Origin: Vicingaceae bacterium
GTDB lineage: Bacteria > Bacteroidota > Bacteroidia > Flavobacteriales_E > Vicingaceae
Reading direction: 5' to 3'
Assembly (NCBI GenBank): GCA_026003395.1
Contig: BPHE01000004.1
Span: forward strand, 1-64,000
Length of the DNA: 64,000 bases
Part shown: in pieces, positions 1-64,000 of the stretch
Numbering within the stretch: position 1 is the first letter of the stretch
How the letters are laid out: each line of letters starts with the position of its first letter
Made by a program: the position numbers and the translations under genes
The notes under the pieces: model-generated
Told to the model about the DNA's origin: nothing
What the model saw: only the letters and a program-made list of their open reading frames with translations
Databases searched by the model: none

Positions 1-287
1 AAAAGTTCATTAGATAATTTGTTTACAAATCCGATTTAATTAATTTAGGATTTATCTACCAATTATTCAGATTTAGTGTCAGCAAAGATGTTCAATGTAT
101 GGGTTAATACTTGTTGTTTTTTTGATAAATATCTTTTGTAAATAAAACATGTTAATCAATGCCAAGATAATGATGTTCATTTTATTTAATTTAAACTCAA
201 ACTTACAATCTTTACTGAATGAAAAAAATTGCAGGTAGTAACAAAAAAATGCTCATATTTGCATTGTTTAGAATCAATCTAAATAAA

Positions 288-932
288 ATGAAAGCCGAAT
301 GTTACATAATAGATAAAAGTGAAGTGTTTGCCGAAGGATTGAAGATAATATTAAAAGATCATCCATCCATAAAAGGAGTCAACATTATTGTTCATCCGGA
401 TGAAAGTTTTATGGAGTCATTGGCTGCTTCGGGACAACAAGCTTTGGTCTTTATTGATTATTCACGGTTAGACAAGGGCCTTCAATGGATTAAAACTTTA
501 TTGGAAAATAATTCGCAAATAAAAGTTATTGCCATCACCGAAGAATTACCTGCCAACATTTTGATGAATGCATTGAACAGCGGCGTAGATGCTCACTTAT
601 TGAAATGTTGCAGCAAAGAAGAGATACATGAATCGATCGATAGTGTGTTAGATAACAAAAAGTTTTATTGTGGAAATGTCATCAGGTTATTAGATCATTT
701 CAACAAAAGCGACAAACTTGTGGATTGTGAAGGAATCGCTTTGTCGTCGAGGGAGATCGAGATAATTCGTCTCATTGCACAAGGATTGACCAATAAAGAA
801 ATAGCCGATAATCTTTGTTTAAGCCCCCATACGGTTCATACACATCGCAAAAACATCATGCAAAAATTAGGTATTAAAAATACTGCCGGCATCGTAATCT
901 ATGCTGTTAAAGAAAATATCATCAATTCATAA
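288..932 (+). CDS. LuxR/NarL-type response regulator
   Basis: Two-domain transcription regulator of 214 aa: an N-terminal receiver-like domain (about residues 1-120) and a C-terminal LuxR helix-turn-helix (about 150-210, with the SPHTVHTHRKNIMQKLG recognition region). An in-frame ATG at 219 would add 23 residues that match nothing in the family, so I prefer the ATG at 288, where the receiver begins directly (MKAECYIIDKSEVF). The phosphoacceptor-like Asp (FIDYS), Thr (AITEE) and Lys (LLKCC) are visible, but the usual acidic pair near the N-terminus is Asp-Lys. Phosphorylation may therefore be weakened. No histidine kinase gene lies nearby, so it is an orphan here. Target genes are unknown. Confidence 0.88.
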   Translation: MKAECYIIDKSEVFAEGLKIILKDHPSIKGVNIIVHPDESFMESLAASGQQALVFIDYSRLDKGLQWIKTLLENNSQIKVIAITEELPANILMNALNSGVDAHLLKCCSKEEIHESIDSVLDNKKFYCGNVIRLLDHFNKSDKLVDCEGIALSSREIEIIRLIAQGLTNKEIADNLCLSPHTVHTHRKNIMQKLGIKNTAGIVIYAVKENIINS

Positions 933-1102
933 AATGCAATCAGATTACCTTATTAAACTTAACGGTAAAACAGTACTGATATCATTATAAAAAGACAAAA
1001 AAGATAGATAATTATTCTTCCATATAACAACTGTTTTATATTCCTGGGTTAGAAATTTTAGCATAAAAATTCATTTATTTTTTATTTTTACAAAAAATCT
1101 TT

Positions 1103-1807
1103 ATGGACAGTTCATCCGGAAATAAAATAAAAAATCTCATCCCTGAAGAACGACCAAGAGAAAAATTAATGGAAAAAGGTGCTCAAGCTTTGACAGATGT
1201 TGAGTTGTTGGCTATTATCATCAATACCGGTACTACCAAAAAAAGTGCACTTGATTTAGCCCGTAATCTTTGGATGCGATACGATCAATCCTGGACCAAA
1301 TTGGGAGAATTGTCGGTGCAAGAGTTGATGAAGCATGAGGGTATTGGTGCGGCTAAAGCCGTATCGATATCTGCCACTTTGGAGATTGCCCGACGCAAAA
1401 AGGTGGAAGAAACAAAATCGGCTCTCAAACGCCGTTCGATAACCGATAAACATTTGTTGTTTGCCGAGTTTGAAGAGTATTTTCTTGATCGCAACAAAGA
1501 ACGTTTTGTGGTGATGTATCTCAATAATGCCAACAAAAAAATTAAATGTGAATTGATAAGTGAGGGCAGTCAAACGGCAACCGTGGTTGATATTAAAGAG
1601 ATTGTAAAAAAGGCCTTGGAATGCAATGCTTTGAAAGTGGCCGTGGCTCATAACCATCCTTCAGGAAACCTACAACCCAGCAAGGAAGACATAAACCTTA
1701 CCAATAAACTAAAACAGGCACTGGAATATCTCGATATAAAACTTTTGGATCATTTGATCATTGCAGGCAGTGATTACATAAGTTTGAATGAGCAAGGATT
1801 TATCTGA
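1103..1807 (+). CDS. radC: RadC family JAB/MPN-domain protein
   Basis: This 234 aa protein is full length for the RadC (DUF2466) family. An N-terminal helix-hairpin-helix-like part includes HEGIGAAKA near residue 78. It is followed by the RadC JAMM-type metal site HNHPSGNLQPSKED at about 183-196. The family is historically named for DNA repair, but its molecular role is not settled; the JAMM motif suggests metal-dependent hydrolase chemistry. The next gene starts inside its last 20 bp in another frame, so the two are probably co-transcribed. Confidence 0.93.
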   Translation: MDSSSGNKIKNLIPEERPREKLMEKGAQALTDVELLAIIINTGTTKKSALDLARNLWMRYDQSWTKLGELSVQELMKHEGIGAAKAVSISATLEIARRKKVEETKSALKRRSITDKHLLFAEFEEYFLDRNKERFVVMYLNNANKKIKCELISEGSQTATVVDIKEIVKKALECNALKVAVAHNHPSGNLQPSKEDINLTNKLKQALEYLDIKLLDHLIIAGSDYISLNEQGFI

Positions 1808-3110
1808 CAAATTATACATTTATTCTCCAATCGTGACCGAACGGTTGGTATATGTGGCCGATTTTCTTTCAGGGGCATTAGCCTTGGAGGTGGATGTTAC
1901 CGATAATCCATCGGTTTTTGAAAAAAATGATATATTCGTTATCAACTATTCCGACCGCCAATTGTCTAAAAATGAAGTTTTGTATATCCAACCATCCGGG
2001 CTGCTATTCGAAACGGGTGTCCATACAGGCCCCCCGGAAGTGCGTACGGTGATTTGGCAGGAGCAAAAGGTCACAGGATTGTATCCAAATGCTTCCGAAT
2101 GCGGATTTGATTTGTTTTCTGCAATTTTTTATTGCATAAGCCGAATTGAAGAATATAACGAAGCTTCACATGACCAATGGGGGCGATTCATTCCACAAGA
2201 ATCGCTTGCATACAAAAAAAGATTCATCAAGCATCCTTTGGTAGATGAATGGTTGTATATTTTGAGAATGAGTTTGCAAAAAAAGGGGCTCAAACAAAAG
2301 TCATTGAAATTTAATTTCCTTTTGACAGTAGATGTAGATTGTTTTCTGGCATATAAGGCACGGCCTATGATTTCCCGTATTCTTTCGGTTGTAAATGGCC
2401 TGAAAGAAGGCGATGCCATGATCAGGGTAAAGCAATTTTTTGGCATGTCGGCCGATCCATATGATGTATTTGACGAATTGCATCAAATTGTTGAGAAAAA
2501 TTTCATAAATAAACCGAAATTGTTTTTGCATTTGGGAGGCCACCATCCCCCGTATGACAGGTCAAATAATCCGGAGCATCCTGAAATTATCAAGAAAATT
2601 AAGAAACTTCAAAGCATGTTTGATGTTGGATTGCATCCGTCCTGGAAAAGTTCGTCGGATTTTCATCAATTGTTGAAAGAAAAAAGAATTCTTGATGAAA
2701 TATTACAAGAAGAGGTGGATGAATTTCGACAGCATTTTTTAAAGTTTACTTTGCCTCAATCGGTCTATAGAAATATCGAAGCAGGTTTGCGAAAAGATTA
2801 TTCCATGGGATATTCCACCATACAGGGTTTCAGGGCCTCTACAACATTTCCCTTTAAATTTTATGATTTTAATAATGAAAAAATGACCGATTATGTTTTT
2901 TATCCCTTTTGTTGGATGGATACGGCATATATTTACCATTCCAAAATGAATTTTGAAGAAAAAATACAAGAAACTATTGGTTTGATAAACGCTGTCAAAA
3001 AAACTTCGGGTATTTTTGTGGTTGTTTTTCATAATGAATCCTTGAGCAAAAGGAAATTATTTTTGGAAAACAGACGACTGCTTGAAGAAATAATAAAACT
3101 AACAAATTAA
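1788..3110 (+). CDS. polysaccharide deacetylase-like family protein
   Basis: A 440 aa protein resembling the Bacteroidota polysaccharide-deacetylase-like family. The core has an NFLLTVDVDC strand, with the Asp-x-Asp expected at the start of a NodB-type fold, about residues 180-188. It also has an HLGGHHPP segment near 248 and an LHPSW segment near 283 that could supply metal-binding His residues. The N-terminal 170 residues form a separate domain with no motif I can name. There is no signal peptide. A role in trimming acetyl groups from a surface glycan is inferred from the family; the substrate is unknown. The start overlaps the end of radC by 20 bp. Confidence 0.75.
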   Translation: MSKDLSDKLYIYSPIVTERLVYVADFLSGALALEVDVTDNPSVFEKNDIFVINYSDRQLSKNEVLYIQPSGLLFETGVHTGPPEVRTVIWQEQKVTGLYPNASECGFDLFSAIFYCISRIEEYNEASHDQWGRFIPQESLAYKKRFIKHPLVDEWLYILRMSLQKKGLKQKSLKFNFLLTVDVDCFLAYKARPMISRILSVVNGLKEGDAMIRVKQFFGMSADPYDVFDELHQIVEKNFINKPKLFLHLGGHHPPYDRSNNPEHPEIIKKIKKLQSMFDVGLHPSWKSSSDFHQLLKEKRILDEILQEEVDEFRQHFLKFTLPQSVYRNIEAGLRKDYSMGYSTIQGFRASTTFPFKFYDFNNEKMTDYVFYPFCWMDTAYIYHSKMNFEEKIQETIGLINAVKKTSGIFVVVFHNESLSKRKLFLENRRLLEEIIKLTN

Positions 3111-3115
3111 TTACA

Positions 3116-3766
3116 ATGAGAAATCTGCATGTATTGGCCAATCAAAACAGTATCCTGAAAGATACCATGATAGAAATACGCGATAAAAAGATTCAAAAAG
3201 ACCGTAAAAAATTCAGAGATAATCTAAAAAAAATCGGCCGCATATTGGCTTATGAGATTAGTCAAAGGTTAGATTATGTGCCTCATTCAGTAGAGACACC
3301 GCTGGGAGTAAAAGAAACAAGCCGTTTGAAGGAATATCCGGTATTGGTGACGATTCTTAGGGCCGGCTTGGCTTTGCACGAAGGGCTGCTTGATTTTTTT
3401 GATAAATCTGATTGTGCTTTTATCTCTGCATACCGTAAACATCATAAAGACGGAACATTTGATATTGAATTGGAGTATCTTGCATCGCCACCTATCGACG
3501 ACAGGGTGGTTATTTTGTCTGACCCTATGCTTGCTACCGGAAGTTCGATGGTAGTGGCATACAATGCACTACTTGAAAAAGGAAAGCCCCGACAAGTGCA
3601 TCTGGCTTCGGTGATAGGTAGTGTAGATGGAGTTGAGTATGCTTTTAAGCACTTACCGGATAACACACATATTTGGTTGGGTGATTTGGATGATGAACTT
3701 ACAGCGCAAGCATACATTGTGCCCGGTCTTGGTGATGCAGGCGACCTTGCTTATGGAGAAAAATAA
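3116..3766 (+). CDS. upp: uracil phosphoribosyltransferase
   Basis: Converts uracil and PRPP to UMP in pyrimidine salvage (cytoplasmic). The 216 aa length fits the family. The PRPP-binding loop DPMLATGSS lies at residues 136-144. The C-terminal uracil-binding segment YIVPGLGDAGDLAYGE, typical of Upp, lies at about 200-215. It sits 5 bp after the deacetylase-like gene and 6 bp before a small membrane protein, consistent with one transcript. Confidence 0.95.
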   Translation: MRNLHVLANQNSILKDTMIEIRDKKIQKDRKKFRDNLKKIGRILAYEISQRLDYVPHSVETPLGVKETSRLKEYPVLVTILRAGLALHEGLLDFFDKSDCAFISAYRKHHKDGTFDIELEYLASPPIDDRVVILSDPMLATGSSMVVAYNALLEKGKPRQVHLASVIGSVDGVEYAFKHLPDNTHIWLGDLDDELTAQAYIVPGLGDAGDLAYGEK

Positions 3767-3772
3767 TTTGCA

Positions 3773-4204
3773 ATGGATGTAAATTGGTGGGAGATAACCA
3801 TTGTTTTCCTTCTAAGCGCGGTTAAATTAATGCTTGGAATCATCTCGGCTTTGGCGAGGAAATTTTCTTATTGGGAGATTCTCTTGGTTTGTTCTTCCGG
3901 GGGCATTGCCGGCACTTTTTTCTTTTTTTATTTGGGGCGAGAATTTTTTGCTTTGTGGGATAAATGGTTCCCCCGGAAAAATATCAATATCAAAAGAGCA
4001 CGAAGAATAATCAACATTATGCAGAAATATGGCAAAGCAGGTATCATCTTGTTGACCCCTGTGGTGTTGTCTATACCTTTGGGAAATTTTATAGCTGCGC
4101 GGTTTTATAAAGGAGATAAATCTTTTATTACAGGCATGATTGCATCGGTGGTAGGATGGACAGCATTGATCGCCGCTTTTTCACTTTTGCAAAATGCTGC
4201 ATGA
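3773..4204 (+). CDS. small integral membrane protein
   Basis: A 143 aa protein with about four hydrophobic segments: residues 7-27, 37-55, 90-110 and 120-140. A basic cytoplasmic stretch (RKNINIKRARRI) lies in the middle. The Gly-rich helices and the segment GKAGIILLTPVVLSIPLGNF faintly recall small DedA/SNARE-associated or small multidrug-export-type membrane proteins, but I cannot assign a family with confidence. It is 6 bp downstream of upp and probably co-transcribed. Function unknown. Confidence 0.75.
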   Translation: MDVNWWEITIVFLLSAVKLMLGIISALARKFSYWEILLVCSSGGIAGTFFFFYLGREFFALWDKWFPRKNINIKRARRIINIMQKYGKAGIILLTPVVLSIPLGNFIAARFYKGDKSFITGMIASVVGWTALIAAFSLLQNAA

Positions 4205-4261
4205 TGAATATTCTATCAAGACAAATAATTGAATTCGTTAAAATTTAGCTAAGACAAACAT

Positions 4262-4738
4262 TTATCGAATTCTGTCGGCCGATCGAATCAGGTCCTCATC
4301 CTTTTTGACAAAATTGGCGGCCATTACATTCATTACCATTGAGACTAATATAAATAACAAAGAATATGAGAAATGTATGGTGTATCCTTCCATAGGTGGA
4401 TTTATCCGGACAGGAACCCCGTCAATGTAGTAAAATAAATAAATAATAAAAATGATATGAAGCAAAATGGACAAACTGCTTAAACGGATTTGCATTCTAC
4501 GGTTTTTAAACAAAAAGATACAAATGAAATCCAGAAACAATAGAGTCCCTATGAATATGGCCGGTATGTATGAGGGAGAAAAACCGTCAATTGTTTCCCC
4601 TTTGGCTGTGGTCAATTCATTTAAATACAATATAAATTCCCCGTTCATCGACTTAAATGTGGCCAGTGAAAAAGGGAATAAAAGTAAAAGAAATACAAAG
4701 GACAAAATCCAAAATAAGGTTTGAATACGTTGAATCAT
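4262..4738 (-). CDS. DUF4293-like four-helix membrane protein
   Basis: A 158 aa protein that begins MIQRIQTLFW, the typical opening of the Bacteroidota DUF4293 family. It has about four transmembrane segments (residues 8-27, 58-76, 87-105, 124-142) and a charged C-terminus (VKKDEDLIRSADRIR). Its ATG overlaps the stop of the O-antigen-ligase-like gene by 4 bp, so the two are translationally coupled. The family function is unknown. Confidence 0.85.
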   Translation of the reverse strand: MIQRIQTLFWILSFVFLLLLFPFSLATFKSMNGEFILYLNELTTAKGETIDGFSPSYIPAIFIGTLLFLDFICIFLFKNRRMQIRLSSLSILLHIIFIIYLFYYIDGVPVRINPPMEGYTIHFSYSLLFILVSMVMNVMAANFVKKDEDLIRSADRIR

Positions 4739-5922
4739 AAGTTTTTAAATTTTTTTGAAAACATAAAAGTGCTAAAAATAAGCGTAAAAAACGAAATTCC
4801 TGCCTGTGTTTCCAACATTGATTCAAAAATAAAATTTATTACCAATAAAGTCAAGGCAAAGGTAAATAAATTCAATTGATATTTGATGGCCTGATAAAAA
4901 CCAAAATAAAGAATAACTAAAAAAAACAACAAACCAAGATAGCCATGTGCCAGCAAAATTTGAAGATATTGATTGTGTGCATTGAGATTTGCTTGGGCTG
5001 CCCAAGTGTATTGTTTTTCATTAAATGCATTATTCAAAAAAGCATGGATATTTTCCGGACCTATGCCTGCCGGATTTTTCATGATTACTTCAATGGCTGT
5101 TTCCCAAATGCAAAATCGTTTCCCTGATGAAGTGCTGCAATAATCGGGACTTGTTATGGCATTTTTGGCGTCAAGAATCCGTTGCCTGAATGGCTCATCT
5201 TTTTGATAAAAATACAAACCGATAATGGATAAAACAGAGAAGAACGTTATGATTGAAACAATTTTTTTCCAAAAATTTATTTTTAGGGTCCAAAATATGA
5301 ACAAAGTTAGAATGAGAATATTAATCATGCCCGCACGTGAGGCAGTCAATAAAATAACAAACATAGCCGTCAGTCCTGAAAGTAAGAGAAATAAAATGTT
5401 TTTTAATGAGTGTAATTTTGAACTGTAAAACACCCACGCAAACCAATAGGCAAAATACATGGCCAGGTAAGATGTATGAACAGGTGATTTTAATTGGTCG
5501 TAAAATGGTATGGTCTGATGCTGCATGTAAAATTGGATAATATTTTTTGCCAAAATGCCCGACAATAAAAAAATTCCTACAGTATAAAATTTAGCGGTCA
5601 GTTTAAAATCCATTGATTTATCCGGCAGTAAAAATAATGCTGCAGGCAGCAAAAGCATAGACAGTTTTTGTTCGGTATCAAATCCTAAAACTCCGTTTGA
5701 CCATATATTTCTGATAGGATAAAGCAGGTAAAAAAGAAAAAACATAATCATCCAAAACGGTATTCTTTCGGAATGGAAATTTTTATGGAACAATATAATG
5801 GCAGTCAATACAAATTGAGCTAAACATATGCTATAAAGCATGCCTTGTAATGGCATGGAGAAAAAAACAAGCCCCAAGGAAACTTCAGGCCAGATTTTTT
5901 TTATGTGGGAGAGGTTTAGCAT
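4735..5922 (-). CDS. O-antigen ligase/Wzy-like polytopic membrane protein
   Basis: A 395 aa polytopic membrane protein with about ten hydrophobic helices. A long soluble loop (about residues 245-310) contains AINSPDY-like and GIGPENI segments. This layout, including the AHNQYLQILLAHGYLGLLFF stretch near residue 315, is characteristic of the Wzy_C/O-antigen ligase superfamily, in which the large periplasmic loop carries the catalytic residues. It probably acts in polymerising or ligating a surface glycan. No glycan-cluster partners flank it, so the substrate cannot be inferred. It forms a two-gene unit with the DUF4293-like gene. Confidence 0.82.
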   Translation of the reverse strand: MLNLSHIKKIWPEVSLGLVFFSMPLQGMLYSICLAQFVLTAIILFHKNFHSERIPFWMIMFFLFYLLYPIRNIWSNGVLGFDTEQKLSMLLLPAALFLLPDKSMDFKLTAKFYTVGIFLLSGILAKNIIQFYMQHQTIPFYDQLKSPVHTSYLAMYFAYWFAWVFYSSKLHSLKNILFLLLSGLTAMFVILLTASRAGMINILILTLFIFWTLKINFWKKIVSIITFFSVLSIIGLYFYQKDEPFRQRILDAKNAITSPDYCSTSSGKRFCIWETAIEVIMKNPAGIGPENIHAFLNNAFNEKQYTWAAQANLNAHNQYLQILLAHGYLGLLFFLVILYFGFYQAIKYQLNLFTFALTLLVINFIFESMLETQAGISFFTLIFSTFMFSKKFKNL

Positions 5923-5940
5923 CTTGCCAAAGAAAATAAA

Positions 5941-5963
5941 AAAACCCGGAATTTCCGGGTTTT
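5941..5963 (-). terminator. rho-independent terminator
   Basis: A perfect 11-bp inverted repeat, AAAACCCGGAA and TTCCGGGTTTT, sits 21 bp beyond the stop of the M16 gene and before the start of the O-antigen-ligase-like gene. Read on the minus strand, the stem is followed by a T-rich tract, so it should end the M16 transcript. The opposite side also ends in T residues, so it may work in both directions. Confidence 0.85.
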
Positions 5964-5984
5964 TATTTGGATTAAAAATTATGT

Positions 5985-8075
5985 TTATTGAAAAATATCT
6001 GAAGGTAATTTTTTGTTGACCTCAATGGATGTTACCTCCATATTCAGCTTTTGAATGCCAAGGTCTTGAACGATTTTAAAGGGGAATTTAATGCCATCGA
6101 CTTCGCGGTAATCACTGTAGTCATTGATAGAGGTAAGTTCACCGGCTTGAGGATTTTTGGTGGTTGTTATGCTCCTTAACCTGAGAAAGTTTTCGGTGTC
6201 ATAATATTCTGTAGAAGTTTTGCCATCGGGAGATGTAATTTCAACCACATATGCATTTCTGTCGTTTACTTTTTCTATGCCGGTCAATTTCAATTTATAA
6301 TCCCCTGAAAGGTAATTGATCACGGAAAAAATTTGTGCTTTTTCTTTTATCTCTTTCAATTCATCACCGGTCAATTCTTTATTTCCTTGCATGCCGCTGG
6401 TTTTTCCGGTTTTTCCGTCGTAAGTGATTTTTTGCATCACCATTCCGTTGACATTGACGATTGTGGCAAATTTCCCGGGTTTTGCCTGAGCGACGGTAAT
6501 TTGCAAATCTGCACCCTGGATCTTAGAATTCATTACTGTTTTCAAAGTTTTGACCTTTTTCAATTTCTTTTCGCCGCCAATGGCATCGATATAATTTCTG
6601 ATGACCACCTCGGCTGTTATACCCTCGGGTATTTTGGGGGTGTCTTTAATTTCATTTCCAAAAGCATCGAAATAACGTAACTTGTGGTCAGGGGCAAGTT
6701 GCTTTAGTTTGTCTTCAATGGCAGATTTGTTTCCGGCTACAACCACGTATAGATTATCAGGTTTCAGATATTTTTTGGCAGCCGATAAAATTTCATCCGA
6801 AGAAGTTCGTTCTACTTTTTGCAGATAAGTTTCATAATAATCTTCCGGAAGACCATATCTTTCAATGTTCAATGCAAACCGGGCTATGGTTTCGGGTTTC
6901 TCGAGATTTAAAGCAAAATTTCCTGAGTAGTATCGTTTTACGTTTTCTAGTTCTTCTTCACTGACTTTTTCGGTTGTTATCCGTTTGATTTCTTTTATAA
7001 ACTCCACGATTGCACTGTCTGTAACTTCTGTCCTGACACTGGCAAATGCTTTAAATTCACCGATGAGTTTGTCCGGACTTAAGGTTGAATATGCTCCATA
7101 GGTGTATCCTTTGTCTTCTCTGATGTTTTGCATCAATCGTGCTTGAAAACCTGCATTTCCCAAAATACCGTTCATCAATTGGGCATGCACATAATCGGGA
7201 TCTCTTGGTGTAATCTTCACAGGGTGCGCAACATTTATCTGTGATTGCACAGCACCTTTTTTGTCAACCAATACGAATTCTTGTTGTCCGGGTAATTTCA
7301 CTTCGGGATACTCGACTCTTGGAGGGTCACCGGCTTGCCATTCATTGAAAAAAGAGTAGGCAATATGTTTTGCATCCTCCAAAGATAAGTCGCCGGTGAT
7401 GATAAGATAGGCGAAATTTGGTTTAAAATATGTATCGAAAAACTTTTTGCAATCTTCGGGAGTGATATTTTTGATGGTTTCTTCTGTAGGCACTTCACCG
7501 TACGGATGGTTTTTACCATACATCACTGCAGCCGTGGCATTGTTGGCCATAAATGAAGGATTCTTTTTTTCGGCTTCCAACGACGACAGGGTTTTGTTAA
7601 TTACCTTTTCAAATTCGCTTTTGTCAAAAGCCGGGTTTAAAACACTGCGGCTTATTGTGTTCATTAACGGATCTATATATTTTGATAAAGCATAGAGGTA
7701 GAAACCTTTCTCGGTGGTAATAAATCTTGCACCGTATAAATCGATGGTTTTGTCCAATTCTTCTTTAGGAATTTCTATTGAACCTGTGGCCAACATTTGT
7801 CCGAAAACATCAGACAATCCGGCTTTTTCTTTTTCAAGCACCGGGTCATAATCTACAAAGAGTTGAATACTGACAATGGGTATTTTATGATTTTCAACAA
7901 CGATAACTTTTAGACCATTGTCCAATGTAAATTTTTGTGATTTGCCAAAATTAATTTTTGGAGCAGGGCCCGGTTTAGGCGGTTTGGTTCTGTCTATTTT
8001 TTGTGCATTCAACATAGGGCTCAAAAGTATTAATCCGGTTATTAACAAATTTAAAGTTTTCATGGATATTGTCAT
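5985..8075 (-). CDS. M16 peptidase-like protein, inactive-subunit type, with C-terminal extension
   Basis: A 696 aa secreted protein: signal peptide 1-24 (cleavage near LNA-Q), two M16 half-domains (about 45-480) and an extra C-terminal domain (about 485-696). Where active M16 enzymes have the zinc motif HxxEH, this protein has SDVFGQML (88-95), so it should not bind catalytic zinc. It keeps the Arg/Tyr substrate-binding signature IREDKGYTYG (R319, Y324/Y326), as expected for the non-catalytic partner of a heterodimeric M16 protease. The C-terminal part resembles lipoprotein-carrier-like beta domains. The gene starts 18 bp after the active M16 gene. Translation may begin at M5. Confidence 0.9.
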   Translation of the reverse strand: MTISMKTLNLLITGLILLSPMLNAQKIDRTKPPKPGPAPKINFGKSQKFTLDNGLKVIVVENHKIPIVSIQLFVDYDPVLEKEKAGLSDVFGQMLATGSIEIPKEELDKTIDLYGARFITTEKGFYLYALSKYIDPLMNTISRSVLNPAFDKSEFEKVINKTLSSLEAEKKNPSFMANNATAAVMYGKNHPYGEVPTEETIKNITPEDCKKFFDTYFKPNFAYLIITGDLSLEDAKHIAYSFFNEWQAGDPPRVEYPEVKLPGQQEFVLVDKKGAVQSQINVAHPVKITPRDPDYVHAQLMNGILGNAGFQARLMQNIREDKGYTYGAYSTLSPDKLIGEFKAFASVRTEVTDSAIVEFIKEIKRITTEKVSEEELENVKRYYSGNFALNLEKPETIARFALNIERYGLPEDYYETYLQKVERTSSDEILSAAKKYLKPDNLYVVVAGNKSAIEDKLKQLAPDHKLRYFDAFGNEIKDTPKIPEGITAEVVIRNYIDAIGGEKKLKKVKTLKTVMNSKIQGADLQITVAQAKPGKFATIVNVNGMVMQKITYDGKTGKTSGMQGNKELTGDELKEIKEKAQIFSVINYLSGDYKLKLTGIEKVNDRNAYVVEITSPDGKTSTEYYDTENFLRLRSITTTKNPQAGELTSINDYSDYREVDGIKFPFKIVQDLGIQKLNMEVTSIEVNKKLPSDIFQ

Positions 8076-8093
8076 TATTTATCAATTCAATGG

Positions 8094-9428
8094 TTATTGT
8101 TTGTTTTCATTCGTATTGTCGGGTAAATAATATAGCACAACCCGGTTTTCAGGAGTGAAGTATTTTTTTGCGGCATTTCGAATGTCTTCTTTTGTTACTT
8201 TTAGATAGCGATCTATTTCAGTATTGATCAGATTGGCATCACCATAGATTACTTTATAGTCGGCCAGTTTTTCGGCGATGCCTTCCATTGAGGAAATTTT
8301 TGAAACAAAATCGGCTTCTATTTTGTTTTTCAATTTCAACAATTCTTCATCGCTAATCAGTTCATTTTGCAATTTTTTGATCTCGTCGTTGATAATTTTT
8401 TCCAGTTCTTCAGGGGCCGATTCCATGGATGCAACGGCAAAAATAATGTTCAAACCCGGATGCTCAAGCGGAAAAGGGAAGCTGCCGGCATAAAGAGCTT
8501 TTTGTTCGTCATTGACAAGACGTTTGACCAGACGGGAACTTTCGCCGTCTGCAAGTATTTTTGAAAGCATGGAAACTGCATAATAATCGGGAGTGCCTAT
8601 GGCCGGTATATGATAGCCCATGATGACGGCAGGCAACTGAATATTTTTGTCAAAAATAGTATCCCGTATTTCTTGGGTTTGCTGAGGTTCGTTTTGTGGA
8701 GGTCTGACCACATCCTTGCCTTTGGGAATGTCGCCAAAATATTTTTCTATAAGTTTTTTTGTTTCTTGAATGTTAATGTCTCCGGCTATCACCAAAACAG
8801 CATTGTTAGGAATATAATAGTTTTTGTAGAAATCTTTAAAGTCCTCTTCCGAAGCGGCATTCAGATCTTCCATCGACCCGATGGGCATCCAACGGTATGG
8901 ATGCACTTTATAGGCGCGTTTGAAAATTTCTTGCATTGCTGTTCCATATGGTTGATTATCGTAGCGCTGACGTTTTTCTTCTTTTACAACCTCCCGTTGA
9001 GTTTCTATTCCTTTAGAATCAATCTTTGCATGAAGCATTCTTTCTGATTCAATCCACAAGGCCAATTCCAATTGATTGGAAGGCAGCAATTCATGATAAT
9101 AGGTTTTATCTTGTGAGGTATAAGCATTCAATCGTCCTCCGGCAGATTCAATATATTTGGAAATTTCGCCACGCCCTATGTTTTCGGATCCTTCAAACAT
9201 CAAATGTTCAAAAAAATGCGCAAAACCTGTGCGGTTTGGTTTCTCATTTTTAGATCCGACATGATACATCACCCCAACGGCTACAATGGGGGTGCTGTGA
9301 TCTTCATGCAGGATAACCCTTAAGCCGTTTTTCAATTGAAATTCGGTAAACTCTATTTTAGTTTTTTGAGCATTTGCCGCTTGCATTATTGTGGCCATAG
9401 ACAAAATGGTTAACAAGTGTTTTTTCAT
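8094..9428 (-). CDS. M16 family zinc metallopeptidase, catalytic subunit
   Basis: A 444 aa protein with a cleavable signal peptide (residues 1-20, ending ANA) and the M16 inverted zinc motif HFFEH at 71-75. A conserved acidic stretch REVVKEEKRQR supplies the third ligand about 75 residues later. It is predicted to be a periplasmic or surface peptidase that degrades unfolded or short peptides. The downstream gene encodes an M16 homologue without HxxEH, so the pair probably forms an active/inactive heterodimer. The two are an operon ended by the terminator at 5941-5963. Confidence 0.93.
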   Translation of the reverse strand: MKKHLLTILSMATIMQAANAQKTKIEFTEFQLKNGLRVILHEDHSTPIVAVGVMYHVGSKNEKPNRTGFAHFFEHLMFEGSENIGRGEISKYIESAGGRLNAYTSQDKTYYHELLPSNQLELALWIESERMLHAKIDSKGIETQREVVKEEKRQRYDNQPYGTAMQEIFKRAYKVHPYRWMPIGSMEDLNAASEEDFKDFYKNYYIPNNAVLVIAGDINIQETKKLIEKYFGDIPKGKDVVRPPQNEPQQTQEIRDTIFDKNIQLPAVIMGYHIPAIGTPDYYAVSMLSKILADGESSRLVKRLVNDEQKALYAGSFPFPLEHPGLNIIFAVASMESAPEELEKIINDEIKKLQNELISDEELLKLKNKIEADFVSKISSMEGIAEKLADYKVIYGDANLINTEIDRYLKVTKEDIRNAAKKYFTPENRVVLYYLPDNTNENKQ

Positions 9429-9499
9429 TTAATAAACTTTTTCGGCGAAAATAAGCATAAAGATTTATTTCATACAAATTTTATACGGATGGTTTAACA

Positions 9500-9952
9500 C
9501 TATTTTAAACGGAGTATAAAATTTTCTACTACAAACTTATCTATCGGAAAGGTTACAGTGGCAGGAGTCAAATTTTTGAGAGGATATTTAAAAAAAACAG
9601 GCTGATTCGTAACATCGAAGGGAATGGATTTAGGTAATTGATTAAATATGTCTTGATTGGTCATTTGCGCAAGATAATAAATGGATATCACCTGAACATT
9701 GGGATCAAAAGCCGATATTTGAAAAAAATCGGTGGTATAAAGATGCCGGATGTCTGCGATTTCGGCATTGAGTTCTTCTTTCAACTCTCTTCTCAAAGCA
9801 TCTATTGTGCCTTCGCCCCACTGCAATCCTCCTCCGGGAAACTTCACAAATTCAATGTCTTTATATGTAGCTTTTTCTAATAAAATTTCATTTTGATCAT
9901 TGATAATGATACCATAAACTCTGATGGTGAAATGATGATTTGTGTTTTGCAT
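9500..9952 (-). CDS. Nudix hydrolase
   Basis: A 150 aa protein with a Nudix box at residues 41-63: G41-x5-E47-x7-R55-E56-L57-x-E59-E60-L61. The Gly usually following EEL is Asn (N62), a tolerated variation. Nudix enzymes hydrolyse nucleoside diphosphates linked to another moiety; the substrate cannot be told from the sequence. The start is 2 bp beyond the stop of the upstream OmpA-like gene, so it is the second gene of that operon. Confidence 0.9.
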   Translation of the reverse strand: MQNTNHHFTIRVYGIIINDQNEILLEKATYKDIEFVKFPGGGLQWGEGTIDALRRELKEELNAEIADIRHLYTTDFFQISAFDPNVQVISIYYLAQMTNQDIFNQLPKSIPFDVTNQPVFFKYPLKNLTPATVTFPIDKFVVENFILRLK

Positions 9953-9954
9953 AT

Positions 9955-11151
9955 TTATTTTATTACTTTTATTTCCACTCTTCTGTTAGCCCTGCTTTGA
10001 AGCTCGTTTCGCGGATTAGGGTATATCATGCGGGTATTGCCCAGTCCGACTGTTTTTATCCGGCTCTCGTCAATATTTTTTTCAATGAGGTAATTTTTAA
10101 CAGATTCTGCTCTTTCTTTTGACAATTTCCGGTAATCTTTTGTGTTTTTCGAGTCTGGACCATTGACATGACCTTCTATAAGAATCTTTACATCCGGATT
10201 TTGTGACATCCAACTCGCAATCATGTCGAGGTAATCTTTGGAATCTTCTTTGTATTTTGCGGAATTACCATAAAATTCTATATGTTCAATTGACAGCTTT
10301 GCACCGGGTTCTATGGGGTCAAGGTATATTTTAAGATTTTCCGGTTTTTCCGAAATATGGTAATATGGCATATAACCTTCGACAAAGATAAATATTCTTA
10401 CCGGAAGATTTTCTTCATCGACACTAAAGTCAAGATCACTTGTGATTTGATTGAGCTTTTCTTTTGGACTTTGTATTGTGATTAAAGCAGGTAATTTTTT
10501 TCTGTTTTTTTTGTCAAAGATCCGAATACTAATAAATCGGGGTTCATTATTCATGTTTATTTGTGTGTCGGCCACTGCAACAAAAGGATCTTCAAGTTTG
10601 GTTTGGTTTTGATAAGCAAAGTTGAATTGAATTCTGCATCCGTATCCACTTTTCGAATAATTATTAATAACTAAAAAATATGTTTGAGATGGGGAAACAT
10701 GAATCGGAGCAGAGAAATTGGGATTAGGCCCTGAAGGAATGAAAAGATGCTTTGCATTGGAATCAAGTCCGGTAATGTGAATTTTCCCTTTAATTTTTCC
10801 TGATATGTTTGAACGCACCGGAATTAAATTTTCACATTTCCCGTTTCTAGAATAAAATAAGATAAAATCCCAATCGTCGTTTATATACTGCGGTGTTATG
10901 TAAAATCTGAGTATGCCTTCTTTTTGAGGGGAGATTTTAAACCATAACGAGGCCTCTTCGTTGGGAAAATAAATGCTGTCGCCAAGTGATTTGCCTTTTA
11001 TTTCTTTTATTTTACCATAACCGATGACAGAAGTAAATGACAATAAAGTGTCGTTTTTAACCAAAATTGCATCATGGCAATCTTGTTGAGAATGCAATAT
11101 GTCAACGTAAATAATACAGAAGAAGATGAAAATAAAATGTCGAAATGGCAT
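9955..11151 (-). CDS. OmpA-like C-terminal domain envelope protein
   Basis: A 398 aa exported protein with a signal peptide (1-21, MPFRHFIFIFFCIIYVDILHS). A central beta-rich region of unknown fold spans about 25-270. The C-terminal OmpA-like peptidoglycan-binding domain (about 285-398) has LIEGHVNGPDS, the NYLIEKNIDESRIKTVGLG core and the final RANRRVEIKVI. It probably anchors an outer-membrane or periplasmic complex to peptidoglycan. It is followed 2 bp later by the Nudix gene. A TACATTTG -7-like box lies at 11197-11204 on the minus strand. Confidence 0.85.
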   Translation of the reverse strand: MPFRHFIFIFFCIIYVDILHSQQDCHDAILVKNDTLLSFTSVIGYGKIKEIKGKSLGDSIYFPNEEASLWFKISPQKEGILRFYITPQYINDDWDFILFYSRNGKCENLIPVRSNISGKIKGKIHITGLDSNAKHLFIPSGPNPNFSAPIHVSPSQTYFLVINNYSKSGYGCRIQFNFAYQNQTKLEDPFVAVADTQINMNNEPRFISIRIFDKKNRKKLPALITIQSPKEKLNQITSDLDFSVDEENLPVRIFIFVEGYMPYYHISEKPENLKIYLDPIEPGAKLSIEHIEFYGNSAKYKEDSKDYLDMIASWMSQNPDVKILIEGHVNGPDSKNTKDYRKLSKERAESVKNYLIEKNIDESRIKTVGLGNTRMIYPNPRNELQSRANRRVEIKVIK

Positions 11152-11362
11152 CGTTTTTTTATTTGGTATTTAAATTAGCATCATTGGATTACATGACAAA
11201 TGTAAGAAGTTTATATTTTTTCAGATAACACAGATGTCGTATTAAAATTAAATCATTTCTTGACCAACTTAATATACTTAATTCAATGCATTATTTGAAA
11301 ATAAACTTTAAAATTGCCGCAAAACTTTTAATTTTATAAATTCAACGTTTAAGGAATTCTCA

Positions 11363-12202
11363 ATGAAGAAAATTTACTTAAAGTATTTTCTTTTGTGCTT
11401 GATTATTTTTCCGGTGTTCTTTTCTTTTGATTCAAATGAAGAGATTTTGGCAGAAGAAGTCATATCCAAAATGCTTCGTTCGGTCGATACAATTTATTCT
11501 TTGGAATATAAGCTGAAGAACATTGAACGAATCAATAAGGCCTATTTGATGGGAGAACAATTGACTAAGTGGCAGAAAAAGCCATATGCTTGTTACATTT
11601 ATATGATCAAACCCAATGAAGGAGATCAGGTGTTGTTTGTGGAAAATCAAAATAAAAATCAAGTGGTATATGATCCGGTCGGCGCACCATATTTTCCTGT
11701 ATATCTTGATCCACTTGGAAATTTAATTAGAAAAAACAACCATCATACAATTTTTGATTTGGGTTTAGATGTTTTTGCCGGAGTGTTTTATCGGTATGTT
11801 TCCAAACAAAATGCAAAAGTTGTCTCATTGGAAACAAAATCAAAAAATGGAATGCCTCATTATGTATTGACTGTCGAAGCGAATTATGCCATAGTGAAAT
11901 TTGTTGTGAATAAAGAAGAAACGTTGGATCAAATAGCTCAAAGAATGAATGTGAGTGCTTATAAATTGTTAGAGCTAAATAAAGGAAAAATAAATGATTA
12001 TGACGTTGTGAAAAAAGGTATAGTATTGAATATACCAAATGCTTATGCACAAAAAATAGAATTGTGGATTGAACAAAAGTATTTCTTGCCGGTATATGTT
12101 AAAATATGGGACGAAGTTGGATTGTTTGAAGTATATGAATATACACAATTAAAAATAAATCCTAAATTTACCAGTCAAGATTTTAAGTTAAAAAAAATAT
12201 AA
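11363..12202 (+). CDS. DUF1571-like secreted protein with an embedded LysM domain
   Basis: A 279 aa exported protein with an N-terminal hydrophobic signal (residues 5-21). The two outer parts resemble DUF1571: about 30-175 (VDTIYSLEYKLKNIERI, YMIKPNEGDQVLF) and about 230-279 (QKIELWIEQKYFLPVYVKI). Between them, residues 179-226 look like a LysM module: ETLDQIAQRMNVSAYKLLEL, then KGIVLNIP. LysM usually binds peptidoglycan. An insertion here instead of at a terminus is unusual. It is the first gene of a run with a GH3-like enzyme 10 bp downstream and then a LysE-type exporter. Biochemical role unknown. Confidence 0.75.
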   Translation: MKKIYLKYFLLCLIIFPVFFSFDSNEEILAEEVISKMLRSVDTIYSLEYKLKNIERINKAYLMGEQLTKWQKKPYACYIYMIKPNEGDQVLFVENQNKNQVVYDPVGAPYFPVYLDPLGNLIRKNNHHTIFDLGLDVFAGVFYRYVSKQNAKVVSLETKSKNGMPHYVLTVEANYAIVKFVVNKEETLDQIAQRMNVSAYKLLELNKGKINDYDVVKKGIVLNIPNAYAQKIELWIEQKYFLPVYVKIWDEVGLFEVYEYTQLKINPKFTSQDFKLKKI

Positions 12203-12212
12203 AGATAGAATT

Positions 12213-13769
12213 ATGGCTTTTATAGGAAATGTTCTTCAAGAGATTAACAAAATAAGACAAAAAAGGGTAAAAACCGTATTGCGGAAACGCGACATTTCAC
12301 CTTTTAAAAAACAATATAAGGTTTTAAGAAAATTACTGACACAGGCGGCTAATACCAAAATCGGCAAGGATTTTCATTTTCAAGAAATTGTCAAAGATAA
12401 AAATATATGTCAAACCTATTCCCGGAGATTGCCACTTTTCGGTTATTCAGATATCTATGAGAATTATTGGAAATATTCCTTACAAGATATGACCGACATA
12501 GCGTGGCCGGGCAAGGTGAAATATTTTGCGTTGACTTCGGGCACTTCAGAATCTGCAAGTAAAAGAGTGCCTGTAACCCGCGAGATGTTGAAAGCTATTC
12601 GAAAAACTAGTTTGCGGCAATCGCTCTCTCTTAGAAATGTCGAGCTTCCACCAAAATTTTACGATAAAAGTGTGATGATGTTGGGGGGATCAATCGATTT
12701 AAATAAAGTTGGCAGTCATTATGAAGGGGATTTGAGCGGTATTTTAATTAAAACTTTGCCATTGTGGGTGCATATGTTTTATAAACCGGGTCATGAAATA
12801 GCCAAAATAAGGGATTGGAATGAAAAACTCGATAAAATCACGGCTAAAGCCAATCAATGGGACATTGCGGTTATGGCCGGAGTGCCTTCATGGTATCAAT
12901 TGCTGTTTGACAGAATGTTGGAATATTACAAAGTCAAAAATATTCATGAAATATGGCCTAATTTGAAGATTTTTCTTCATGGTGGGGTTAGTTTCGAACC
13001 TTACCGTCAATCTTTCGAAAAATATTTTGCTTATCCATTAATTTATCTTGAAACATATTTGGCTTCAGAGGGGTTTTTTGCATACCAGGAAGCCGGGGAA
13101 GACCATATGAAATTTGTGTGGGATAACGGAATTTACTTTGAATTCATACCATTCAACGAAGACAATTTTGACGAAGATGGCAATGTGAAATCAAATGCTG
13201 TGGCTTTGAACATAAGCCAGGTACAAACAGGTGTTGACTATGCTTTGGTGATCAGTACATGTGCCGGGGCTTGGCGTTATTTAATCGGAGACACTGTCCG
13301 CCTAATTGATTTGCAAAAAGGATGGATGAAAATTACCGGCCGAACCAAAATGTTTTTAAGTATCTGTGGTGAACATTTGTCTGTGGATAACATGAATGAA
13401 GCAGTGCAACGTACAAGCCGGGAGTTGGGGATAACCATCAACGAATATACGGTTTATGCCTCTTCCATAGGTGCATTTTTCAAACATCATTGGTTTTTGG
13501 GTATTCGTGAAAACAGTTACCCTGATAAACAAGTGATTATTCAAACCATCGATAAGCATCTCAAAACTCTTAATGACGATTATGCAACGGAGCGAAAAGC
13601 CGCATTGAAAGAATTGGAGGTTGATGTTTTGCCTTTATCGTGGTTTTATGATTGGATGAAAAGCATCGGGAAGTTTGGAGCTCAAAATAAATTTCCACGG
13701 GTGATGAAAGGCGAACGTTTACAGAATTGGTTGAACTTCGTGGAATCCAGAAAAAAAGGCCATGTTTGA
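12213..13769 (+). CDS. GH3 auxin-responsive-family acyl-acid adenylating enzyme
   Basis: A 518 aa protein that matches the GH3 family layout. The ATP/adenylate-binding motif ALTSGTSESASKRVPVT lies near residues 108-124. LETYLASEGFFAYQ lies near 283-296, and the YRYLIGDTVRL-like segment WRYLIGDTVRLID near 350. Plant GH3 enzymes adenylate a carboxylic acid and conjugate it to an amino acid; bacterial members are common in Bacteroidota but their substrates are mostly unknown. There is no signal peptide, so it is cytoplasmic. The 3' end overlaps the LysE-like gene by 8 bp. Confidence 0.88.
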   Translation: MAFIGNVLQEINKIRQKRVKTVLRKRDISPFKKQYKVLRKLLTQAANTKIGKDFHFQEIVKDKNICQTYSRRLPLFGYSDIYENYWKYSLQDMTDIAWPGKVKYFALTSGTSESASKRVPVTREMLKAIRKTSLRQSLSLRNVELPPKFYDKSVMMLGGSIDLNKVGSHYEGDLSGILIKTLPLWVHMFYKPGHEIAKIRDWNEKLDKITAKANQWDIAVMAGVPSWYQLLFDRMLEYYKVKNIHEIWPNLKIFLHGGVSFEPYRQSFEKYFAYPLIYLETYLASEGFFAYQEAGEDHMKFVWDNGIYFEFIPFNEDNFDEDGNVKSNAVALNISQVQTGVDYALVISTCAGAWRYLIGDTVRLIDLQKGWMKITGRTKMFLSICGEHLSVDNMNEAVQRTSRELGITINEYTVYASSIGAFFKHHWFLGIRENSYPDKQVIIQTIDKHLKTLNDDYATERKAALKELEVDVLPLSWFYDWMKSIGKFGAQNKFPRVMKGERLQNWLNFVESRKKGHV

Positions 13770-14388
13770 AACTGTCTTTGCCGGAGTATTATTGGGAATA
13801 ATACTTGCATTCTTAATTGGTCCTGTTTTTTTTCGTATGATTGATCTGGCCTTGGAAAGCCATTGGAAAAATGCTGTTTTTTTTGCTTCCGGTGTTTGGA
13901 TGAGCGATTTTGTGGTATGGAATGTTTGTTTTTATATTGTTTATAGATCAGGTATTGATTTTTTCGACACCTGGTGGATGTATGCAATAGCTTCGTTGAT
14001 ATTTTTGTTGTTTGGCGTTACAAAATTGTTGAGTAATCAGTCAAATAAATTGAAACTCAATCTGCCGATAAAAGTTGCCGGTTTTTCTGGTTTGTTGATG
14101 CAAGGTATTATGGTCAATGCTCTAAATCCCTCCGTTTGGGGATTTTGGCTTGCATCGGTGCCTGTTTCATTGGAGATATCAAACGGAAAAAAAAATCTGA
14201 TTTTCCTGTATATGTTTTCGGTATTTATGACCTTGATTTTTACAGATTTGTTGAAAATTTTTCTTGCCGTTAAAGTCAAACATTTTTTGACAGATAAAGT
14301 GATCAAAGGTTTTGGACTGGTTTCGTCTATACTTTTTGTCATGGCTTCATTTTGGCTGGCTTATGAGGCGTATATTCGCTTGGATTAA
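13762..14388 (+). CDS. LysE-type amino acid/metabolite exporter
   Basis: A 208 aa membrane protein with about six helices. It has the LysE/RhtB-type opening GVLLGIILAFLIGPVFFRM (residues 7-25) and the mid-protein NALNPSVWGFWL segment (near 116-127), a hallmark of the superfamily. It likely exports an amino acid or small metabolite across the inner membrane. It overlaps the GH3-like gene by 8 bp, so exporter and conjugating enzyme are translationally linked. Export of the GH3 product is a reasonable inference but unproven. Confidence 0.87.
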   Translation: MFETVFAGVLLGIILAFLIGPVFFRMIDLALESHWKNAVFFASGVWMSDFVVWNVCFYIVYRSGIDFFDTWWMYAIASLIFLLFGVTKLLSNQSNKLKLNLPIKVAGFSGLLMQGIMVNALNPSVWGFWLASVPVSLEISNGKKNLIFLYMFSVFMTLIFTDLLKIFLAVKVKHFLTDKVIKGFGLVSSILFVMASFWLAYEAYIRLD

Positions 14389-14530
14389 AAATTTACTGCT
14401 AAATATAACCATCTACGATCTATGGTCGCTTTTAATAGAAATTTTTTGTGAAGTAAAAATGGAAAAAAATTTTTCTCTCACTTGATTTGGATTTCAAGAA
14501 AACGTTTAAAGGAAATATTATTCTTCAACT

Positions 14531-15367
14531 TTAGTAAATGACAAGATAGTCCACACCATTTATTTTGACAGTGGCGGAGTTGTCACATTCGCCTTGGCCG
14601 GTTGCAATCTCCCGTAAACTTAAATTACCTTGTCTTAAATGGACATTTCCTTTGAGAAAATGGGTGCAATAATAATTTAAATTGATACTGTCGGTTATTT
14701 CTGTCTGAAAAGGCGCTCCATTAAAGAGCCTTCCTTGGTTTGTGCCCGTATACGTCCACTTATCGTCAGAAAAAATAGGTGTATTGTTGGTATTATGCAG
14801 AACCGTATAATCTGGAAAAAGGAAAAATGCACGTTGGTCTTTATGTAAAATCAAAGAATCATTGTTTTGAATTCGCATAATCCAATTGCCTGAAGAGTTT
14901 TGTCCCATGCAAAGAATTTCAAATTTTTCTCCCCATAATATGTTGTCTGTATAGAAATCTTGAAAAGATATTTCCATCTTTTGACCTTGTTGAGGCCATT
15001 TGCCTGAAGTCAAAACTATCATTTTCCCTTTAAAATGCCTGTCGAGGTAGTAACAGCCATTTTTAAAATCGAATACCATCGTTTTGGTTGAACTAATTGT
15101 ATCGGTGTAGAAAGTATCGCAATCGGCCCAACCTGTGATTTGCAAACCGGGTTGCAAAGAACTTATGCCGGCAGTAGTAAAGGCAGCTTCTTGAGTCAGT
15201 CGGAAAATATTGTATAAGTTTTTTTCGACCGTTAAATATTCTATACAGCCTGATGTGTCTTTGTCGTAGTCCCTGTCGGATTTACGGCAAGCCATTGAAC
15301 AAATCACCGCCATCAATGGCAATAATTTCAATCTACTTTTTAACGAAACGGAAAAATGTAAAATCAT
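14531..15367 (-). CDS. putative lipoprotein of unknown function
   Basis: A 278 aa protein if started at the ATG at 15367. The open frame runs upstream to 15496, but that would overlap dihydrofolate reductase by 164 bp and put an implausible extension before the signal sequence. From 15367 the protein opens with a basic-hydrophobic segment ending ICSMAC (Cys27), a weak lipobox, followed by charged residues. The rest is beta-rich and without a recognisable motif. It overlaps the end of folA by 35 bp, so it is probably co-expressed with it. Confidence 0.68.
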   Translation of the reverse strand: MILHFSVSLKSRLKLLPLMAVICSMACRKSDRDYDKDTSGCIEYLTVEKNLYNIFRLTQEAAFTTAGISSLQPGLQITGWADCDTFYTDTISSTKTMVFDFKNGCYYLDRHFKGKMIVLTSGKWPQQGQKMEISFQDFYTDNILWGEKFEILCMGQNSSGNWIMRIQNNDSLILHKDQRAFFLFPDYTVLHNTNNTPIFSDDKWTYTGTNQGRLFNGAPFQTEITDSINLNYYCTHFLKGNVHLRQGNLSLREIATGQGECDNSATVKINGVDYLVIY

Positions 15368-15839
15368 AGGTATGTTTTTGATCTTTTGCATGGTAATGTA
15401 ATCGGTCAGGATTCCATTTCTGCCGGTTAAAATATGGAAAAAAAGTGTCGGCATCAAAGATCGCATGCACCAGTGTAAAATATATCGTATCGACAAGATT
15501 TTTTTCCATAAATTGTTGATAAATCAATCCGCCGCCGATCACCATGACTTTTTCAAATTGTCGTCTTTTGCAAAAATTCAAACATTTGTCAATATCATCA
15601 AAAATTTCAATTTCATCGTGTGTTTTTTTCAGGGTGCGGCTGATTACCAAATTTTTTCTTCCCGGCAAGGGTCTGAATTGTTGAGGAATTGATTGATATG
15701 TATTTTTGCCCATAATAACCGGTTGCCCCAATGTGATTTGTTTAAAAAATTTCATATCATCAGGCAATTGCCATAACAACTGTCCATTCTTGCCAATTCC
15801 AAACTTTTCGTCACAAGCGACAACAATTTCAATCTTCAT
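15333..15839 (-). CDS. folA: dihydrofolate reductase
   Basis: Reduces dihydrofolate to tetrahydrofolate with NADPH. The 168 aa length is typical. Visible signatures are the N-terminal VVACDEKFGIGKNGQLLW Met20-loop region, the catalytic acidic residue in LPDDMKFFK, the PVIMGKNTYQSI nucleotide-binding helix, LPGRKNLVISR, and VIGGGLIYQQF. No thymidylate synthase gene lies in the window. The downstream lipoprotein gene overlaps its 3' end. Confidence 0.95.
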   Translation of the reverse strand: MKIEIVVACDEKFGIGKNGQLLWQLPDDMKFFKQITLGQPVIMGKNTYQSIPQQFRPLPGRKNLVISRTLKKTHDEIEIFDDIDKCLNFCKRRQFEKVMVIGGGLIYQQFMEKNLVDTIYFTLVHAIFDADTFFPYFNRQKWNPDRLHYHAKDQKHTYDFTFFRFVKK

Positions 15840-16084
15840 ATTTTTTGATTAAATCCAACACTTAAAACTTGCCGTAAATTTAATCAAAGGTTTCTAAATT
15901 GCTCAACAATATCTAAAAGTGTTTAGGATAAAATCAATGGAAGAAGTTTCATGACTATTCAATACATGACATATTGAATATGTCGGATTGTTGTTTTTTC
16001 GGGGAAATAATCAAATAACAATTTTGTAGATAAAAAATTTTGAAAAGAAAAATTTTTTTAAATAATTTTACCTAATCAAAAAAT

Positions 16085-16705
16085 ATGAAAGTCAGGTTTT
16101 TAATATCTCTTTTATTGCTAACAAGATTTTTGTTTAGCCAACAAAACGAAGAATTTGTCGAATTGTGGGGAGTAAATGTTTTAAAAACTCATTTTAGCAA
16201 GCAAGAAGCCAAAGAATGGGAAACTTTTTTTGATAACAACCGACTGATATACAAGCAATATCTTGCAGAGGGCTTGCCTCTTGCAATTGTTCTCAAAACA
16301 GACGTAAACGAGTATTTATTCAAAACCGACAGGGGGAATTATCCCAACATGGGAGAAAGGTTTGAGCTGGTATACAAGTATTTGGTTGAAAAATTTGGTT
16401 CTCCTCAAATAGTTGAAACGGCCGAAGGGGGGTATTTAAGAGATGCTTATATTAAGCAGAAACCTGATGGATCTGTTTATTTTTTGGTGCCCGATTGGGA
16501 CTGGGAAAATAACAGGCCAATGAAAGATCGTGGTGAGGAATTGGACCCACACGGTGTTTACCGTAAAATCACCTTCTATAAAGATTATGTCTACTGTGAA
16601 TGGACACCTCAAGACACACCCGGGCTGGTCATTAAGTTAAAATGGCAGAGTTCGGGTATTACGGTTACCGTGCAAAACTTTTCAGAATCGTTGTCCAAAA
16701 AGTAA
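16085..16705 (+). CDS. secreted protein of unknown function
   Basis: A 206 aa protein with a clear signal peptide (residues 1-18, MKVRFLISLLLLTRFLFS followed by QQ). The mature part is rich in aromatic and acidic residues (PDWDWENN, VYCEWTPQDTPG) and has no family motif I recognise. It stands alone between two minus-strand genes. A TAATTTTA-like -7 box sits about 15 bp before the ATG. It may be periplasmic or exported. Confidence 0.72.
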   Translation: MKVRFLISLLLLTRFLFSQQNEEFVELWGVNVLKTHFSKQEAKEWETFFDNNRLIYKQYLAEGLPLAIVLKTDVNEYLFKTDRGNYPNMGERFELVYKYLVEKFGSPQIVETAEGGYLRDAYIKQKPDGSVYFLVPDWDWENNRPMKDRGEELDPHGVYRKITFYKDYVYCEWTPQDTPGLVIKLKWQSSGITVTVQNFSESLSKK

Positions 16706-16746
16706 AATCTACAAAAGAGGTGAATTAACACCCGGATTGAGGATTT

Positions 16747-18297
16747 TCACCCTAAATTTTTCAATAATTCTTCCATGCCTGTGTATTTTTCCAAAATTCC
16801 GGATAGGTTATCGATATGTATTCTTTCTTGCAACATTGTGTCTCGGTGTCTTAAAGTTACGGTATTGTCTTCCAGACTTTGAGTGTCAATGGTGATGCAA
16901 TATGGCGTGCCTATGGCATCTTGACGGCGGTATCGTCTTCCGATTGAATCTTTTTCGTCGTATTGCAGCTGAAATTTATACTTCAATTGGTCGTAAAGTT
17001 GCCGTGCCATTTTGTCCATTCCGTCTTTTTTGACCAAAGGTAAAATGGCCGCTTTGATCGGAGCCAATGCGGCAGGAATTTTTAAAACAGTACGTTCGCT
17101 ACCATCTTCGAGTTTTTCTTCTTGATAAGCGTAAGAAAATATGGCCAAAAACATTCTGTCCAAACCTATCGATGTTTCGATTACATAAGGCACATAACTT
17201 TCATTGACTTCGGGGTCGAAATATTGCAGTTTTTTTCCGGAATATTTTTCATGATTACTTAAATCAAAGTCGGTGCGGGAGTGGATTCCTTCCAATTCTT
17301 TAAATCCCATGGGAAACTTAAATTCTATATCGCAAGCCGCATTGGCATAATGTGCCAATTTCAAGTGATCGTGAAAACGATAAAATTCTTCGGGAATTCC
17401 AAGATTTAAATGCCATTTCATTCTTGTTTCTTTCCATGTTTCATACCATTTCATCTCACTCCCGGGACGAACAAAAAATTGCATTTCCATTTGTTCAAAT
17501 TCCCGCATTCTAAATATAAACTGACGTGCTACAATTTCGTTCCTGAAGGCTTTTCCAATTTGAGCAATACCAAATGGTATTTTCATTCTGCCTGTTTTGT
17601 ATACATTCAGAAAGTTGACAAAAATACCCTGAGCGGTCTCGGGGCGAAGATAAATTTTCATCGCTTCATCGGCCACTGAACCCATTTCGGTTGAAAACAT
17701 CAGATTGAATTGCCTTACTTCTGTCCAATTTTTACTGCCACTAACCGGGCAAACAATTTCAAGTTTGTCTATCAAGTTTTTCAATCCCGTCATGTCGTTT
17801 TGTTCCATACACCGTTTAAGTTCGGCTTCAGTTTCTTCAATTTTCTTATGGTATTCTACGACTCTTGGATGTGTGGAAATAAACTTTTGATAATCAAATT
17901 GGTCGCCAAATCTTTTTCGGGCTTTTTCTAGTTCTTTATCGATTTTTTGTTGCCATTTGGCTATGGCTTCTTCAATCAATACATCGGCCCTGTATCGTTT
18001 CTTACTGTCTTTGTTGTCTATAAGCGGATCGTTGAAAGCATCCACATGACCCGAAGCTTTCCAGGTGGTGGGGTGCATAAATATCGCACTGTCTATACCT
18101 ACTATATTGTCGTGAATTTGCACCATCGACTTCCACCAATATTCTTTGATATTGTTTTTTAACAGGACGCCGTATTGTCCATAGTCATATACGGCCGAAA
18201 TCCCATCATAAATTTCACTACCGGGAAATATAAATCCGTATTCTTTGGCATGAGAAATTATTTTTTTGAAAATATCGTCATTCTGCATAATATTCAA
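16747..18297 (-). CDS. glyS: glycine--tRNA ligase, single-chain class II type
   Basis: Charges tRNA-Gly with glycine. The 516 aa homodimeric type differs from the two-subunit enzyme of many Gram-negatives. It starts with the family's YGFIFPGSEIYDG and YDYGQYGVLLKNN. The class II motif 2 region is AFRNEIVARQFIFRMREFEQ. IETSIGLDRMFLAI near residue 380 is the motif 3 region. The C-terminal anticodon-binding domain follows (LAPIKAAILPLV). Two in-frame ATGs (18297, 18288) are possible starts. It is a single-gene unit transcribed away from the radical SAM gene. Confidence 0.94.
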   Translation of the reverse strand: MNIMQNDDIFKKIISHAKEYGFIFPGSEIYDGISAVYDYGQYGVLLKNNIKEYWWKSMVQIHDNIVGIDSAIFMHPTTWKASGHVDAFNDPLIDNKDSKKRYRADVLIEEAIAKWQQKIDKELEKARKRFGDQFDYQKFISTHPRVVEYHKKIEETEAELKRCMEQNDMTGLKNLIDKLEIVCPVSGSKNWTEVRQFNLMFSTEMGSVADEAMKIYLRPETAQGIFVNFLNVYKTGRMKIPFGIAQIGKAFRNEIVARQFIFRMREFEQMEMQFFVRPGSEMKWYETWKETRMKWHLNLGIPEEFYRFHDHLKLAHYANAACDIEFKFPMGFKELEGIHSRTDFDLSNHEKYSGKKLQYFDPEVNESYVPYVIETSIGLDRMFLAIFSYAYQEEKLEDGSERTVLKIPAALAPIKAAILPLVKKDGMDKMARQLYDQLKYKFQLQYDEKDSIGRRYRRQDAIGTPYCITIDTQSLEDNTVTLRHRDTMLQERIHIDNLSGILEKYTGMEELLKNLG

Positions 18298-18384
18298 TGT
18301 TTTTTTGGGCGGCTAAATTAAATAAACTAAGTCAAAAGATTTAATTATTTCAAGAAAATAAAAATAACTCTTGAAAAAAGGATG

Positions 18385-18392
18385 TAATTTTG
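18385..18392 (+). promoter_or_regulatory. TAnnTTTG -7 box, start codon 5 bp away
   Basis: TAATTTTG matches the Bacteroidota -7 consensus TAnnTTTG. Only 5 bp separate it from the ATG at 18398. Since transcription starts a few bases after this box, the mRNA would have almost no leader. No convincing -33 TTG at the usual spacing was found. Confidence 0.5.
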
Positions 18393-18397
18393 TTTTG

Positions 18398-19447
18398 ATG
18401 AAAGGCCGTGGAAGTCATATCAATCCTCCCAACAGATTTTCAAAAGAGAATATTGAGTATGATGATTGGTGGAATGAGGAAAACGATGACACGATTGCCA
18501 AAACTCAAGTAATAGAAGTAGAACCTAAGACCATTTTAAATAAAGTCGTTAGCAGGGATTTGCCTTTTGAATATTCAGCCAATCCATATCAAGGTTGCGA
18601 GCACGGGTGCGCCTATTGTTATGCAAGGCCCACTCATCAGTATTGGGGCTTCCAAGCAGGTCTTGATTTTGAAAGCAAAATTCTTGTTAAAAAGAATGCC
18701 GCTCAGATATTGGAAAAAGAATTACGAAAAACCGGGCATAAACCGTTGCCAATTGCATTGTCGGGCAATACTGATTGTTATCAACCGCTGGAACGCACAT
18801 ATCAATTGACGCGTAAAATGTTGGAGGTATGTTTGGCTTATCGTCACCCGGTTTCAATCATCACAAAAAATTCGCTTGTTCTTCGCGATTTGGACATTTT
18901 AACCGAAATGTCAAAATTGCAATTGGTTCATGTTACTGTTTCAATAACCGGAACAGACGAAAAGCTTCGTTTAAAACTTGAACCAAGAACTTCAACTTAC
19001 AAGAATCGTTTTCGCACTTTGAGTGTTTTATCGTCCAACCAAATACCATGTGGGGTTTTGATCGCTCCTGTCATTCCTGCTCTAAACGATCAATTTATTC
19101 CTGAAATTCTTAAGTTGGCTGCCGATAATGGTGCACAATATGCAGCATATCAAATAGTAAGGTTAAATGATGAGGTACAACCGGTGTTTTTGAATTGGCT
19201 CGATCAACATTTTCCTTTGAGAAAAGAGAAAATTTTATCGATGATTAAATCTTGCCATGGTGATCAGTTGTCAGACAACAGACCGGGCATTCGCATGAAA
19301 GGTGAAGGGTTGGTAGCTGAATCAATCAAACGTATGTTTGAAATATTTTATCAAAAATACTTTTCTTCATCTCAAAAAGTAGAATTGAATAATTCCTTAT
19401 TTACAGGCAGACGTTTTGATGAATATGTTCAGGGAAAGTTGTTTTGA
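18398..19447 (+). CDS. PA0069-type radical SAM protein
   Basis: A 349 aa radical SAM protein. The cluster-binding motif CEHGCAYCYAR has C67, C71 and C74 (CxxxCxxC). The YARPTHQYWGFQAG segment just after it is typical of the PA0069/Rv2578c-like family related to spore photoproduct lyase-like enzymes. Other radical SAM elements are VSIITKNSLVLRDLDIL and the GVLIAPVIPALND strand. The reaction is unknown. A TTG at 18371 would lengthen it by 9 residues, but the ATG at 18398 begins the conserved MKGRGSHINPPNRF opening. Confidence 0.88.
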   Translation: MKGRGSHINPPNRFSKENIEYDDWWNEENDDTIAKTQVIEVEPKTILNKVVSRDLPFEYSANPYQGCEHGCAYCYARPTHQYWGFQAGLDFESKILVKKNAAQILEKELRKTGHKPLPIALSGNTDCYQPLERTYQLTRKMLEVCLAYRHPVSIITKNSLVLRDLDILTEMSKLQLVHVTVSITGTDEKLRLKLEPRTSTYKNRFRTLSVLSSNQIPCGVLIAPVIPALNDQFIPEILKLAADNGAQYAAYQIVRLNDEVQPVFLNWLDQHFPLRKEKILSMIKSCHGDQLSDNRPGIRMKGEGLVAESIKRMFEIFYQKYFSSSQKVELNNSLFTGRRFDEYVQGKLF

Positions 19448-19506
19448 TTAGGTCAAAATATCAATTTTATTTCGTATTAATTTTTCTTTTAAATGAACTA
19501 AATACT

Positions 19507-19546
19507 TTTTATGCAATTTTGAATCATTTTATGCAATTTTGAATCA
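19507..19546. repeat. tandem duplication of a 20-bp unit
   Basis: Two exact adjacent copies of TTTTATGCAATTTTGAATCA at 19507-19526 and 19527-19546. They lie 59 bp after the radical SAM gene, at the left edge of the repeat-rich intergenic stretch. No coding potential is seen. Confidence 0.95.
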
Positions 19547-19564
19547 TTGTGGTAGGTTATTTTC

Positions 19565-19590
19565 AAACCACAGAGAACACAGAGATACAC
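19565..19590. repeat. left arm of imperfect inverted repeat (CACAGAGA type)
   Basis: The CACAGAGAACACAGAGA stretch within 19565-19590 is an imperfect reverse complement of the CTCTGTGCTTCTCCGTG-type stretch at 20141-20173. The two arms bracket the palindromic units between them, so the whole 19565-20173 block looks like one compound repeat region. Confidence 0.7.
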
Positions 19591-19728
19591 TGATGTTTTC
19601 ATGGAGAGTTTTTGACTTTGATACTTTTTTATTGTTTTTTGATTTTCTCAATTTCTTAAATCATTGATTTTAGAGTGTTCTGCGTTTTCATTAACCCATA
19701 TTTGTAGCAAAATGTAAATGTCGGGGAC

Positions 19729-19882
19729 TTGAAACCTCACCCTGCCCTTTTGGGCACCCCTCTCCTTAGGAAGGAGAGGGGTTTGGGGAGAGGTCTTAAC
19801 TTCTCAATTGCTAAAACTCTTGCCTACGGGCATTTTGCGTTTCTAAAATTCGTATTTGCTCCAAAATTTATTTGCCGGTGAT
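19729..19882. repeat. palindromic repeat unit, copy 1 (154 bp)
   Basis: First full unit of a 154-bp direct repeat. It contains a small hairpin GCCC-TTTT-GGGC (19744-19755). This is followed by a strong 11-bp hairpin, CCCCTCTCCTT (19757-19767) pairing with AAGGAGAGGGG (19771-19781). The tail CTTGCCTACGGGCATTTTGCG (19819-19839) also contains a short inverted repeat. A degraded tail of a further copy precedes it at about 19682-19728. Confidence 0.92.
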
Positions 19883-20036
19883 TTGAAACCTCACCCCGCC
19901 CTTATGGGCACTCCTCTCCTTGGTAAGGAGAGGGGAATGGGGAGAGGTCTTAACTTCTCAATTGCTAAAATTCTTGCCTACGGGCATTTTGCGTTTCTAA
20001 AATTCGTAATTGCTCAAAAATATATTTGCCGATGAT
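19883..20036. repeat. palindromic repeat unit, copy 2 (154 bp)
   Basis: Second full copy with exactly the same 154-bp period. The hairpin arms are kept apart from one mismatch (CTCCTCTCCTT against AAGGAGAGGGG), while the three-base loop differs (GGT instead of AGG). The first hairpin is GCCC-TTAT-GGGC. Confidence 0.92.
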
Positions 20037-20107
20037 TTGAAACCTCACCCGCCCTTGTGGGTACCCCTCTCCTTCGAAAGGAGAGGGGTTTGGGGAGAGG
20101 TCTTAAT
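20037..20107. repeat. palindromic repeat unit, copy 3 (5' half only)
   Basis: Third copy, cut off after GGGGAGAGGTCTTAA. The large hairpin is again perfect in its arms (CCCCTCTCCTT, AAGGAGAGGGG) with a different loop (CGA). A short downstream segment then leads into the right inverted arm at 20141. Confidence 0.9.
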
Positions 20108-20140
20108 CTCAACACTGTTTTTCACGGAGATTGTTTTTAT

Positions 20141-20173
20141 TTTCTCTGTGCTTCTCCGTGTTCTCCGTGTTGA
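20141..20173. repeat. right arm of imperfect inverted repeat (CTCTGTG/CTCCGTG type)
   Basis: Contains CTCTGTGCTTCTCCGTG and a following CTCCGTG repeat. Its reverse complement resembles the CACAGAGAACACAGAGA arm at 19565-19590. Together with the three palindromic units it accounts for most of the 790-bp gene-free stretch between the radical SAM gene and hpt. Confidence 0.7.
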
Positions 20174-20210
20174 ATTTAATTTAAACTTTTTAATTAGGGA
20201 TTTTTGTTGG

Positions 20211-20218
20211 TAATTTTG
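20211..20218 (+). promoter_or_regulatory. TAnnTTTG -7 box upstream of hpt
   Basis: TAATTTTG, 21 bp before the ATG at 20240, matches the Bacteroidota -7 consensus. It probably drives the hpt-adk-obg operon. No clear -33 TTG lies at the usual spacing. Confidence 0.5.
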
Positions 20219-20239
20219 CAGCTTAATTTTAAATTTTGT

Positions 20240-20785
20240 ATGAAGACAATTTTTTTGCGTGATAAAAATTTTGATCTATGGATTCCTTTTGAAGAGATAG
20301 ATAAGGATATTGAACGTCTTGCAGTAGAAATTAATAAAGAAGAAAAAGATAAAAAACCGGTATTTTTGGTCGTGCTGAATGGGTCTTTTGTTTTTGCTGC
20401 CGATTTATTGAAAAAATTAAACATCGAATGTGAAGTTGAGTTTATTAAAGTAAAAAGTTATGAAGGCATGCAGCAGTCTGGCAATATACAACTTGAATTG
20501 CAACCCGATTGGAGCAACATCGCAGGACGGAAGGTCATTATCGTCGAAGATATTGTGGATACAGGCAAAACGCTTAGATTTATATACGACTTGATAAAAT
20601 CAAAAGGAGTAAATGAAATTGATGTATGCACGTTATTTTTCAAGCCTGAAGCATATCGTGATATATTGCCGCTGAAATGGATTGGTCGTAAGATTGACAA
20701 TCGTTTTATTGTGGGATATGGGTTGGACTATGACGGACTAGGGCGAAACTTGAAAGATATTTATGTTTTTAATTCAAATAAATAA
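20240..20785 (+). CDS. hpt: hypoxanthine phosphoribosyltransferase
   Basis: Purine salvage enzyme making IMP or GMP from hypoxanthine or guanine and PRPP. The length of 181 aa is typical. The PRPP-binding motif is VIIVEDIVDTGKTL (near residues 98-111). LNGSFVFAADL and the C-terminal FIVGYGLDYDGLGRNLKDIY segment are also characteristic. The frame is open upstream to 20204, but that would run over the -7 box, so the ATG at 20240 is chosen. First gene of a compact operon; adk follows after 3 bp. Confidence 0.95.
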   Translation: MKTIFLRDKNFDLWIPFEEIDKDIERLAVEINKEEKDKKPVFLVVLNGSFVFAADLLKKLNIECEVEFIKVKSYEGMQQSGNIQLELQPDWSNIAGRKVIIVEDIVDTGKTLRFIYDLIKSKGVNEIDVCTLFFKPEAYRDILPLKWIGRKIDNRFIVGYGLDYDGLGRNLKDIYVFNSNK

Positions 20786-20788
20786 ACT

Positions 20789-21358
20789 ATGAAAAATTTG
20801 ATTTTATTCGGCCCTCCGGGATCCGGAAAAGGAACACAAAGTGAAAAACTTGTTTCACAACTTGGATTGAAACATATTTCCACAGGAGATTTGTTTCGAT
20901 ATCATATCAAGAATGATACGGATTTGGGTAAATTGGCAAAAAGTTTCATTGAAAAAGGAGAATTAGTGCCTGACAAGGTTACCGTGGATATGCTAAAAGA
21001 AGAAATCAATAAAAACAATGCATCCGCCGGTTTTATTTTTGACGGATTTCCAAGAACTATTGCTCAGGCTGAGATACTTGACACCATATTAAACGAAAAA
21101 GGTTGGGAAATCACTAAGGTTATTTCACTCGAAGTACCCGACGACGAATTAAGAAAACGTTTGAAAAAACGTGCAGAAATTTCCGGACGGCCGGATGATG
21201 CAAAACCTGAAGTAATAGAAAATCGCATCAGAGTTTATAAACAAGAAACCGAGCCGGTAAAAGCATATTACAAAAAATCAGGGAAGCTGACCGAAATTGA
21301 CGGAGTAGGCGAAATTGACGAAATTTTTCACAGAATCTTGCAGGCCATTGGTCAATGA
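20789..21358 (+). CDS. adk: adenylate kinase
   Basis: Interconverts ATP plus AMP and two ADP. The 189 aa protein has P-loop GPPGSGKGTQ (residues 6-15), the AMP-site FDGFPRTIAQAE and the GRPDD segment of a short LID. No zinc-binding Cys cluster is present. It lies between hpt and obg in one transcript, grouping purine-nucleotide functions together. Confidence 0.96.
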   Translation: MKNLILFGPPGSGKGTQSEKLVSQLGLKHISTGDLFRYHIKNDTDLGKLAKSFIEKGELVPDKVTVDMLKEEINKNNASAGFIFDGFPRTIAQAEILDTILNEKGWEITKVISLEVPDDELRKRLKKRAEISGRPDDAKPEVIENRIRVYKQETEPVKAYYKKSGKLTEIDGVGEIDEIFHRILQAIGQ

Positions 21359-21377
21359 ATGCAAAGCAAAATAATTT

Positions 21378-22370
21378 ATGCCCGAAAGTAATTTTATAGA
21401 TTATGTAAAAATATGTTGCCGTTCAGGAAAAGGAGGAGCGGGAAGTGTGCATTTCAGAAGGGAAAAGTATCTTCCCAAAGGAGGGCCTGATGGCGGAGAT
21501 GGTGGGCGAGGAGGGCATATTATCGTTAGAGGGAACAAACAACTTTGGACATTGTTGCATTTGAAATACAGGAAGCACGTAATAGCTTCGGCCGGTCTGC
21601 CCGGAGGCGGAAATCAAATGACAGGGAAAAATGGACAGGATGTAGTGCTTGAAGTGCCTTTAGGCACAGTGATTCGTGATGCCGACACAATGGCGATCGA
21701 ACATGAAATTACCGAAGACGGACAAGAGGTTATAATTGTACCGGGCGGTAAAGGCGGCAAGGGCAATGCCCATTTCAAAACTTCCACAAATCAAGCACCA
21801 AGATATGCCCAACCCGGAGAACCCGGTCAGGAAAAATGGAAAATTTTTGAACTAAAAGTCCTTGCAGACGTTGGTTTGGTTGGGTTTCCCAATGCAGGTA
21901 AATCAACACTCCTTTCGGTACTCTCTGCTGCCAAGCCCGAAATTGCCGATTATCCATTTACGACGCTGGTGCCTCAATTGGGGATGGTAAAAGTAGACGA
22001 CCTACGTTCGTTTGTCATGGCCGATATTCCGGGAATCATCGAAGGGGCTCATAAAGGGAAAGGACTCGGATTGAGATTTCTAAGACATATTGAACGGAAT
22101 TCGGTTTTGTTGTTTGTCATCTCTTGTGAAAGTGCCAACATCAAAAATGAATATGATATTTTGGTTAACGAACTCAAGCAGTATAATCCACAATTACTCG
22201 ATAAAGAAAGAGTTTTGGCGATTACCAAAGCCGATTTATTGGACAATGATTTGATCGACGAGTTAAAGAAAGAACTACCGGACATACCTTATGTTTTTGT
22301 CTCGGCTCATAAAAAAAGCGGATTGAAAGAATTGGTATCACTTTTATGGAAAACACTCAATGATTTCTGA
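21378..22370 (+). CDS. obg: Obg family GTPase
   Basis: Ribosome-assembly and stringent-response GTPase, 330 aa. The glycine-rich Obg fold occupies about residues 1-157 ([21 protein letters not shown]). The G domain has G1 GFPNAGKST, the switch region [12 protein letters not shown]3 [10 protein letters not shown]4 TKAD and G5 SAHKKSG. There is no C-terminal OCT domain, as in many Bacteroidota. Its end overlaps the PAP2 gene by 11 bp. Confidence 0.96.
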
Positions 22371-22926
22371 AATTACTAAAAATATTATTCATTGGGATGT
22401 CCGGGCTACATTGGCTATCAACCATGCCGGAAATGTCTTTTGGGATCAGGTAATGTGGTGGGTATCACTCAAATGGACATGGGTTCCATTGTATGCTTTT
22501 TTGCTTTTTTATGCTTACAAACAAAAAAAAGAAAAAGTTATTTGGGGTGTATTGATGATTGTGTTGTTAATTTTTATCAGTGATCAGACATCTGTGCATT
22601 TATTTAAAAATACGGTTCAACGTTTGCGACCATGTCATGACCCTGATCTGCAGGAATTTATCAGATTAGTGAATAATTATTGCGGTGGTAAATTTGGATT
22701 TTTATCTTCACACGCATCAAATTCATTTGCATTGGTAGTATTTTATATCTATTGGATGCGGTTAAAAATTCCTTATTCCATATTATTGATTTTTTGGGCA
22801 ACTTTGGTAAGTATTTCTAGGGTTTATTTAGGAGCTCATTTTGTGTTGGATATTATGGCAGGTGCTCTTTGGGGATATTTCCTGGCTAAATATTTATATT
22901 TGTTTGCGCAAAAAAAATTGACATGA
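22360..22926 (+). CDS. PAP2-type membrane phosphatase
   Basis: A 188 aa membrane protein of the phosphatidic acid phosphatase type 2 superfamily. It carries all three motifs: KNTVQRLRP (KxxxxxxRP), SSHAS (variant of PSGH) and [12 protein letters not shown] (SRxxxxxHxxxD). About five or six transmembrane helices surround the active site. Candidates for substrate are undecaprenyl pyrophosphate or lipid phosphates. It overlaps obg by 11 bp and crcB by 4 bp. Confidence 0.92.
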
Positions 22927-23300
22927 ATTATTTTACCATTTTAATATTCATTTTTTTGGGCGGCGGCATTGGAGCCATATTGCGATGGTTGGTTTCTGTT
23001 TTTTTCATTGCACACGATCATCATTTTCCGTGGGGAACTTTTGTCGCCAATGTTTTATCTACTGCTATCTTGGGAATCCTTGCTTTTGGTTGGCCCGATA
23101 AATATAATGACAATTGGCTTAGGTGGTTTCTGGCTGTGGGATTGTGCGGTGGTTTTAGTACATTTTCTACATTCAGTCTGGAAAATTTTATTTATATCAA
23201 GAATCATCAATGGGGATGGCTTTTTGCCAATATCACATTAAATACTTTGACCTGCTTGGCGGTTCTTTTTATTGTTTATAAATCTTTTAAAACAACTTAA
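22923..23300 (+). CDS. crcB: fluoride ion channel CrcB/FluC
   Basis: A 125 aa, four-helix membrane protein. It has the FluC signatures GGGIGAILRW (residues 13-22), GTFVANVLSTAILG and GLCGGFSTFSTFSLE. FluC dimers export fluoride. No fluoride riboswitch is seen because the gene starts inside the end of the PAP2 gene. Its stop is followed at once by the phosphatase start. Confidence 0.94.
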   Translation: MNYFTILIFIFLGGGIGAILRWLVSVFFIAHDHHFPWGTFVANVLSTAILGILAFGWPDKYNDNWLRWFLAVGLCGGFSTFSTFSLENFIYIKNHQWGWLFANITLNTLTCLAVLFIVYKSFKTT

Positions 23301-25009
23301 TGATGAGAGTAAATACATTTCTGGCAATTGCATGTGCAATTATTTTTCAAAAAGACATAATTGCCCAAAATAGCCCGAAAATTGTTGTGGGTATTGTGAT
23401 AGATCAGATGCGTCAAGAGTATCTTTACAGATACAAAGACAAATGGTCGTCAAATGGCGGTTTTATGAAATTGATCAACCAAGGTACTATGTTTGTCAAT
23501 GCTCATTATACTTATTTCCCTACCTATACTGCTCCTGGACATGCATCCATTTATACCGGCACGACTCCGTATAATCATGGGATTGTGGCAAATGAATGGT
23601 TTGACCCTGTTCAAAAAAAAGACGTGTATTGTGTTTGGGATGATAATGAATTTTCGGTTGGATGTTTCAATGAAGCCGGAAAAATGTCTCCCCGCAATCT
23701 TAAGGTAACAACTATCACAGATGAGCTGAAACTAGTAAGTGGCGGACGTTCAAAAGTTTTCGGAGTGTCACTCAAAGATCGTGGAGCAATATTGCCTGCC
23801 GGTCATTTGGCCGATGCCGCCTATTGGTTTGATGGCGCTTCCGGCAATTTCATCACATCTACTTATTACATGAAAAAACTACCCGGATGGGTAGAAAAGT
23901 TCAACGCCGAAAAAAAAGCGATCAAATATCTTGACAGGGAGTGGCAAACCTTGCTCCCGATCGAACAATATACTGAAAGTTACAAAGATTCATCCGGATA
24001 CGAACAGCCTTTGGATGGAAAAAAAGCATATTTTCCATATGATCTAAAATCCTTGTCATTGAATTCCGGGCCGATGATCATACGATACACTCCTTGGGGC
24101 AATACACTTTTGTTTGATTTTGCAAAGGCCTTGATCGAAAACGAAGCATTGGGAACCGGCAAATGGACTGATTTTTTATGTATTAGTTTTTCCACGCCTG
24201 ATTATATTGGTCATGCTTACGGTCCACGATCGGTTGAAATCGAAGATATGTATTTGCGACTCGATAAAGAACTGGGAGATTTTCTGAATTACCTTGAAAA
24301 AAAATTTGGTAAAGACAATGTCCTGGTCTTTTTAACCGCAGATCACGGCGGGGCTGAAAATACCGGGTTTAATGAAGAATTTCGTTTGCCCGGAAAAAGT
24401 TTGTACTTTACTTCGTTGAAAGATTCTTTAAACAAATTTTTAATGATCAAAGCTTCCGGATTCAATTCTGCCGCGATGCATCCATTTCGTGCCGGAGAAC
24501 TCCATCTACATGCAAATAAATTACCTGTTCTGCCTCCTGTGGAAAATATCAGCAATATGCAGATTTATTTGGCAAATGAATGGAGGCCTTATCGAGATTG
24601 GATCAAAACTCAATTAAATGTTTTTATTGCAGGAAATCCGGAAATAAAAGCCATTTATGACAAAGAGGAGTTAAAATATTTGGTGAAAGATCGAACAATC
24701 AATGCTGTCAATATGTTGGCAAACGGATTGCATCCTCATTTGTCGGGCGACTTTTTTATCCTACAAGATCCCGGTAGCATGGAATACGGAAAAAAAGGAA
24801 CTACACATGGGTCGGTCTACAGGTATGATACTCATGTACCTTTGATATTTTGGGGAAAAAATATCCCCCAAGGCCTTAAAGTAAGTGAATTTGTAGCTAT
24901 TTCCGATATTGCTCCCACTTTGTCGTTGATTTTACAAACAGCCATGCCCTCAGGAGCTACCGGCATTCCTTTACAAATATTATTTTCAACTAAAAATAAT
25001 GTACGATGA
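23300..25009 (+). CDS. pafA: PafA-type alkaline phosphatase
   Basis: A 569 aa secreted phosphatase of the alkaline phosphatase superfamily, PafA branch. It has a signal peptide (1-22, ending IIAQ). The nucleophile is in PTYTAPGHASIYTG (T77), replacing the Ser of PhoA. The metal ligands are in IDQMRQEY (D35), FSTPDYIGHAYG and TADHGG, and a C-terminal His in GTTHGS. It should release phosphate from organic esters in the periplasm. Its ATG overlaps the stop of crcB; the lipoprotein gene overlaps its end by 4 bp. Confidence 0.93.
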   Translation: MMRVNTFLAIACAIIFQKDIIAQNSPKIVVGIVIDQMRQEYLYRYKDKWSSNGGFMKLINQGTMFVNAHYTYFPTYTAPGHASIYTGTTPYNHGIVANEWFDPVQKKDVYCVWDDNEFSVGCFNEAGKMSPRNLKVTTITDELKLVSGGRSKVFGVSLKDRGAILPAGHLADAAYWFDGASGNFITSTYYMKKLPGWVEKFNAEKKAIKYLDREWQTLLPIEQYTESYKDSSGYEQPLDGKKAYFPYDLKSLSLNSGPMIIRYTPWGNTLLFDFAKALIENEALGTGKWTDFLCISFSTPDYIGHAYGPRSVEIEDMYLRLDKELGDFLNYLEKKFGKDNVLVFLTADHGGAENTGFNEEFRLPGKSLYFTSLKDSLNKFLMIKASGFNSAAMHPFRAGELHLHANKLPVLPPVENISNMQIYLANEWRPYRDWIKTQLNVFIAGNPEIKAIYDKEELKYLVKDRTINAVNMLANGLHPHLSGDFFILQDPGSMEYGKKGTTHGSVYRYDTHVPLIFWGKNIPQGLKVSEFVAISDIAPTLSLILQTAMPSGATGIPLQILFSTKNNVR

Positions 25010-25638
25010 AAAGAATATGTCAATTTAAATGGATTTTATTGTTTTCTACAGCTTTATTACAGGCCTGTCAAAATAATGAAACTCAAAAAACGGGTCAAGG
25101 AATTGAAGTGCAAGAAAACAAAAGTCAAACAACTAAAAATGAAACTAATTCAGAACTGTTAAACAAAGAAATAAACAATTTCTTTTTTTATTGGAAAAAT
25201 GACCCCGGACAGGCATACAGAAAATATGTATCATTCGGAAACGGACCTGTGTTGATTTATAGCAGTGGAGCCATGCCCCAATTTATCTTGATAAAAGATT
25301 TGAATGAAAACATAGAGGGTTTGGAAAAATCTTTATTGACGGTTATGCAAGAAATGTCTGACGGTTTTCCATGCATTTCTACGAAAACATTGCCCAAAAA
25401 AATATGCGAGGATTATCCTTATGACAAAAGAGGATGTTTTTATATCGAAGAAAATCAGTTGAGTCCTAACAGTTGGGATCGGCTTATACCCGAAGCTTTA
25501 AAACAACATTGGAGTGAAATTTCAGGCAAAATAAACATAACGTTGGTGCATACTCAATTGGGAATTTTTTACTTTTATTGGGATGGAGAAAGATTATTAT
25601 GGTTGATGGCCGACATAAGGGTTCCATGCCAAGCTTGA
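25006..25638 (+). CDS. lipoprotein of unknown function
   Basis: A 210 aa protein with a lipoprotein signal (FSTALLQAC, Cys21), then a Gln/Thr/Asn-rich linker (residues 22-50) and a globular domain. It shares the pafA transcript, overlapping by the ATGA stop-start. No recognisable family motif. It is the last gene of the hpt-adk-obg-PAP2-crcB-pafA run. Confidence 0.75.
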   Translation: MKRICQFKWILLFSTALLQACQNNETQKTGQGIEVQENKSQTTKNETNSELLNKEINNFFFYWKNDPGQAYRKYVSFGNGPVLIYSSGAMPQFILIKDLNENIEGLEKSLLTVMQEMSDGFPCISTKTLPKKICEDYPYDKRGCFYIEENQLSPNSWDRLIPEALKQHWSEISGKINITLVHTQLGIFYFYWDGERLLWLMADIRVPCQA

Positions 25639-25671
25639 AGATTCTTAAAAAGTTAAAACTAAACAAATTTC

Positions 25672-26406
25672 TTAATTGACCAGGATAAAACTTCCTTTCC
25701 CTTTTGTAACTTCATAAAGAATAGAAGGATGTGTATAGCAATAGATATTTCCGTATGAATAAATTTCATAGCCGGTATATTGCAATGGGGCTATATGGGT
25801 ATCTCCGGTCCCCGAAGCATTGACAAAAACTCGAGGCGACTTTAAATTTTGCAGGTATATAAATCCATTACCATTATTGTAGGCATAAACATAACCGGCT
25901 ATTCCTTCTACATGAATGTCAATGGGGCCTGTATGAGAAAATAAAAATAAGCTGTCAGTATGAATTTTTAAGCGGATACTCCCGGATCCGTCCCATGATT
26001 CCAATGAGAAATTGCTGCGTATGGTATCTAAAGTAATAATATCTCCGGCTCCTCGGTAAATGATATGTTTTAAATCCGGCATGTGCAATGTTACTTCCGG
26101 TTTTGATTTATATGATCTAAGCCAACGGCATTGATTGCGATCGTCAATCGTAAGTTTTTTGTTATGAATTTTAAATTCTACAAAAGGAATTAAATTTTTA
26201 CCACCCGAAATTTCGGCATAATAAGATGAATCTTTTTTTAGATATAAGTTGTAGTTATCTCCGGAAATTTCAACTGTATCAAAAGGTGATAATGATACCA
26301 ATGAAAAATCAGCAGGACCGGCAGATTTAAAACAACGGTTTTTTTTGCAATGAATAAAAAAAAATGAACAAAATAGAAGAATGGTGATATTTAAGTAAGT
26401 TTTCAT
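25672..26406 (-). CDS. DUF2807-like (head GIN) secreted protein
   Basis: A 244 aa protein resembling the DUF2807 putative auto-transporter-adhesin head domain. It is a right-handed beta-helix type sequence with repeating short strands (LTIDDRNQCRWLRSYKS, IIYRGAGDIITL, VFVNASGTGDTHIA). The N-terminus is a hydrophobic signal ending FFIHC (Cys20), a weak lipobox. The family role is unknown. It is a single-gene unit convergent with the preceding operon. Confidence 0.8.
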   Translation of the reverse strand: MKTYLNITILLFCSFFFIHCKKNRCFKSAGPADFSLVSLSPFDTVEISGDNYNLYLKKDSSYYAEISGGKNLIPFVEFKIHNKKLTIDDRNQCRWLRSYKSKPEVTLHMPDLKHIIYRGAGDIITLDTIRSNFSLESWDGSGSIRLKIHTDSLFLFSHTGPIDIHVEGIAGYVYAYNNGNGFIYLQNLKSPRVFVNASGTGDTHIAPLQYTGYEIYSYGNIYCYTHPSILYEVTKGKGSFILVN

Positions 26407-26522
26407 TTTGTAAATCCGGGGGTAAATTTATGCAAATTTCAAGTCATGTTTATAGAGAGATATTGGAGCAAGCGGTGGTCATTTACATAAAAACAATCAA
26501 ACAAATAAATAGACATAAAAGA

Positions 26523-26530
26523 TACATTTG
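26523..26530 (+). promoter_or_regulatory. TAnnTTTG -7 box upstream of decayed gene
   Basis: TACATTTG lies 20 bp before the ATG of the broken glycosyltransferase, as in intact genes of this window. It suggests the promoter outlived the coding sequence. Confidence 0.4.
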
Positions 26531-26550
26531 CCAAACATAAAACTCAAAAA

Positions 26551-27020
26551 ATGAAAATAGCCATAATGACACCAGGCAGCAAGGGCGATGTGCAACCATT
26601 TGCAATTTAAGGAAATGCATTGGAAAAACGAGGCCATAAAGTGTATTTTTCAACTGCCAAGAATTTTGAAAAACTTGTCAAATCCTATGGTTTGTCATTT
26701 TTTCCGATAGATGCCGATTATCAAAAACTTGTCAATTCAAAAGAAGGGCAACAAATGTTCGATCAAATCTCTTTGCAATCATGAAAAATGTGAATAGGTT
26801 GATTTTTCCGGTTATTAAAAACGCCCTGTCACACTTTTATCAACTTGTTTTGGAAGAAGATATAGTGATTTATCATCCTAAAACTCTTATAGATGTATTT
26901 GCCGGCCGGTTTCCAAATAAGATGAATCAATTCAACCTAATACCGGCTGTTGAATCTAAATCTGGGTTTTCTATTTGTGCATCACATAGTTTTTATTGCG
27001 TTGTCTTTTTTGGCAAATAA
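26551..27020 (+). pseudogene. decayed UGT-like (GT1) glycosyltransferase remnant
   Basis: Reading from the ATG at 26551 gives MKIAIMTPGSKGDVQPFAI, a clear start of the UDP-glycosyltransferase/sterol-glucosyltransferase-like GT1 fold (GSxGDVQP). It is then interrupted by TAA at 26608-26610. The same frame continues with GNALEKRGHKVYFST and SFFPIDADY up to a TGA at about 26782-26784. A shifted frame (26781-27020) carries LEEDIVIYHPKTLIDVF, also typical of this family. The catalytic C-terminal half is missing. Premature stop, frameshift and truncation together indicate a dead gene. Confidence 0.85.
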
Positions 27021-27252
27021 ATTTTTATTTGATATGTTTTTTTGTTCAAGATACCTTATTAATAGTACGCATATTCAAGTCGCATATTCAAATAATTCAA
27101 ATGTTCAACTCGATCTTTGCGCTAAGGCAAATCTTGATTTTCTTTAAAAATGAATAGATGAATAATGATGGATTTTATTGAGAAATCATTATAAATTGTA
27201 ATTTTATTCGCATTTATACAAAAATGTCAAAAAGTTTAAAATATAATTCCCT

Positions 27253-27286
27253 TTGCCAAAAATCCTGAATATAATTTATAAATTTG
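27253..27286 (+). promoter_or_regulatory. guaB promoter
   Basis: TTG at 27253-27255, a 23-bp spacer and TAAATTTG at 27279-27286 match the Bacteroidota -33/-7 promoter pattern. The -7 box ends 16 bp before the ATG at 27303. Confidence 0.6.
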
Positions 27287-27299
27287 CCTGAAAAATTAA

Positions 27300-28766
<1,467 letters not shown>

Positions 28767-28778
28767 AATATTTTAGAT

Positions 28779-30770
28779 ATGAAAAAAAAGTTGTTTTTCG
28801 CACTGGCAGGTTATTTATTTTTATGCACATCAATTTATGCTCAGAATAAAGAAAAAAAATTGACCGGTAAATCAAATAATCCGCCGGTTTTGGTCATAAA
28901 CAAAGAAGACACTACTTACTTGGACGAATTTTTGGCTGTTTACAACAAAAACAGCCATCTCGGCGAAAAACAATCATTGGAAGATTACATGCAGTTGTTT
29001 GTCAATTTTAAACTTAAAGTATACGAAGCCAAAAAAATGGGCCTGGATACCATGCCGGCTTTTTTGGCGGAATTGAAAACCTACCGGACACAATTGGCTC
29101 AGCCATATTTAAATGACAAAGAAGTATCAGATAAACTTTTGAAAGAGGCCTATGATCGTATGCAGTATGATGTCAGGGCTGCTCATATTTTGGTGAGATG
29201 CCCGGAAAATGCAAGTCCTGCCGATACACTAGAATGTTGGAAAAGAATTATGAAAATCAGGGAACGAATTTTGAAAGACAAAGAACCTTTTGAATTAGTG
29301 GCAAGGGAAGAGTCGGAAGATCCTTCGGTAAAAGAAAATGGAGGAGATCTGGGGTATTTCAATGTTTTTTACATGGTATATCCATTTGAAACTGCGGCTT
29401 ATACAACGCCGGTTGGAGAGGTGTCCATGCCTGTGCGTACTCGTTTTGGTTATCATCTTGTTTATGTCAAGGACAAAAGACCTGCTCGGGGACAAATAAA
29501 AGTGGCCCATATTATGAAACGCTTTCCTGTGAATGCAACGGAAGAGGACAAACAAAAAGCCAAAGAAAAAATCTTTGAGATATACAACAGGTTAAAAAAT
29601 GGTGAATCATTCGAGGAGTTGGCAAAAACCGAAAGTGATGATAAAAGCACATCATTGCACGGAGGGGTCTTGCCGGTTTTTGGCACAGGAAGAATGGTTG
29701 AAAGTTTTGAAGATGCCGCATTTGCTTTGAAAAAAGACGGAGATATCTCCGAACCTGTAGAAACTCCCTATGGTTGGCATATTATCAAAAGGTTGGAAAA
29801 ATATGATTTGAAACCTTTTGAAGATATGAAAGCCGAATTAAAACAAAAGATGGCAAAAGATTCAAGAACCTATTTAAGCAAAGAATCCTTTGTTAACCGT
29901 TTGAAAAAAGAATATGGATACAAAGAATATCCACAAAACTTGAAAGATATTTATACTCTGGTCAATAAAGACATTTTTGAAGCAAAATGGAAAAAACCTG
30001 CAGATCTGTCAAAATATAACAAACCAGTGTTTGAATTGAATGGCCGTAAATATACTCAAGAGGAATTTATTGAATATATGTACAAAATGCAATATCGCAA
30101 ACCGGTGACAACAATTGCCCAAGTTGTTAATGAGTATTTCAAGGAATTTGTTAAAGAGACCGTTTTAAAAATAGAAGATGAAAATTTGGAAAAAAAATAT
30201 CCTGAGTTTGCTCGTTTATATAAAGAATATTACGAGGGCATATTGCTTTTTAACATAACCGACCAGATGGTTTGGTCCAAAGCAGTAAAAGACACTGCCG
30301 GATTGAAAGCATTTTATGAAGAAAACAAAAATAAATACCTTTGGGATGAACGAGTTGATGCAGTTATTTTTGAAAGCAATGATATGAATGTGTTGACGAA
30401 ATTTAAAAAGGCATATTCCAAAATGGTTAAAAAAGGGAAAGATGGACTTGCATCATTGCTTGCCAAATACAATAAAAAATCTGAAGTGATAAAAATTCAT
30501 TCCGGTTTGTATTTAAAAGGTGAGAATCCTTTGCTAAATCCTTTTGAATGGACAGAAGGCATAAGTGAGATAGCTTCGATAAAGGACAAATTTGTATTTG
30601 TTCACATTAAAAAAATTGTTCCACCTTCACCGAAGGACTTTAATCTTGTCAAAGGAGCCGTTATTTCAGATTATCAACAATATCTTGAAAAGAAATGGTT
30701 GGATGATCTGAAACAAAAATATCCGGTTGAAGTTTTTTACGAAAATCTCAAGAATGTCAATCAACAATAA
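28779..30770 (+). CDS. periplasmic PpiC-type peptidyl-prolyl isomerase with two parvulin domains
   Basis: A 663 aa exported protein: signal peptide 1-22 (ending YAQ) and an N-terminal helical chaperone part. Two PpiC/parvulin domains follow, about 131-232 (RAAHILVRCPENAS...GYHLVYV) and about 240-343 (VAHIMKRFP...GWHIIKRL). A long C-terminal region lacks motifs. It probably helps fold outer-membrane or secreted proteins. It is the first of three consecutive SurA-related genes; the next starts inside its last 17 bp. Confidence 0.9.
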   Translation: MKKKLFFALAGYLFLCTSIYAQNKEKKLTGKSNNPPVLVINKEDTTYLDEFLAVYNKNSHLGEKQSLEDYMQLFVNFKLKVYEAKKMGLDTMPAFLAELKTYRTQLAQPYLNDKEVSDKLLKEAYDRMQYDVRAAHILVRCPENASPADTLECWKRIMKIRERILKDKEPFELVAREESEDPSVKENGGDLGYFNVFYMVYPFETAAYTTPVGEVSMPVRTRFGYHLVYVKDKRPARGQIKVAHIMKRFPVNATEEDKQKAKEKIFEIYNRLKNGESFEELAKTESDDKSTSLHGGVLPVFGTGRMVESFEDAAFALKKDGDISEPVETPYGWHIIKRLEKYDLKPFEDMKAELKQKMAKDSRTYLSKESFVNRLKKEYGYKEYPQNLKDIYTLVNKDIFEAKWKKPADLSKYNKPVFELNGRKYTQEEFIEYMYKMQYRKPVTTIAQVVNEYFKEFVKETVLKIEDENLEKKYPEFARLYKEYYEGILLFNITDQMVWSKAVKDTAGLKAFYEENKNKYLWDERVDAVIFESNDMNVLTKFKKAYSKMVKKGKDGLASLLAKYNKKSEVIKIHSGLYLKGENPLLNPFEWTEGISEIASIKDKFVFVHIKKIVPPSPKDFNLVKGAVISDYQQYLEKKWLDDLKQKYPVEVFYENLKNVNQQ

Positions 30771-31650
30771 TATTTTTAGATACACCTGTTTTTGTTTCAC
30801 GGCTTTTGTAACAATATCTTGCAAATATTTTCAGCCAAAGCAACCGGCAGAAAAAAAAGGGGGAAAGGTATTGGCAAAAGTAGGCAACAGGGTTTTGTTG
30901 ATGGAGGACATACAATCTATGTTGCCCGAAAACATTACCGGGCAAGATAGTGTCTTATTAGTGGAAGAGCTGACTATGAACTGGGTCAAAGAAAATTTGT
31001 TGCTCGAAAAGGCGCAAATGAACATTTCCGAAGAAGAATTGAAACAATTTGACAAACTCATTGAGGATTACCGCAAGAGTTTGTTGTTGCATGCTTATGA
31101 AACCAAACTCTTGAATCAATATCTTGACACATTGGTTACGGATGAGGAGATCAAAAAGTATTTTGAAGAAAATCAAAAAGAATTTGAATTGAAAGAAAAT
31201 ATCGTGAAGGCATATTTTTTTCAATTTAATAAGGAAGCCCCTAAATTGGATGAATGGGAAAAGAAATTCAGAGAAGCCAAAGAAAAAGACGAAAATCAGA
31301 TATTTCAATACGTATATCAATTTTCCATTAAATCGCATGTGGATACTTCTGTTTGGATATTGTTGAATGATCTAAAACAACTGATGGGGCAAGATTTGTC
31401 GGATGAACAATTTTTCAGAAAAAATCATGTCATTAAAACTCAAGACAGCAGTTTTGTTTATTTTGCCAAAATTTTTGATTACAAGGTAAAAGAATCATTG
31501 CCACCGGTCGATTTTGTCAAAGATCAAATAAAAACAATGATTTTGATGAAGAGACGTTTGCATAAATGGCAAGAATTGAAGACTCAAATGTATGAAGACG
31601 CGATAAAAAACGGAATGGTTAAAATATACACAGGCAAATCTATAGAATGA
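30754..31650 (+). CDS. SurA-N-like lipoprotein
   Basis: A 298 aa protein starting at the ATG at 30754; an earlier TTG at 30727 is less likely because it would overlap more. The N-terminus is a lipoprotein signal (AFVTISC, Cys24). The body has the helical ALxxxxxxNVI-like pattern of SurA N-terminal chaperone domains (VGNRVLLMEDIQSMLPEN, WVKENLLLEKAQMN). No complete PpiC domain is visible, so it is likely a chaperone without isomerase activity. It sits between two PpiC genes and overlaps both. Confidence 0.75.
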   Translation: MSINNNIFRYTCFCFTAFVTISCKYFQPKQPAEKKGGKVLAKVGNRVLLMEDIQSMLPENITGQDSVLLVEELTMNWVKENLLLEKAQMNISEEELKQFDKLIEDYRKSLLLHAYETKLLNQYLDTLVTDEEIKKYFEENQKEFELKENIVKAYFFQFNKEAPKLDEWEKKFREAKEKDENQIFQYVYQFSIKSHVDTSVWILLNDLKQLMGQDLSDEQFFRKNHVIKTQDSSFVYFAKIFDYKVKESLPPVDFVKDQIKTMILMKRRLHKWQELKTQMYEDAIKNGMVKIYTGKSIE

Positions 31651-32999
31651 AAAAATATTTTTACATATCTGCAGTTTTATTGATTTTTTTACAATCACTG
31701 TCAAAAGCACAAGATAAGCAAGTGTTGGATAAAATTATTGCCATTGTGGGTGATGAAATAGTGTTATGGTCTGACCTTCAGGAACAATATCAGCAATATC
31801 TTGCGCAAGGATTTGAAGTGTATGACAATACCAAATGTTTGTTGCTTGAAGATTTGCTTTATCAAGCCATGCTTGTTTATCAAGCCAAGCTTGACAGCGT
31901 AAATGTAAGTGAAGATCAGGTAAATGACGAGTTGGACAGACGTATCAGGTTTTTTGTTTCGCAACTCGGTTCGGAAAAACAACTGGAAGAATATTACAAA
32001 AAAACGATTAAAGAAATTAAAGACGAGTTCAGGGAATTGATCAGGCAGCAACTTTTGTCCCAAACCATGCAGGCCAAAATAACTGAAAATATAAAAATTT
32101 CGCCTTCCGAAGTAAAGCAATTTTATGAGAGCTTGCCCAAAGACAGTATTCCATTGATAAATGCACGTGTGGAGGTGGCTCATATTGTGATTTACACACC
32201 GGTAAGTCAGGAAGCTAAAGAATATGCCATTGACAAATTGAAAGAAATTAAATCAAGAGTGGAAAAAGGCGAAAAGTTTTCTACCTTGGCTTTATTGTAT
32301 TCACAAGATCCGGGCTCGGCAAAAAAAGGGGGAGAATTGGGATGGGTCAACAAAGCAGACCTTGTGCCTGAGTTTGCCGCGGCGGCTTTTAAATTAAAAA
32401 ATCCCGGGGATATGTCGGGAATAGTAGAAACAGAGTTTGGTTATCACTTGATTCAACTCATTGATAAACAAGGTGACAAAGTGAATGTGAGGCACATATT
32501 AATTAAACCGGTGACCGATTCAAAATCGTCCCAATTGGCAAAAATGAAGCTTGATTCGATACGCAATGCAATTTTAGATACTTTGTCTTTTGAGAAAGCA
32601 GCAAGATTATTTTCGGAAGATACGAAAACAAAAAATAATGGTGGAAATCTGATCAATCCTTACACGGGAACCACCTGGTTTGACATGGATCAATTGGATC
32701 CCGGCGTGTTTTTTGTGATAGATAAAATGAAGGCAGGTGAAATATCTCAACCTGTGCCATACAAATCGCCGGATGGTAAAGAAGGGTATAGAATTATTTA
32801 TTTGAAATCGAGAACCGAGCCACATAGGGCTAACTTGCAGGAAGATTTTGAATATCTGAAAGAATTGGCATTGAACGACAAAAAGAACAGAAAAATCAAC
32901 CAATGGTTGGAAGAAAAAATTAAAGAAACTTTTGTGAGAATTGAACCGGAATGGAAAAGTTGTAATTTTACCAATCCTTGGGTAAAAAATGAAAATTAA
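31647..32999 (+). CDS. SurA-like periplasmic chaperone/PPIase
   Basis: A 450 aa protein. It has a signal peptide (1-22, ending KAQ) and a SurA N-terminal domain (IIAIVGDEIVLWSDLQEQYQ at about 29-48). The first PpiC domain is at about 172-272 (YSQDPGSAKKGGELGW...GYHLIQLI), with a second at about 277-390. This matches the classic SurA architecture for outer-membrane protein folding. The start overlaps the stop of the previous gene (ATGA). Confidence 0.93.
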   Translation: MKKYFYISAVLLIFLQSLSKAQDKQVLDKIIAIVGDEIVLWSDLQEQYQQYLAQGFEVYDNTKCLLLEDLLYQAMLVYQAKLDSVNVSEDQVNDELDRRIRFFVSQLGSEKQLEEYYKKTIKEIKDEFRELIRQQLLSQTMQAKITENIKISPSEVKQFYESLPKDSIPLINARVEVAHIVIYTPVSQEAKEYAIDKLKEIKSRVEKGEKFSTLALLYSQDPGSAKKGGELGWVNKADLVPEFAAAAFKLKNPGDMSGIVETEFGYHLIQLIDKQGDKVNVRHILIKPVTDSKSSQLAKMKLDSIRNAILDTLSFEKAARLFSEDTKTKNNGGNLINPYTGTTWFDMDQLDPGVFFVIDKMKAGEISQPVPYKSPDGKEGYRIIYLKSRTEPHRANLQEDFEYLKELALNDKKNRKINQWLEEKIKETFVRIEPEWKSCNFTNPWVKNEN

Positions 33000-33007
33000 A
33001 ACAATGT

Positions 33008-33970
33008 ATGAAACCTTCTAACGAAATTGAAGCTGTAGAGGCGTTAAAAGAAAAATATCACTCTCTCAAAAGAGAAATTTCAAAAGTAATAGTGGGACAA
33101 GAAACAGTGGTGGATCATGTGGTCAATGCCATTTTTGCCGGAGGGCATTGTTTGTTGGTTGGGGTGCCCGGGCTTGCCAAAACTTTGTTGGTGAATACGG
33201 TGGCAAAATCATTGGAGTTGAGTTTTAACCGGATTCAGTTTACGCCCGACTTGATGCCGGGTGATATAACAGGGAATGAGATTTTGGATGAAAAAAAAGA
33301 ATTCCGGTTTGTCAAAGGACCTGTCTTTGCCAATATAGTGCTTGCCGACGAAATTAACAGGACTCCACCAAAGACGCAAGCAGCATTATTGGAATCGATG
33401 CAAGAGAAAATGGTGACAGTATCGGGCAAAAAATATCCTTTGCCATCGCCATTTTTTGTTTTGGCCACACAGAATCCCATTGAACAGGAAGGCACCTATC
33501 CGCTGCCTGAAGCTCAATTAGACAGGTTTATGTATCTATTGTTGGTAGATTATCCTTCTTTTGAAGAAGAGGTGCAAATAGTCAAAGCTACCACGGGACA
33601 TTTTGAGCCGGATGTCAAGGCGGTAATGAACAGCGAAGATATTTTGTATTATCAACAGTTGGTAAAGAAAGTGCCTGTGCCGGATAACGTAATAGAGTAT
33701 GCTGTTGGGTTGGCGGTTAAAACGAGGGTAAACTCGGGAATAGCACCCGAAATTGTGAAACAATATGTGGCCTGGGGCGCCGGACCGAGAGCTTCGCAAT
33801 TTTTGATTTTGGGTGCGAAAGTGCATGCTTTGTTAAACGGTAAATATTCGCCCGACATAGAAGATGTCAAAGCCATTGCTTTGCCCGTGTTGAGGCACAG
33901 GGTCATCAGAAATTATAAGGCAGAGGCAGAGGGTGTTCAGGTAGACACGATTTTGCGAGAGATTTTATAA
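33008..33970 (+). CDS. MoxR-family AAA+ ATPase
   Basis: A 320 aa ATPase. Walker A is GVPGLAKT (52-59), Walker B VLADEIN with D114/E115. The sensor/MoxR segment is ATQNPIEQEGTYPLPEAQLDRF. MoxR ATPases act as chaperones for von Willebrand-domain proteins. In Bacteroidota moxR is usually followed by DUF58 and bat (VWA) genes; here it is instead followed by a GC-rich non-coding element and AsmA. It is the last gene of the guaB-PpiC-SurA run, 8 bp after surA. Confidence 0.94.
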   Translation: MKPSNEIEAVEALKEKYHSLKREISKVIVGQETVVDHVVNAIFAGGHCLLVGVPGLAKTLLVNTVAKSLELSFNRIQFTPDLMPGDITGNEILDEKKEFRFVKGPVFANIVLADEINRTPPKTQAALLESMQEKMVTVSGKKYPLPSPFFVLATQNPIEQEGTYPLPEAQLDRFMYLLLVDYPSFEEEVQIVKATTGHFEPDVKAVMNSEDILYYQQLVKKVPVPDNVIEYAVGLAVKTRVNSGIAPEIVKQYVAWGAGPRASQFLILGAKVHALLNGKYSPDIEDVKAIALPVLRHRVIRNYKAEAEGVQVDTILREIL

Positions 33971-33993
33971 AGGGGTTGGGTGTAGAGTGTTTT

Positions 33994-34137
33994 GCGGCCG
34001 GCGGTGAGCGGATAGCCCGCAAGCACCGAAGCCCGTCATGCAGGGACTTGCAGCAGCTGACGGCAGGAAGATCGCTGCAGGCCCATGCAGGCCGTGGCTG
34101 AGGGGCGCGGACTATGAGCGAACCGCCGTCAGCCGCC
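33994..34137 (+). other. GC-rich (about 70% GC) structured non-coding element
   Basis: By hand count 101 of 144 bases are G or C, roughly double the surroundings. The ends pair: GCGGC-CGGCGGT (33994-34005) with ACCGCCG (34122-34128) and GCCGC (34132-34136), a 12-bp helix with one bulge. Inside are a GCGG/CCGC hairpin (34008-34020), a TGCA/TGCA hairpin (34039-34052) and a long stem CAGC, ACGGC, CTGCA (34054-34079) pairing with TGCAG, GCCGT, GCTG (34086-34100). I know no RNA family with this pattern. It may be a non-coding RNA or a mobile palindromic repeat. The strand is arbitrary. Confidence 0.6.
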
Positions 34138-34339
34138 ATAAAATTTTTTATCAAACTTCTACAGTTCGGTTGGAAAAATTTGCTGCTTTCATGACAGAAA
34201 AGTTTTCATTTAAGGTTGACAGACATGTTTTTGGTGTGATTTTTGAGTGTGATCGATACCTGTGAAAATCTGTGATAATTTTGCCGGGAAATCTTAAAAA
34301 ATGCCTTTTTTTTAATACTTTCGCTTAAAATTTACAACT
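34138..34339. other. gene-free stretch before the AsmA gene
   Basis: AT-rich and without coding signal. A TACTTTCG sequence at 34315-34322 is one mismatch from the TAnnTTTG -7 box and lies 17 bp before the AsmA ATG. Confidence 0.4.
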
Positions 34340-35353
34340 ATGAAAAAGTTTTTGAAAATAGCTGCAATTGTTTTGGTATTATTGATAGGATTTGTTTTGG
34401 CAGTACCTTTCCTTTTTAAGGATAAAATTATTGCCACCGTGAAGGAAACCGTCAATGAACAATTAAATGCAAAGGTGGATTTTGGCGAGTTTGATATTAG
34501 CATTATCTCTACATTTCCAAATTTGAAATTCAGTATAGAAAATGTGCAGGTGGATGGAGTAGCCGAATTTGATGGCGTACGTTTGGCAGAGGTCGGCAGG
34601 TTGGATTTGGTGCTGGATTTAATGTCGGTAATTTCAGGTGATGAATATAAAATTAAAAAGATATATGTGAATCAATCAAAAATACATGCAAAGATTTTGG
34701 AAAATGGTAAAGCCAATTGGGATATTGCAAAAGTAGATTCTACAACTGTTGAAGAAGAAACGCCCGATACGTCATCGAGTCCCTTTAAGATGGCATTGAA
34801 AGAGTTGAAAATTGCCGATTCCTATATTGTGTATGAAGATTTGGAAGGGAAAATGAAGGCAGCAATTGGCCCGTATGAATTTGAATTATCGGGAGATTTT
34901 ACGGAAAACACCACCGATATGAAAATGAATTTTGTGACAGATACGCTGACATACGTCATGGATGGTATTCCTTTTTTAAATAAGGTTCGTTCGGAGTTTT
35001 CGGCCATTATTTTGACCGATTTGAAAAATTCGAAATACACGTTTAAAGATAATGTTTTGAAGATAAATGCATTGGAGTCGAAGTTTGATGGTTGGTTGGC
35101 GATGCCGAATGATTCGATAATGGAAATGGACATTAATTTCAGCACAACCAAAACTACGTTTAAAGAAATTTTATCGTTGGTTCCGGCCATTTACGCCCGT
35201 GAATTTGCTTCGGTCAAAACTGCCGGAAATGCCGAGTTGAAGGCCGTTATTAAAGGTCAATATACTGAAACGCGTTTGCCCTTTTTTGATATACAATTGT
35301 TGGTGAGCAATGCCATGTTTAAATATCCGGACTCTGCCCAAATCGGTCGATAA
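34340..35353 (+). CDS. AsmA-like protein, N-terminal part (frameshifted)
   Basis: A 337 aa product with an N-terminal transmembrane segment (residues 5-27), then an AsmA-type repeat-rich beta region (FSIENVQVDGVAEFDGVRLAEVG, FKMALKELKIADSYIVYED). AsmA-like proteins span the periplasm and are linked to outer-membrane lipid and protein homeostasis. The frame ends at 35353 shortly after MFKYPDS. The conserved continuation LPKSVDKIAIDL lies in the +1 frame, so one base (T at 35333) appears extra. The intact gene would run 34340-37136 and encode about 930 aa. Confidence 0.85.
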   Translation: MKKFLKIAAIVLVLLIGFVLAVPFLFKDKIIATVKETVNEQLNAKVDFGEFDISIISTFPNLKFSIENVQVDGVAEFDGVRLAEVGRLDLVLDLMSVISGDEYKIKKIYVNQSKIHAKILENGKANWDIAKVDSTTVEEETPDTSSSPFKMALKELKIADSYIVYEDLEGKMKAAIGPYEFELSGDFTENTTDMKMNFVTDTLTYVMDGIPFLNKVRSEFSAIILTDLKNSKYTFKDNVLKINALESKFDGWLAMPNDSIMEMDINFSTTKTTFKEILSLVPAIYAREFASVKTAGNAELKAVIKGQYTETRLPFFDIQLLVSNAMFKYPDSAQIGR

Positions 35354-37136
35354 AATAGCCATAGACCTGAAAATCAGTAATCCCGGAGGAAGTGAAGATT
35401 TGACGGTGATAGATTTGAGAAAATTTCATATGGAAATGGCTTCCAATCCCTTTGACATGACATTGTTTTTGAAAACGCCGGTTTCTGATCCGGAAATAAA
35501 AGCTTCGTTTAAAGGAAAAATAGATTTAAATACATTGAAAGATGTTGTGCCACTCGAACAAGGAGAAAATATCGGAGGGGTGATAGAGTCGGACATAGCC
35601 ATAGCAGGGAAATTGTCGGCACTGGATCAAGGAAAATACGACCAATTTAAAGCAGATGGCAGATTGGCTGTGATGGATCTTTTGTACGAAACACCTTCGT
35701 TGCCCTATGCGACTAAAATAAAAGAAATGGTTATGAACTTTTCGCCTCAAAAAGTTGAGCTTGTAAACTTTCAAAGTTATGTGGGGAAATCTGACATCAG
35801 TTTAAAAGGGAAATTGGATAATATCATTCAATATGCTTTGAGCGACAGTGTGACATTAAAAGGGCAATTTGAATATTATTCGCAATTGTTGGACATCAAT
35901 GAATTTATGGGAAGCGATAGCGATGCTGCAACGCCGGCCGATACGGCATCAGAGGAACCATTGACGGTGGTGGAAGTGCCAAAAAATATCGATTTTGTGT
36001 TGAATGCAAAAATAGACAGGGTGATTTACGATACATATGATATAACAAATGTGAAAGGCAACATGATTGTTCGCAATCAACGATTGAGCATGGAGAATGT
36101 TTCGATGAACATGATGGATGGAATGGTAAAAATGAGTGGTTACTATGAAACGGTCAATCCGGACAAACCTGCATTTGATTTTTCTATGGCAATTGTAGAT
36201 TGGGATGTGCAAAAAACGGCCACTACATTTAATACAGTGGAAAAAATGGCGCCTATAGCCAAATCGGCTTTCGGGAAATTTTCGAGCGAGCTATCGGTCA
36301 AAGGGTTGCTTGACGATAAGATGGAGCCCGTAATGAATACATTGACCGGAAAAGGTATTTTGACCACTAAAAATGTTGAAATAAAAGATTTTAAACCATT
36401 GGTTAAATTGGCCGATGCCATTAAAAAACCGGAATATAAAAGTTGGGCATTGAATGATGTGAAAATAAATTTTGAATTTAGTGACGGAAAAGTTGAAGTA
36501 AAACCATTCAAATTTAAATTGGGAAAAACGGAGGTGACGGCATCCGGCTATAATACATTCGAACAAGAAATTAATTATGATTTTGTTTTTGCCATACCAC
36601 GATCGGAACTTGGATCCCAACCTGATCAATGGGCTGCAAGTTTGACCGGCAAAACCGGATTGAACGTGAAATTGCCGGATATTATCAATATCAAAGCAAA
36701 AATGACAGGAACAATAAACGATCCTAAGATATCTACCGATCTGACTTCAATTGGAGGGGATTTAAAAGAACAAATCAAAGAAGAAGTAAAAGAAAAAATC
36801 GAACAAAAAGTAGAAGAGATTAAAGAAGATGTCAAGCAAAAAGCCAAAGAAGAAGCTGCAAAAATATTGGCAGAAGCCCAAAAACAAGCCGAAAAAATAA
36901 GAAGTGAAGCTCAAGCATTGGCCGAAAAAACACGAAAAGAAGGATACTCTGCCGCTGATGAAATTGAAGCAAAAGCAAAAAATCCATTAGAAAAAGCTGC
37001 TGCCAAGAAAGCTGCAGATAAATTAAGAAAAGAAACTGATGAGAAAGCCCAAAAAATCATTGATGAAGGCAATGTAAAAGCGGATAAAATTATTGAAGAT
37101 GCAAAGAGAAGAGCTGAGGAACTGGAAAAACAATAG
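35310..37136 (+). CDS. AsmA-like protein, C-terminal part (frameshifted)
   Basis: Continuation of the preceding AsmA frame; homology resumes at 35334, and the ATG at 35310 is not a likely natural start. The part up to about residue 480 holds the AsmA C-terminal domain (TGKGILTTKNVEIKDFKPL, LNDVKINFEFSDGKVEVKPF). The last 123 or so residues, beginning KEQIKEEVKEK, are an alternating Lys/Glu/Ala-rich probable coiled coil, unusual for this family. The 3' end overlaps the PorE-like gene by 38 bp. Confidence 0.85.
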   Translation: MPCLNIRTLPKSVDKIAIDLKISNPGGSEDLTVIDLRKFHMEMASNPFDMTLFLKTPVSDPEIKASFKGKIDLNTLKDVVPLEQGENIGGVIESDIAIAGKLSALDQGKYDQFKADGRLAVMDLLYETPSLPYATKIKEMVMNFSPQKVELVNFQSYVGKSDISLKGKLDNIIQYALSDSVTLKGQFEYYSQLLDINEFMGSDSDAATPADTASEEPLTVVEVPKNIDFVLNAKIDRVIYDTYDITNVKGNMIVRNQRLSMENVSMNMMDGMVKMSGYYETVNPDKPAFDFSMAIVDWDVQKTATTFNTVEKMAPIAKSAFGKFSSELSVKGLLDDKMEPVMNTLTGKGILTTKNVEIKDFKPLVKLADAIKKPEYKSWALNDVKINFEFSDGKVEVKPFKFKLGKTEVTASGYNTFEQEINYDFVFAIPRSELGSQPDQWAASLTGKTGLNVKLPDIINIKAKMTGTINDPKISTDLTSIGGDLKEQIKEEVKEKIEQKVEEIKEDVKQKAKEEAAKILAEAQKQAEKIRSEAQALAEKTRKEGYSAADEIEAKAKNPLEKAAAKKAADKLRKETDEKAQKIIDEGNVKADKIIEDAKRRAEELEKQ

Positions 37137-39141
37137 TTGGTGGGTTGTTTGGCTTGCTTTTTTTCTTGTTACCGGTAATTTGGTTGCACAGGATGAATGC
37201 GAAAAACCTAACAAAAAAGCGTTGAAGCTTTATGATGCATCACAGTTGCCCGGTGTGACATTAAGTGAAAGAAAAAAACTCTTACTCGAAGCGCTTGAAA
37301 AGGATCCACACATACCTGAAGCTTGGGAAGATTTAGCCAATATGGCTGAAAGGGAGGCCAATGGTGCTTTGTCTTTGATGCAAGTGCAACAAGCAACCAA
37401 CCGTAAAATATCATATTGGAAAAAACTGGTAGAGAATTGCCCTTCTTACAAAAATTATCTATATTATTATGAGTTGGGCAACTACTATTATATGCATAGA
37501 GAATGGACAGAGGCAAAGGAATGGTTTGGAAAATATCTCTCTTCGACTTCGGGGAAAAATCGTCAACTTACCGAAGATGCACAAAACAAAGTAAAGCAGA
37601 TAGAAGAGTTGGATTACTTTTTGAAAAATCCGGTAAAGTTTACACCAAAAAAAGTGAAAGGGGTTTGCACCGAATTGGATGAATATCTGCCGATGTTGTC
37701 ACCGGATAACCGCTATTTATATTTCACAAGAAGAGTCAATGAGGACACGAAATCGATGTTGGGGAAGGAGCAAAGAGAGTTTTTAACACAAAGTCGGAGA
37801 TATGGACCGGATACCTTTTCGGTAGGAATTTTTATGGGGCCGCCATTTAACGAAAAAGGTTTAAATCAGGGAGCGGTGAGCATTTCGGTAACCAATAAAA
37901 CAATTTATGTAACAGTGGTAGAATTAATTCCTGATCCAAGACGGGAAAGCCGCATTCAACAAGGTAATTCGGGAGTGTTGTATGCCAATGGTGATATTTA
38001 CTATAGTGAATTTAAGGATGGGCAATGGGGTCCGTTGAAAAGTATCGGTGATCATATCAACGGAAAATATACTTGGGAAGGTCAGCCATCTATTTCTGCC
38101 GATGACAAAACATTATATTTTGCTTCCGCAAGGGAAGGCGGATACGGTGGTATGGATATTTACAAGGTGGAACGTCAGGCAGATGGAAAATGGGGACCAC
38201 CGGTTAATTTGGGGCCCGTTATCAATACAGAAGGAAATGAAAAGTCACCATTTATCCATTCTGACAGTTATACGCTTTATTTTAGTTCCGACGGACATCC
38301 GGGCTATGGAGGGTTTGATATATTTTATTCCAAAATCAAAGAAGACGGTACTTTTACGACACCAAAAAACATAGGATATCCTATAAACACCGAAAAAGAC
38401 GAACATGGCTTTATTGTGAGCGTTGATGGGAATTATGGTTATTTTTCTGCTGGCTTGTTGCAAGATAATTTGGATATTTATTGTTTTGAATTGTATGAAG
38501 ATGCACGACCTGAGAAAGTTACCTTTATCAGAGGAGAAATGGCTGATGCAAAAGGTCAAGTGCCAGACGGTGTAGATGTAGAGATAAAAAACTTATCCAA
38601 TGGAAAAACATATTCCGGCGTAGTGGATAAAGAAAGCGGACAGTTTGTTGCAGTGGTGACGGCAAAAGAAAATGAAGATTTATTGTTGATGGCCAAAAAA
38701 GAGGGCTATGCATTTTCTTCGGCATTAATTCATATGAAAGCCGAGATAGTCGGACGGCCGATTCATGTGTCGCATCCATTGGAAGTGAAACCAATCGAAA
38801 AAGGCAAAACTTATACATTGCACGATATCTTGTTTCCTACCAATTCATATGAATTGGACCAAAAATCATATTATGTATTGGATGCATTTGCCGATTTTTT
38901 AAAACAAAACAAAGATTTAAAAATAGAGATTCAAGGACATACGGATAATGTGGGGGATGATGATTTTAACATGGCATTGAGTGAGAATCGTGCCCGTGTG
39001 GTTTACGAATATTTGTTAAAAAAAGGAATACCAGCAGAACGAATGACTTATAAAGGTTATGGAGAGACACGCCCTGTGGCAAGTAATGCAACGGAAGAAG
39101 GAAGGGCTAAAAACCGTCGTACGGAATTTCTAATTCGTTAA
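37099..39141 (+). CDS. PorE-like TPR/PD40/OmpA envelope protein
   Basis: A 680 aa exported protein (hydrophobic signal about 15-32, ending LVAQ). Domains in order: a TPR-like helical region (about 35-170), a PD40/WD40-like beta-propeller (repeats such as GQPSISADDKTLYFASAREG and YTLYFSSDGHPGYGGFDIFY), a carboxypeptidase-regulatory-like beta domain (about 475-545) and a C-terminal OmpA domain (EIQGHTDNVGDDDFNMALSE). This is the architecture of PorE from type IX secretion. A TTG at 37093 would add two residues; the ATG at 37099 is preferred. It begins within the AsmA 3' end. Confidence 0.85.
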   Translation: MQREELRNWKNNSWWVVWLAFFLVTGNLVAQDECEKPNKKALKLYDASQLPGVTLSERKKLLLEALEKDPHIPEAWEDLANMAEREANGALSLMQVQQATNRKISYWKKLVENCPSYKNYLYYYELGNYYYMHREWTEAKEWFGKYLSSTSGKNRQLTEDAQNKVKQIEELDYFLKNPVKFTPKKVKGVCTELDEYLPMLSPDNRYLYFTRRVNEDTKSMLGKEQREFLTQSRRYGPDTFSVGIFMGPPFNEKGLNQGAVSISVTNKTIYVTVVELIPDPRRESRIQQGNSGVLYANGDIYYSEFKDGQWGPLKSIGDHINGKYTWEGQPSISADDKTLYFASAREGGYGGMDIYKVERQADGKWGPPVNLGPVINTEGNEKSPFIHSDSYTLYFSSDGHPGYGGFDIFYSKIKEDGTFTTPKNIGYPINTEKDEHGFIVSVDGNYGYFSAGLLQDNLDIYCFELYEDARPEKVTFIRGEMADAKGQVPDGVDVEIKNLSNGKTYSGVVDKESGQFVAVVTAKENEDLLLMAKKEGYAFSSALIHMKAEIVGRPIHVSHPLEVKPIEKGKTYTLHDILFPTNSYELDQKSYYVLDAFADFLKQNKDLKIEIQGHTDNVGDDDFNMALSENRARVVYEYLLKKGIPAERMTYKGYGETRPVASNATEEGRAKNRRTEFLIR

Positions 39142-39167
39142 AAATTTTTTTGTAATTTAAAAATTTA

Positions 39168-39175
39168 TATTTTTG
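39168..39175 (+). promoter_or_regulatory. TAnnTTTG -7 box upstream of lipoprotein gene
   Basis: TATTTTTG, 25 bp before the ATG at 39201, matches the -7 consensus. The nearest TTG upstream gives a 15-bp spacer, slightly short of the usual range. Confidence 0.45.
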
Positions 39176-39200
39176 CCTAGCAATCTAAAAACTAAAAACT

Positions 39201-39941
39201 ATGAAAAAACTAACATTATTAGCAGCAACTGCTATTTTTATGTCGACATTTGTGACATCATGTAAAAAAGGAGATGGTGACCCGGCTATCTCTTTGCGCA
39301 GCAGAAAAGCAAGATTAACCGGTGAGTGGATGGTGAAAAAATATGACATGAATTCAACTTGGACTTCTACAAGCGGAAACACCACCACTACAACACAAAA
39401 TATGGAAATGTTTGACGGTTCTACCTATACACAAACCACAATATACAACGATGGATCTAAATCAATGAAAGAAGGTACAGGTGAATATAAAGTCACTTTG
39501 AATAAGGATTATACATTTGAAATTGTAATCAATAAAAATTTCACAAAAGAAACTTATACTCCTAACAATGGAGCGTCTGTTACTACCACTTTGGAACCTA
39601 ATGAAGGAAAATATTCTACCACCTATAAAGGTTCTTGGTCATTTGTTGGTAAAGACAAAAATGCCGATTTTAAAAATAAAGAAAGAGTATTGCTTAACAT
39701 CACAGAAGAGGTTCAAGTTTATCCTGATTATGATTTTATGAATGGTGAGTGGAAATCCAGTACTACTACAAGTACTTACGCTAATGGGCAAAATACAATG
39801 ATTTGGAATTTAAATACTTTGAAAAATAATCTTATTGAAATTGTTGGAGATATTAAAAGCACATATACTAATGTGGATTATAACGGTAATACCTCTACCT
39901 CTTCACAAAATGGTTCAATGACTATAGAGATGGAACAATAA
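39201..39941 (+). CDS. lipoprotein, lipocalin-like beta domain
   Basis: A 246 aa lipoprotein (signal ending FVTSC, Cys21, then KKGDGD). The mature part alternates Thr/Ser-rich strands (TSTSGNTTTTTQNMEMFDG, TTSTYANGQNTMIWNLNTL), suggesting a beta-barrel of the lipocalin-like type common in Bacteroidota. The opening RSRKARLTGEWMVKKYDMN also fits such domains (LxGxW). Function unknown. Its own promoter and a strong terminator (39963-39988) make it a single-gene transcript. Confidence 0.8.
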   Translation: MKKLTLLAATAIFMSTFVTSCKKGDGDPAISLRSRKARLTGEWMVKKYDMNSTWTSTSGNTTTTTQNMEMFDGSTYTQTTIYNDGSKSMKEGTGEYKVTLNKDYTFEIVINKNFTKETYTPNNGASVTTTLEPNEGKYSTTYKGSWSFVGKDKNADFKNKERVLLNITEEVQVYPDYDFMNGEWKSSTTTSTYANGQNTMIWNLNTLKNNLIEIVGDIKSTYTNVDYNGNTSTSSQNGSMTIEMEQ

Positions 39942-39962
39942 AAATCAATACACATACATACC

Positions 39963-39988
39963 AAAAGGCGGTGACATCACCGCCTTTT
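39963..39988 (+). terminator. rho-independent terminator
   Basis: AAAAGGCGGTGA (39963-39974) and TCACCGCCTTTT (39977-39988) form a perfect 12-bp stem with a two-base apex (in practice a slightly larger loop), followed by further T residues. It closes the lipoprotein transcript 21 bp after its stop. Confidence 0.92.
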
Positions 39989-40010
39989 TTTATTTAATAA
40001 AAATAAAAAA

Positions 40011-40043
40011 TTGATGATGACGTTATTGGTTTGTGTAATTTTG
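40011..40043 (+). promoter_or_regulatory. promoter of the YwqK-like gene, almost leaderless
   Basis: TTG at 40011-40013, a 22-bp spacer, and TAATTTTG at 40036-40043 match the Bacteroidota -33/-7 pattern. Only 5 bp separate the -7 box from the ATG at 40049, so the mRNA should begin at or next to the start codon. Confidence 0.6.
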
Positions 40044-40048
40044 CTTTA

Positions 40049-40843
40049 ATGAAAAAAATGATTCAAATATTATTTTTTGTTATAACAGGTTTGTGCTTAT
40101 TGGGACCAATAAAAGTTTTCTCTCAGGACAACACGTTAAACTTTAAAGATGCCAAAGGCATAAAACAAGGTCCTTGGCAGGGGTATTATAAAGACGGGAA
40201 GTTGAAATATACCGGGCAATTTAAAGACAACAAACCTGTCGGAAAGTTCACATATTATTTTCCATCAGGTGCCGTAAGGGCAATAGTTTATCACTACCCT
40301 GACGGCCGAAGCTATGCCACATTTTATTATGAAACCGGAAAACCTGTATGTACCGGAAAATATGTCAATCAAAAGAGAGATAGTGCCTGGGTTTATTATT
40401 TTCCGGAAGGTACAATCATGGCTGAGGAATTTTACATTGAAGGGAAAAAACATGGCACATGGAAGCTATACTATCATTCGGGAATACTTTTGCAAGAAAA
40501 AAATTATGTCAATGGTAAAGCAGAAGGTGTTTGTATAAATTATTATGATAATGGTAAAATAAGAGACAAGATGATTTATCATAACGATAGTTTAAATGGT
40601 TTGTTTGAGCATTATTACCCTAATGGAATTTTAAATATTTATGGGATGTATAAAAATGATTTGAAAGAGGGTAAGTGGATAGTTAACGACAAAAACGGCA
40701 AAAAAGAGAAGGAAGTCATCTTCATACATGGTCGGTTGGCCAATGAAGACGATTATTTGATTCCTGTCGACGAACCGAAAGAAATAGAAGAGCATGAATT
40801 GATAGAAAGGTTAAACAAACAATTTGGGATATACGCCGAATGA
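40049..40843 (+). CDS. YwqK/MORN-repeat-like exported protein
   Basis: A 264 aa protein with a signal peptide (1-25, ending VFSQ). About eight repeated strands follow of the type GxWxxYYxxGKLxxxGxFK: GPWQGYYKDGKLKYTGQF, AWVYYFPEGTIMAEEFY, GTWKLYYHSGILLQEKNY and so on. These are YwqK/MORN-like beta repeats, which bind proteins or membranes in other systems. The reading frame opens upstream at 40031, but that TTG lies within the promoter, so the ATG at 40049 is used. It overlaps mnmA by 4 bp. Confidence 0.88.
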   Translation: MKKMIQILFFVITGLCLLGPIKVFSQDNTLNFKDAKGIKQGPWQGYYKDGKLKYTGQFKDNKPVGKFTYYFPSGAVRAIVYHYPDGRSYATFYYETGKPVCTGKYVNQKRDSAWVYYFPEGTIMAEEFYIEGKKHGTWKLYYHSGILLQEKNYVNGKAEGVCINYYDNGKIRDKMIYHNDSLNGLFEHYYPNGILNIYGMYKNDLKEGKWIVNDKNGKKEKEVIFIHGRLANEDDYLIPVDEPKEIEEHELIERLNKQFGIYAE

Positions 40844-41934
40844 AAGAAAAAAATAAAAAACGGGTTTTAGTGGCCATGAGCGGTGGAATAGACAGCTCAG
40901 TAACGGCCATGTTGTTGCACGAACAAGGGTATGATGTGGTGGGAATCACCATGAAAACCTGGGATTATCAAACATCCGGAGGAACACGAAAAACCACCGG
41001 CTGTTGTAGTTTGGATGATATCAACGATGCCAGGATTTTGGCAGTTAAATTGGGTTTCCCGCATTACATCATTGATATACGTGAGGAGTTTGGCAATTTT
41101 ATCATCAATAATTTTGTAGATGAATATTTATCCGGAAGAACGCCCAACCCATGTGTATTGTGTAATACCTACATTAAATGGGAAGCTTTGATAAAAAGAG
41201 CCGACGCGCTTGATTGTGACTTTATTGCCACCGGTCATTATGCCAATATCAGATATGAAAATGGCCGTTACGTGATTTCAAAAGGAAAAGACACCTGGAA
41301 GGACCAGTCATATGTACTTTGGGGAGTGTCGCAGAAAAATCTTGCGAGAACAATATTACCTCTTGGACAATACACTAAACAAGAAATTCGTCAGATGGCA
41401 TTTGACAGGGGATTCACCGAACTAGCAAAAAAAGCCGAAAGCTATGAAATTTGTTTTGTGCCCGATAATGATTACAGGGCTTTTCTCAAACGTAGAAAAC
41501 CGGAAATTGAGCAATTGGAAGGCGGATATTTTGTGGATGTCAACGGTAATATCCTCGGAAAACACAAAGGATATCCCTTTTACACTATTGGTCAAAGAAA
41601 AGGATTGGAAATTGCTTTGGGCGAACCCAAATATGTGGTAGCTATCAAACCTGAGACCAACGAGGTTGTTTTGGGCAATAAGGAAGACCTCGAAAGAAAC
41701 ACAATGTGGGTAGAAAAAGTCAATTGGGTAAAATATAGTCATTTGCCTGAAAATGGACTTGAAGTAATAGCCAAGATCCGGTATAAAGATCCAGGTACTC
41801 CTGCTACTATTTTTAATGAAAATGATCTGATTAGAGTCATTTTTCACAAAAATGTTTCGGCAATTGCACCGGGACAAAGTGCTGTTTTTTATGAGCATGA
41901 CGATGTGGTGGCCGGAGGAATTATTAAAAAATGA
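40840..41934 (+). CDS. mnmA: tRNA-specific 2-thiouridylase
   Basis: Installs the sulfur of 2-thiouridine at tRNA position 34. The 364 aa protein has the PP-loop AMSGGIDSSVTA (near residues 12-23) and the catalytic Cys pair in PNPCVLCN and YEICFVPD. YTIGQRKGLEIA marks the central domain. The start overlaps the upstream stop (ATGA), and its end overlaps the next lipoprotein. Confidence 0.96.
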   Translation: MKEKNKKRVLVAMSGGIDSSVTAMLLHEQGYDVVGITMKTWDYQTSGGTRKTTGCCSLDDINDARILAVKLGFPHYIIDIREEFGNFIINNFVDEYLSGRTPNPCVLCNTYIKWEALIKRADALDCDFIATGHYANIRYENGRYVISKGKDTWKDQSYVLWGVSQKNLARTILPLGQYTKQEIRQMAFDRGFTELAKKAESYEICFVPDNDYRAFLKRRKPEIEQLEGGYFVDVNGNILGKHKGYPFYTIGQRKGLEIALGEPKYVVAIKPETNEVVLGNKEDLERNTMWVEKVNWVKYSHLPENGLEVIAKIRYKDPGTPATIFNENDLIRVIFHKNVSAIAPGQSAVFYEHDDVVAGGIIKK

Positions 41935-42602
41935 TGTATCGTTTAATTATCATAGCAATCGCAGTGATACTAAATACAAGTTGCAAAAAAGACCAACCGG
42001 TTGTTCCATACACCGGTCATGAATATTTCCCTGTGTTTAATGGCCAAACATTAGTTTATGAAGTGGATTCTATTATTTGGGATGATTTTTACACACCGCC
42101 AAAAGTAGATACCTTTCATTATTCCTTAAAAGAATTTGTGGAAAGCTCTTATTTTGCAAAGGACAACCAGGAAATTTTCAGAATTGTCAGGAGTATTCGT
42201 AAGAACGATTCTCTCAATTTTCAGATTATAGATATTTGGAGCAAATATCGTAACAACATTAATGCTGTGAGAAACGAAGAGAACCGCTATTTTGTAAAAT
42301 TAGTTTTTCCCGCCCAAAAAGGTAAAAAATGGAACGTAAATGCAATGAATGATCTTGATGAACAAGAAGCAAAAATTATTGATGTGCATCAACCTGTCAA
42401 TTTAAATGGTTTTACTTTTGATTCTGTATTGACTGTAAGTGTTCAGAATGATTCAAACTTGATAGAGAAAAAAATTGAAAAAGAAATGTATGCTTGGAAA
42501 ATAGGTTTGATTTACCGTGAAAAAACCGATTTGCAAACCTTCATCGACGGTAAACCGAAATCGGGCTATAAGGTAATTTATAAAATTATTCATTGGCAGT
42601 AG
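41931..42602 (+). CDS. lipoprotein of unknown function
   Basis: A 223 aa protein with a lipoprotein signal (IAVILNTSC, Cys18, then KKD). The mature part is beta-rich (GHEYFPVFNGQTLVYEVDSI) and ends in IYKIIHWQ. No family motif is recognised. It overlaps mnmA by 4 bp and ends just before the subtilase; all are likely one operon. A second in-frame ATG at 41934 is equally possible. Confidence 0.78.
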   Translation: MMYRLIIIAIAVILNTSCKKDQPVVPYTGHEYFPVFNGQTLVYEVDSIIWDDFYTPPKVDTFHYSLKEFVESSYFAKDNQEIFRIVRSIRKNDSLNFQIIDIWSKYRNNINAVRNEENRYFVKLVFPAQKGKKWNVNAMNDLDEQEAKIIDVHQPVNLNGFTFDSVLTVSVQNDSNLIEKKIEKEMYAWKIGLIYREKTDLQTFIDGKPKSGYKVIYKIIHWQ

Positions 42603-42604
42603 TT

Positions 42605-44239
42605 ATGTTGTTAAAAAAAATCATCATAGTATTTTTAATCATTTTGTGTGGTTTAATATATGGACAAAATGGAAATAATAAATACAGGATAACTTTTACA
42701 GATAAAAACAATAATCCTTATTCCTTGCAAAATCCCGGACAGTTTTTATCTCAAAGATCTCTTGCAAGACGTCAAAAATACAATATTCCTCTTACTACCG
42801 AGGATTTGCCGGTCACTCCGGCATATATCGACAGCGTTCTGGCAAAAGGTTTTCAATTGCATTGTATAAACAAGTGGTTCAATAGTATAGTGGTGGAAGC
42901 AAATGACACCGTATCGTTGGCTCCATTATATTCCTTGCCTTTTGTTGCTTCCATTGATACAGTTTTTAAATATAAAGCAAGTTTTGGAAGAAAATCCTGG
43001 CAAAGCCAATGGAAAAATAATTTTGTGAGTTCGGCAGTGGATTATGGCTATGCTGTTGATCAAATAGAAATGATCAAACTTGATTTTTTACATGCCAACG
43101 GATGGAATGGAGAAGGCAAAATAATAGCCGTCATGGATGCCGGATTTCAAAATGTGGATAATATAGCAGGATTTCAGCATTTGTTTCAAAACGGACAAAT
43201 ACTTGGAACATGGGATTTTGTGGCGAGAGAGCCGTCTGTTTACGAAGATCATCCGCATGGCACTGCCGTACTGTCGATTATTGCGGCTTATCAACCGGGC
43301 AAAATGGTAGGAGGCGCATACGCCTCTTCATTTTATTTATTTCGCACCGAAGATGTATTTAGCGAATCGTTGGTTGAAGAAGATAATTGGGTGGCTGCAG
43401 CTGAAAAGGCCGATAGTTTGGGAGTAGATATTATTCAAACCTCTTTGGGGTATTTTGAATTTGACCATCAATCTACCAGTCATCAATATAGTGAAATGAA
43501 CGGCAATACAACCAGAATATCACAAGGAGCCAACAAAGCCATGACAAGAGGTATGTTGGTGGTTGTCAGTGCCGGCAATGAAGGCAATGCTCCGTGGCAT
43601 TACATCACTGCTCCGGCTGATGCAGACAGTGTCATAAGTGTTGGTGCAGTCAACAAAGACAAAATTTTGGCGGACTTTAGTTCAAGAGGGCCCTCATCTG
43701 ACGGACAGATCAAGCCGGAAGTATGTGCCATGGGGCAAGCAACTGTAGTTTATGCTTCCAATGGCGATGCGTTAGCCGGTAGCGGTACATCCTTTGCATC
43801 TCCTTTGATCTCTGCCGGGGCTGCTTGTTTATGGCAGGCCTTTGATGAAAAAAATGCCTGGCAAATAAGGGATTTGATATTAAAATCTTGCGACCGTTAT
43901 CTTCAACCCAACAATGATTATGGATATGGTATTCCTGATTTTTCCAAGGCAGTGATGACTGAACTGCAATTTCCCTATGAAGAAGGACGTGAGATTGTAA
44001 AACTTTTGAATGGAAATGTAGGCAATGAACCGTTGCAATTATTAATTATACCGGCCTATGACGGAATGGTTACCATTGACCTTATGGATGTTTCCGGAAA
44101 ATTATTGCAACAAAGATCAGAAGTGATTGATAAAAAACAATTGAGAATTTACAAGATTGATACCGAAAATCAAGGTTTTTTCCTGCTTAGGGTTGAAACA
44201 CCTTTAAAAAATTATGTTTTTAAAATACTCAACCCATAA
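42605..44239 (+). CDS. secreted subtilisin-like (S8) serine protease with C-terminal sorting domain
   Basis: A 544 aa protease. It has a signal peptide (1-20, ending LIYG), an inhibitor-like propeptide (about 25-145) and the S8 catalytic domain. Catalytic residues are Asp178 (IIAVMDAGF), His218 (EDHPHGT), oxyanion Asn325 (SAGNEG) and Ser396 (GTSFASP). The last 85 or so residues (MVTIDLMDVSGKLLQQ, GFFLLRVE) resemble a T9SS type A sorting domain, so it is probably exported to the cell surface. The ATG at 42605 is chosen over TTG at 42593. It is the last gene of the mnmA operon. Confidence 0.92.
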   Translation: MLLKKIIIVFLIILCGLIYGQNGNNKYRITFTDKNNNPYSLQNPGQFLSQRSLARRQKYNIPLTTEDLPVTPAYIDSVLAKGFQLHCINKWFNSIVVEANDTVSLAPLYSLPFVASIDTVFKYKASFGRKSWQSQWKNNFVSSAVDYGYAVDQIEMIKLDFLHANGWNGEGKIIAVMDAGFQNVDNIAGFQHLFQNGQILGTWDFVAREPSVYEDHPHGTAVLSIIAAYQPGKMVGGAYASSFYLFRTEDVFSESLVEEDNWVAAAEKADSLGVDIIQTSLGYFEFDHQSTSHQYSEMNGNTTRISQGANKAMTRGMLVVVSAGNEGNAPWHYITAPADADSVISVGAVNKDKILADFSSRGPSSDGQIKPEVCAMGQATVVYASNGDALAGSGTSFASPLISAGAACLWQAFDEKNAWQIRDLILKSCDRYLQPNNDYGYGIPDFSKAVMTELQFPYEEGREIVKLLNGNVGNEPLQLLIIPAYDGMVTIDLMDVSGKLLQQRSEVIDKKQLRIYKIDTENQGFFLLRVETPLKNYVFKILNP

Positions 44240-44244
44240 TTTTT

Positions 44245-45108
44245 TTATTCATACCCCGAAAAACTTAAAAAATATTTGCCATTTTGGATAAGCAGAGAAG
44301 GAAACGGCAGTTTGATGATATCCAAAATTTTAAACGTCTGCAACAACCATTTTTTGTGTGTTTTGATTTTGGTCCACTGAATATCGGGAGCCAAATAAAT
44401 TTGATTTAAGGTATATTGGTCTTTATGCGAAGTATAATAATTTTCTATTGAATAGCCCAAGCAAAAACTTACAAATGAAAATTTTGCATTTTCTTTGAAA
44501 GGTGAATAACCAATCCAGTATACTTGTCCGTTATAATCCTTGAGTATATTTTCAGCAAGATTTTTTCCGAAAATTTCCGGTCTTAGCGAGGCCATTGAAG
44601 AATTTTTATATGAAAATTTTAATGAAAAACCATATAAATGGGCATTACTTATATATAAGAAAGTGCCGGCAGTGTTGGCCGCCAGATCATATAAAGAAAA
44701 TCCCCATCCGCTTGAAAAACCGTCCATTGTTTCAATAACCAACATATATCCCCATGGAATGAAAGCCGAAAGTTTGCGTACTTTGACTTTTTCTTCGGAA
44801 TAATAGCAGGGCAAGAGAAATTCTTCAAGAAATCTAGATATATAGTATGTCGAGAATGTATGCCCCAATTTGTCCATGCCCCCCCATTCGTTACCATCAT
44901 TAAAAAAATGAAACTTTCCGGTAGAATAGGGTTTATACCATTCATAGCTCAACCATGTCAATGATATTGCCGATCCTGCTGCGATAGATCCGAAACGCCA
45001 TAATTTACAAGAAAATTTATTTTGAAAAGTATCTAATGGTTCTTGAGAAAAAAGTTGATTTAATTGAATGAAACAAACAAGAAAAATACTTAAAAAGAGT
45101 TTATGCAT
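44245..45108 (-). CDS. DUF2279-like envelope protein
   Basis: A 287 aa protein with a signal peptide (1-21, ending LFSQ). A conserved DUF2279-like region has MDKLGHTFSTYYISRF (about 79-94) and the VIETMDGFSSGWGFSLYDLAANTAG segment (residues near 127-151). It may be a periplasmic or outer-membrane protein; the family function is unknown. It follows ilvE after 17 bp and is likely co-transcribed with it. Confidence 0.82.
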   Translation of the reverse strand: MHKLFLSIFLVCFIQLNQLFSQEPLDTFQNKFSCKLWRFGSIAAGSAISLTWLSYEWYKPYSTGKFHFFNDGNEWGGMDKLGHTFSTYYISRFLEEFLLPCYYSEEKVKVRKLSAFIPWGYMLVIETMDGFSSGWGFSLYDLAANTAGTFLYISNAHLYGFSLKFSYKNSSMASLRPEIFGKNLAENILKDYNGQVYWIGYSPFKENAKFSFVSFCLGYSIENYYTSHKDQYTLNQIYLAPDIQWTKIKTHKKWLLQTFKILDIIKLPFPSLLIQNGKYFLSFSGYE

Positions 45109-45125
45109 AAATTACGGTGGCTTAC

Positions 45126-46196
45126 TTACATAACCTTAATTCTCCAATTGAAAGGATCGTCAATAAGACCTTTTCTGAGTTTTTCCAAATAATTTGCTGC
45201 AAAATTTGAAAACTCTCTTTGTTGCAGTGGTGGGCATTGATAATCTTTTTCTTTGTAGCTGATCAATGCAATTGGAGCAATTGTGGCAGCTGTTCCGGCA
45301 CCAAAAATATCCTTGAGAGTGCCTTTTTCAATGCTTTCTATCAATTCTGATACTTTCACAGGTCTTACTTCTACAGGTATTTTGTATTGTTTTGCCAAAG
45401 TGAGGATGCTGTCACGGGTGATGCCTGCCAAAATAGTTTTTTTGTCGAGAGGAGGAGTGACCAAAGTATCGTCAAATTGAAAGAATATATTCATGGTCCC
45501 TGATTCCTCTATAAACTCATGAGTAATGGCATTGGTCCAAATCAATTGGTGGTATCCTTTTTGTTGAGCCAATCTGGCCGGATAAAGTGCTGCAGCATAA
45601 TTGCCCGCAGCTTTGGCAAATCCCGTACCGCCCTCAACGCTACGTGTGTAATATTCTTCTATTTTCACCTTTAATGGATCAGCGTAATAGGCATTTACAG
45701 GCGAGGCAAAAATCATCATGGTGTATTCATCGGCAGGTCTGACCCCAAGTACGGGTTGTGAGGCAAACATAAAAGGACGGATATATAAGGAGGCACCTTT
45801 TGACTTAGGTATCCATTCATGGTCTAATTTTACTAATTCCTTAACGGCTTCTACAAACAATTCCTCGGGGAATGAAGGCATACAAAGGCGTTGTGCCGAG
45901 ACATTAAATCTTTCGGCATTTTTTTCGGGTCTGAATAAAAATACCTCGTTTTTTTCATTTTTATATGCCTTTAAACCCTCAAAAATTGCCTGGCCATAGT
46001 GCAAGGCGGCACAAGCAGGATGTAACGAAATGTTTTGGAAGGGGACAATTCTTGGATTTTGCCATGCATTGTTTTTATATTCACAAATAAACATGTGATC
46101 GGTGAAAAATTTTCCAAAGACCAAGTTTTCCAAATCAACCTCTTTTAATTTGCTTTCTTTTGTTTTTAGAATGCTAATCTTGTTGGTTTCAGTCAT
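45126..46196 (-). CDS. ilvE: branched-chain amino acid aminotransferase
   Basis: PLP-dependent transamination of leucine, isoleucine and valine. At 356 aa it belongs to the longer, eukaryote-like class. It has ALHYGQAIFEGLKAY (near 65-79), the PLP-Lys region GGTGFAKAAGNYAAALYPA (near 195-213), the EESGTMNIFF cofactor-binding loop and GAGTAATIAPI near the C-terminus. Two candidate -7 boxes (46221-46228 and 46230-46237, minus strand) lie just upstream. Confidence 0.95.
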   Translation of the reverse strand: MTETNKISILKTKESKLKEVDLENLVFGKFFTDHMFICEYKNNAWQNPRIVPFQNISLHPACAALHYGQAIFEGLKAYKNEKNEVFLFRPEKNAERFNVSAQRLCMPSFPEELFVEAVKELVKLDHEWIPKSKGASLYIRPFMFASQPVLGVRPADEYTMMIFASPVNAYYADPLKVKIEEYYTRSVEGGTGFAKAAGNYAAALYPARLAQQKGYHQLIWTNAITHEFIEESGTMNIFFQFDDTLVTPPLDKKTILAGITRDSILTLAKQYKIPVEVRPVKVSELIESIEKGTLKDIFGAGTAATIAPIALISYKEKDYQCPPLQQREFSNFAANYLEKLRKGLIDDPFNWRIKVM

Positions 46197-46234
46197 GGTC
46201 TCTTGATTATGAGGTTACCTCAAAAATATCAAAT

Positions 46235-47356
46235 TTATTTGAAATATCTAAAATCCTGGTTGTTTTTAATATTTTTCAAAGTGTGATAAATTAATTGAAT
46301 AACATTTTCAACGTCAGATTGATGAACCATTTCTACTGTCGTGTGCATATATCTCAAAGGTAAAGAAATCAACGCCGACACAACTCCGGCACCCGAATAG
46401 GCAAATGCATCGGTGTCTGTGCCGGTAGATCTGGATGCCGCAGCTCTTTGAAATGGAATTTTGTTTTTTTCGGCCGTACGTTCGATTAATTCCCGTAGAT
46501 TTTGTTGAACCGCAGGTCCTACGGTTATAACAGGTCCCTTTCCGCAGGCAAGATCTCCTTGTTCGATTTTGTTGATCATAGGTGTTTGCGTGTCATGACA
46601 GACATCTGTGACAATAGCGACATTGGGTTGAATTTGTTTGACGATCATTTCGGCACCTCTAAGCCCAACTTCTTCTTGAACTGAATTAGTGATATACAAT
46701 CCATACTCAGGCCGAAAACCGGTTTCTTTCATCAAGCGGGCCACTTCGGCAATCATAAAACCTCCAATGCGGTTGTCTAATGCTCGGCTGACAAAGAAAT
46801 CGTTAAGTTGCATAAATGTGTCTTCATAAGTGACGACATCACCCACTCTCACACCAAGTTTTTCAACTTCTTCTTTTGAACTGCAACCACAATCAAGGAA
46901 AATATTGTTTAATTGAGGGGCTTCTTCTTTACCGGAACGTGTATGTATTGCGGGCCAACCAAATACAGCCTTGACAATGCCTTTTTGGGTATGTATATTC
47001 ACCCTTTTGGAGGGGGCGATTTGATGATCTGATCCACCATTCCTTCTAAGATAGATAAATCCTTTTTCATTGATATAATGGACAAACCATGAGATTTCGT
47101 CGGCATGCGCCTCAATCACCACTTTGTATTTTGCTTTTGGATTAATGATGCCTACTACTGTGCCGTAATTATCAACATAATATTCGTCAATATATGGTTT
47201 GATGTAATCTAACCAAAGTTTTTGTCCTCCACTTTCAAAACCTGTTGGCGAAGGATTGTTGAGATACTTTTCCAGAAACGCAAGCGAATTTTTTGTTAAA
47301 ATAGATTTGCTTTTAGATTTGTTTGTTTGTTTTCCGGATTTTTTTATTTTAGCCAT
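46235..47356 (-). CDS. M42-family aminopeptidase
   Basis: A 373 aa cobalt/zinc-dependent aminopeptidase of the M42 type. It contains the metal-ligand His in VIEAHADEIS, Asp in RALDNRIGG, the catalytic Glu pair in VQEEVGLRGAE and the later ligand Asp in TDVCHDTQTP. The C-terminal His is in RYMHTTVEM. The N-terminus is Lys/Ser-rich, with no signal peptide, so it is cytoplasmic. An upstream TTG at 47380 is rejected for the ATG at 47356 (MAKIKKS). It is divergent from the TPR gene, 40 bp apart. Confidence 0.93.
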   Translation of the reverse strand: MAKIKKSGKQTNKSKSKSILTKNSLAFLEKYLNNPSPTGFESGGQKLWLDYIKPYIDEYYVDNYGTVVGIINPKAKYKVVIEAHADEISWFVHYINEKGFIYLRRNGGSDHQIAPSKRVNIHTQKGIVKAVFGWPAIHTRSGKEEAPQLNNIFLDCGCSSKEEVEKLGVRVGDVVTYEDTFMQLNDFFVSRALDNRIGGFMIAEVARLMKETGFRPEYGLYITNSVQEEVGLRGAEMIVKQIQPNVAIVTDVCHDTQTPMINKIEQGDLACGKGPVITVGPAVQQNLRELIERTAEKNKIPFQRAAASRSTGTDTDAFAYSGAGVVSALISLPLRYMHTTVEMVHQSDVENVIQLIYHTLKNIKNNQDFRYFK

Positions 47357-47396
47357 AAATTTTCGATTTTTGCAAATCAAAGAAAAAATACTAAAA

Positions 47397-48449
47397 ATGA
47401 AAAGAAGTTTTTTTATTTATGGTTTAATTTTGCTGTGTAGTCTTGGCAAATCACAGGTTCAAGTAGGTGATTCGACTGCAGTTACCAAAGTGCAGGCTCA
47501 GGAAGCATATAACAAAGGTGTTGCTGCTCTCGAATCCAAAAACTACATCGAAGCCGTCAATCTCTTTCAAGAAGCAATACGTTTGAATCCTCAATTTGCT
47601 AAGGCATATTATAATCTCGGCGTGGCAAAAATGGAACTTAATCAGGTGGAAAGTGCTATTGAAGATTTTAAGAAATCGATTGAAATAAAACCGGACAGCA
47701 ATTTGTCGTTTTTTTATTTGGGTAAATATTTTTATGAAAACGATCAATTGGACGAGGCATTGAAAAACCTTCAATTTGCATCGATGTTCGACAACAAAAA
47801 TCCTTTTGTATTTTATTATCTTGGTGCAACTTATTTTTTAAAAGAGCAATATCAGGATGCCTTGGATGCTTTCAATAGAGCCATTGTTCTAAAACCTGAT
47901 TATGCCTATGCTTATAATGACCGAGGTAGTACGAAAATGAAAACGGAAGATTATTCAGGGGCTATTGTAGATTATAAAAAGGCCATCAGTTATGATCCAA
48001 AATTATATTTTGCATACAACAATTTAGGTACGGCCTACCGTAAATCAAATCAACACAAGTTGGCCATAGAAGCATACTCGCAAGCCATAGCGCAAAAAAA
48101 TGATTACTTCATTGCATATAACAACAGAGGGGCTGCAAAATTTGAAATAGGAGACTTTAAAGGTGCCCTGGAAGATTTTCAGAAAGTAATTTCACTTAAT
48201 AAAGATTATTTGCCGGCATATTTAAATCTATCGGCCACTTATTTTAAAATGAAAGATTATAAATCTGCTGCCGAATATGCCGGAAAGGTGATTGATAAAG
48301 ATCCTGAAAATGGATCGGCCTATTTAAATAGAGGCATTGCCAAAGAAATGTTGCGGGACGAAAAAGGCGCATGCGAAGATTGGCAAAAAGCATATGAATT
48401 AGGAATTAAAAATGCAAAAGCATATTATCAACAAGTTTGTTCTGAATAA
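47397..48449 (+). CDS. exported TPR-repeat protein
   Basis: A 350 aa protein with a signal peptide (1-19, ending GKS-Q) and about eight or nine tetratricopeptide repeats of the type AYYNLGVAKMELNQVESAIEDF. The TPRs give a solenoid for protein binding. The frame is open upstream to 47256 but would overlap the divergent aminopeptidase, so the ATG at 47397 is used. It precedes the PorE-like gene by 13 bp and is likely co-transcribed with it. Confidence 0.92.
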   Translation: MKRSFFIYGLILLCSLGKSQVQVGDSTAVTKVQAQEAYNKGVAALESKNYIEAVNLFQEAIRLNPQFAKAYYNLGVAKMELNQVESAIEDFKKSIEIKPDSNLSFFYLGKYFYENDQLDEALKNLQFASMFDNKNPFVFYYLGATYFLKEQYQDALDAFNRAIVLKPDYAYAYNDRGSTKMKTEDYSGAIVDYKKAISYDPKLYFAYNNLGTAYRKSNQHKLAIEAYSQAIAQKNDYFIAYNNRGAAKFEIGDFKGALEDFQKVISLNKDYLPAYLNLSATYFKMKDYKSAAEYAGKVIDKDPENGSAYLNRGIAKEMLRDEKGACEDWQKAYELGIKNAKAYYQQVCSE

Positions 48450-48462
48450 AATTTTTTAAAGT

Positions 48463-50550
48463 ATGAAAAATATAATAGGTTTATTAGTTTGTGCCGGATT
48501 GTTTTTTTATGTAGAAACTTTATGGAGCCAGGACATTCCTTTTGAGAAGGCATATTTTAAAGATAGAAAAGATGAATTTAAAATGGCTGTGGATGAGCTC
48601 AAAAAAGGGGATGAGTTTTTTGCTCAGGGACCGACACTATACAAGTTGGCTTTGAATCATTATTTGAAAGCAAATGAGGTAAATCCAAATAATTCTACTT
48701 TGAATTACAAAATCGGGATGTGTTATTTATTTTCTACTTTTAGAACCAAATCTTTGGAATACCTCGAAAAGGCCAAACAACTTAATCCAAATGTTGCAGA
48801 AGACATAGATTTTTATTTGGGCATGTCATACCATCTTAAGATGGAATGGGATAAGGCCATCGAACATTACAAAAAATACAAATTGGTCAGTAAGGATCCC
48901 AAAATGCTGGCTGCGGTTGATAAAAAGATACAGGAATGTAATTACGGAAAAGAATATGTTAAAAATCCTGAAAGGGTTTTTATTGATAATTTGGGCTCAA
49001 GCATCAACACCAATTATCCCGAATATGGACCCGTAATTTCCACTGATGAATCTGTGATGATTTTTACTTCACGTCGTCCGAACACTACCGGTGGTAAAAT
49101 GGATGAAAATTTAGGGGAATATTTCGAAGATTTATACATTTCATATAAAGTTGATGGCAAGTGGGCATCTGCACAAAATATGGGAAAACCGGTCAATACC
49201 GAAGAACATGATGCTACGGTTGCGCTGAGTCCCGACGGTATGAAGTTGATTATCTATAACGATGACAAAGGCGACGGTAATTTATATGAATGTAAACGCA
49301 CACCTGAAGGATGGTCCAAACCTGAAAGAATGGACTATGGAACCATCAATACCAAATATCATGAATCATCCGCATCTTATTCGGCAGATCAAAAAACCTT
49401 GTATTTTGTCAGTAATCGTGAGGGAGGTTTTGGAGGACGGGACATCTGGATGAGTAAATACGATGAGAAAAAGAAAAAATGGGGCGAACCCATTAACCTT
49501 GGCCCAAACATCAATACAAAGTATGATGAAGAAAGTGTGTTGATTCACCCCGATGGCGTTACACTCTATTTTTCTTCGCAAGGACATACTTCCATGGGAG
49601 GATACGATATTTTTAAATCAGAACTTAAAAATGGTGTTTGGCAGAAACCTCAAAATCTCGGATATCCCATTAATACCCCCGACGATGATGTTTTTTTTGT
49701 AATTAATGCCAGTGGCCGTAGAGGATATTATGCTTCATTTAAACCTGATGGTTATGGAGAAAAAGATATTTACATGATAACGTTTTTAGGTCCGGAGAAA
49801 CCCGTCATGATCCAAACCGAAGACAATCTCATTGCATCAAAAACAGCCCCTGTAAAAGAAAAAATTATTGAAAAACCTGTGGAAATTACCACACGTAAAC
49901 TTACGCTTCTAAAAGGTTATATCAAAGACCAAAAAACCATGAAACCGGTGTTGGCTGAAATTGAGTTGATCGATATTGACGATAACGTTTCATTGGCAAC
50001 CTTTAATAATGATGCATCCACAGGAAAATATCTTGTTACCCTTCCTTCCGGGAATAACTACGGAATAGCCGTTAAATCCAAAGGTTATCTTTTCCACTCC
50101 GAAAATTTCAATATTCCCGAAGAAACGGCTTTTAGGGAAATTAACAAAGATATTTATTTGCAGCCTTTGGAACCCGGCAGCAAAGTTATTTTGAAAAACA
50201 TTTTTTATGATTACAACAAGGCAACTTTACGTCCTGAATCTATGAGTGAATTGGATAGGGTGGTAGAACTACTTAAAAACAACCCTACTTTGAAAGTTGA
50301 ACTTTCAGCCCATACTGATAGCAGGGGAAGTGATGCTTACAATCAAAAATTATCCGAACAAAGAGCCCAATCATGTGTGGACTACTTGATATCAAAAGGG
50401 ATAGACCCATCAAGAGTTGTAGCCAAAGGATATGGCGAAACTCAACCTGTTATAACCGACGCCGAAATAAATAAATTGAAAACAGAAGAAGAAAAAGAGG
50501 AGGCCCATCAACAAAACCGTAGAACCGAAATTAAAGTTATAGCCATATGA
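48463..50550 (+). CDS. PorE-like TPR/PD40/OmpA envelope protein
   Basis: A 695 aa exported protein (signal about 1-22, ending LWSQ). It has an N-terminal TPR region (about 40-170). A PD40 beta-propeller follows (ATVALSPDGMKLIIYNDDKG, ASYSADQKTLYFVSNREG, VLIHPDGVTLYFSSQG). Then come a carboxypeptidase-regulatory-like domain (about 485-565) and an OmpA-like domain (VELSAHTDSRGSDAYNQKLS). The order matches PorE of the type IX secretion system and the paralogue at 37099-39141. It overlaps the LRR gene by 4 bp. Confidence 0.9.
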   Translation: MKNIIGLLVCAGLFFYVETLWSQDIPFEKAYFKDRKDEFKMAVDELKKGDEFFAQGPTLYKLALNHYLKANEVNPNNSTLNYKIGMCYLFSTFRTKSLEYLEKAKQLNPNVAEDIDFYLGMSYHLKMEWDKAIEHYKKYKLVSKDPKMLAAVDKKIQECNYGKEYVKNPERVFIDNLGSSINTNYPEYGPVISTDESVMIFTSRRPNTTGGKMDENLGEYFEDLYISYKVDGKWASAQNMGKPVNTEEHDATVALSPDGMKLIIYNDDKGDGNLYECKRTPEGWSKPERMDYGTINTKYHESSASYSADQKTLYFVSNREGGFGGRDIWMSKYDEKKKKWGEPINLGPNINTKYDEESVLIHPDGVTLYFSSQGHTSMGGYDIFKSELKNGVWQKPQNLGYPINTPDDDVFFVINASGRRGYYASFKPDGYGEKDIYMITFLGPEKPVMIQTEDNLIASKTAPVKEKIIEKPVEITTRKLTLLKGYIKDQKTMKPVLAEIELIDIDDNVSLATFNNDASTGKYLVTLPSGNNYGIAVKSKGYLFHSENFNIPEETAFREINKDIYLQPLEPGSKVILKNIFYDYNKATLRPESMSELDRVVELLKNNPTLKVELSAHTDSRGSDAYNQKLSEQRAQSCVDYLISKGIDPSRVVAKGYGETQPVITDAEINKLKTEEEKEEAHQQNRRTEIKVIAI

Positions 50551-50987
50551 AAAAGCCCGGTCTGTTATCGTTAATTTTAGTATTAACTTTCTTCGCAATA
50601 CATGCATATTCTCAAGTATCCGTTGATGTTTCTAAGAAAAAGTATTCTTCCTGGGAAGAAGCTATAAAAAATCCCGAGTCGGTTACGCATCTTGATTTAT
50701 CTCTTCAACAATTAAAGGAGCTGCCTAAGGAAATAGCGCTTTTTAAAAATTTAGAAGTATTGGACCTGTCTTTTAATCATCTAACCGATCTTCCCGCTGA
50801 GTTGAATGAATTAAAAAAATTAAAGATACTGGATTTGTCCGGTTGCCGTCGTATGCGGCAATTGCCGGCTGTTGTCAAAGAAATGAACTGGCTTGAAGAA
50901 ATCAGAATTATAGACATTCCCGAATGGAGCGATGCTAAAAAAGCAGCATTGGCAAAAGAATTGGCACCTGTAAAAGTGGTATATTAA
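50547..50987 (+). CDS. small leucine-rich-repeat protein
   Basis: A 146 aa protein with a signal peptide (about 1-22, ending AYSQ). It has roughly three leucine-rich repeats of the type LDLSLQQLKELPKEIALFKN (residues about 47-66), ending with LDLSGCRRMRQLPAVVKEM. LRR modules bind proteins. The start overlaps the PorE-like stop (ATGA), so it may work with that protein. Confidence 0.86.
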   Translation: MKKPGLLSLILVLTFFAIHAYSQVSVDVSKKKYSSWEEAIKNPESVTHLDLSLQQLKELPKEIALFKNLEVLDLSFNHLTDLPAELNELKKLKILDLSGCRRMRQLPAVVKEMNWLEEIRIIDIPEWSDAKKAALAKELAPVKVVY

Positions 50988-50999
50988 GTCCGGCGTTTT

Positions 51000-51782
51000 A
51001 TGAAAAGACAGAAAGAAATAAATGCCTTTATCCGCTTGCTTGATATCATGGACGATTTGAGAGAGAAATGTCCTTGGGACAAAAAACAAACGCTTGAATC
51101 TCTTCGCCCTTTGACTATTGAAGAAGTATATGAATTGTCCGAAACAATTCTGAAAAAAGATTTAAACGGACTTGAAAAAGAGTTAGGAGATGTATTGTTG
51201 CATATTGTCTTTTATGCAAAAATTGGCAAAGAACTCAATGCTTTCGATATATCCTCTGTTATTAACCGATTATGTGAAAAGTTGATTGAACGGCATCCAC
51301 ATATTTATGGTTCTGTTAAAGTAGAAAATGAAGAGGAGGTGAAATCAAACTGGGAAAAACTTAAGTTAAAAGAAGGCAATCAATCGGTTTTGTCAGGCGT
51401 GCCCGACTCTTTGCCTTCCATCCTTCAGGCATTTAGAATACAGGAAAAAGTAAGAGGGGTAGGATTTGATTGGGAAAATGTGGATGATGTTTGGAATAAA
51501 GTGAAGGAAGAATGGGATGAATTTTCTCACGCAGTAAAAGTTTCGCAAAAAGATAAAATGGAAGAAGAGTTTGGAGACTTACTTTTTGCGCTCGTCAATT
51601 TATCGAGATTTTATGGCATCAATCCGGATGAGGCACTTTATAAAGCGAATATGAAGTTCAAAAAGAGATTTCAAAAAATGGAGGAAATGATAAAGTCACA
51701 AGGAAAAGAAATTACTTCCATGAAATTGGCTGAGATGGATCAATATTGGGATAAAGTGAAAGAAGATGAAAAGAAAATTTAA
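51000..51782 (+). CDS. mazG: nucleoside triphosphate pyrophosphohydrolase
   Basis: A 260 aa, two-domain MazG that hydrolyses NTPs to NMP and pyrophosphate. It starts LLDIMDDLREKCPWDKKQT. The first catalytic domain has EEVYELSETI followed by EKELGDVLLHIV. The second has EEWDEFSHAV and EEEFGDLLFALVN. The start is 12 bp after the LRR gene. House-cleaning function; the lipoprotein gene follows after 12 bp. Confidence 0.95.
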   Translation: MKRQKEINAFIRLLDIMDDLREKCPWDKKQTLESLRPLTIEEVYELSETILKKDLNGLEKELGDVLLHIVFYAKIGKELNAFDISSVINRLCEKLIERHPHIYGSVKVENEEEVKSNWEKLKLKEGNQSVLSGVPDSLPSILQAFRIQEKVRGVGFDWENVDDVWNKVKEEWDEFSHAVKVSQKDKMEEEFGDLLFALVNLSRFYGINPDEALYKANMKFKKRFQKMEEMIKSQGKEITSMKLAEMDQYWDKVKEDEKKI

Positions 51783-51794
51783 AATACTTATACT

Positions 51795-52652
51795 ATGAAA
51801 ACTAATTTTTTAATTTTTGTAATAATGTTGACTACTCTTGTATCATGCCAACAACATGATGAAAATGCAAATGTGGAGGATCTTTCTATACCTACCGATT
51901 CAGTTATTGACGCACCACAGGCTCATGATGAAACCTATATGTTTCCGTCTCCGTTGCAAATAGCAGTTATATTGAAAAAAGCAGGGTTGACTTATCAACC
52001 GGGAATAACCAATGATTTGACAAAAGTAAATCAATACGAAACTAAACTGAAGCAAAAGTTGAATTTCGGGGTTTATGCGGCGGATTTAGCTTATCTTGTT
52101 TTAAATAAACAAAATCAGGAGGCAATCAATACTATCAAAACTTTAGATAAGTTATCGGAAAAGCTATGGATGACCAATTTATTTAGCAATCTTGATATAA
52201 TGAAAAGATTTGAAAGAAATTTGGATAATGAAGATTCTCTTGTTACGATCATTGCAGACCTTCAAATGACGGTGGATGATTATTTGGAAACAAACGGATT
52301 GAAAGACAATGCCGCTGTTATTTTTGCCGGAGCATGGATAGAAACAATGTATATTGCATCAAAAGTTAATCAAACCAAACCGAAAGAAGAATTAATAAAA
52401 CGATTGGGAGAACAAAAATTGATTTTAAAACAAATTATCGATGCTTTAAAATTATCGGAAGAACACGATTATTCGGATTTAATCGATAAATTAAATACAC
52501 TTTATCCATTGTTTCCGGAAATTCAAGAAAATACAGATGATGCGAATAATGGAAACAATATTGAGAAGGATTCGTATAAACTAAGTGATGAACAATTAAA
52601 AGAAATTTCCCGAATAATAGAAAATTTAAGAAACGAGATTGTAACTATATAA
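51795..52652 (+). CDS. lipoprotein of unknown function
   Basis: A 285 aa protein with a lipoprotein signal (MLTTLVSC, Cys18, then QQHDENAN), an acidic linker and an alpha-helical mature region (AIKTLDKLSEKLW-like, FAGAWIETMYIASKVN). No motif is recognised. It is probably co-transcribed with mazG and the next two small secreted proteins. Confidence 0.8.
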   Translation: MKTNFLIFVIMLTTLVSCQQHDENANVEDLSIPTDSVIDAPQAHDETYMFPSPLQIAVILKKAGLTYQPGITNDLTKVNQYETKLKQKLNFGVYAADLAYLVLNKQNQEAINTIKTLDKLSEKLWMTNLFSNLDIMKRFERNLDNEDSLVTIIADLQMTVDDYLETNGLKDNAAVIFAGAWIETMYIASKVNQTKPKEELIKRLGEQKLILKQIIDALKLSEEHDYSDLIDKLNTLYPLFPEIQENTDDANNGNNIEKDSYKLSDEQLKEISRIIENLRNEIVTI

Positions 52653-52665
52653 AAATCGGTTTAGT

Positions 52666-53127
52666 ATGAAAAAAATAAAAATATTTTTCCCTTTTTTATT
52701 GTCTTTATCCTTATTGATGGCTCAAAGCCAGGTTGGTGAATGTAATTCCAAAGCACTCAAAGACGCCGTGCTTGATTTGTTAAAGCCCTACAAATATGAT
52801 TCATCTAAAATTATTCGTTTTGAGTATTCTGGAGAAGAACAAGTTAAAGAAACCGAAGTGCCTTTATTTATGGGTGAAAAATACCGTTTTATTTTCAATC
52901 TGAATGCTGCTCCTTTGGGAGCAGAAGTGAGAGTATATGACAAATCATCAAATAGCAGAAAAAGAAAGTTGTTGTATTCTTCAAAAAATAAAGATACAGA
53001 TAAACCCGGGATTTTTGTATTTGAGCCACAAAAGTCCAAAACTATGTATATTGATATTGTAATTCCCCCTACTGACAAACAAAATCAAAGAGGTTGTGTG
53101 GTTTTCGTGCTTGGCTATAAAATTTAG
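52666..53127 (+). CDS. secreted protein of unknown function
   Basis: A 153 aa protein with a signal peptide (residues about 1-19, ending LLMA). The mature part has a beta-strand-rich fold (YRFIFNLNAAPLGAEVRVYD, IDIVIPPTDKQNQRGCVVFV). No family assigned. It overlaps the NlpC/P60 gene by 32 bp, 13 bp after the lipoprotein gene. Confidence 0.75.
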   Translation: MKKIKIFFPFLLSLSLLMAQSQVGECNSKALKDAVLDLLKPYKYDSSKIIRFEYSGEEQVKETEVPLFMGEKYRFIFNLNAAPLGAEVRVYDKSSNSRKRKLLYSSKNKDTDKPGIFVFEPQKSKTMYIDIVIPPTDKQNQRGCVVFVLGYKI

Positions 53128-53620
53128 TTTATTTATAATCCCTTTTCTTTATTGTTTAAAAGGAAAAACTCAGAATCAATCCATTGATACTGCTTTGATT
53201 TCTGATTTACAATTTTTTTGTAATTATTATCAAATTCCATTTGATTCCGGGTCAATTGAATTATACAGGATTAGTGCCGACTGGTTAGGGGCAAAATATG
53301 CCTACAATGGCCGGTCCTGTCATGGAATTGATTGTTCAGGGTTGGTGAAAACGTTCTGGCAGATATTGTATGGAGCAGATTTATCCGGTTCTTCTGCCGA
53401 TCTTTTCAAACTTTGCGAGGTGATAGAAGATTCGTCTATGTGGTTGCCGGGTGATTGGGTATTTTTTAAAATTGCCAAAAACAAAATTTCCCATTCAGGC
53501 ATTTATTTGGGGAACAATAAATTTATTCACTCCACAACACGTGCCGGAGTGATTATATCCGATTTAGATGAACCCTACTATAAAAAGCATTTTTATGCTG
53601 TAGGAAGATTAAAAAAATAA
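53096..53620 (+). CDS. secreted NlpC/P60 cysteine peptidase-like protein
   Basis: A 174 aa protein with an N-terminal hydrophobic signal and a C-terminal NlpC/P60 domain. Catalytic Cys is in GIDCSGLV, His in ISHSGIYLG and a third polar residue in FIHST. Such enzymes cleave peptide stems of peptidoglycan. The start is uncertain: GTG at 53096 overlaps the previous gene by 32 bp, or TTG at 53111 gives a shorter signal. It precedes the HAD gene by 2 bp. Confidence 0.85.
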   Translation: MWFSCLAIKFSLFIIPFLYCLKGKTQNQSIDTALISDLQFFCNYYQIPFDSGSIELYRISADWLGAKYAYNGRSCHGIDCSGLVKTFWQILYGADLSGSSADLFKLCEVIEDSSMWLPGDWVFFKIAKNKISHSGIYLGNNKFIHSTTRAGVIISDLDEPYYKKHFYAVGRLKK

Positions 53621-53622
53621 AA

Positions 53623-54231
53623 ATGTCAGCAAGCGAAAAGAACATTATTGTATTTGATATTGGCAATGTTTTGTTGCCTTATGATTGGGGGAGGATCCTT
53701 TATGCATTGCCCGGAGTAAGCAGGACTAACCTTTACGATTGGTTGCATGATGAGGTCTACGATGCATATGAAAAGGGTTTAATTGACGAAAAAGTATTGC
53801 TTCTCGAATTTAATAAACATTTCCATTCAAAATTTGATGAACAACGTTTGTTTACGTTGTTTAATGAGATATTTCTAGAACCTCCCGGATATGTGGGAAA
53901 AATGATACCGGAATTGGCAAAACGCTATCATTTGTATGCATTAAGCAATACATGCCATTGGCATGAAATCTATTTTATGGAAAAATTGAAAGATACTTGG
54001 GTATACTTCGAAAAGATATTTTGTTCACACCATCTGCATCTGCGCAAGCCGTCCGAAGAAATTTATAAATTGGTCGAAAAAGAAATAAAAGCAGAAAATC
54101 AAAAAATCATATTTTTGGATGATAAAATAGAAAACATAGAATCTGCAAAATTGGCCGGTTGGCATGCAATACATGTCCCCACTCTTGATGAAGTGGAAAA
54201 TCAATTAAAAAAGCTCATAGATCATGAATGA
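53623..54231 (+). CDS. HAD-superfamily phosphatase
   Basis: A 202 aa hydrolase. The motif I region is FDIGNVLLPYDW (nucleophile D12, FDxGxxL type), a motif II Ser/Thr in LYALSNTCH, motif III Lys in HLRKPSEE and motif IV IIFLDDKIENIESA. It resembles small cytoplasmic YihX-like sugar-phosphate phosphatases; substrate unknown. It overlaps the MscS gene by 8 bp. Confidence 0.9.
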   Translation: MSASEKNIIVFDIGNVLLPYDWGRILYALPGVSRTNLYDWLHDEVYDAYEKGLIDEKVLLLEFNKHFHSKFDEQRLFTLFNEIFLEPPGYVGKMIPELAKRYHLYALSNTCHWHEIYFMEKLKDTWVYFEKIFCSHHLHLRKPSEEIYKLVEKEIKAENQKIIFLDDKIENIESAKLAGWHAIHVPTLDEVENQLKKLIDHE

Positions 54232-55057
54232 ATTTTTTGAAACAACACTATTTCAACAAGGGAATATCAAAATCACCATATTTACATTAGTACAAATTGC
54301 CATTTTGTTTTTCGTGATTTTTGTTATACTGGTGGGTATTAGAAAGGCCCTGTTCAGGTCGCCTAAATTGGATATTGGAAGAAAATATGCACTGTTTAAT
54401 TTGGTTAAGTACATTTTTATAGTTTTAACTTTTCTATTTACCTTGCAAATTTTGGGTTTCAATCTTTCGGTGATTCTTGCCGGTTCAGCTGCATTGCTGG
54501 TAGGTTTGGGAATTGGTTTGCAGAATCTTTTCAATGACTTTATTTCCGGGATAATTATATTAATAGATGGAACTGTGGAAGTGAATGATATCATACAGGT
54601 AAATGATCTTGTTTGCAAGGTAAAGGAAATTAAACTTCGCACGACTAAAGTTATCACGAGGGATGAGCGATACATAATATTGCCTAATTCTTACCTCACA
54701 TCGAATCTCGTTCAGAATTGGACACACAACAATGAATCTGCTCGTTTTGAGGTGAGTGTAGGAGTGGAATATTCTTCCGACCCTCAATTGGTGACAAACT
54801 TATTGATTGAAGCTGCCAAAAATGTAAATAAAATTGATCAAAACAAAACGCCGTTTGTTCGTTTTAACGAATTTGCAGATTCCGCATTGATTTTTACTGT
54901 TTATTTTTGGTCTGATGAAATTTTTAGAATCGAAAACATTAAAAGTGAGTTGAGATACAAGATCTTCGAATTGTTTAAACAAAATGGCGTGGGAATTCCT
55001 TTTCCACAAAGAGTGGTACATTTTGCAACAACTCTGAAGACAGAAAATCAATCTTAG
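54224..55057 (+). CDS. MscS-type mechanosensitive channel
   Basis: A 277 aa protein. Two or three N-terminal helices (15-38, 58-78, 83-105) lead to a pore helix with the Gly/Ala-rich AGSAALLVGLGIGLQNLFND, as in MscS. The cytoplasmic beta-domain follows (GTVEVNDIIQVND, RTTKVITRDERYIILPNSYL). It probably releases solutes on osmotic downshock. It overlaps the HAD gene and ends before the tRNA gene region. Confidence 0.92.
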   Translation: MNEFFETTLFQQGNIKITIFTLVQIAILFFVIFVILVGIRKALFRSPKLDIGRKYALFNLVKYIFIVLTFLFTLQILGFNLSVILAGSAALLVGLGIGLQNLFNDFISGIIILIDGTVEVNDIIQVNDLVCKVKEIKLRTTKVITRDERYIILPNSYLTSNLVQNWTHNNESARFEVSVGVEYSSDPQLVTNLLIEAAKNVNKIDQNKTPFVRFNEFADSALIFTVYFWSDEIFRIENIKSELRYKIFELFKQNGVGIPFPQRVVHFATTLKTENQS

Positions 55058-55197
55058 TTGTTTTTTTACAGAATCTGAATGAATGTTATCACTGACAAGA
55101 AACATTTACAGGATTTTAAATTTCTCGGTATCAATGTTGAAATAAACTTTTGCTTTTAAGATAGAGTTCTAATGTAGAAGAAAATTTGTTTGAAAAC

Positions 55198-55226
55198 AAA
55201 AAAGGGTCTTAGAAAGACCCTTTTTT
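55198..55226 (-). terminator. rho-independent terminator after tRNA-Arg
   Basis: AAAAAAGGGTCTT (55198-55210), loop AGA, AAGACCCTTTTTT (55214-55226) form a strong stem flanked by A/T tracts on both sides. Read on the minus strand it follows the tRNA by four bases, so it ends the tRNA transcript. It would also stop transcription from the MscS side. Confidence 0.92.
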
Positions 55227-55230
55227 GGCG

Positions 55231-55304
55231 TGACTCCGGAGGGAGTCGAACCCCCAACCTTCTGATCCGTAGTCAGATGCTCTATCCAGTTAAGCTACGG
55301 AGTC
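55231..55304 (-). tRNA. tRNA-Arg(ACG)
   Basis: A 74-nt cloverleaf on the minus strand. The acceptor stem GACTCCG pairs with CGGAGTC and is followed by discriminator A. The anticodon arm is TCTGA-CTACGGA-TCAGA with anticodon ACG (Arg, CGU/CGC codons after A34-to-I editing). The T arm is GGGGGTTCGACTCCC. The 3' CCA is not encoded. It is a single tRNA with its own terminator. Confidence 0.97.
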
Positions 55305-55428
55305 ATTTTGCGGGTGCAAATATAAACAAACATCTGTTTTTTTACAAGTAATTAAAATTACTTTTCAAAAATACATCCTATATGTTTGCGTTAAAATTTA
55401 TTTAATTTTACACGCACAATCTTGACAA

Positions 55429-57309
55429 ATGGTCAATAAAACAACCGTAAATATCATTAAAGGCAATTTTCCACGTTGGATGATTTTTTTGATTGATTTA
55501 ACCATTGTTATACTTTCATTGACATTGGCTTATTTGTTGAGATTTAATTTCAATATACCACAAGTGGAAATCAAAACCTTCCCTTTGGTTTATTCACTTG
55601 TATTGTCAACAAGAATGCTCTCTTTCTTGGTTTCCAAGATCTATGCGGGCATCATCAGATATACATCAGCTAAGGATGCAGAAAAAATCTTTTTGACAAT
55701 TCTGTCGGGTAGTTTGTTTTTTGTTATAGTCAATTTAGTGAATCATTATATCTTAAAAGGACCGTATATCATTCCTTTTTCGGTTTTGATTATTGAATAT
55801 TTAATCTCTACGTTTCTTTTGATAAGTTTCAGGGTGATGGTAAAAACCTTATATTACGAGATTAAAAATTTTAACAAGGATAACAAGTCAATCATCATTT
55901 ATGGGGCAGGCGAATCCGGTGTGATTGCAAAACGCACTATAGACAGGGATGCTGCTTCTAAATATAAAGTGATAGCTTTTGTTGATGAGGATAAAAGAAA
56001 AGCCGGTAAAACCATTGAAGGAGTGAGAATTTATCACATTTCCGAATTGGAAGAATTGTTGCAAAACAATGATGTAGCTCATATTATCGTGGCGATTCAA
56101 AGAATTAAACCTGAGAAAATCAATGAAATTGCAGATTTGGCTTTAAAATATAATACAAAGGTATTGCATGTTCCTCCGGTGCAAAAATGGATAAATGGAG
56201 AACTTACTTTTAAACAAATCAAAAAAATTAAAATCGAAGATTTGCTCGGGCGGGAACCGATCGTGATAGATGAGGAAAATATAAAAAAATCACTTTTTTC
56301 GAAAACAATACTTGTAACCGGGGCAGCCGGATCTATTGGCTCTGAAATTACAAGGCAACTTTTACAGTATTCACCTAAAAAACTTATATTAATCGACCAG
56401 GCAGAAACCCCGATGTATGAATTGCAATTAGAGGTGGAAAATACTTTTCATGCCAAAAATGTAGAATTTATACTTGCCGATATTTGTGAAGAAGTGAGAA
56501 TTGAAAAAGTTTTCGAAACATTTCAGCCGGAAATTGTTTTTCACGCAGCAGCATACAAGCATGTGCCTTTGATGGAAGAGAACCCTTCAGAAGCAGTTTG
56601 GGTCAATGTTAGAGGAACAAAAATCCTGGCCGATCTTGCCTTAAAACATAATGTTAAAAAATTTGTTTTTGTTTCTACCGATAAAGCGGTAAATCCAACC
56701 AATGTGATGGGCGCATCCAAACGGATTGCAGAAATTTATTGTCAAACCTTAAATAAACTTGGCAAAACCAAGTTTGTTACTACCCGTTTTGGTAACGTTT
56801 TGGGATCAAACGGTTCGGTTATCCCGTTATTTAGAAAGCAGATAGAATCCGGTGGACCTGTCACTATCACACATCCTGAAATAACCAGATTTTTTATGAC
56901 AATACCTGAAGCTTGTCGTTTGGTTTTAGAGGCCGGGGTGATGGGGGATGGAGGTGAGATTTTTGTTTTTGATATGGGTGAAAGAGTAAAAATTGTCGAT
57001 CTGGCAAAGAAAATGATTAAACTTTCAGGATTAACCTTGGGGAAAGACATTCAAATAGTTTTCACAGGATTGCGTCCCGGTGAAAAATTGCACGAAGAAT
57101 TGCTGAATAATGATGAAAATACTCTTCCAACACATCATCCAAGAATATTGAAAGCCAAAGTGAAAGATTGCGATTTGCAAGTTTTAAAACAAATTGATGA
57201 ATTGATTGCTTTGATAGAAAGCCAAAATGATTTTTTGATCGTAAAAAAAATGAAAGAAATTGTCCCCGAGTATGTCAGCAATAATTCTGTGTTCGTTCAG
57301 CTGGATTGA
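55429..57309 (+). CDS. membrane nucleotide-sugar 4,6-dehydratase/epimerase, CapD/WbpM-like
   Basis: A 626 aa protein. About four N-terminal transmembrane helices (residues 15-135) are followed by a first nucleotide-binding domain (SIIIYGAGESGVIAKR). The catalytic Rossmann domain begins ILVTGAAGSIGSEI near residue 290. The catalytic region STDKAVNPTNVMGASK has Met replacing the usual Tyr (SMK-type triad), typical of UDP-GlcNAc 4,6-dehydratases of the WbpM/FlaA1/CapD group. It provides activated sugars for surface polysaccharide. It is a single gene with the small Cys-rich gene convergent downstream. Confidence 0.93.
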   Translation: MVNKTTVNIIKGNFPRWMIFLIDLTIVILSLTLAYLLRFNFNIPQVEIKTFPLVYSLVLSTRMLSFLVSKIYAGIIRYTSAKDAEKIFLTILSGSLFFVIVNLVNHYILKGPYIIPFSVLIIEYLISTFLLISFRVMVKTLYYEIKNFNKDNKSIIIYGAGESGVIAKRTIDRDAASKYKVIAFVDEDKRKAGKTIEGVRIYHISELEELLQNNDVAHIIVAIQRIKPEKINEIADLALKYNTKVLHVPPVQKWINGELTFKQIKKIKIEDLLGREPIVIDEENIKKSLFSKTILVTGAAGSIGSEITRQLLQYSPKKLILIDQAETPMYELQLEVENTFHAKNVEFILADICEEVRIEKVFETFQPEIVFHAAAYKHVPLMEENPSEAVWVNVRGTKILADLALKHNVKKFVFVSTDKAVNPTNVMGASKRIAEIYCQTLNKLGKTKFVTTRFGNVLGSNGSVIPLFRKQIESGGPVTITHPEITRFFMTIPEACRLVLEAGVMGDGGEIFVFDMGERVKIVDLAKKMIKLSGLTLGKDIQIVFTGLRPGEKLHEELLNNDENTLPTHHPRILKAKVKDCDLQVLKQIDELIALIESQNDFLIVKKMKEIVPEYVSNNSVFVQLD

Positions 57310-57333
57310 TTATCAAAAATTGCCGTTAAGCAG

Positions 57334-57531
57334 TTATTGGCTCTCTTCTTTTTTACAGGCTTCATCAGGTTGGGCACCACATATGCTGCACGAAACTCCC
57401 TGTTCCTTCAACAATGGATTGTTTCCGGCACATGTTCCCGAAAATTCCCCATTCTTTTTGAAAATGATTTTAACGGCTATTCCGGCCACAGCAAAAACCA
57501 AAAGTAATATGGTTAGCAATAAAGTTTCCAT
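57334..57531 (-). CDS. small membrane protein with a Cys motif
   Basis: A 65 aa protein with one N-terminal transmembrane helix (5-23) and a short soluble tail with four Cys: TCAGNNP, SCSICGAQPDEACKK. The CxxC/CxxxxxxxC-type layout suggests metal binding or a disulfide. Similar small Bacteroidota membrane proteins are common but unnamed. The gene lies 24 bp after the convergent WbpM-like gene. It is short, so caution is needed. Confidence 0.7.
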   Translation of the reverse strand: METLLLTILLLVFAVAGIAVKIIFKKNGEFSGTCAGNNPLLKEQGVSCSICGAQPDEACKKEESQ

Positions 57532-57602
57532 GCCTCAAAATTCTTAAAAAAAATAGTTTTTTGTTTAAAACATAAATAATTTTAACAAATTTGAAAAAAA
57601 TT

Positions 57603-58388
57603 ATGGAAGGTAAATGGGCGTTAATAACCGGTGCATCAAGCGGAATAGGTAAAGAATTGGCTTATTTGCATGCACAAAAGGGAGACAATCTAATCTTAAT
57701 TGCTCGCAATCTTCGATCATTGGAGGAGATTCAACAAGACATCGAAGCCTCATGCCGGGTGAAAGTATTGATTTTTTCATTGGATTTAAGCGACAATCAA
57801 GCTCCTTTGAATTTATATACAGAAATAAAACATTTGGGTATCGTTCCTGATTATTTGATAAATAATGCCGGTTTTGGTCAGGTTGGATATTTTCATGAAA
57901 TACCGGATAATGTACATCTTAATATGATTAATTTGAATGTTACCGCACTTACTTTAATTACAAGATATTTCATACCCGATATGATAAAAAAAGGAGGAGG
58001 GAGAATTTTACTGGTTTCATCAACGGCTTCATTACTTCCCGGGCCGAAACAGGCCGTTTATTTTGCCACAAAAGCTTATGTCACTTCTCTTGGATATGCC
58101 TTGTATCAGGAGCTGAAAAAACATGGTATTTCAGTGACTACATTATTGCCCGGTGCCACCAAAACTGATTTTGGACGTGTGTCCGGAATGGATAAAACCA
58201 AATTATTTGCAACAGCTGCTAATGCTTTTGATGTGGCAAAAGCAGGATTTGAAGGAATGTTAAAAGGTAAAAGAAAAGTCATAGCCGGTGTACCTATTTA
58301 TATGAGAGTATTTTTGCCTCTATTGCCACTCATTCCAACTTCGGTTATACTTAAAATTGTTGACTACCTACAAACTCCTAAAAATTAA
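57603..58388 (+). CDS. SDR-family short-chain dehydrogenase/reductase
   Basis: A 261 aa protein with the NAD(P) motif TGASSGIG (8-15), the structural NNAG motif and the catalytic Ser (LLVSSTAS) and Tyr-x-x-x-Lys (YFATK). It ends with a hydrophobic segment (MRVFLPLLPLIPTSVILKIV) that may touch the membrane. The substrate is unknown; similar proteins act on ketones or acyl groups. A TTG at 57591 would add four residues; the ATG at 57603 is preferred. It is convergent with the M43 gene. Confidence 0.92.
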   Translation: MEGKWALITGASSGIGKELAYLHAQKGDNLILIARNLRSLEEIQQDIEASCRVKVLIFSLDLSDNQAPLNLYTEIKHLGIVPDYLINNAGFGQVGYFHEIPDNVHLNMINLNVTALTLITRYFIPDMIKKGGGRILLVSSTASLLPGPKQAVYFATKAYVTSLGYALYQELKKHGISVTTLLPGATKTDFGRVSGMDKTKLFATAANAFDVAKAGFEGMLKGKRKVIAGVPIYMRVFLPLLPLIPTSVILKIVDYLQTPKN

Positions 58389-58390
58389 AT

Positions 58391-59671
58391 TTAGTGGTAA
58401 ATCATTAGTCGTTGTACCGTCTGTTGTTGGCCTGTGCTTATTTTTAGCCAGTAGATTCCGTTTGGCAAATTTTCGGTGTTAATTTTATATTCAAAATCAC
58501 CGTTGGAAAGAAAATGTTCTTTTAATACGGTTTTTCCGGTAATATCGTAAATTATCATGTCGATATTGTTTTTATTGGGAATAGAAAGTTTAATGTTTGT
58601 AAAATTATTGGCAGGGTTGGGAAAAATCACCAAATGTTCTTCCAAAGCGTAATCGTCGACTGAAGTAGAGACACAACCTTGTGATAAAAGAATTGTACTT
58701 CTGGTAGTAGATAAAACTGTTTGCATGCGTGTAGCTTGACCGGCTGTGAATAGGTTCATGCAACCGTCGTCAGAATAATCCATATAATTTTGAAACATGT
58801 CTCCGTCCGGGCCGTTGTTGCAAGATATTTGCGGAGATGAAGGGCAACCGTAGGTTTCATCTGCTTGATTGGGAGTGTCATTTACATAATCACTTCCGGA
58901 ACATGCCCCATTATCGTCGCCCCAAATATGATAGAGACCGAGCCAATGACCGACTTCATGGGTGGCTGTTCGTCCTTTGTCGTAGGGGGAGCTTAAACTG
59001 AAAGTTTTACCAAAATTAGATTGTTGCTCCCTGTCACCAAAATATCTGTAGGCAATTACCACACCATCGCGGTTGGCAGGTCCACCTGGAAAAGTGGCAT
59101 ATCCCAGCACTCCTCCGCTGATTGATGGTACCACCCATATATTTAGATATTGATCACTTGGCCATCCGTCCTTTCCACCCTGAGAAGTAAATTTTGCATC
59201 ATCCGTGTTGATGTTGAATTGGGTTTTATTTGTTTGTGTGCGTGTGATTCCGTTGGTCCAATTACCATTAGGGTCACGTTGAGCTAAACAAAAAGATATT
59301 TTGGTGTCGGCAGCAACAGTTTTGAAAGAATTAGGTGTATTGCCTGTGTCTGCATTCAAGCGTTGAAAATCCCAATTTAATTTATTGATCTGAGAAAGTA
59401 TCTGTTCATCCGAAATGTTGCTGGCAGGTATACTTGTGTTATACAATACGTGTACAACAACCGGGATGACAAAATTTGATCCGTTTTTTGGCGGGTGATG
59501 AGTGTTTTCTTGTATTTGTTGCTCAATTTTCTGCCAATTTTCTTCCAATCCCGGATATTGTTCCAAAAGGGCTTGTCTTAATTCATTAAAACCACATCTT
59601 TTTGTTTGACTTTGCGATATCGCCAAATTTGAAATTAAAATGCTAAAAATATAAAAGTAAATTTTTTTCAT
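58391..59671 (-). CDS. secreted M43 (pappalysin-like) metalloprotease with T9SS sorting domain
   Basis: A 426 aa protein. It has a signal peptide (1-20, ending AISQ), a propeptide-like part and a catalytic domain with the extended zinc motif HEVGHWLGLYH (238-248). The Met-turn-like MDYSDD motif follows near 291. The C-terminal 75 or so residues (IFPNPANNFTNIKLS, IYDITGKTVLKEH, LPNGIYWLKI) form a typical T9SS type A domain. It is probably exported to the surface. It has its own -33/-7 promoter at 59689-59721, within the end of the upstream MerR gene. Confidence 0.94.
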   Translation of the reverse strand: MKKIYFYIFSILISNLAISQSQTKRCGFNELRQALLEQYPGLEENWQKIEQQIQENTHHPPKNGSNFVIPVVVHVLYNTSIPASNISDEQILSQINKLNWDFQRLNADTGNTPNSFKTVAADTKISFCLAQRDPNGNWTNGITRTQTNKTQFNINTDDAKFTSQGGKDGWPSDQYLNIWVVPSISGGVLGYATFPGGPANRDGVVIAYRYFGDREQQSNFGKTFSLSSPYDKGRTATHEVGHWLGLYHIWGDDNGACSGSDYVNDTPNQADETYGCPSSPQISCNNGPDGDMFQNYMDYSDDGCMNLFTAGQATRMQTVLSTTRSTILLSQGCVSTSVDDYALEEHLVIFPNPANNFTNIKLSIPNKNNIDMIIYDITGKTVLKEHFLSNGDFEYKINTENLPNGIYWLKISTGQQQTVQRLMIYH

Positions 59672-59688
59672 ATCAATTTTGATTTACT

Positions 59689-59721
59689 CAAATTTACGAA
59701 TTATTTCATTTCGTTTTTCAA
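59689..59721 (-). promoter_or_regulatory. promoter of the M43 protease gene
   Basis: On the minus strand TTG (59721-59719), a 22-bp spacer and TAAATTTG (59696-59689) fit the Bacteroidota consensus. The -7 box ends 17 bp before the ATG at 59671. The promoter overlaps the 3' end of the merR-like gene. Confidence 0.6.
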
Positions 59722-60093
59722 TTCTATTAAATTTGATTTTATCTCTTCAAGTTTTTTGATTATTTGATTTAATCTGGATTTTTTTGAATCTTGTGTTGTG
59801 GCAGATATCTCAATGTTATTTTCATTGAATTCGTCAAAGATGGTAGTTTGTCCGGATAATGCCTTTCTTGCTCCTTCCAGGGTCAATCCTTTGACTTTTA
59901 CCAAGTCGTAAATTTTGGCAAATAAGGCAATGTCCTTTTTTGTGAAAATTCTGATGCCATTATTGTTTTTGCGTGGTTTAAAGTGAGGAAATTCTTTTTC
60001 CCAGAATCGAATCAAAGAAGGATTGACGTCAAACAACGCTGCCACCTCTCCTATAGTAAAATAAATTTTATTTTCGGGTAAATCCGGTATCAT
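59701..60093 (-). CDS. MerR-family transcription regulator
   Basis: A 130 aa protein. The winged-helix N-terminus (FTIGEVAALFDVNPSLIRFWEKEF, residues about 11-34) is typical of MerR. KKNNGIRIFTKKDI is the wing region, and the C-terminus is a coiled coil (LNQIIKKLEEIKSNLIELKNEM) for dimerisation. No ligand-binding Cys are seen. It has a short gap (3 bp) from the upstream lipoprotein gene. Confidence 0.92.
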   Translation of the reverse strand: MIPDLPENKIYFTIGEVAALFDVNPSLIRFWEKEFPHFKPRKNNNGIRIFTKKDIALFAKIYDLVKVKGLTLEGARKALSGQTTIFDEFNENNIEISATTQDSKKSRLNQIIKKLEEIKSNLIELKNEMK

Positions 60094-60096
60094 CTT

Positions 60097-60888
60097 TTAA
60101 CTGCAATTTGTATTTTTCCTGTTATTTGCCCAGCATTGCCTGTTATTATTCATAAAATATAACGGGTCGAGTATGCTTCCGCTTCCGTCCAAACTGCTCC
60201 ATTGTATGCTTATATGATTGTTTTTTGCATTGTCAAAGATATTGTAAAAAAAGTCATATGGAGGAGAATATTCATATCCCCATTCAAGATAACTGTCGGC
60301 TTTCATTTTTAAGTCAGACAAAAAGCGGTAAGTTATTTTGCGTTTTTTAGTGCTGAAATTATAATGTTGTGAAATTTGCATAAAAGGCCGGTTGTTGTCA
60401 TGACTAAAATAAACAGTCCATACTCCTTGAGAATGGTCGGCATGTGTCGTGCCTTCCATCCATAGAAAATCTTTGAAACCTTCTTTTTGGGTTACGTACA
60501 TTTTCCAGGAAATTTGAGAAAAAGAATTTTGGTACTCTGCGTAAAGCTTTACTTTATAGGTTCTTCCATTTTCTTCATATTCATATTTAAACAACCATCC
60601 TTTATTGTCGCCTCTGTATCCGGCTTTAGCTTGTCCGGATGCATAAAGGATGGCAAGTGGCAATCTTAATTCATTTTTTCTTACTTCAATCCAGGGTTGC
60701 ACAGTTTGATATGCATGTAAGTAATTTGAATAATTGTTGTCGTTGGTTGATGGTGGACTTTGAAAGTTCTCAAAATTTATCTCAAATTCGTCGGCTTGTG
60801 GTAAGTCCGGACGGTTTCCTTTGTTTTTCTTAGAACAAGAACTGTATGTAATGCTTAAAAGAATTAACACAGTAGTCGCCTTTTTCAT
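60097..60888 (-). CDS. lipoprotein of unknown function
   Basis: A 263 aa protein with a lipoprotein signal (LLSITYSSC, Cys18, then SKKNKGN). The mature part is aromatic-rich (FKYEYEENGRTYKVKLYAEY, YLEWGYEYSPPYDFFYNIF) and beta-strand-like, without a known family. It is co-oriented with and adjacent to the merR-like gene. Confidence 0.78.
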   Translation of the reverse strand: MKKATTVLILLSITYSSCSKKNKGNRPDLPQADEFEINFENFQSPPSTNDNNYSNYLHAYQTVQPWIEVRKNELRLPLAILYASGQAKAGYRGDNKGWLFKYEYEENGRTYKVKLYAEYQNSFSQISWKMYVTQKEGFKDFLWMEGTTHADHSQGVWTVYFSHDNNRPFMQISQHYNFSTKKRKITYRFLSDLKMKADSYLEWGYEYSPPYDFFYNIFDNAKNNHISIQWSSLDGSGSILDPLYFMNNNRQCWANNRKNTNCS

Positions 60889-60937
60889 AGTTTTGGCAAT
60901 TTTTCAACGATTTGATGTAAAATTAAATAAAAAAAGT

Positions 60938-61615
60938 TTAATGGTTTTTTCCGGCAACCACAATCACAAATTCGCCTTTTATAGAGTGTTTTGAAAAATG
61001 TTCGTGTACTGAAGCAAGTGTGCCTCTGACAGTTTCTTCATAAAGTTTGGAAATTTCTCGTGAGACAGATGTTTGTCGATCAGGGCCGACAAACTCGATG
61101 AGTTGTTGCAAGGTTTTTAACAAACGGTGCGGAGATTCGTATAGTATAAATGTGTCTTCCAATTCCGACAAAAAACGAATTCTTTTTTCGCGCCCTTTTT
61201 TATGAGGTAAAAATCCTTCAAAATAAAATCGCTGCATGGGTAAGCCCGATACTACCAAAGCCGGTATAAATGCCACCGGGCCCGGAAGGCATTCAACCGG
61301 TATGTTATGTTCAATACAACTTCTTACCAGGAGGTATCCGGGATCAGATATACCGGGTGTGCCGGCTTCACTGCAATAGACGGTATTTTGATGGTTTTTA
61401 ATCAATTCCATGGCTTGCGGCAAAATTTTATGTTCATTTGCACTGTGAAAAGCCATTAATTTTTTATTTTCAATGCCTAGTTGTTTTAGCAACTTATGAC
61501 AACTCCTTGTATCTTCACAAAAAATTATATCGGCTTGCAGTAAACTTTCTATTGATCTTTTCGTTATATCATTAAGATTTCCGATAGGAACAGGAACTAA
61601 TGTAAGTTTAGGCAT
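60938..61615 (-). CDS. rsmI: 16S rRNA (cytidine1402-2'-O)-methyltransferase
   Basis: A 225 aa SAM-dependent methyltransferase of the tetrapyrrole-methylase fold. It has LVPVPIGNLNDITKRS, the catalytic-region FCEDTRSC, SEAGTPGISDPG and GPVAFIPALVVSGLPMQRFYF. It methylates the 2'-O of C1402 in 16S rRNA. An open frame reaches 61639, but that would run through the -7 box TAACTTTG (61644-61637), so the ATG at 61615 is chosen. Confidence 0.94.
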   Translation of the reverse strand: MPKLTLVPVPIGNLNDITKRSIESLLQADIIFCEDTRSCHKLLKQLGIENKKLMAFHSANEHKILPQAMELIKNHQNTVYCSEAGTPGISDPGYLLVRSCIEHNIPVECLPGPVAFIPALVVSGLPMQRFYFEGFLPHKKGREKRIRFLSELEDTFILYESPHRLLKTLQQLIEFVGPDRQTSVSREISKLYEETVRGTLASVHEHFSKHSIKGEFVIVVAGKNH

Positions 61616-61636
61616 ATTTTGAAACAATTTTAAATA

Positions 61637-61644
61637 CAAAGTTA
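61637..61644 (-). promoter_or_regulatory. TAnnTTTG -7 box upstream of rsmI
   Basis: TAACTTTG on the minus strand, 21 bp before the ATG at 61615, matches the -7 consensus. No -33 TTG is evident at the usual spacing. Confidence 0.45.
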
Positions 61645-61734
61645 AAACAATTCATGTTGAATATTAGTATATCTAAAATTAAAACAGAACAATGCAACCT
61701 TTAGCGGGCTTAAGTTGTCTAAAAGATGGAATGA

Positions 61735-62289
61735 ATGACAGAACAAGAATTGATAGAACGTTGTATTAAGCAGGACCGCGTGGCGCAAAAATATCTTTTC
61801 GATAAGTATGCACGCAGGTTTAAGGCGATATGTATGCGCTATGCAAAGTTTGAAATTGAAGCAGACGATATGGTGCAGGATGCTTTTATAAAAATTTTCG
61901 AAAAAATTCAAACATTTGGTTTCAATGGCTCTTTTGAGGGCTGGATGAGACGCATTGTCGTCAATACTGCCATTGATCATGTGAAAAGAAACAAAAAACA
62001 TTCATCGGACATTGATTACGAACAAGTAGATTTTCATCACAAATATTTTCCCGTCACGGCAAATAAGCTGGATGCCAACACCATTTTAAAATTAATCAAT
62101 TGCATTCCGGACGGATACCGGACCGTTTTTAATTTATACGCCATTGAAGGGTATTCCCACAAAGAAATAGCAGAGATGTTGGGTATTACCGAAAGTACTT
62201 CAAAATCGCAATATTCAAGAGCCAAATTATACATTCAAAAATTATTGAAAAAAAACAATATGCTGGAAAATACTTTATATGAAAAATAA
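61735..62289 (+). CDS. ECF-type RNA polymerase sigma factor
   Basis: A 184 aa sigma-70 family protein with region 2 (YARRFKAICMRYAKFEIEADDMVQDAFIKI-type core, about 23-55) and region 4 (YRTVFNLYAIEGYSHKEIAE, TESTSKSQYSRAK, about 125-165). No regions 1 or 3. It probably acts under extracytoplasmic signals. The downstream gene starts 11 bp before its stop, so it is translationally coupled to a membrane protein that is probably its anti-sigma factor. Confidence 0.93.
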   Translation: MTEQELIERCIKQDRVAQKYLFDKYARRFKAICMRYAKFEIEADDMVQDAFIKIFEKIQTFGFNGSFEGWMRRIVVNTAIDHVKRNKKHSSDIDYEQVDFHHKYFPVTANKLDANTILKLINCIPDGYRTVFNLYAIEGYSHKEIAEMLGITESTSKSQYSRAKLYIQKLLKKNNMLENTLYEK

Positions 62290-63427
62290 AAATTTTGAAA
62301 ATACCTGGAAAGAAATTCTCGAAAACCACGAAATGGATGTGCCTCAACATGTCTGGGAAAATATCAGCCGGCAGTTAGCTTCCAACACTGCTCAATCAAT
62401 TTCCCAAACCGGCAATGGTTCTACTTATGGAACAAAATTTTCGGCCATCGCAAAATGGGCTGCAGGGACATTTGTTGCAGGCACAGTGGCTGTTTCTGCA
62501 TATTTGATGAATAAAACGGGTTCTCAAGGAAATGAAAAAGTCGTAATGCATAAAAGTGATTCCGGTCAGATTGTTGTTGTGGAGGAATTGCCCGGTAATC
62601 AACCGAATACTCCGGTTGAGAAAGAAAATACTGTTATTGTGGATCATTCAAAAGAAAAAATCATTACTCAAAATGTTTCTAACTTGAGAAACGAAAAGTT
62701 CCAATCCGGCCCAACTCCTTCTGACAAAAATACAACTCAAAAAAATCCATCAGAAGTATTGAACAAAGAAAAATATAATGATGCGGAGTCAGTCGGACAA
62801 TCTGTGCCCGAAATAGCTCAGAATACATCGTCTCAAAACATTCAAAAAAAAGTTGACAACATACAGAAGCCCGTTTTGCAGCAAAAAAGCAAAGTTTCAA
62901 ACTCACCGGCTGAATTGCCTGCTATCATTGTGACGCATCCTGAGAATACTGATGACAAAACATTGGCATTTTCCATTGATAAAGAAATTGATAATATAGT
63001 TTGGAAAATCGACAATCAAGTTGTCAGTGACCAACCATTTTATGTGCATTCATTTGATGACTATGGGACATATACAGTGGAACTTGTTTTGAAAGAGGAT
63101 GGACGTAGCGTAAAGAAAGTGGTGGAGGTTACTCCTGTATCGGGTATAGTGTTTGTGCCCAATGTATTTACGCCAAATAACGATGGGTACAATGATGTAT
63201 TTGTTGTCAAATTGCAACACATGCAAAGCGCACAGATTCGTATATACAATATTCAAGGCGACCTCGTTTACGAGTCATCATCTGTTGATCCTGAAAAAAT
63301 TGAATGGAATGGCAGGGATAACTCAGGACAGATAGTTCCTCCCGGTAGTTATATGTATCAATTAACATGTAAAGGACAAGATGGGAAAGATTGGAACAAA
63401 AACGGGGTAGTAGTGTTAAAACGCTAA
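62279..63427 (+). CDS. probable anti-sigma factor with PKD-like and CHU_C (T9SS type B-like) domain
   Basis: A 382 aa single-pass membrane protein. A short cytoplasmic N-terminus (WKEILENHEMDVPQHVWENI) would bind the sigma factor; the transmembrane segment is at about 55-77. A long Ser/Asn/Lys/Pro-rich extracytoplasmic linker follows (80-212). A PKD-like beta domain (about 213-287) ends in a CHU_C domain with VFVPNVFTPNNDGYNDVF (291-308). The CHU_C domain is the gliding-motility-associated C-terminal domain of T9SS substrates. It overlaps the sigma gene by 11 bp. The anti-sigma role is inferred from this position and topology. Confidence 0.82.
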   Translation: MKNKNFENTWKEILENHEMDVPQHVWENISRQLASNTAQSISQTGNGSTYGTKFSAIAKWAAGTFVAGTVAVSAYLMNKTGSQGNEKVVMHKSDSGQIVVVEELPGNQPNTPVEKENTVIVDHSKEKIITQNVSNLRNEKFQSGPTPSDKNTTQKNPSEVLNKEKYNDAESVGQSVPEIAQNTSSQNIQKKVDNIQKPVLQQKSKVSNSPAELPAIIVTHPENTDDKTLAFSIDKEIDNIVWKIDNQVVSDQPFYVHSFDDYGTYTVELVLKEDGRSVKKVVEVTPVSGIVFVPNVFTPNNDGYNDVFVVKLQHMQSAQIRIYNIQGDLVYESSSVDPEKIEWNGRDNSGQIVPPGSYMYQLTCKGQDGKDWNKNGVVVLKR

Positions 63428-63540
63428 AATTCCGGTTAAAATCCCGTATTATTTCCAACATAAATTCTAAAAAAGACAGAAAATCTGCGGCGTATCTTTA
63501 GAAATCTTTTATTTTGCCTAAATGAGAGGAAAGCTTTTTT

Positions 63541-64000
63541 ATGGATAAAATTACAAATCGATTGGTTAAGCTAACCGCATCATTGCATCTAAAGAAATAC
63601 CGCAAACAACATGGATTGTTCTTTGTGGAGGGATCAAAAGCCATTTTGGAGTTTATCCGTCATGGTCAATTGCCCGAATTTTTGATGGTGCACGAAGAAA
63701 AAAAAATATTGGCCGGCCCGGTTTTGTCTATAGATCGACCCATTTATACGGCAGATGAGAAAATAATGAAAACCTTATCATTATTGGATTCCACTCCTGA
63801 CGCCATCGCTGTCTTTAAAAGCATGCAAGAGTCCGATCTTTCAGAGTTTCAACAAGACACACAGGTATTTTATTTGGATAATATACAAGATCCCGGAAAT
63901 GTTGGGACAATCATACGTACATGCGTTTGGTTTGGTATAAACAGGATTATTTTTGGGAAAGGTACCGTCGATCCTTACCATCCAAAAGTTGTTCAAAGCA
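63541..64000 (+). CDS. TrmH/SpoU-family RNA 2'-O-methyltransferase (5' part)
   Basis: The first 153 or so codons are visible; the gene runs off the window. The start MDKITNRLVKLTASLHLKKYRKQ leads into FFVEGSKAILE, an N-terminal substrate-binding domain. The SPOUT motif 1 region YLDNIQDPGNVGTIIRTCVW follows (near 120-139). It 2'-O-methylates rRNA or tRNA; the exact target cannot be told from the fragment. It is transcribed separately from the sigma operon. Confidence 0.9.
   Translation, partial: MDKITNRLVKLTASLHLKKYRKQHGLFFVEGSKAILEFIRHGQLPEFLMVHEEKKILAGPVLSIDRPIYTADEKIMKTLSLLDSTPDAIAVFKSMQESDLSEFQQDTQVFYLDNIQDPGNVGTIIRTCVWFGINRIIFGKGTVDPYHPKVVQS

Follow-up and report, generated by a model that had tools for sequence, protein, structure and literature searches.

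The GC-rich block that lies between a moxR-type gene and an AsmA-family gene, in the 64,000-nucleotide stretch of Vicingaceae bacterium DNA analyzed here (hereafter “the window”), is a genuine element of an unexplained kind, namely a long-armed variant within the Flavo-1 superfamily. On balance, and with some reserve, we take it to be a non-autonomous dispersed hairpin repeat of intergenic DNA, part of a Flavo-1-like superfamily of Bacteroidota, that would act through one folded strand.

The block and its surroundings

An exact recount of the 144-bp block agrees with the preliminary description, which had counted 101 G and C bases, in a window that averages 36.4% GC. Of all 144-nt segments of the window it is the richest in GC (0.70), the next unrelated maximum being 0.54. 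The pairing of its ends was also correctly seen: GCGGCCGGCGGT (33994-34005) pairs with GCGGCTGACGGCGGT (34122-34136), with a small bulge. The block had been described as non-protein, and protein coding can indeed be ruled out, since a single ORF is listed there, 82 aa long, antisense and starting with TTG. The parts of the element and the neighboring genes are given in Table 1. According to the preliminary description, moxR operons of this phylum usually continue with DUF58/bat genes; in this window the next gene is of the AsmA family. That gene (34340-37136) has a frameshift near 35330-35353 and is thereby read as two ORFs (337 and 608 aa) that overlap. This is either a real pseudogene or an assembly error.

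Table 1. Coordinates of the rod, its parts and the adjacent genes in the window
Feature	Position	Strand	Comment
moxR-type AAA ATPase gene	33008..33970	+	stop codon 23 bp before rod start
Whole rod element (GCGGCC...GCCGCC)	33994..34137	+	1 of 17 genome copies; folded strand = +
5′ arm, with the basal helices and the purine-rich internal loop TGAGCGGATAGCCCGC (Flavo-1 equivalent GAUUGAAGCGGAAAUCC)	33994..34037	+	
Long apical arm, not part of canonical Flavo-1	34038..34096	+	stem letters vary among copies, pairing kept
Nearly invariant apical loop AGCCGACGGCAGGAGGATCG (window copy: AGCTGACGGCAGGAAGATCG)	34055..34074	+	
3′ arm: GGACTATGAGCGAACC (Flavo-1 equivalent GAUUGUAGCGGAAAGC) and closing GCCGCC	34097..34137	+	
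AsmA-family gene (first part)	34340..35353	+	start codon 202 bp past rod

Dispersed copies in the same genome

The preliminary description had suggested either a structured ncRNA or a dispersed mobile palindrome, and recommended a search for intergenic copies in the same genome. Such copies exist. A BLAST search with the block found 15 of them, the others being 74-79% identical to the block, and a covariance model made from these added two more, giving a total of 17 copies of about 145 nt each. The apical core alone recovers the same 17. All are intergenic, their pairing is conserved, and their flanks cannot be aligned from one copy to another. With dispersion and conserved pairing both present, the condition named beforehand as refuting the proposal, a lack of further copies with conserved pairing, does not apply, and the two proposed readings were the right pair.

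The orientation of the rod relative to neighboring genes is not fixed, and no flanking gene recurs apart from a cluster of large secreted-type proteins. No target-site duplication was found at these copies, the junction words being 3.4 against 3.2 ± 0.3 in mismatched pairs. The Bacteroidota −7 motif TAnnTTTG occurs within 100 bp upstream of none of the 17 copies, and the T-run of an intrinsic terminator (at least 5, on either strand) is found at just 3 of the 17.

A single rod folded on one strand

The block folds at −80.4 kcal/mol, compared with −63.0 ± 4.2 in dinucleotide shuffles (z = −4.1). At least three internal hairpins had originally been drawn (34008-34020, 34039-34052, and 34054-34100), but MFE and covariation instead give one continuous hairpin, and the same long rod is present in all 17 copies. 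The internal loops and the apical loop are its most conserved parts. Fourteen of the 17 copies have the apical loop AGCCGACGGCAGGAGGATCG without any change, and both differences in the window copy form one compensated pair, C68-G79 being replaced by T-A. Two subtypes can be told apart by their ends, GCGGCCGGCGG...GCCGCC and GGCAGCCGG...TGCCCC. The apical loop (34064-34072 and equivalents) also holds AGGAGGATC (AGGAAGATC in the window copy), which resembles a strong Shine-Dalgarno sequence. In a phylum where such sequences play hardly any part this is unexpected, and is possibly a coincidence.

Fifteen copies from this genome, in a plain MAFFT alignment, served to measure covariation. In these copies 96.4% of cells are paired, 19 of the 39 pairs show two-sided changes, and 58 cells carry double changes. 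The covariation score of 0.284 contrasts with 0.083 ± 0.011 after shuffling; it is reached by 0 of 500 shuffles, and slid controls fall far lower. The mismatches are not symmetrical between the strands. Counted on a structure-fitted alignment, which favors G-U over A-C, the non-Watson-Crick cells comprise 20 G.A vs. 1 C.T and 4 G.T vs. 0 A.C in the genome's own copies, and the corresponding ratios in relatives are 47:5 and 43:19. Mismatch cells were counted instead of mismatches in the noGU fold, which are dominated by fixed motif positions. Since G.A takes the place of C.T at non-Watson-Crick positions, it is the strand as read here that is folded. In the genome's own copies the + strand also folds better than the − strand, by 4.4 kcal/mol on average. 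Both RNA and single-stranded DNA are in keeping with the surplus of G.T over A.C.

Homology to Flavo-1

No RNA family had been recognized in the block, and a direct Rfam search is likewise empty: the block has no match even at E ≤ 10, and the whole window has none except one tRNA. When RF01705 (Flavo-1) was searched for in the whole genome, there was no match at E ≤ 1e-3, and the window copy stays under the 42-bit threshold of the family. However, divergent homologs link the repeat to Flavo-1. Some copies from f3, f9, and f29 reach 25-40 bits against RF01705, still below its threshold, and one f29 copy (L121) aligns with Flavo-1 across an apical insert of 91 nt. A model, R2, was made only from the two arms of these bridging copies, with the copies of the window's genome and canonical Flavo-1 held out. 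R2 matches 12 of the 17 own copies, including the one in the window (23.9 bits, E 0.006), although the alignment sometimes covers just their 3′ half. It also matches 15 of the 25 canonical Flavo-1 loci. All of these matches, in both groups, are correctly placed, and there is no off-target match in 275 kb that include 12 unrelated loci and the rest of the window. The homology of the window repeat to Flavo-1 is well supported, and the repeat falls outside RF01705 as that family is defined.

Flavo-1 RNA and the window repeat have in common a closing helix, the purine-rich internal loops GAUUGAAGCGGAAA / UUGUAGCGGAAAGC, the form of a single rod, an intergenic position, and their occurrence in Bacteroidota. 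In the window the paired purine-rich motifs are TGAGCGGATAGCC / GGACTATGAGCGAACC, and thus agree with those of Flavo-1 in form but not letter for letter. The two differ in length, the window copy having about 145 nt where the Flavo-1 model has 76 positions and a short apical stem. They differ as well in the apical arm of about 70 nt that carries the nearly invariant loop, and in the 70% GC of the window copy. RF01705 itself was found in 108 of 295 genomes of the class, with at least 15 copies in many of them.

Distribution and evolution in relatives

The core is absent from the other genomes of the same family (0/45). Across the class, 395 genomes were sampled: divergent copies are numerous in three genera of another family, f29, and weaker copies occur elsewhere; the copies in relatives form the same rod with arms of different lengths. 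An exact 22-mer scan for the core in GTDB contigs gave 0 matches. The 12 matches to a gapped core pattern in these contigs were judged to be due to chance, several of them reading PDGRRI inside genes. Viral contigs, phages, and plasmids were searched, and yielded nothing credible.

Two sister species of one genus (G288 and G311) carry orthologous rods that differ at 3-7 of about 155 positions (2-5%), while 14-32 of 80 bases (17-40%) differ in the flanks. The rods diverge less than their flanks, and therefore the fold is under selection in place. Such purifying selection fits better with a host function than with a purely selfish repeat. It also bears on the idea that the copies are neutral quasi-palindromes, that is, dead MITEs or REPs whose arms are matched by hairpin-templated replication errors copying one arm. 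That the genome's own copies show double changes but almost no G-U intermediates is in keeping with this idea, as are L034 and L036, in which perfect 20-bp arms consist of differing letters. Yet template switching does not preserve loops, and here the internal and apical loops are the most conserved parts; moreover, in relatives the flanks of orthologous copies change several times as fast as the copies themselves. Neutral decay is already disfavored, and we regard it as highly improbable. In the same two species, another dispersed repeat of about 280 bp, with dozens of matches per genome, adjoins the rod (L160, L161).

No empty insertion site was caught, all tested sites of G288 and G311 being occupied; at the site of genome G372 that was compared for this purpose, synteny breaks and contigs end. 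G372 holds about 50 rods that are 90-98% identical, and the copies examined lie mostly inside an element of 520-610 bp (L083, L086, L202-L221). This element is present in dozens of copies, is non-coding, has imperfect inverted ends (CCCAAAATTGTCATTAGA...), and bears the rod at its 3′ end. Such near-identical rods inside a larger element mean that rods can ride a recent burst. Neighboring rods in f29 are in opposite orientation in 10 of 10 pairs (L083, L086, L089, L095, L104, L105, L111, L114, L115, L117).

In f29, of 30 genes that converge on the rod's 3′ end, 26 have their stop codon no more than 60 bp away from that end, as against 6 of 18 (p = 3e-4), which hints at a positional role. The rod could then be a boundary or 3′-UTR element that follows stop codons; its role, as proposed for REPs, would be to end or insulate transcription or to shield the 3′ ends of mRNAs. 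The window copy, which begins 23 bp past the moxR stop, would suit such a role. However, no rule of rods abutting stop codons with their 3′ end was found in the window's genome, where 7 of the 17 copies sit between divergent genes and no 3′ end exists, and where T-runs are few. In f29 itself, the transcribed strand would be the strand that is not selected for folding. Taken together, this makes a boundary function improbable.

Comparison with other repeat classes

Like the REP/BIME sequences associated with RAYT proteins, the rods are dispersed, intergenic, GC-rich imperfect hairpins in many copies with no genes of their own. REPs are 20-40 bp long, mostly with a GTAG or CGTC tag (PMC3733652), whereas the window repeat has about 145 nt and ends that differ between its two subtypes. 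A RAYT partner was rejected as far as testable: the single Y1_Tnp of the genome has no rod nearby, and has other inverted repeats. The Y1/RAYT-like transposase (154 aa; L043, G000:C5:40295-40639 and flanks) is accompanied by its own hairpins, TACCATAATGTCGCCCC / GGAGCGAAATTATGGTA, which are unrelated to the rod. No reverse transcriptase (PF00078), the mark of a retroelement or group II intron, is present in the genome, which is about 98% complete. These searches, for the Y1 transposase and for reverse transcriptase, identified no mobilizing enzyme for the rod. As for integron attC sites, the rod copies are dispersed and not arrayed, and the genome has two full-length tyrosine recombinases. MITEs are similar in being short and non-coding, with paired ends and AT-rich insertion sites, and in G372 the rod lies inside the inverted-end element of 520-610 bp. 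The rods of the window's genome differ from MITEs in that they show no target duplication, and arms that covary around conserved internal loops are not known as a feature of MITEs.

Folded DNA or RNA

Flavo-1 was proposed as a likely RNA without a cis-regulatory role (Weinberg et al., 2010; PMC2864571). The window repeat might accordingly be a structured RNA, its copies being transcribed from their own promoter or by read-through, and the + strand rod acting in trans or as a processed sRNA scaffold, with a protein bound at the G.A internal loops and the apical loop. The covariation with invariant loops, the asymmetry of mismatches (G.A over C.T and G.T over A.C), the better folding of the + strand, and the purifying selection in relatives all speak for such an RNA. 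But G-U pairs make up just 0.6% of paired cells in the genome's own copies, the −7 motif is lacking upstream of all 17, T-runs are few, and the orientation to neighboring genes is free. In addition, published transcriptomics of F. psychrophilum placed Flavo-1 matches on either strand of transcribed regions, without distinction, and often elsewhere than in such regions (PMC9723704). An RNA is thus possible, but we give it limited credence.

In the model that we prefer, that of a hairpin repeat acting through one folded strand, every copy of about 145 nt forms its long rod on a single strand. This rod combines the G.A-rich basal internal loops common with Flavo-1 and, on a long variable arm, the nearly invariant apical loop of the window's genome. 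A trans-acting protein may recognize the loops on the folded single strand, and such recognition in trans would let the letters of the arm drift while pairing and loops stay. The bare rod would itself be mobile in this genome, new copies inserting into intergenic DNA without target duplication and then being retained for their fold. The action could take place at the DNA level, on a single strand exposed in replication or repair, in a REP-like manner. Because there is no promoter-like motif (0/17), T-runs and G-U pairs are rare, and orientation is free, we judge it somewhat more likely that the repeat acts as DNA than that it acts as a transcript. More tentatively, Flavo-1 and its long-arm relatives could all belong to a widespread class of dispersed DNA elements of Bacteroidota and not be RNAs, the window's genome having a long-arm subclass in 17 copies, each working as folded single-stranded DNA whose loops are read by a dedicated protein.

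Significance

Since 2010 Flavo-1 has stood in the catalogs as a candidate RNA with no function attached to it. The interest of the window repeat is that it allows Flavo-1 to be re-read as a dispersed, fold-conserved repeat, which falls within a larger superfamily of such multicopy repeats; the members with short arms are all that Rfam captures. This re-reading widens the questions to single-stranded DNA, a binding protein, and mobility, besides RNA. A multicopy set with strong covariation, orthologs in sister species, and the recent burst in G372 are now at hand to address them.
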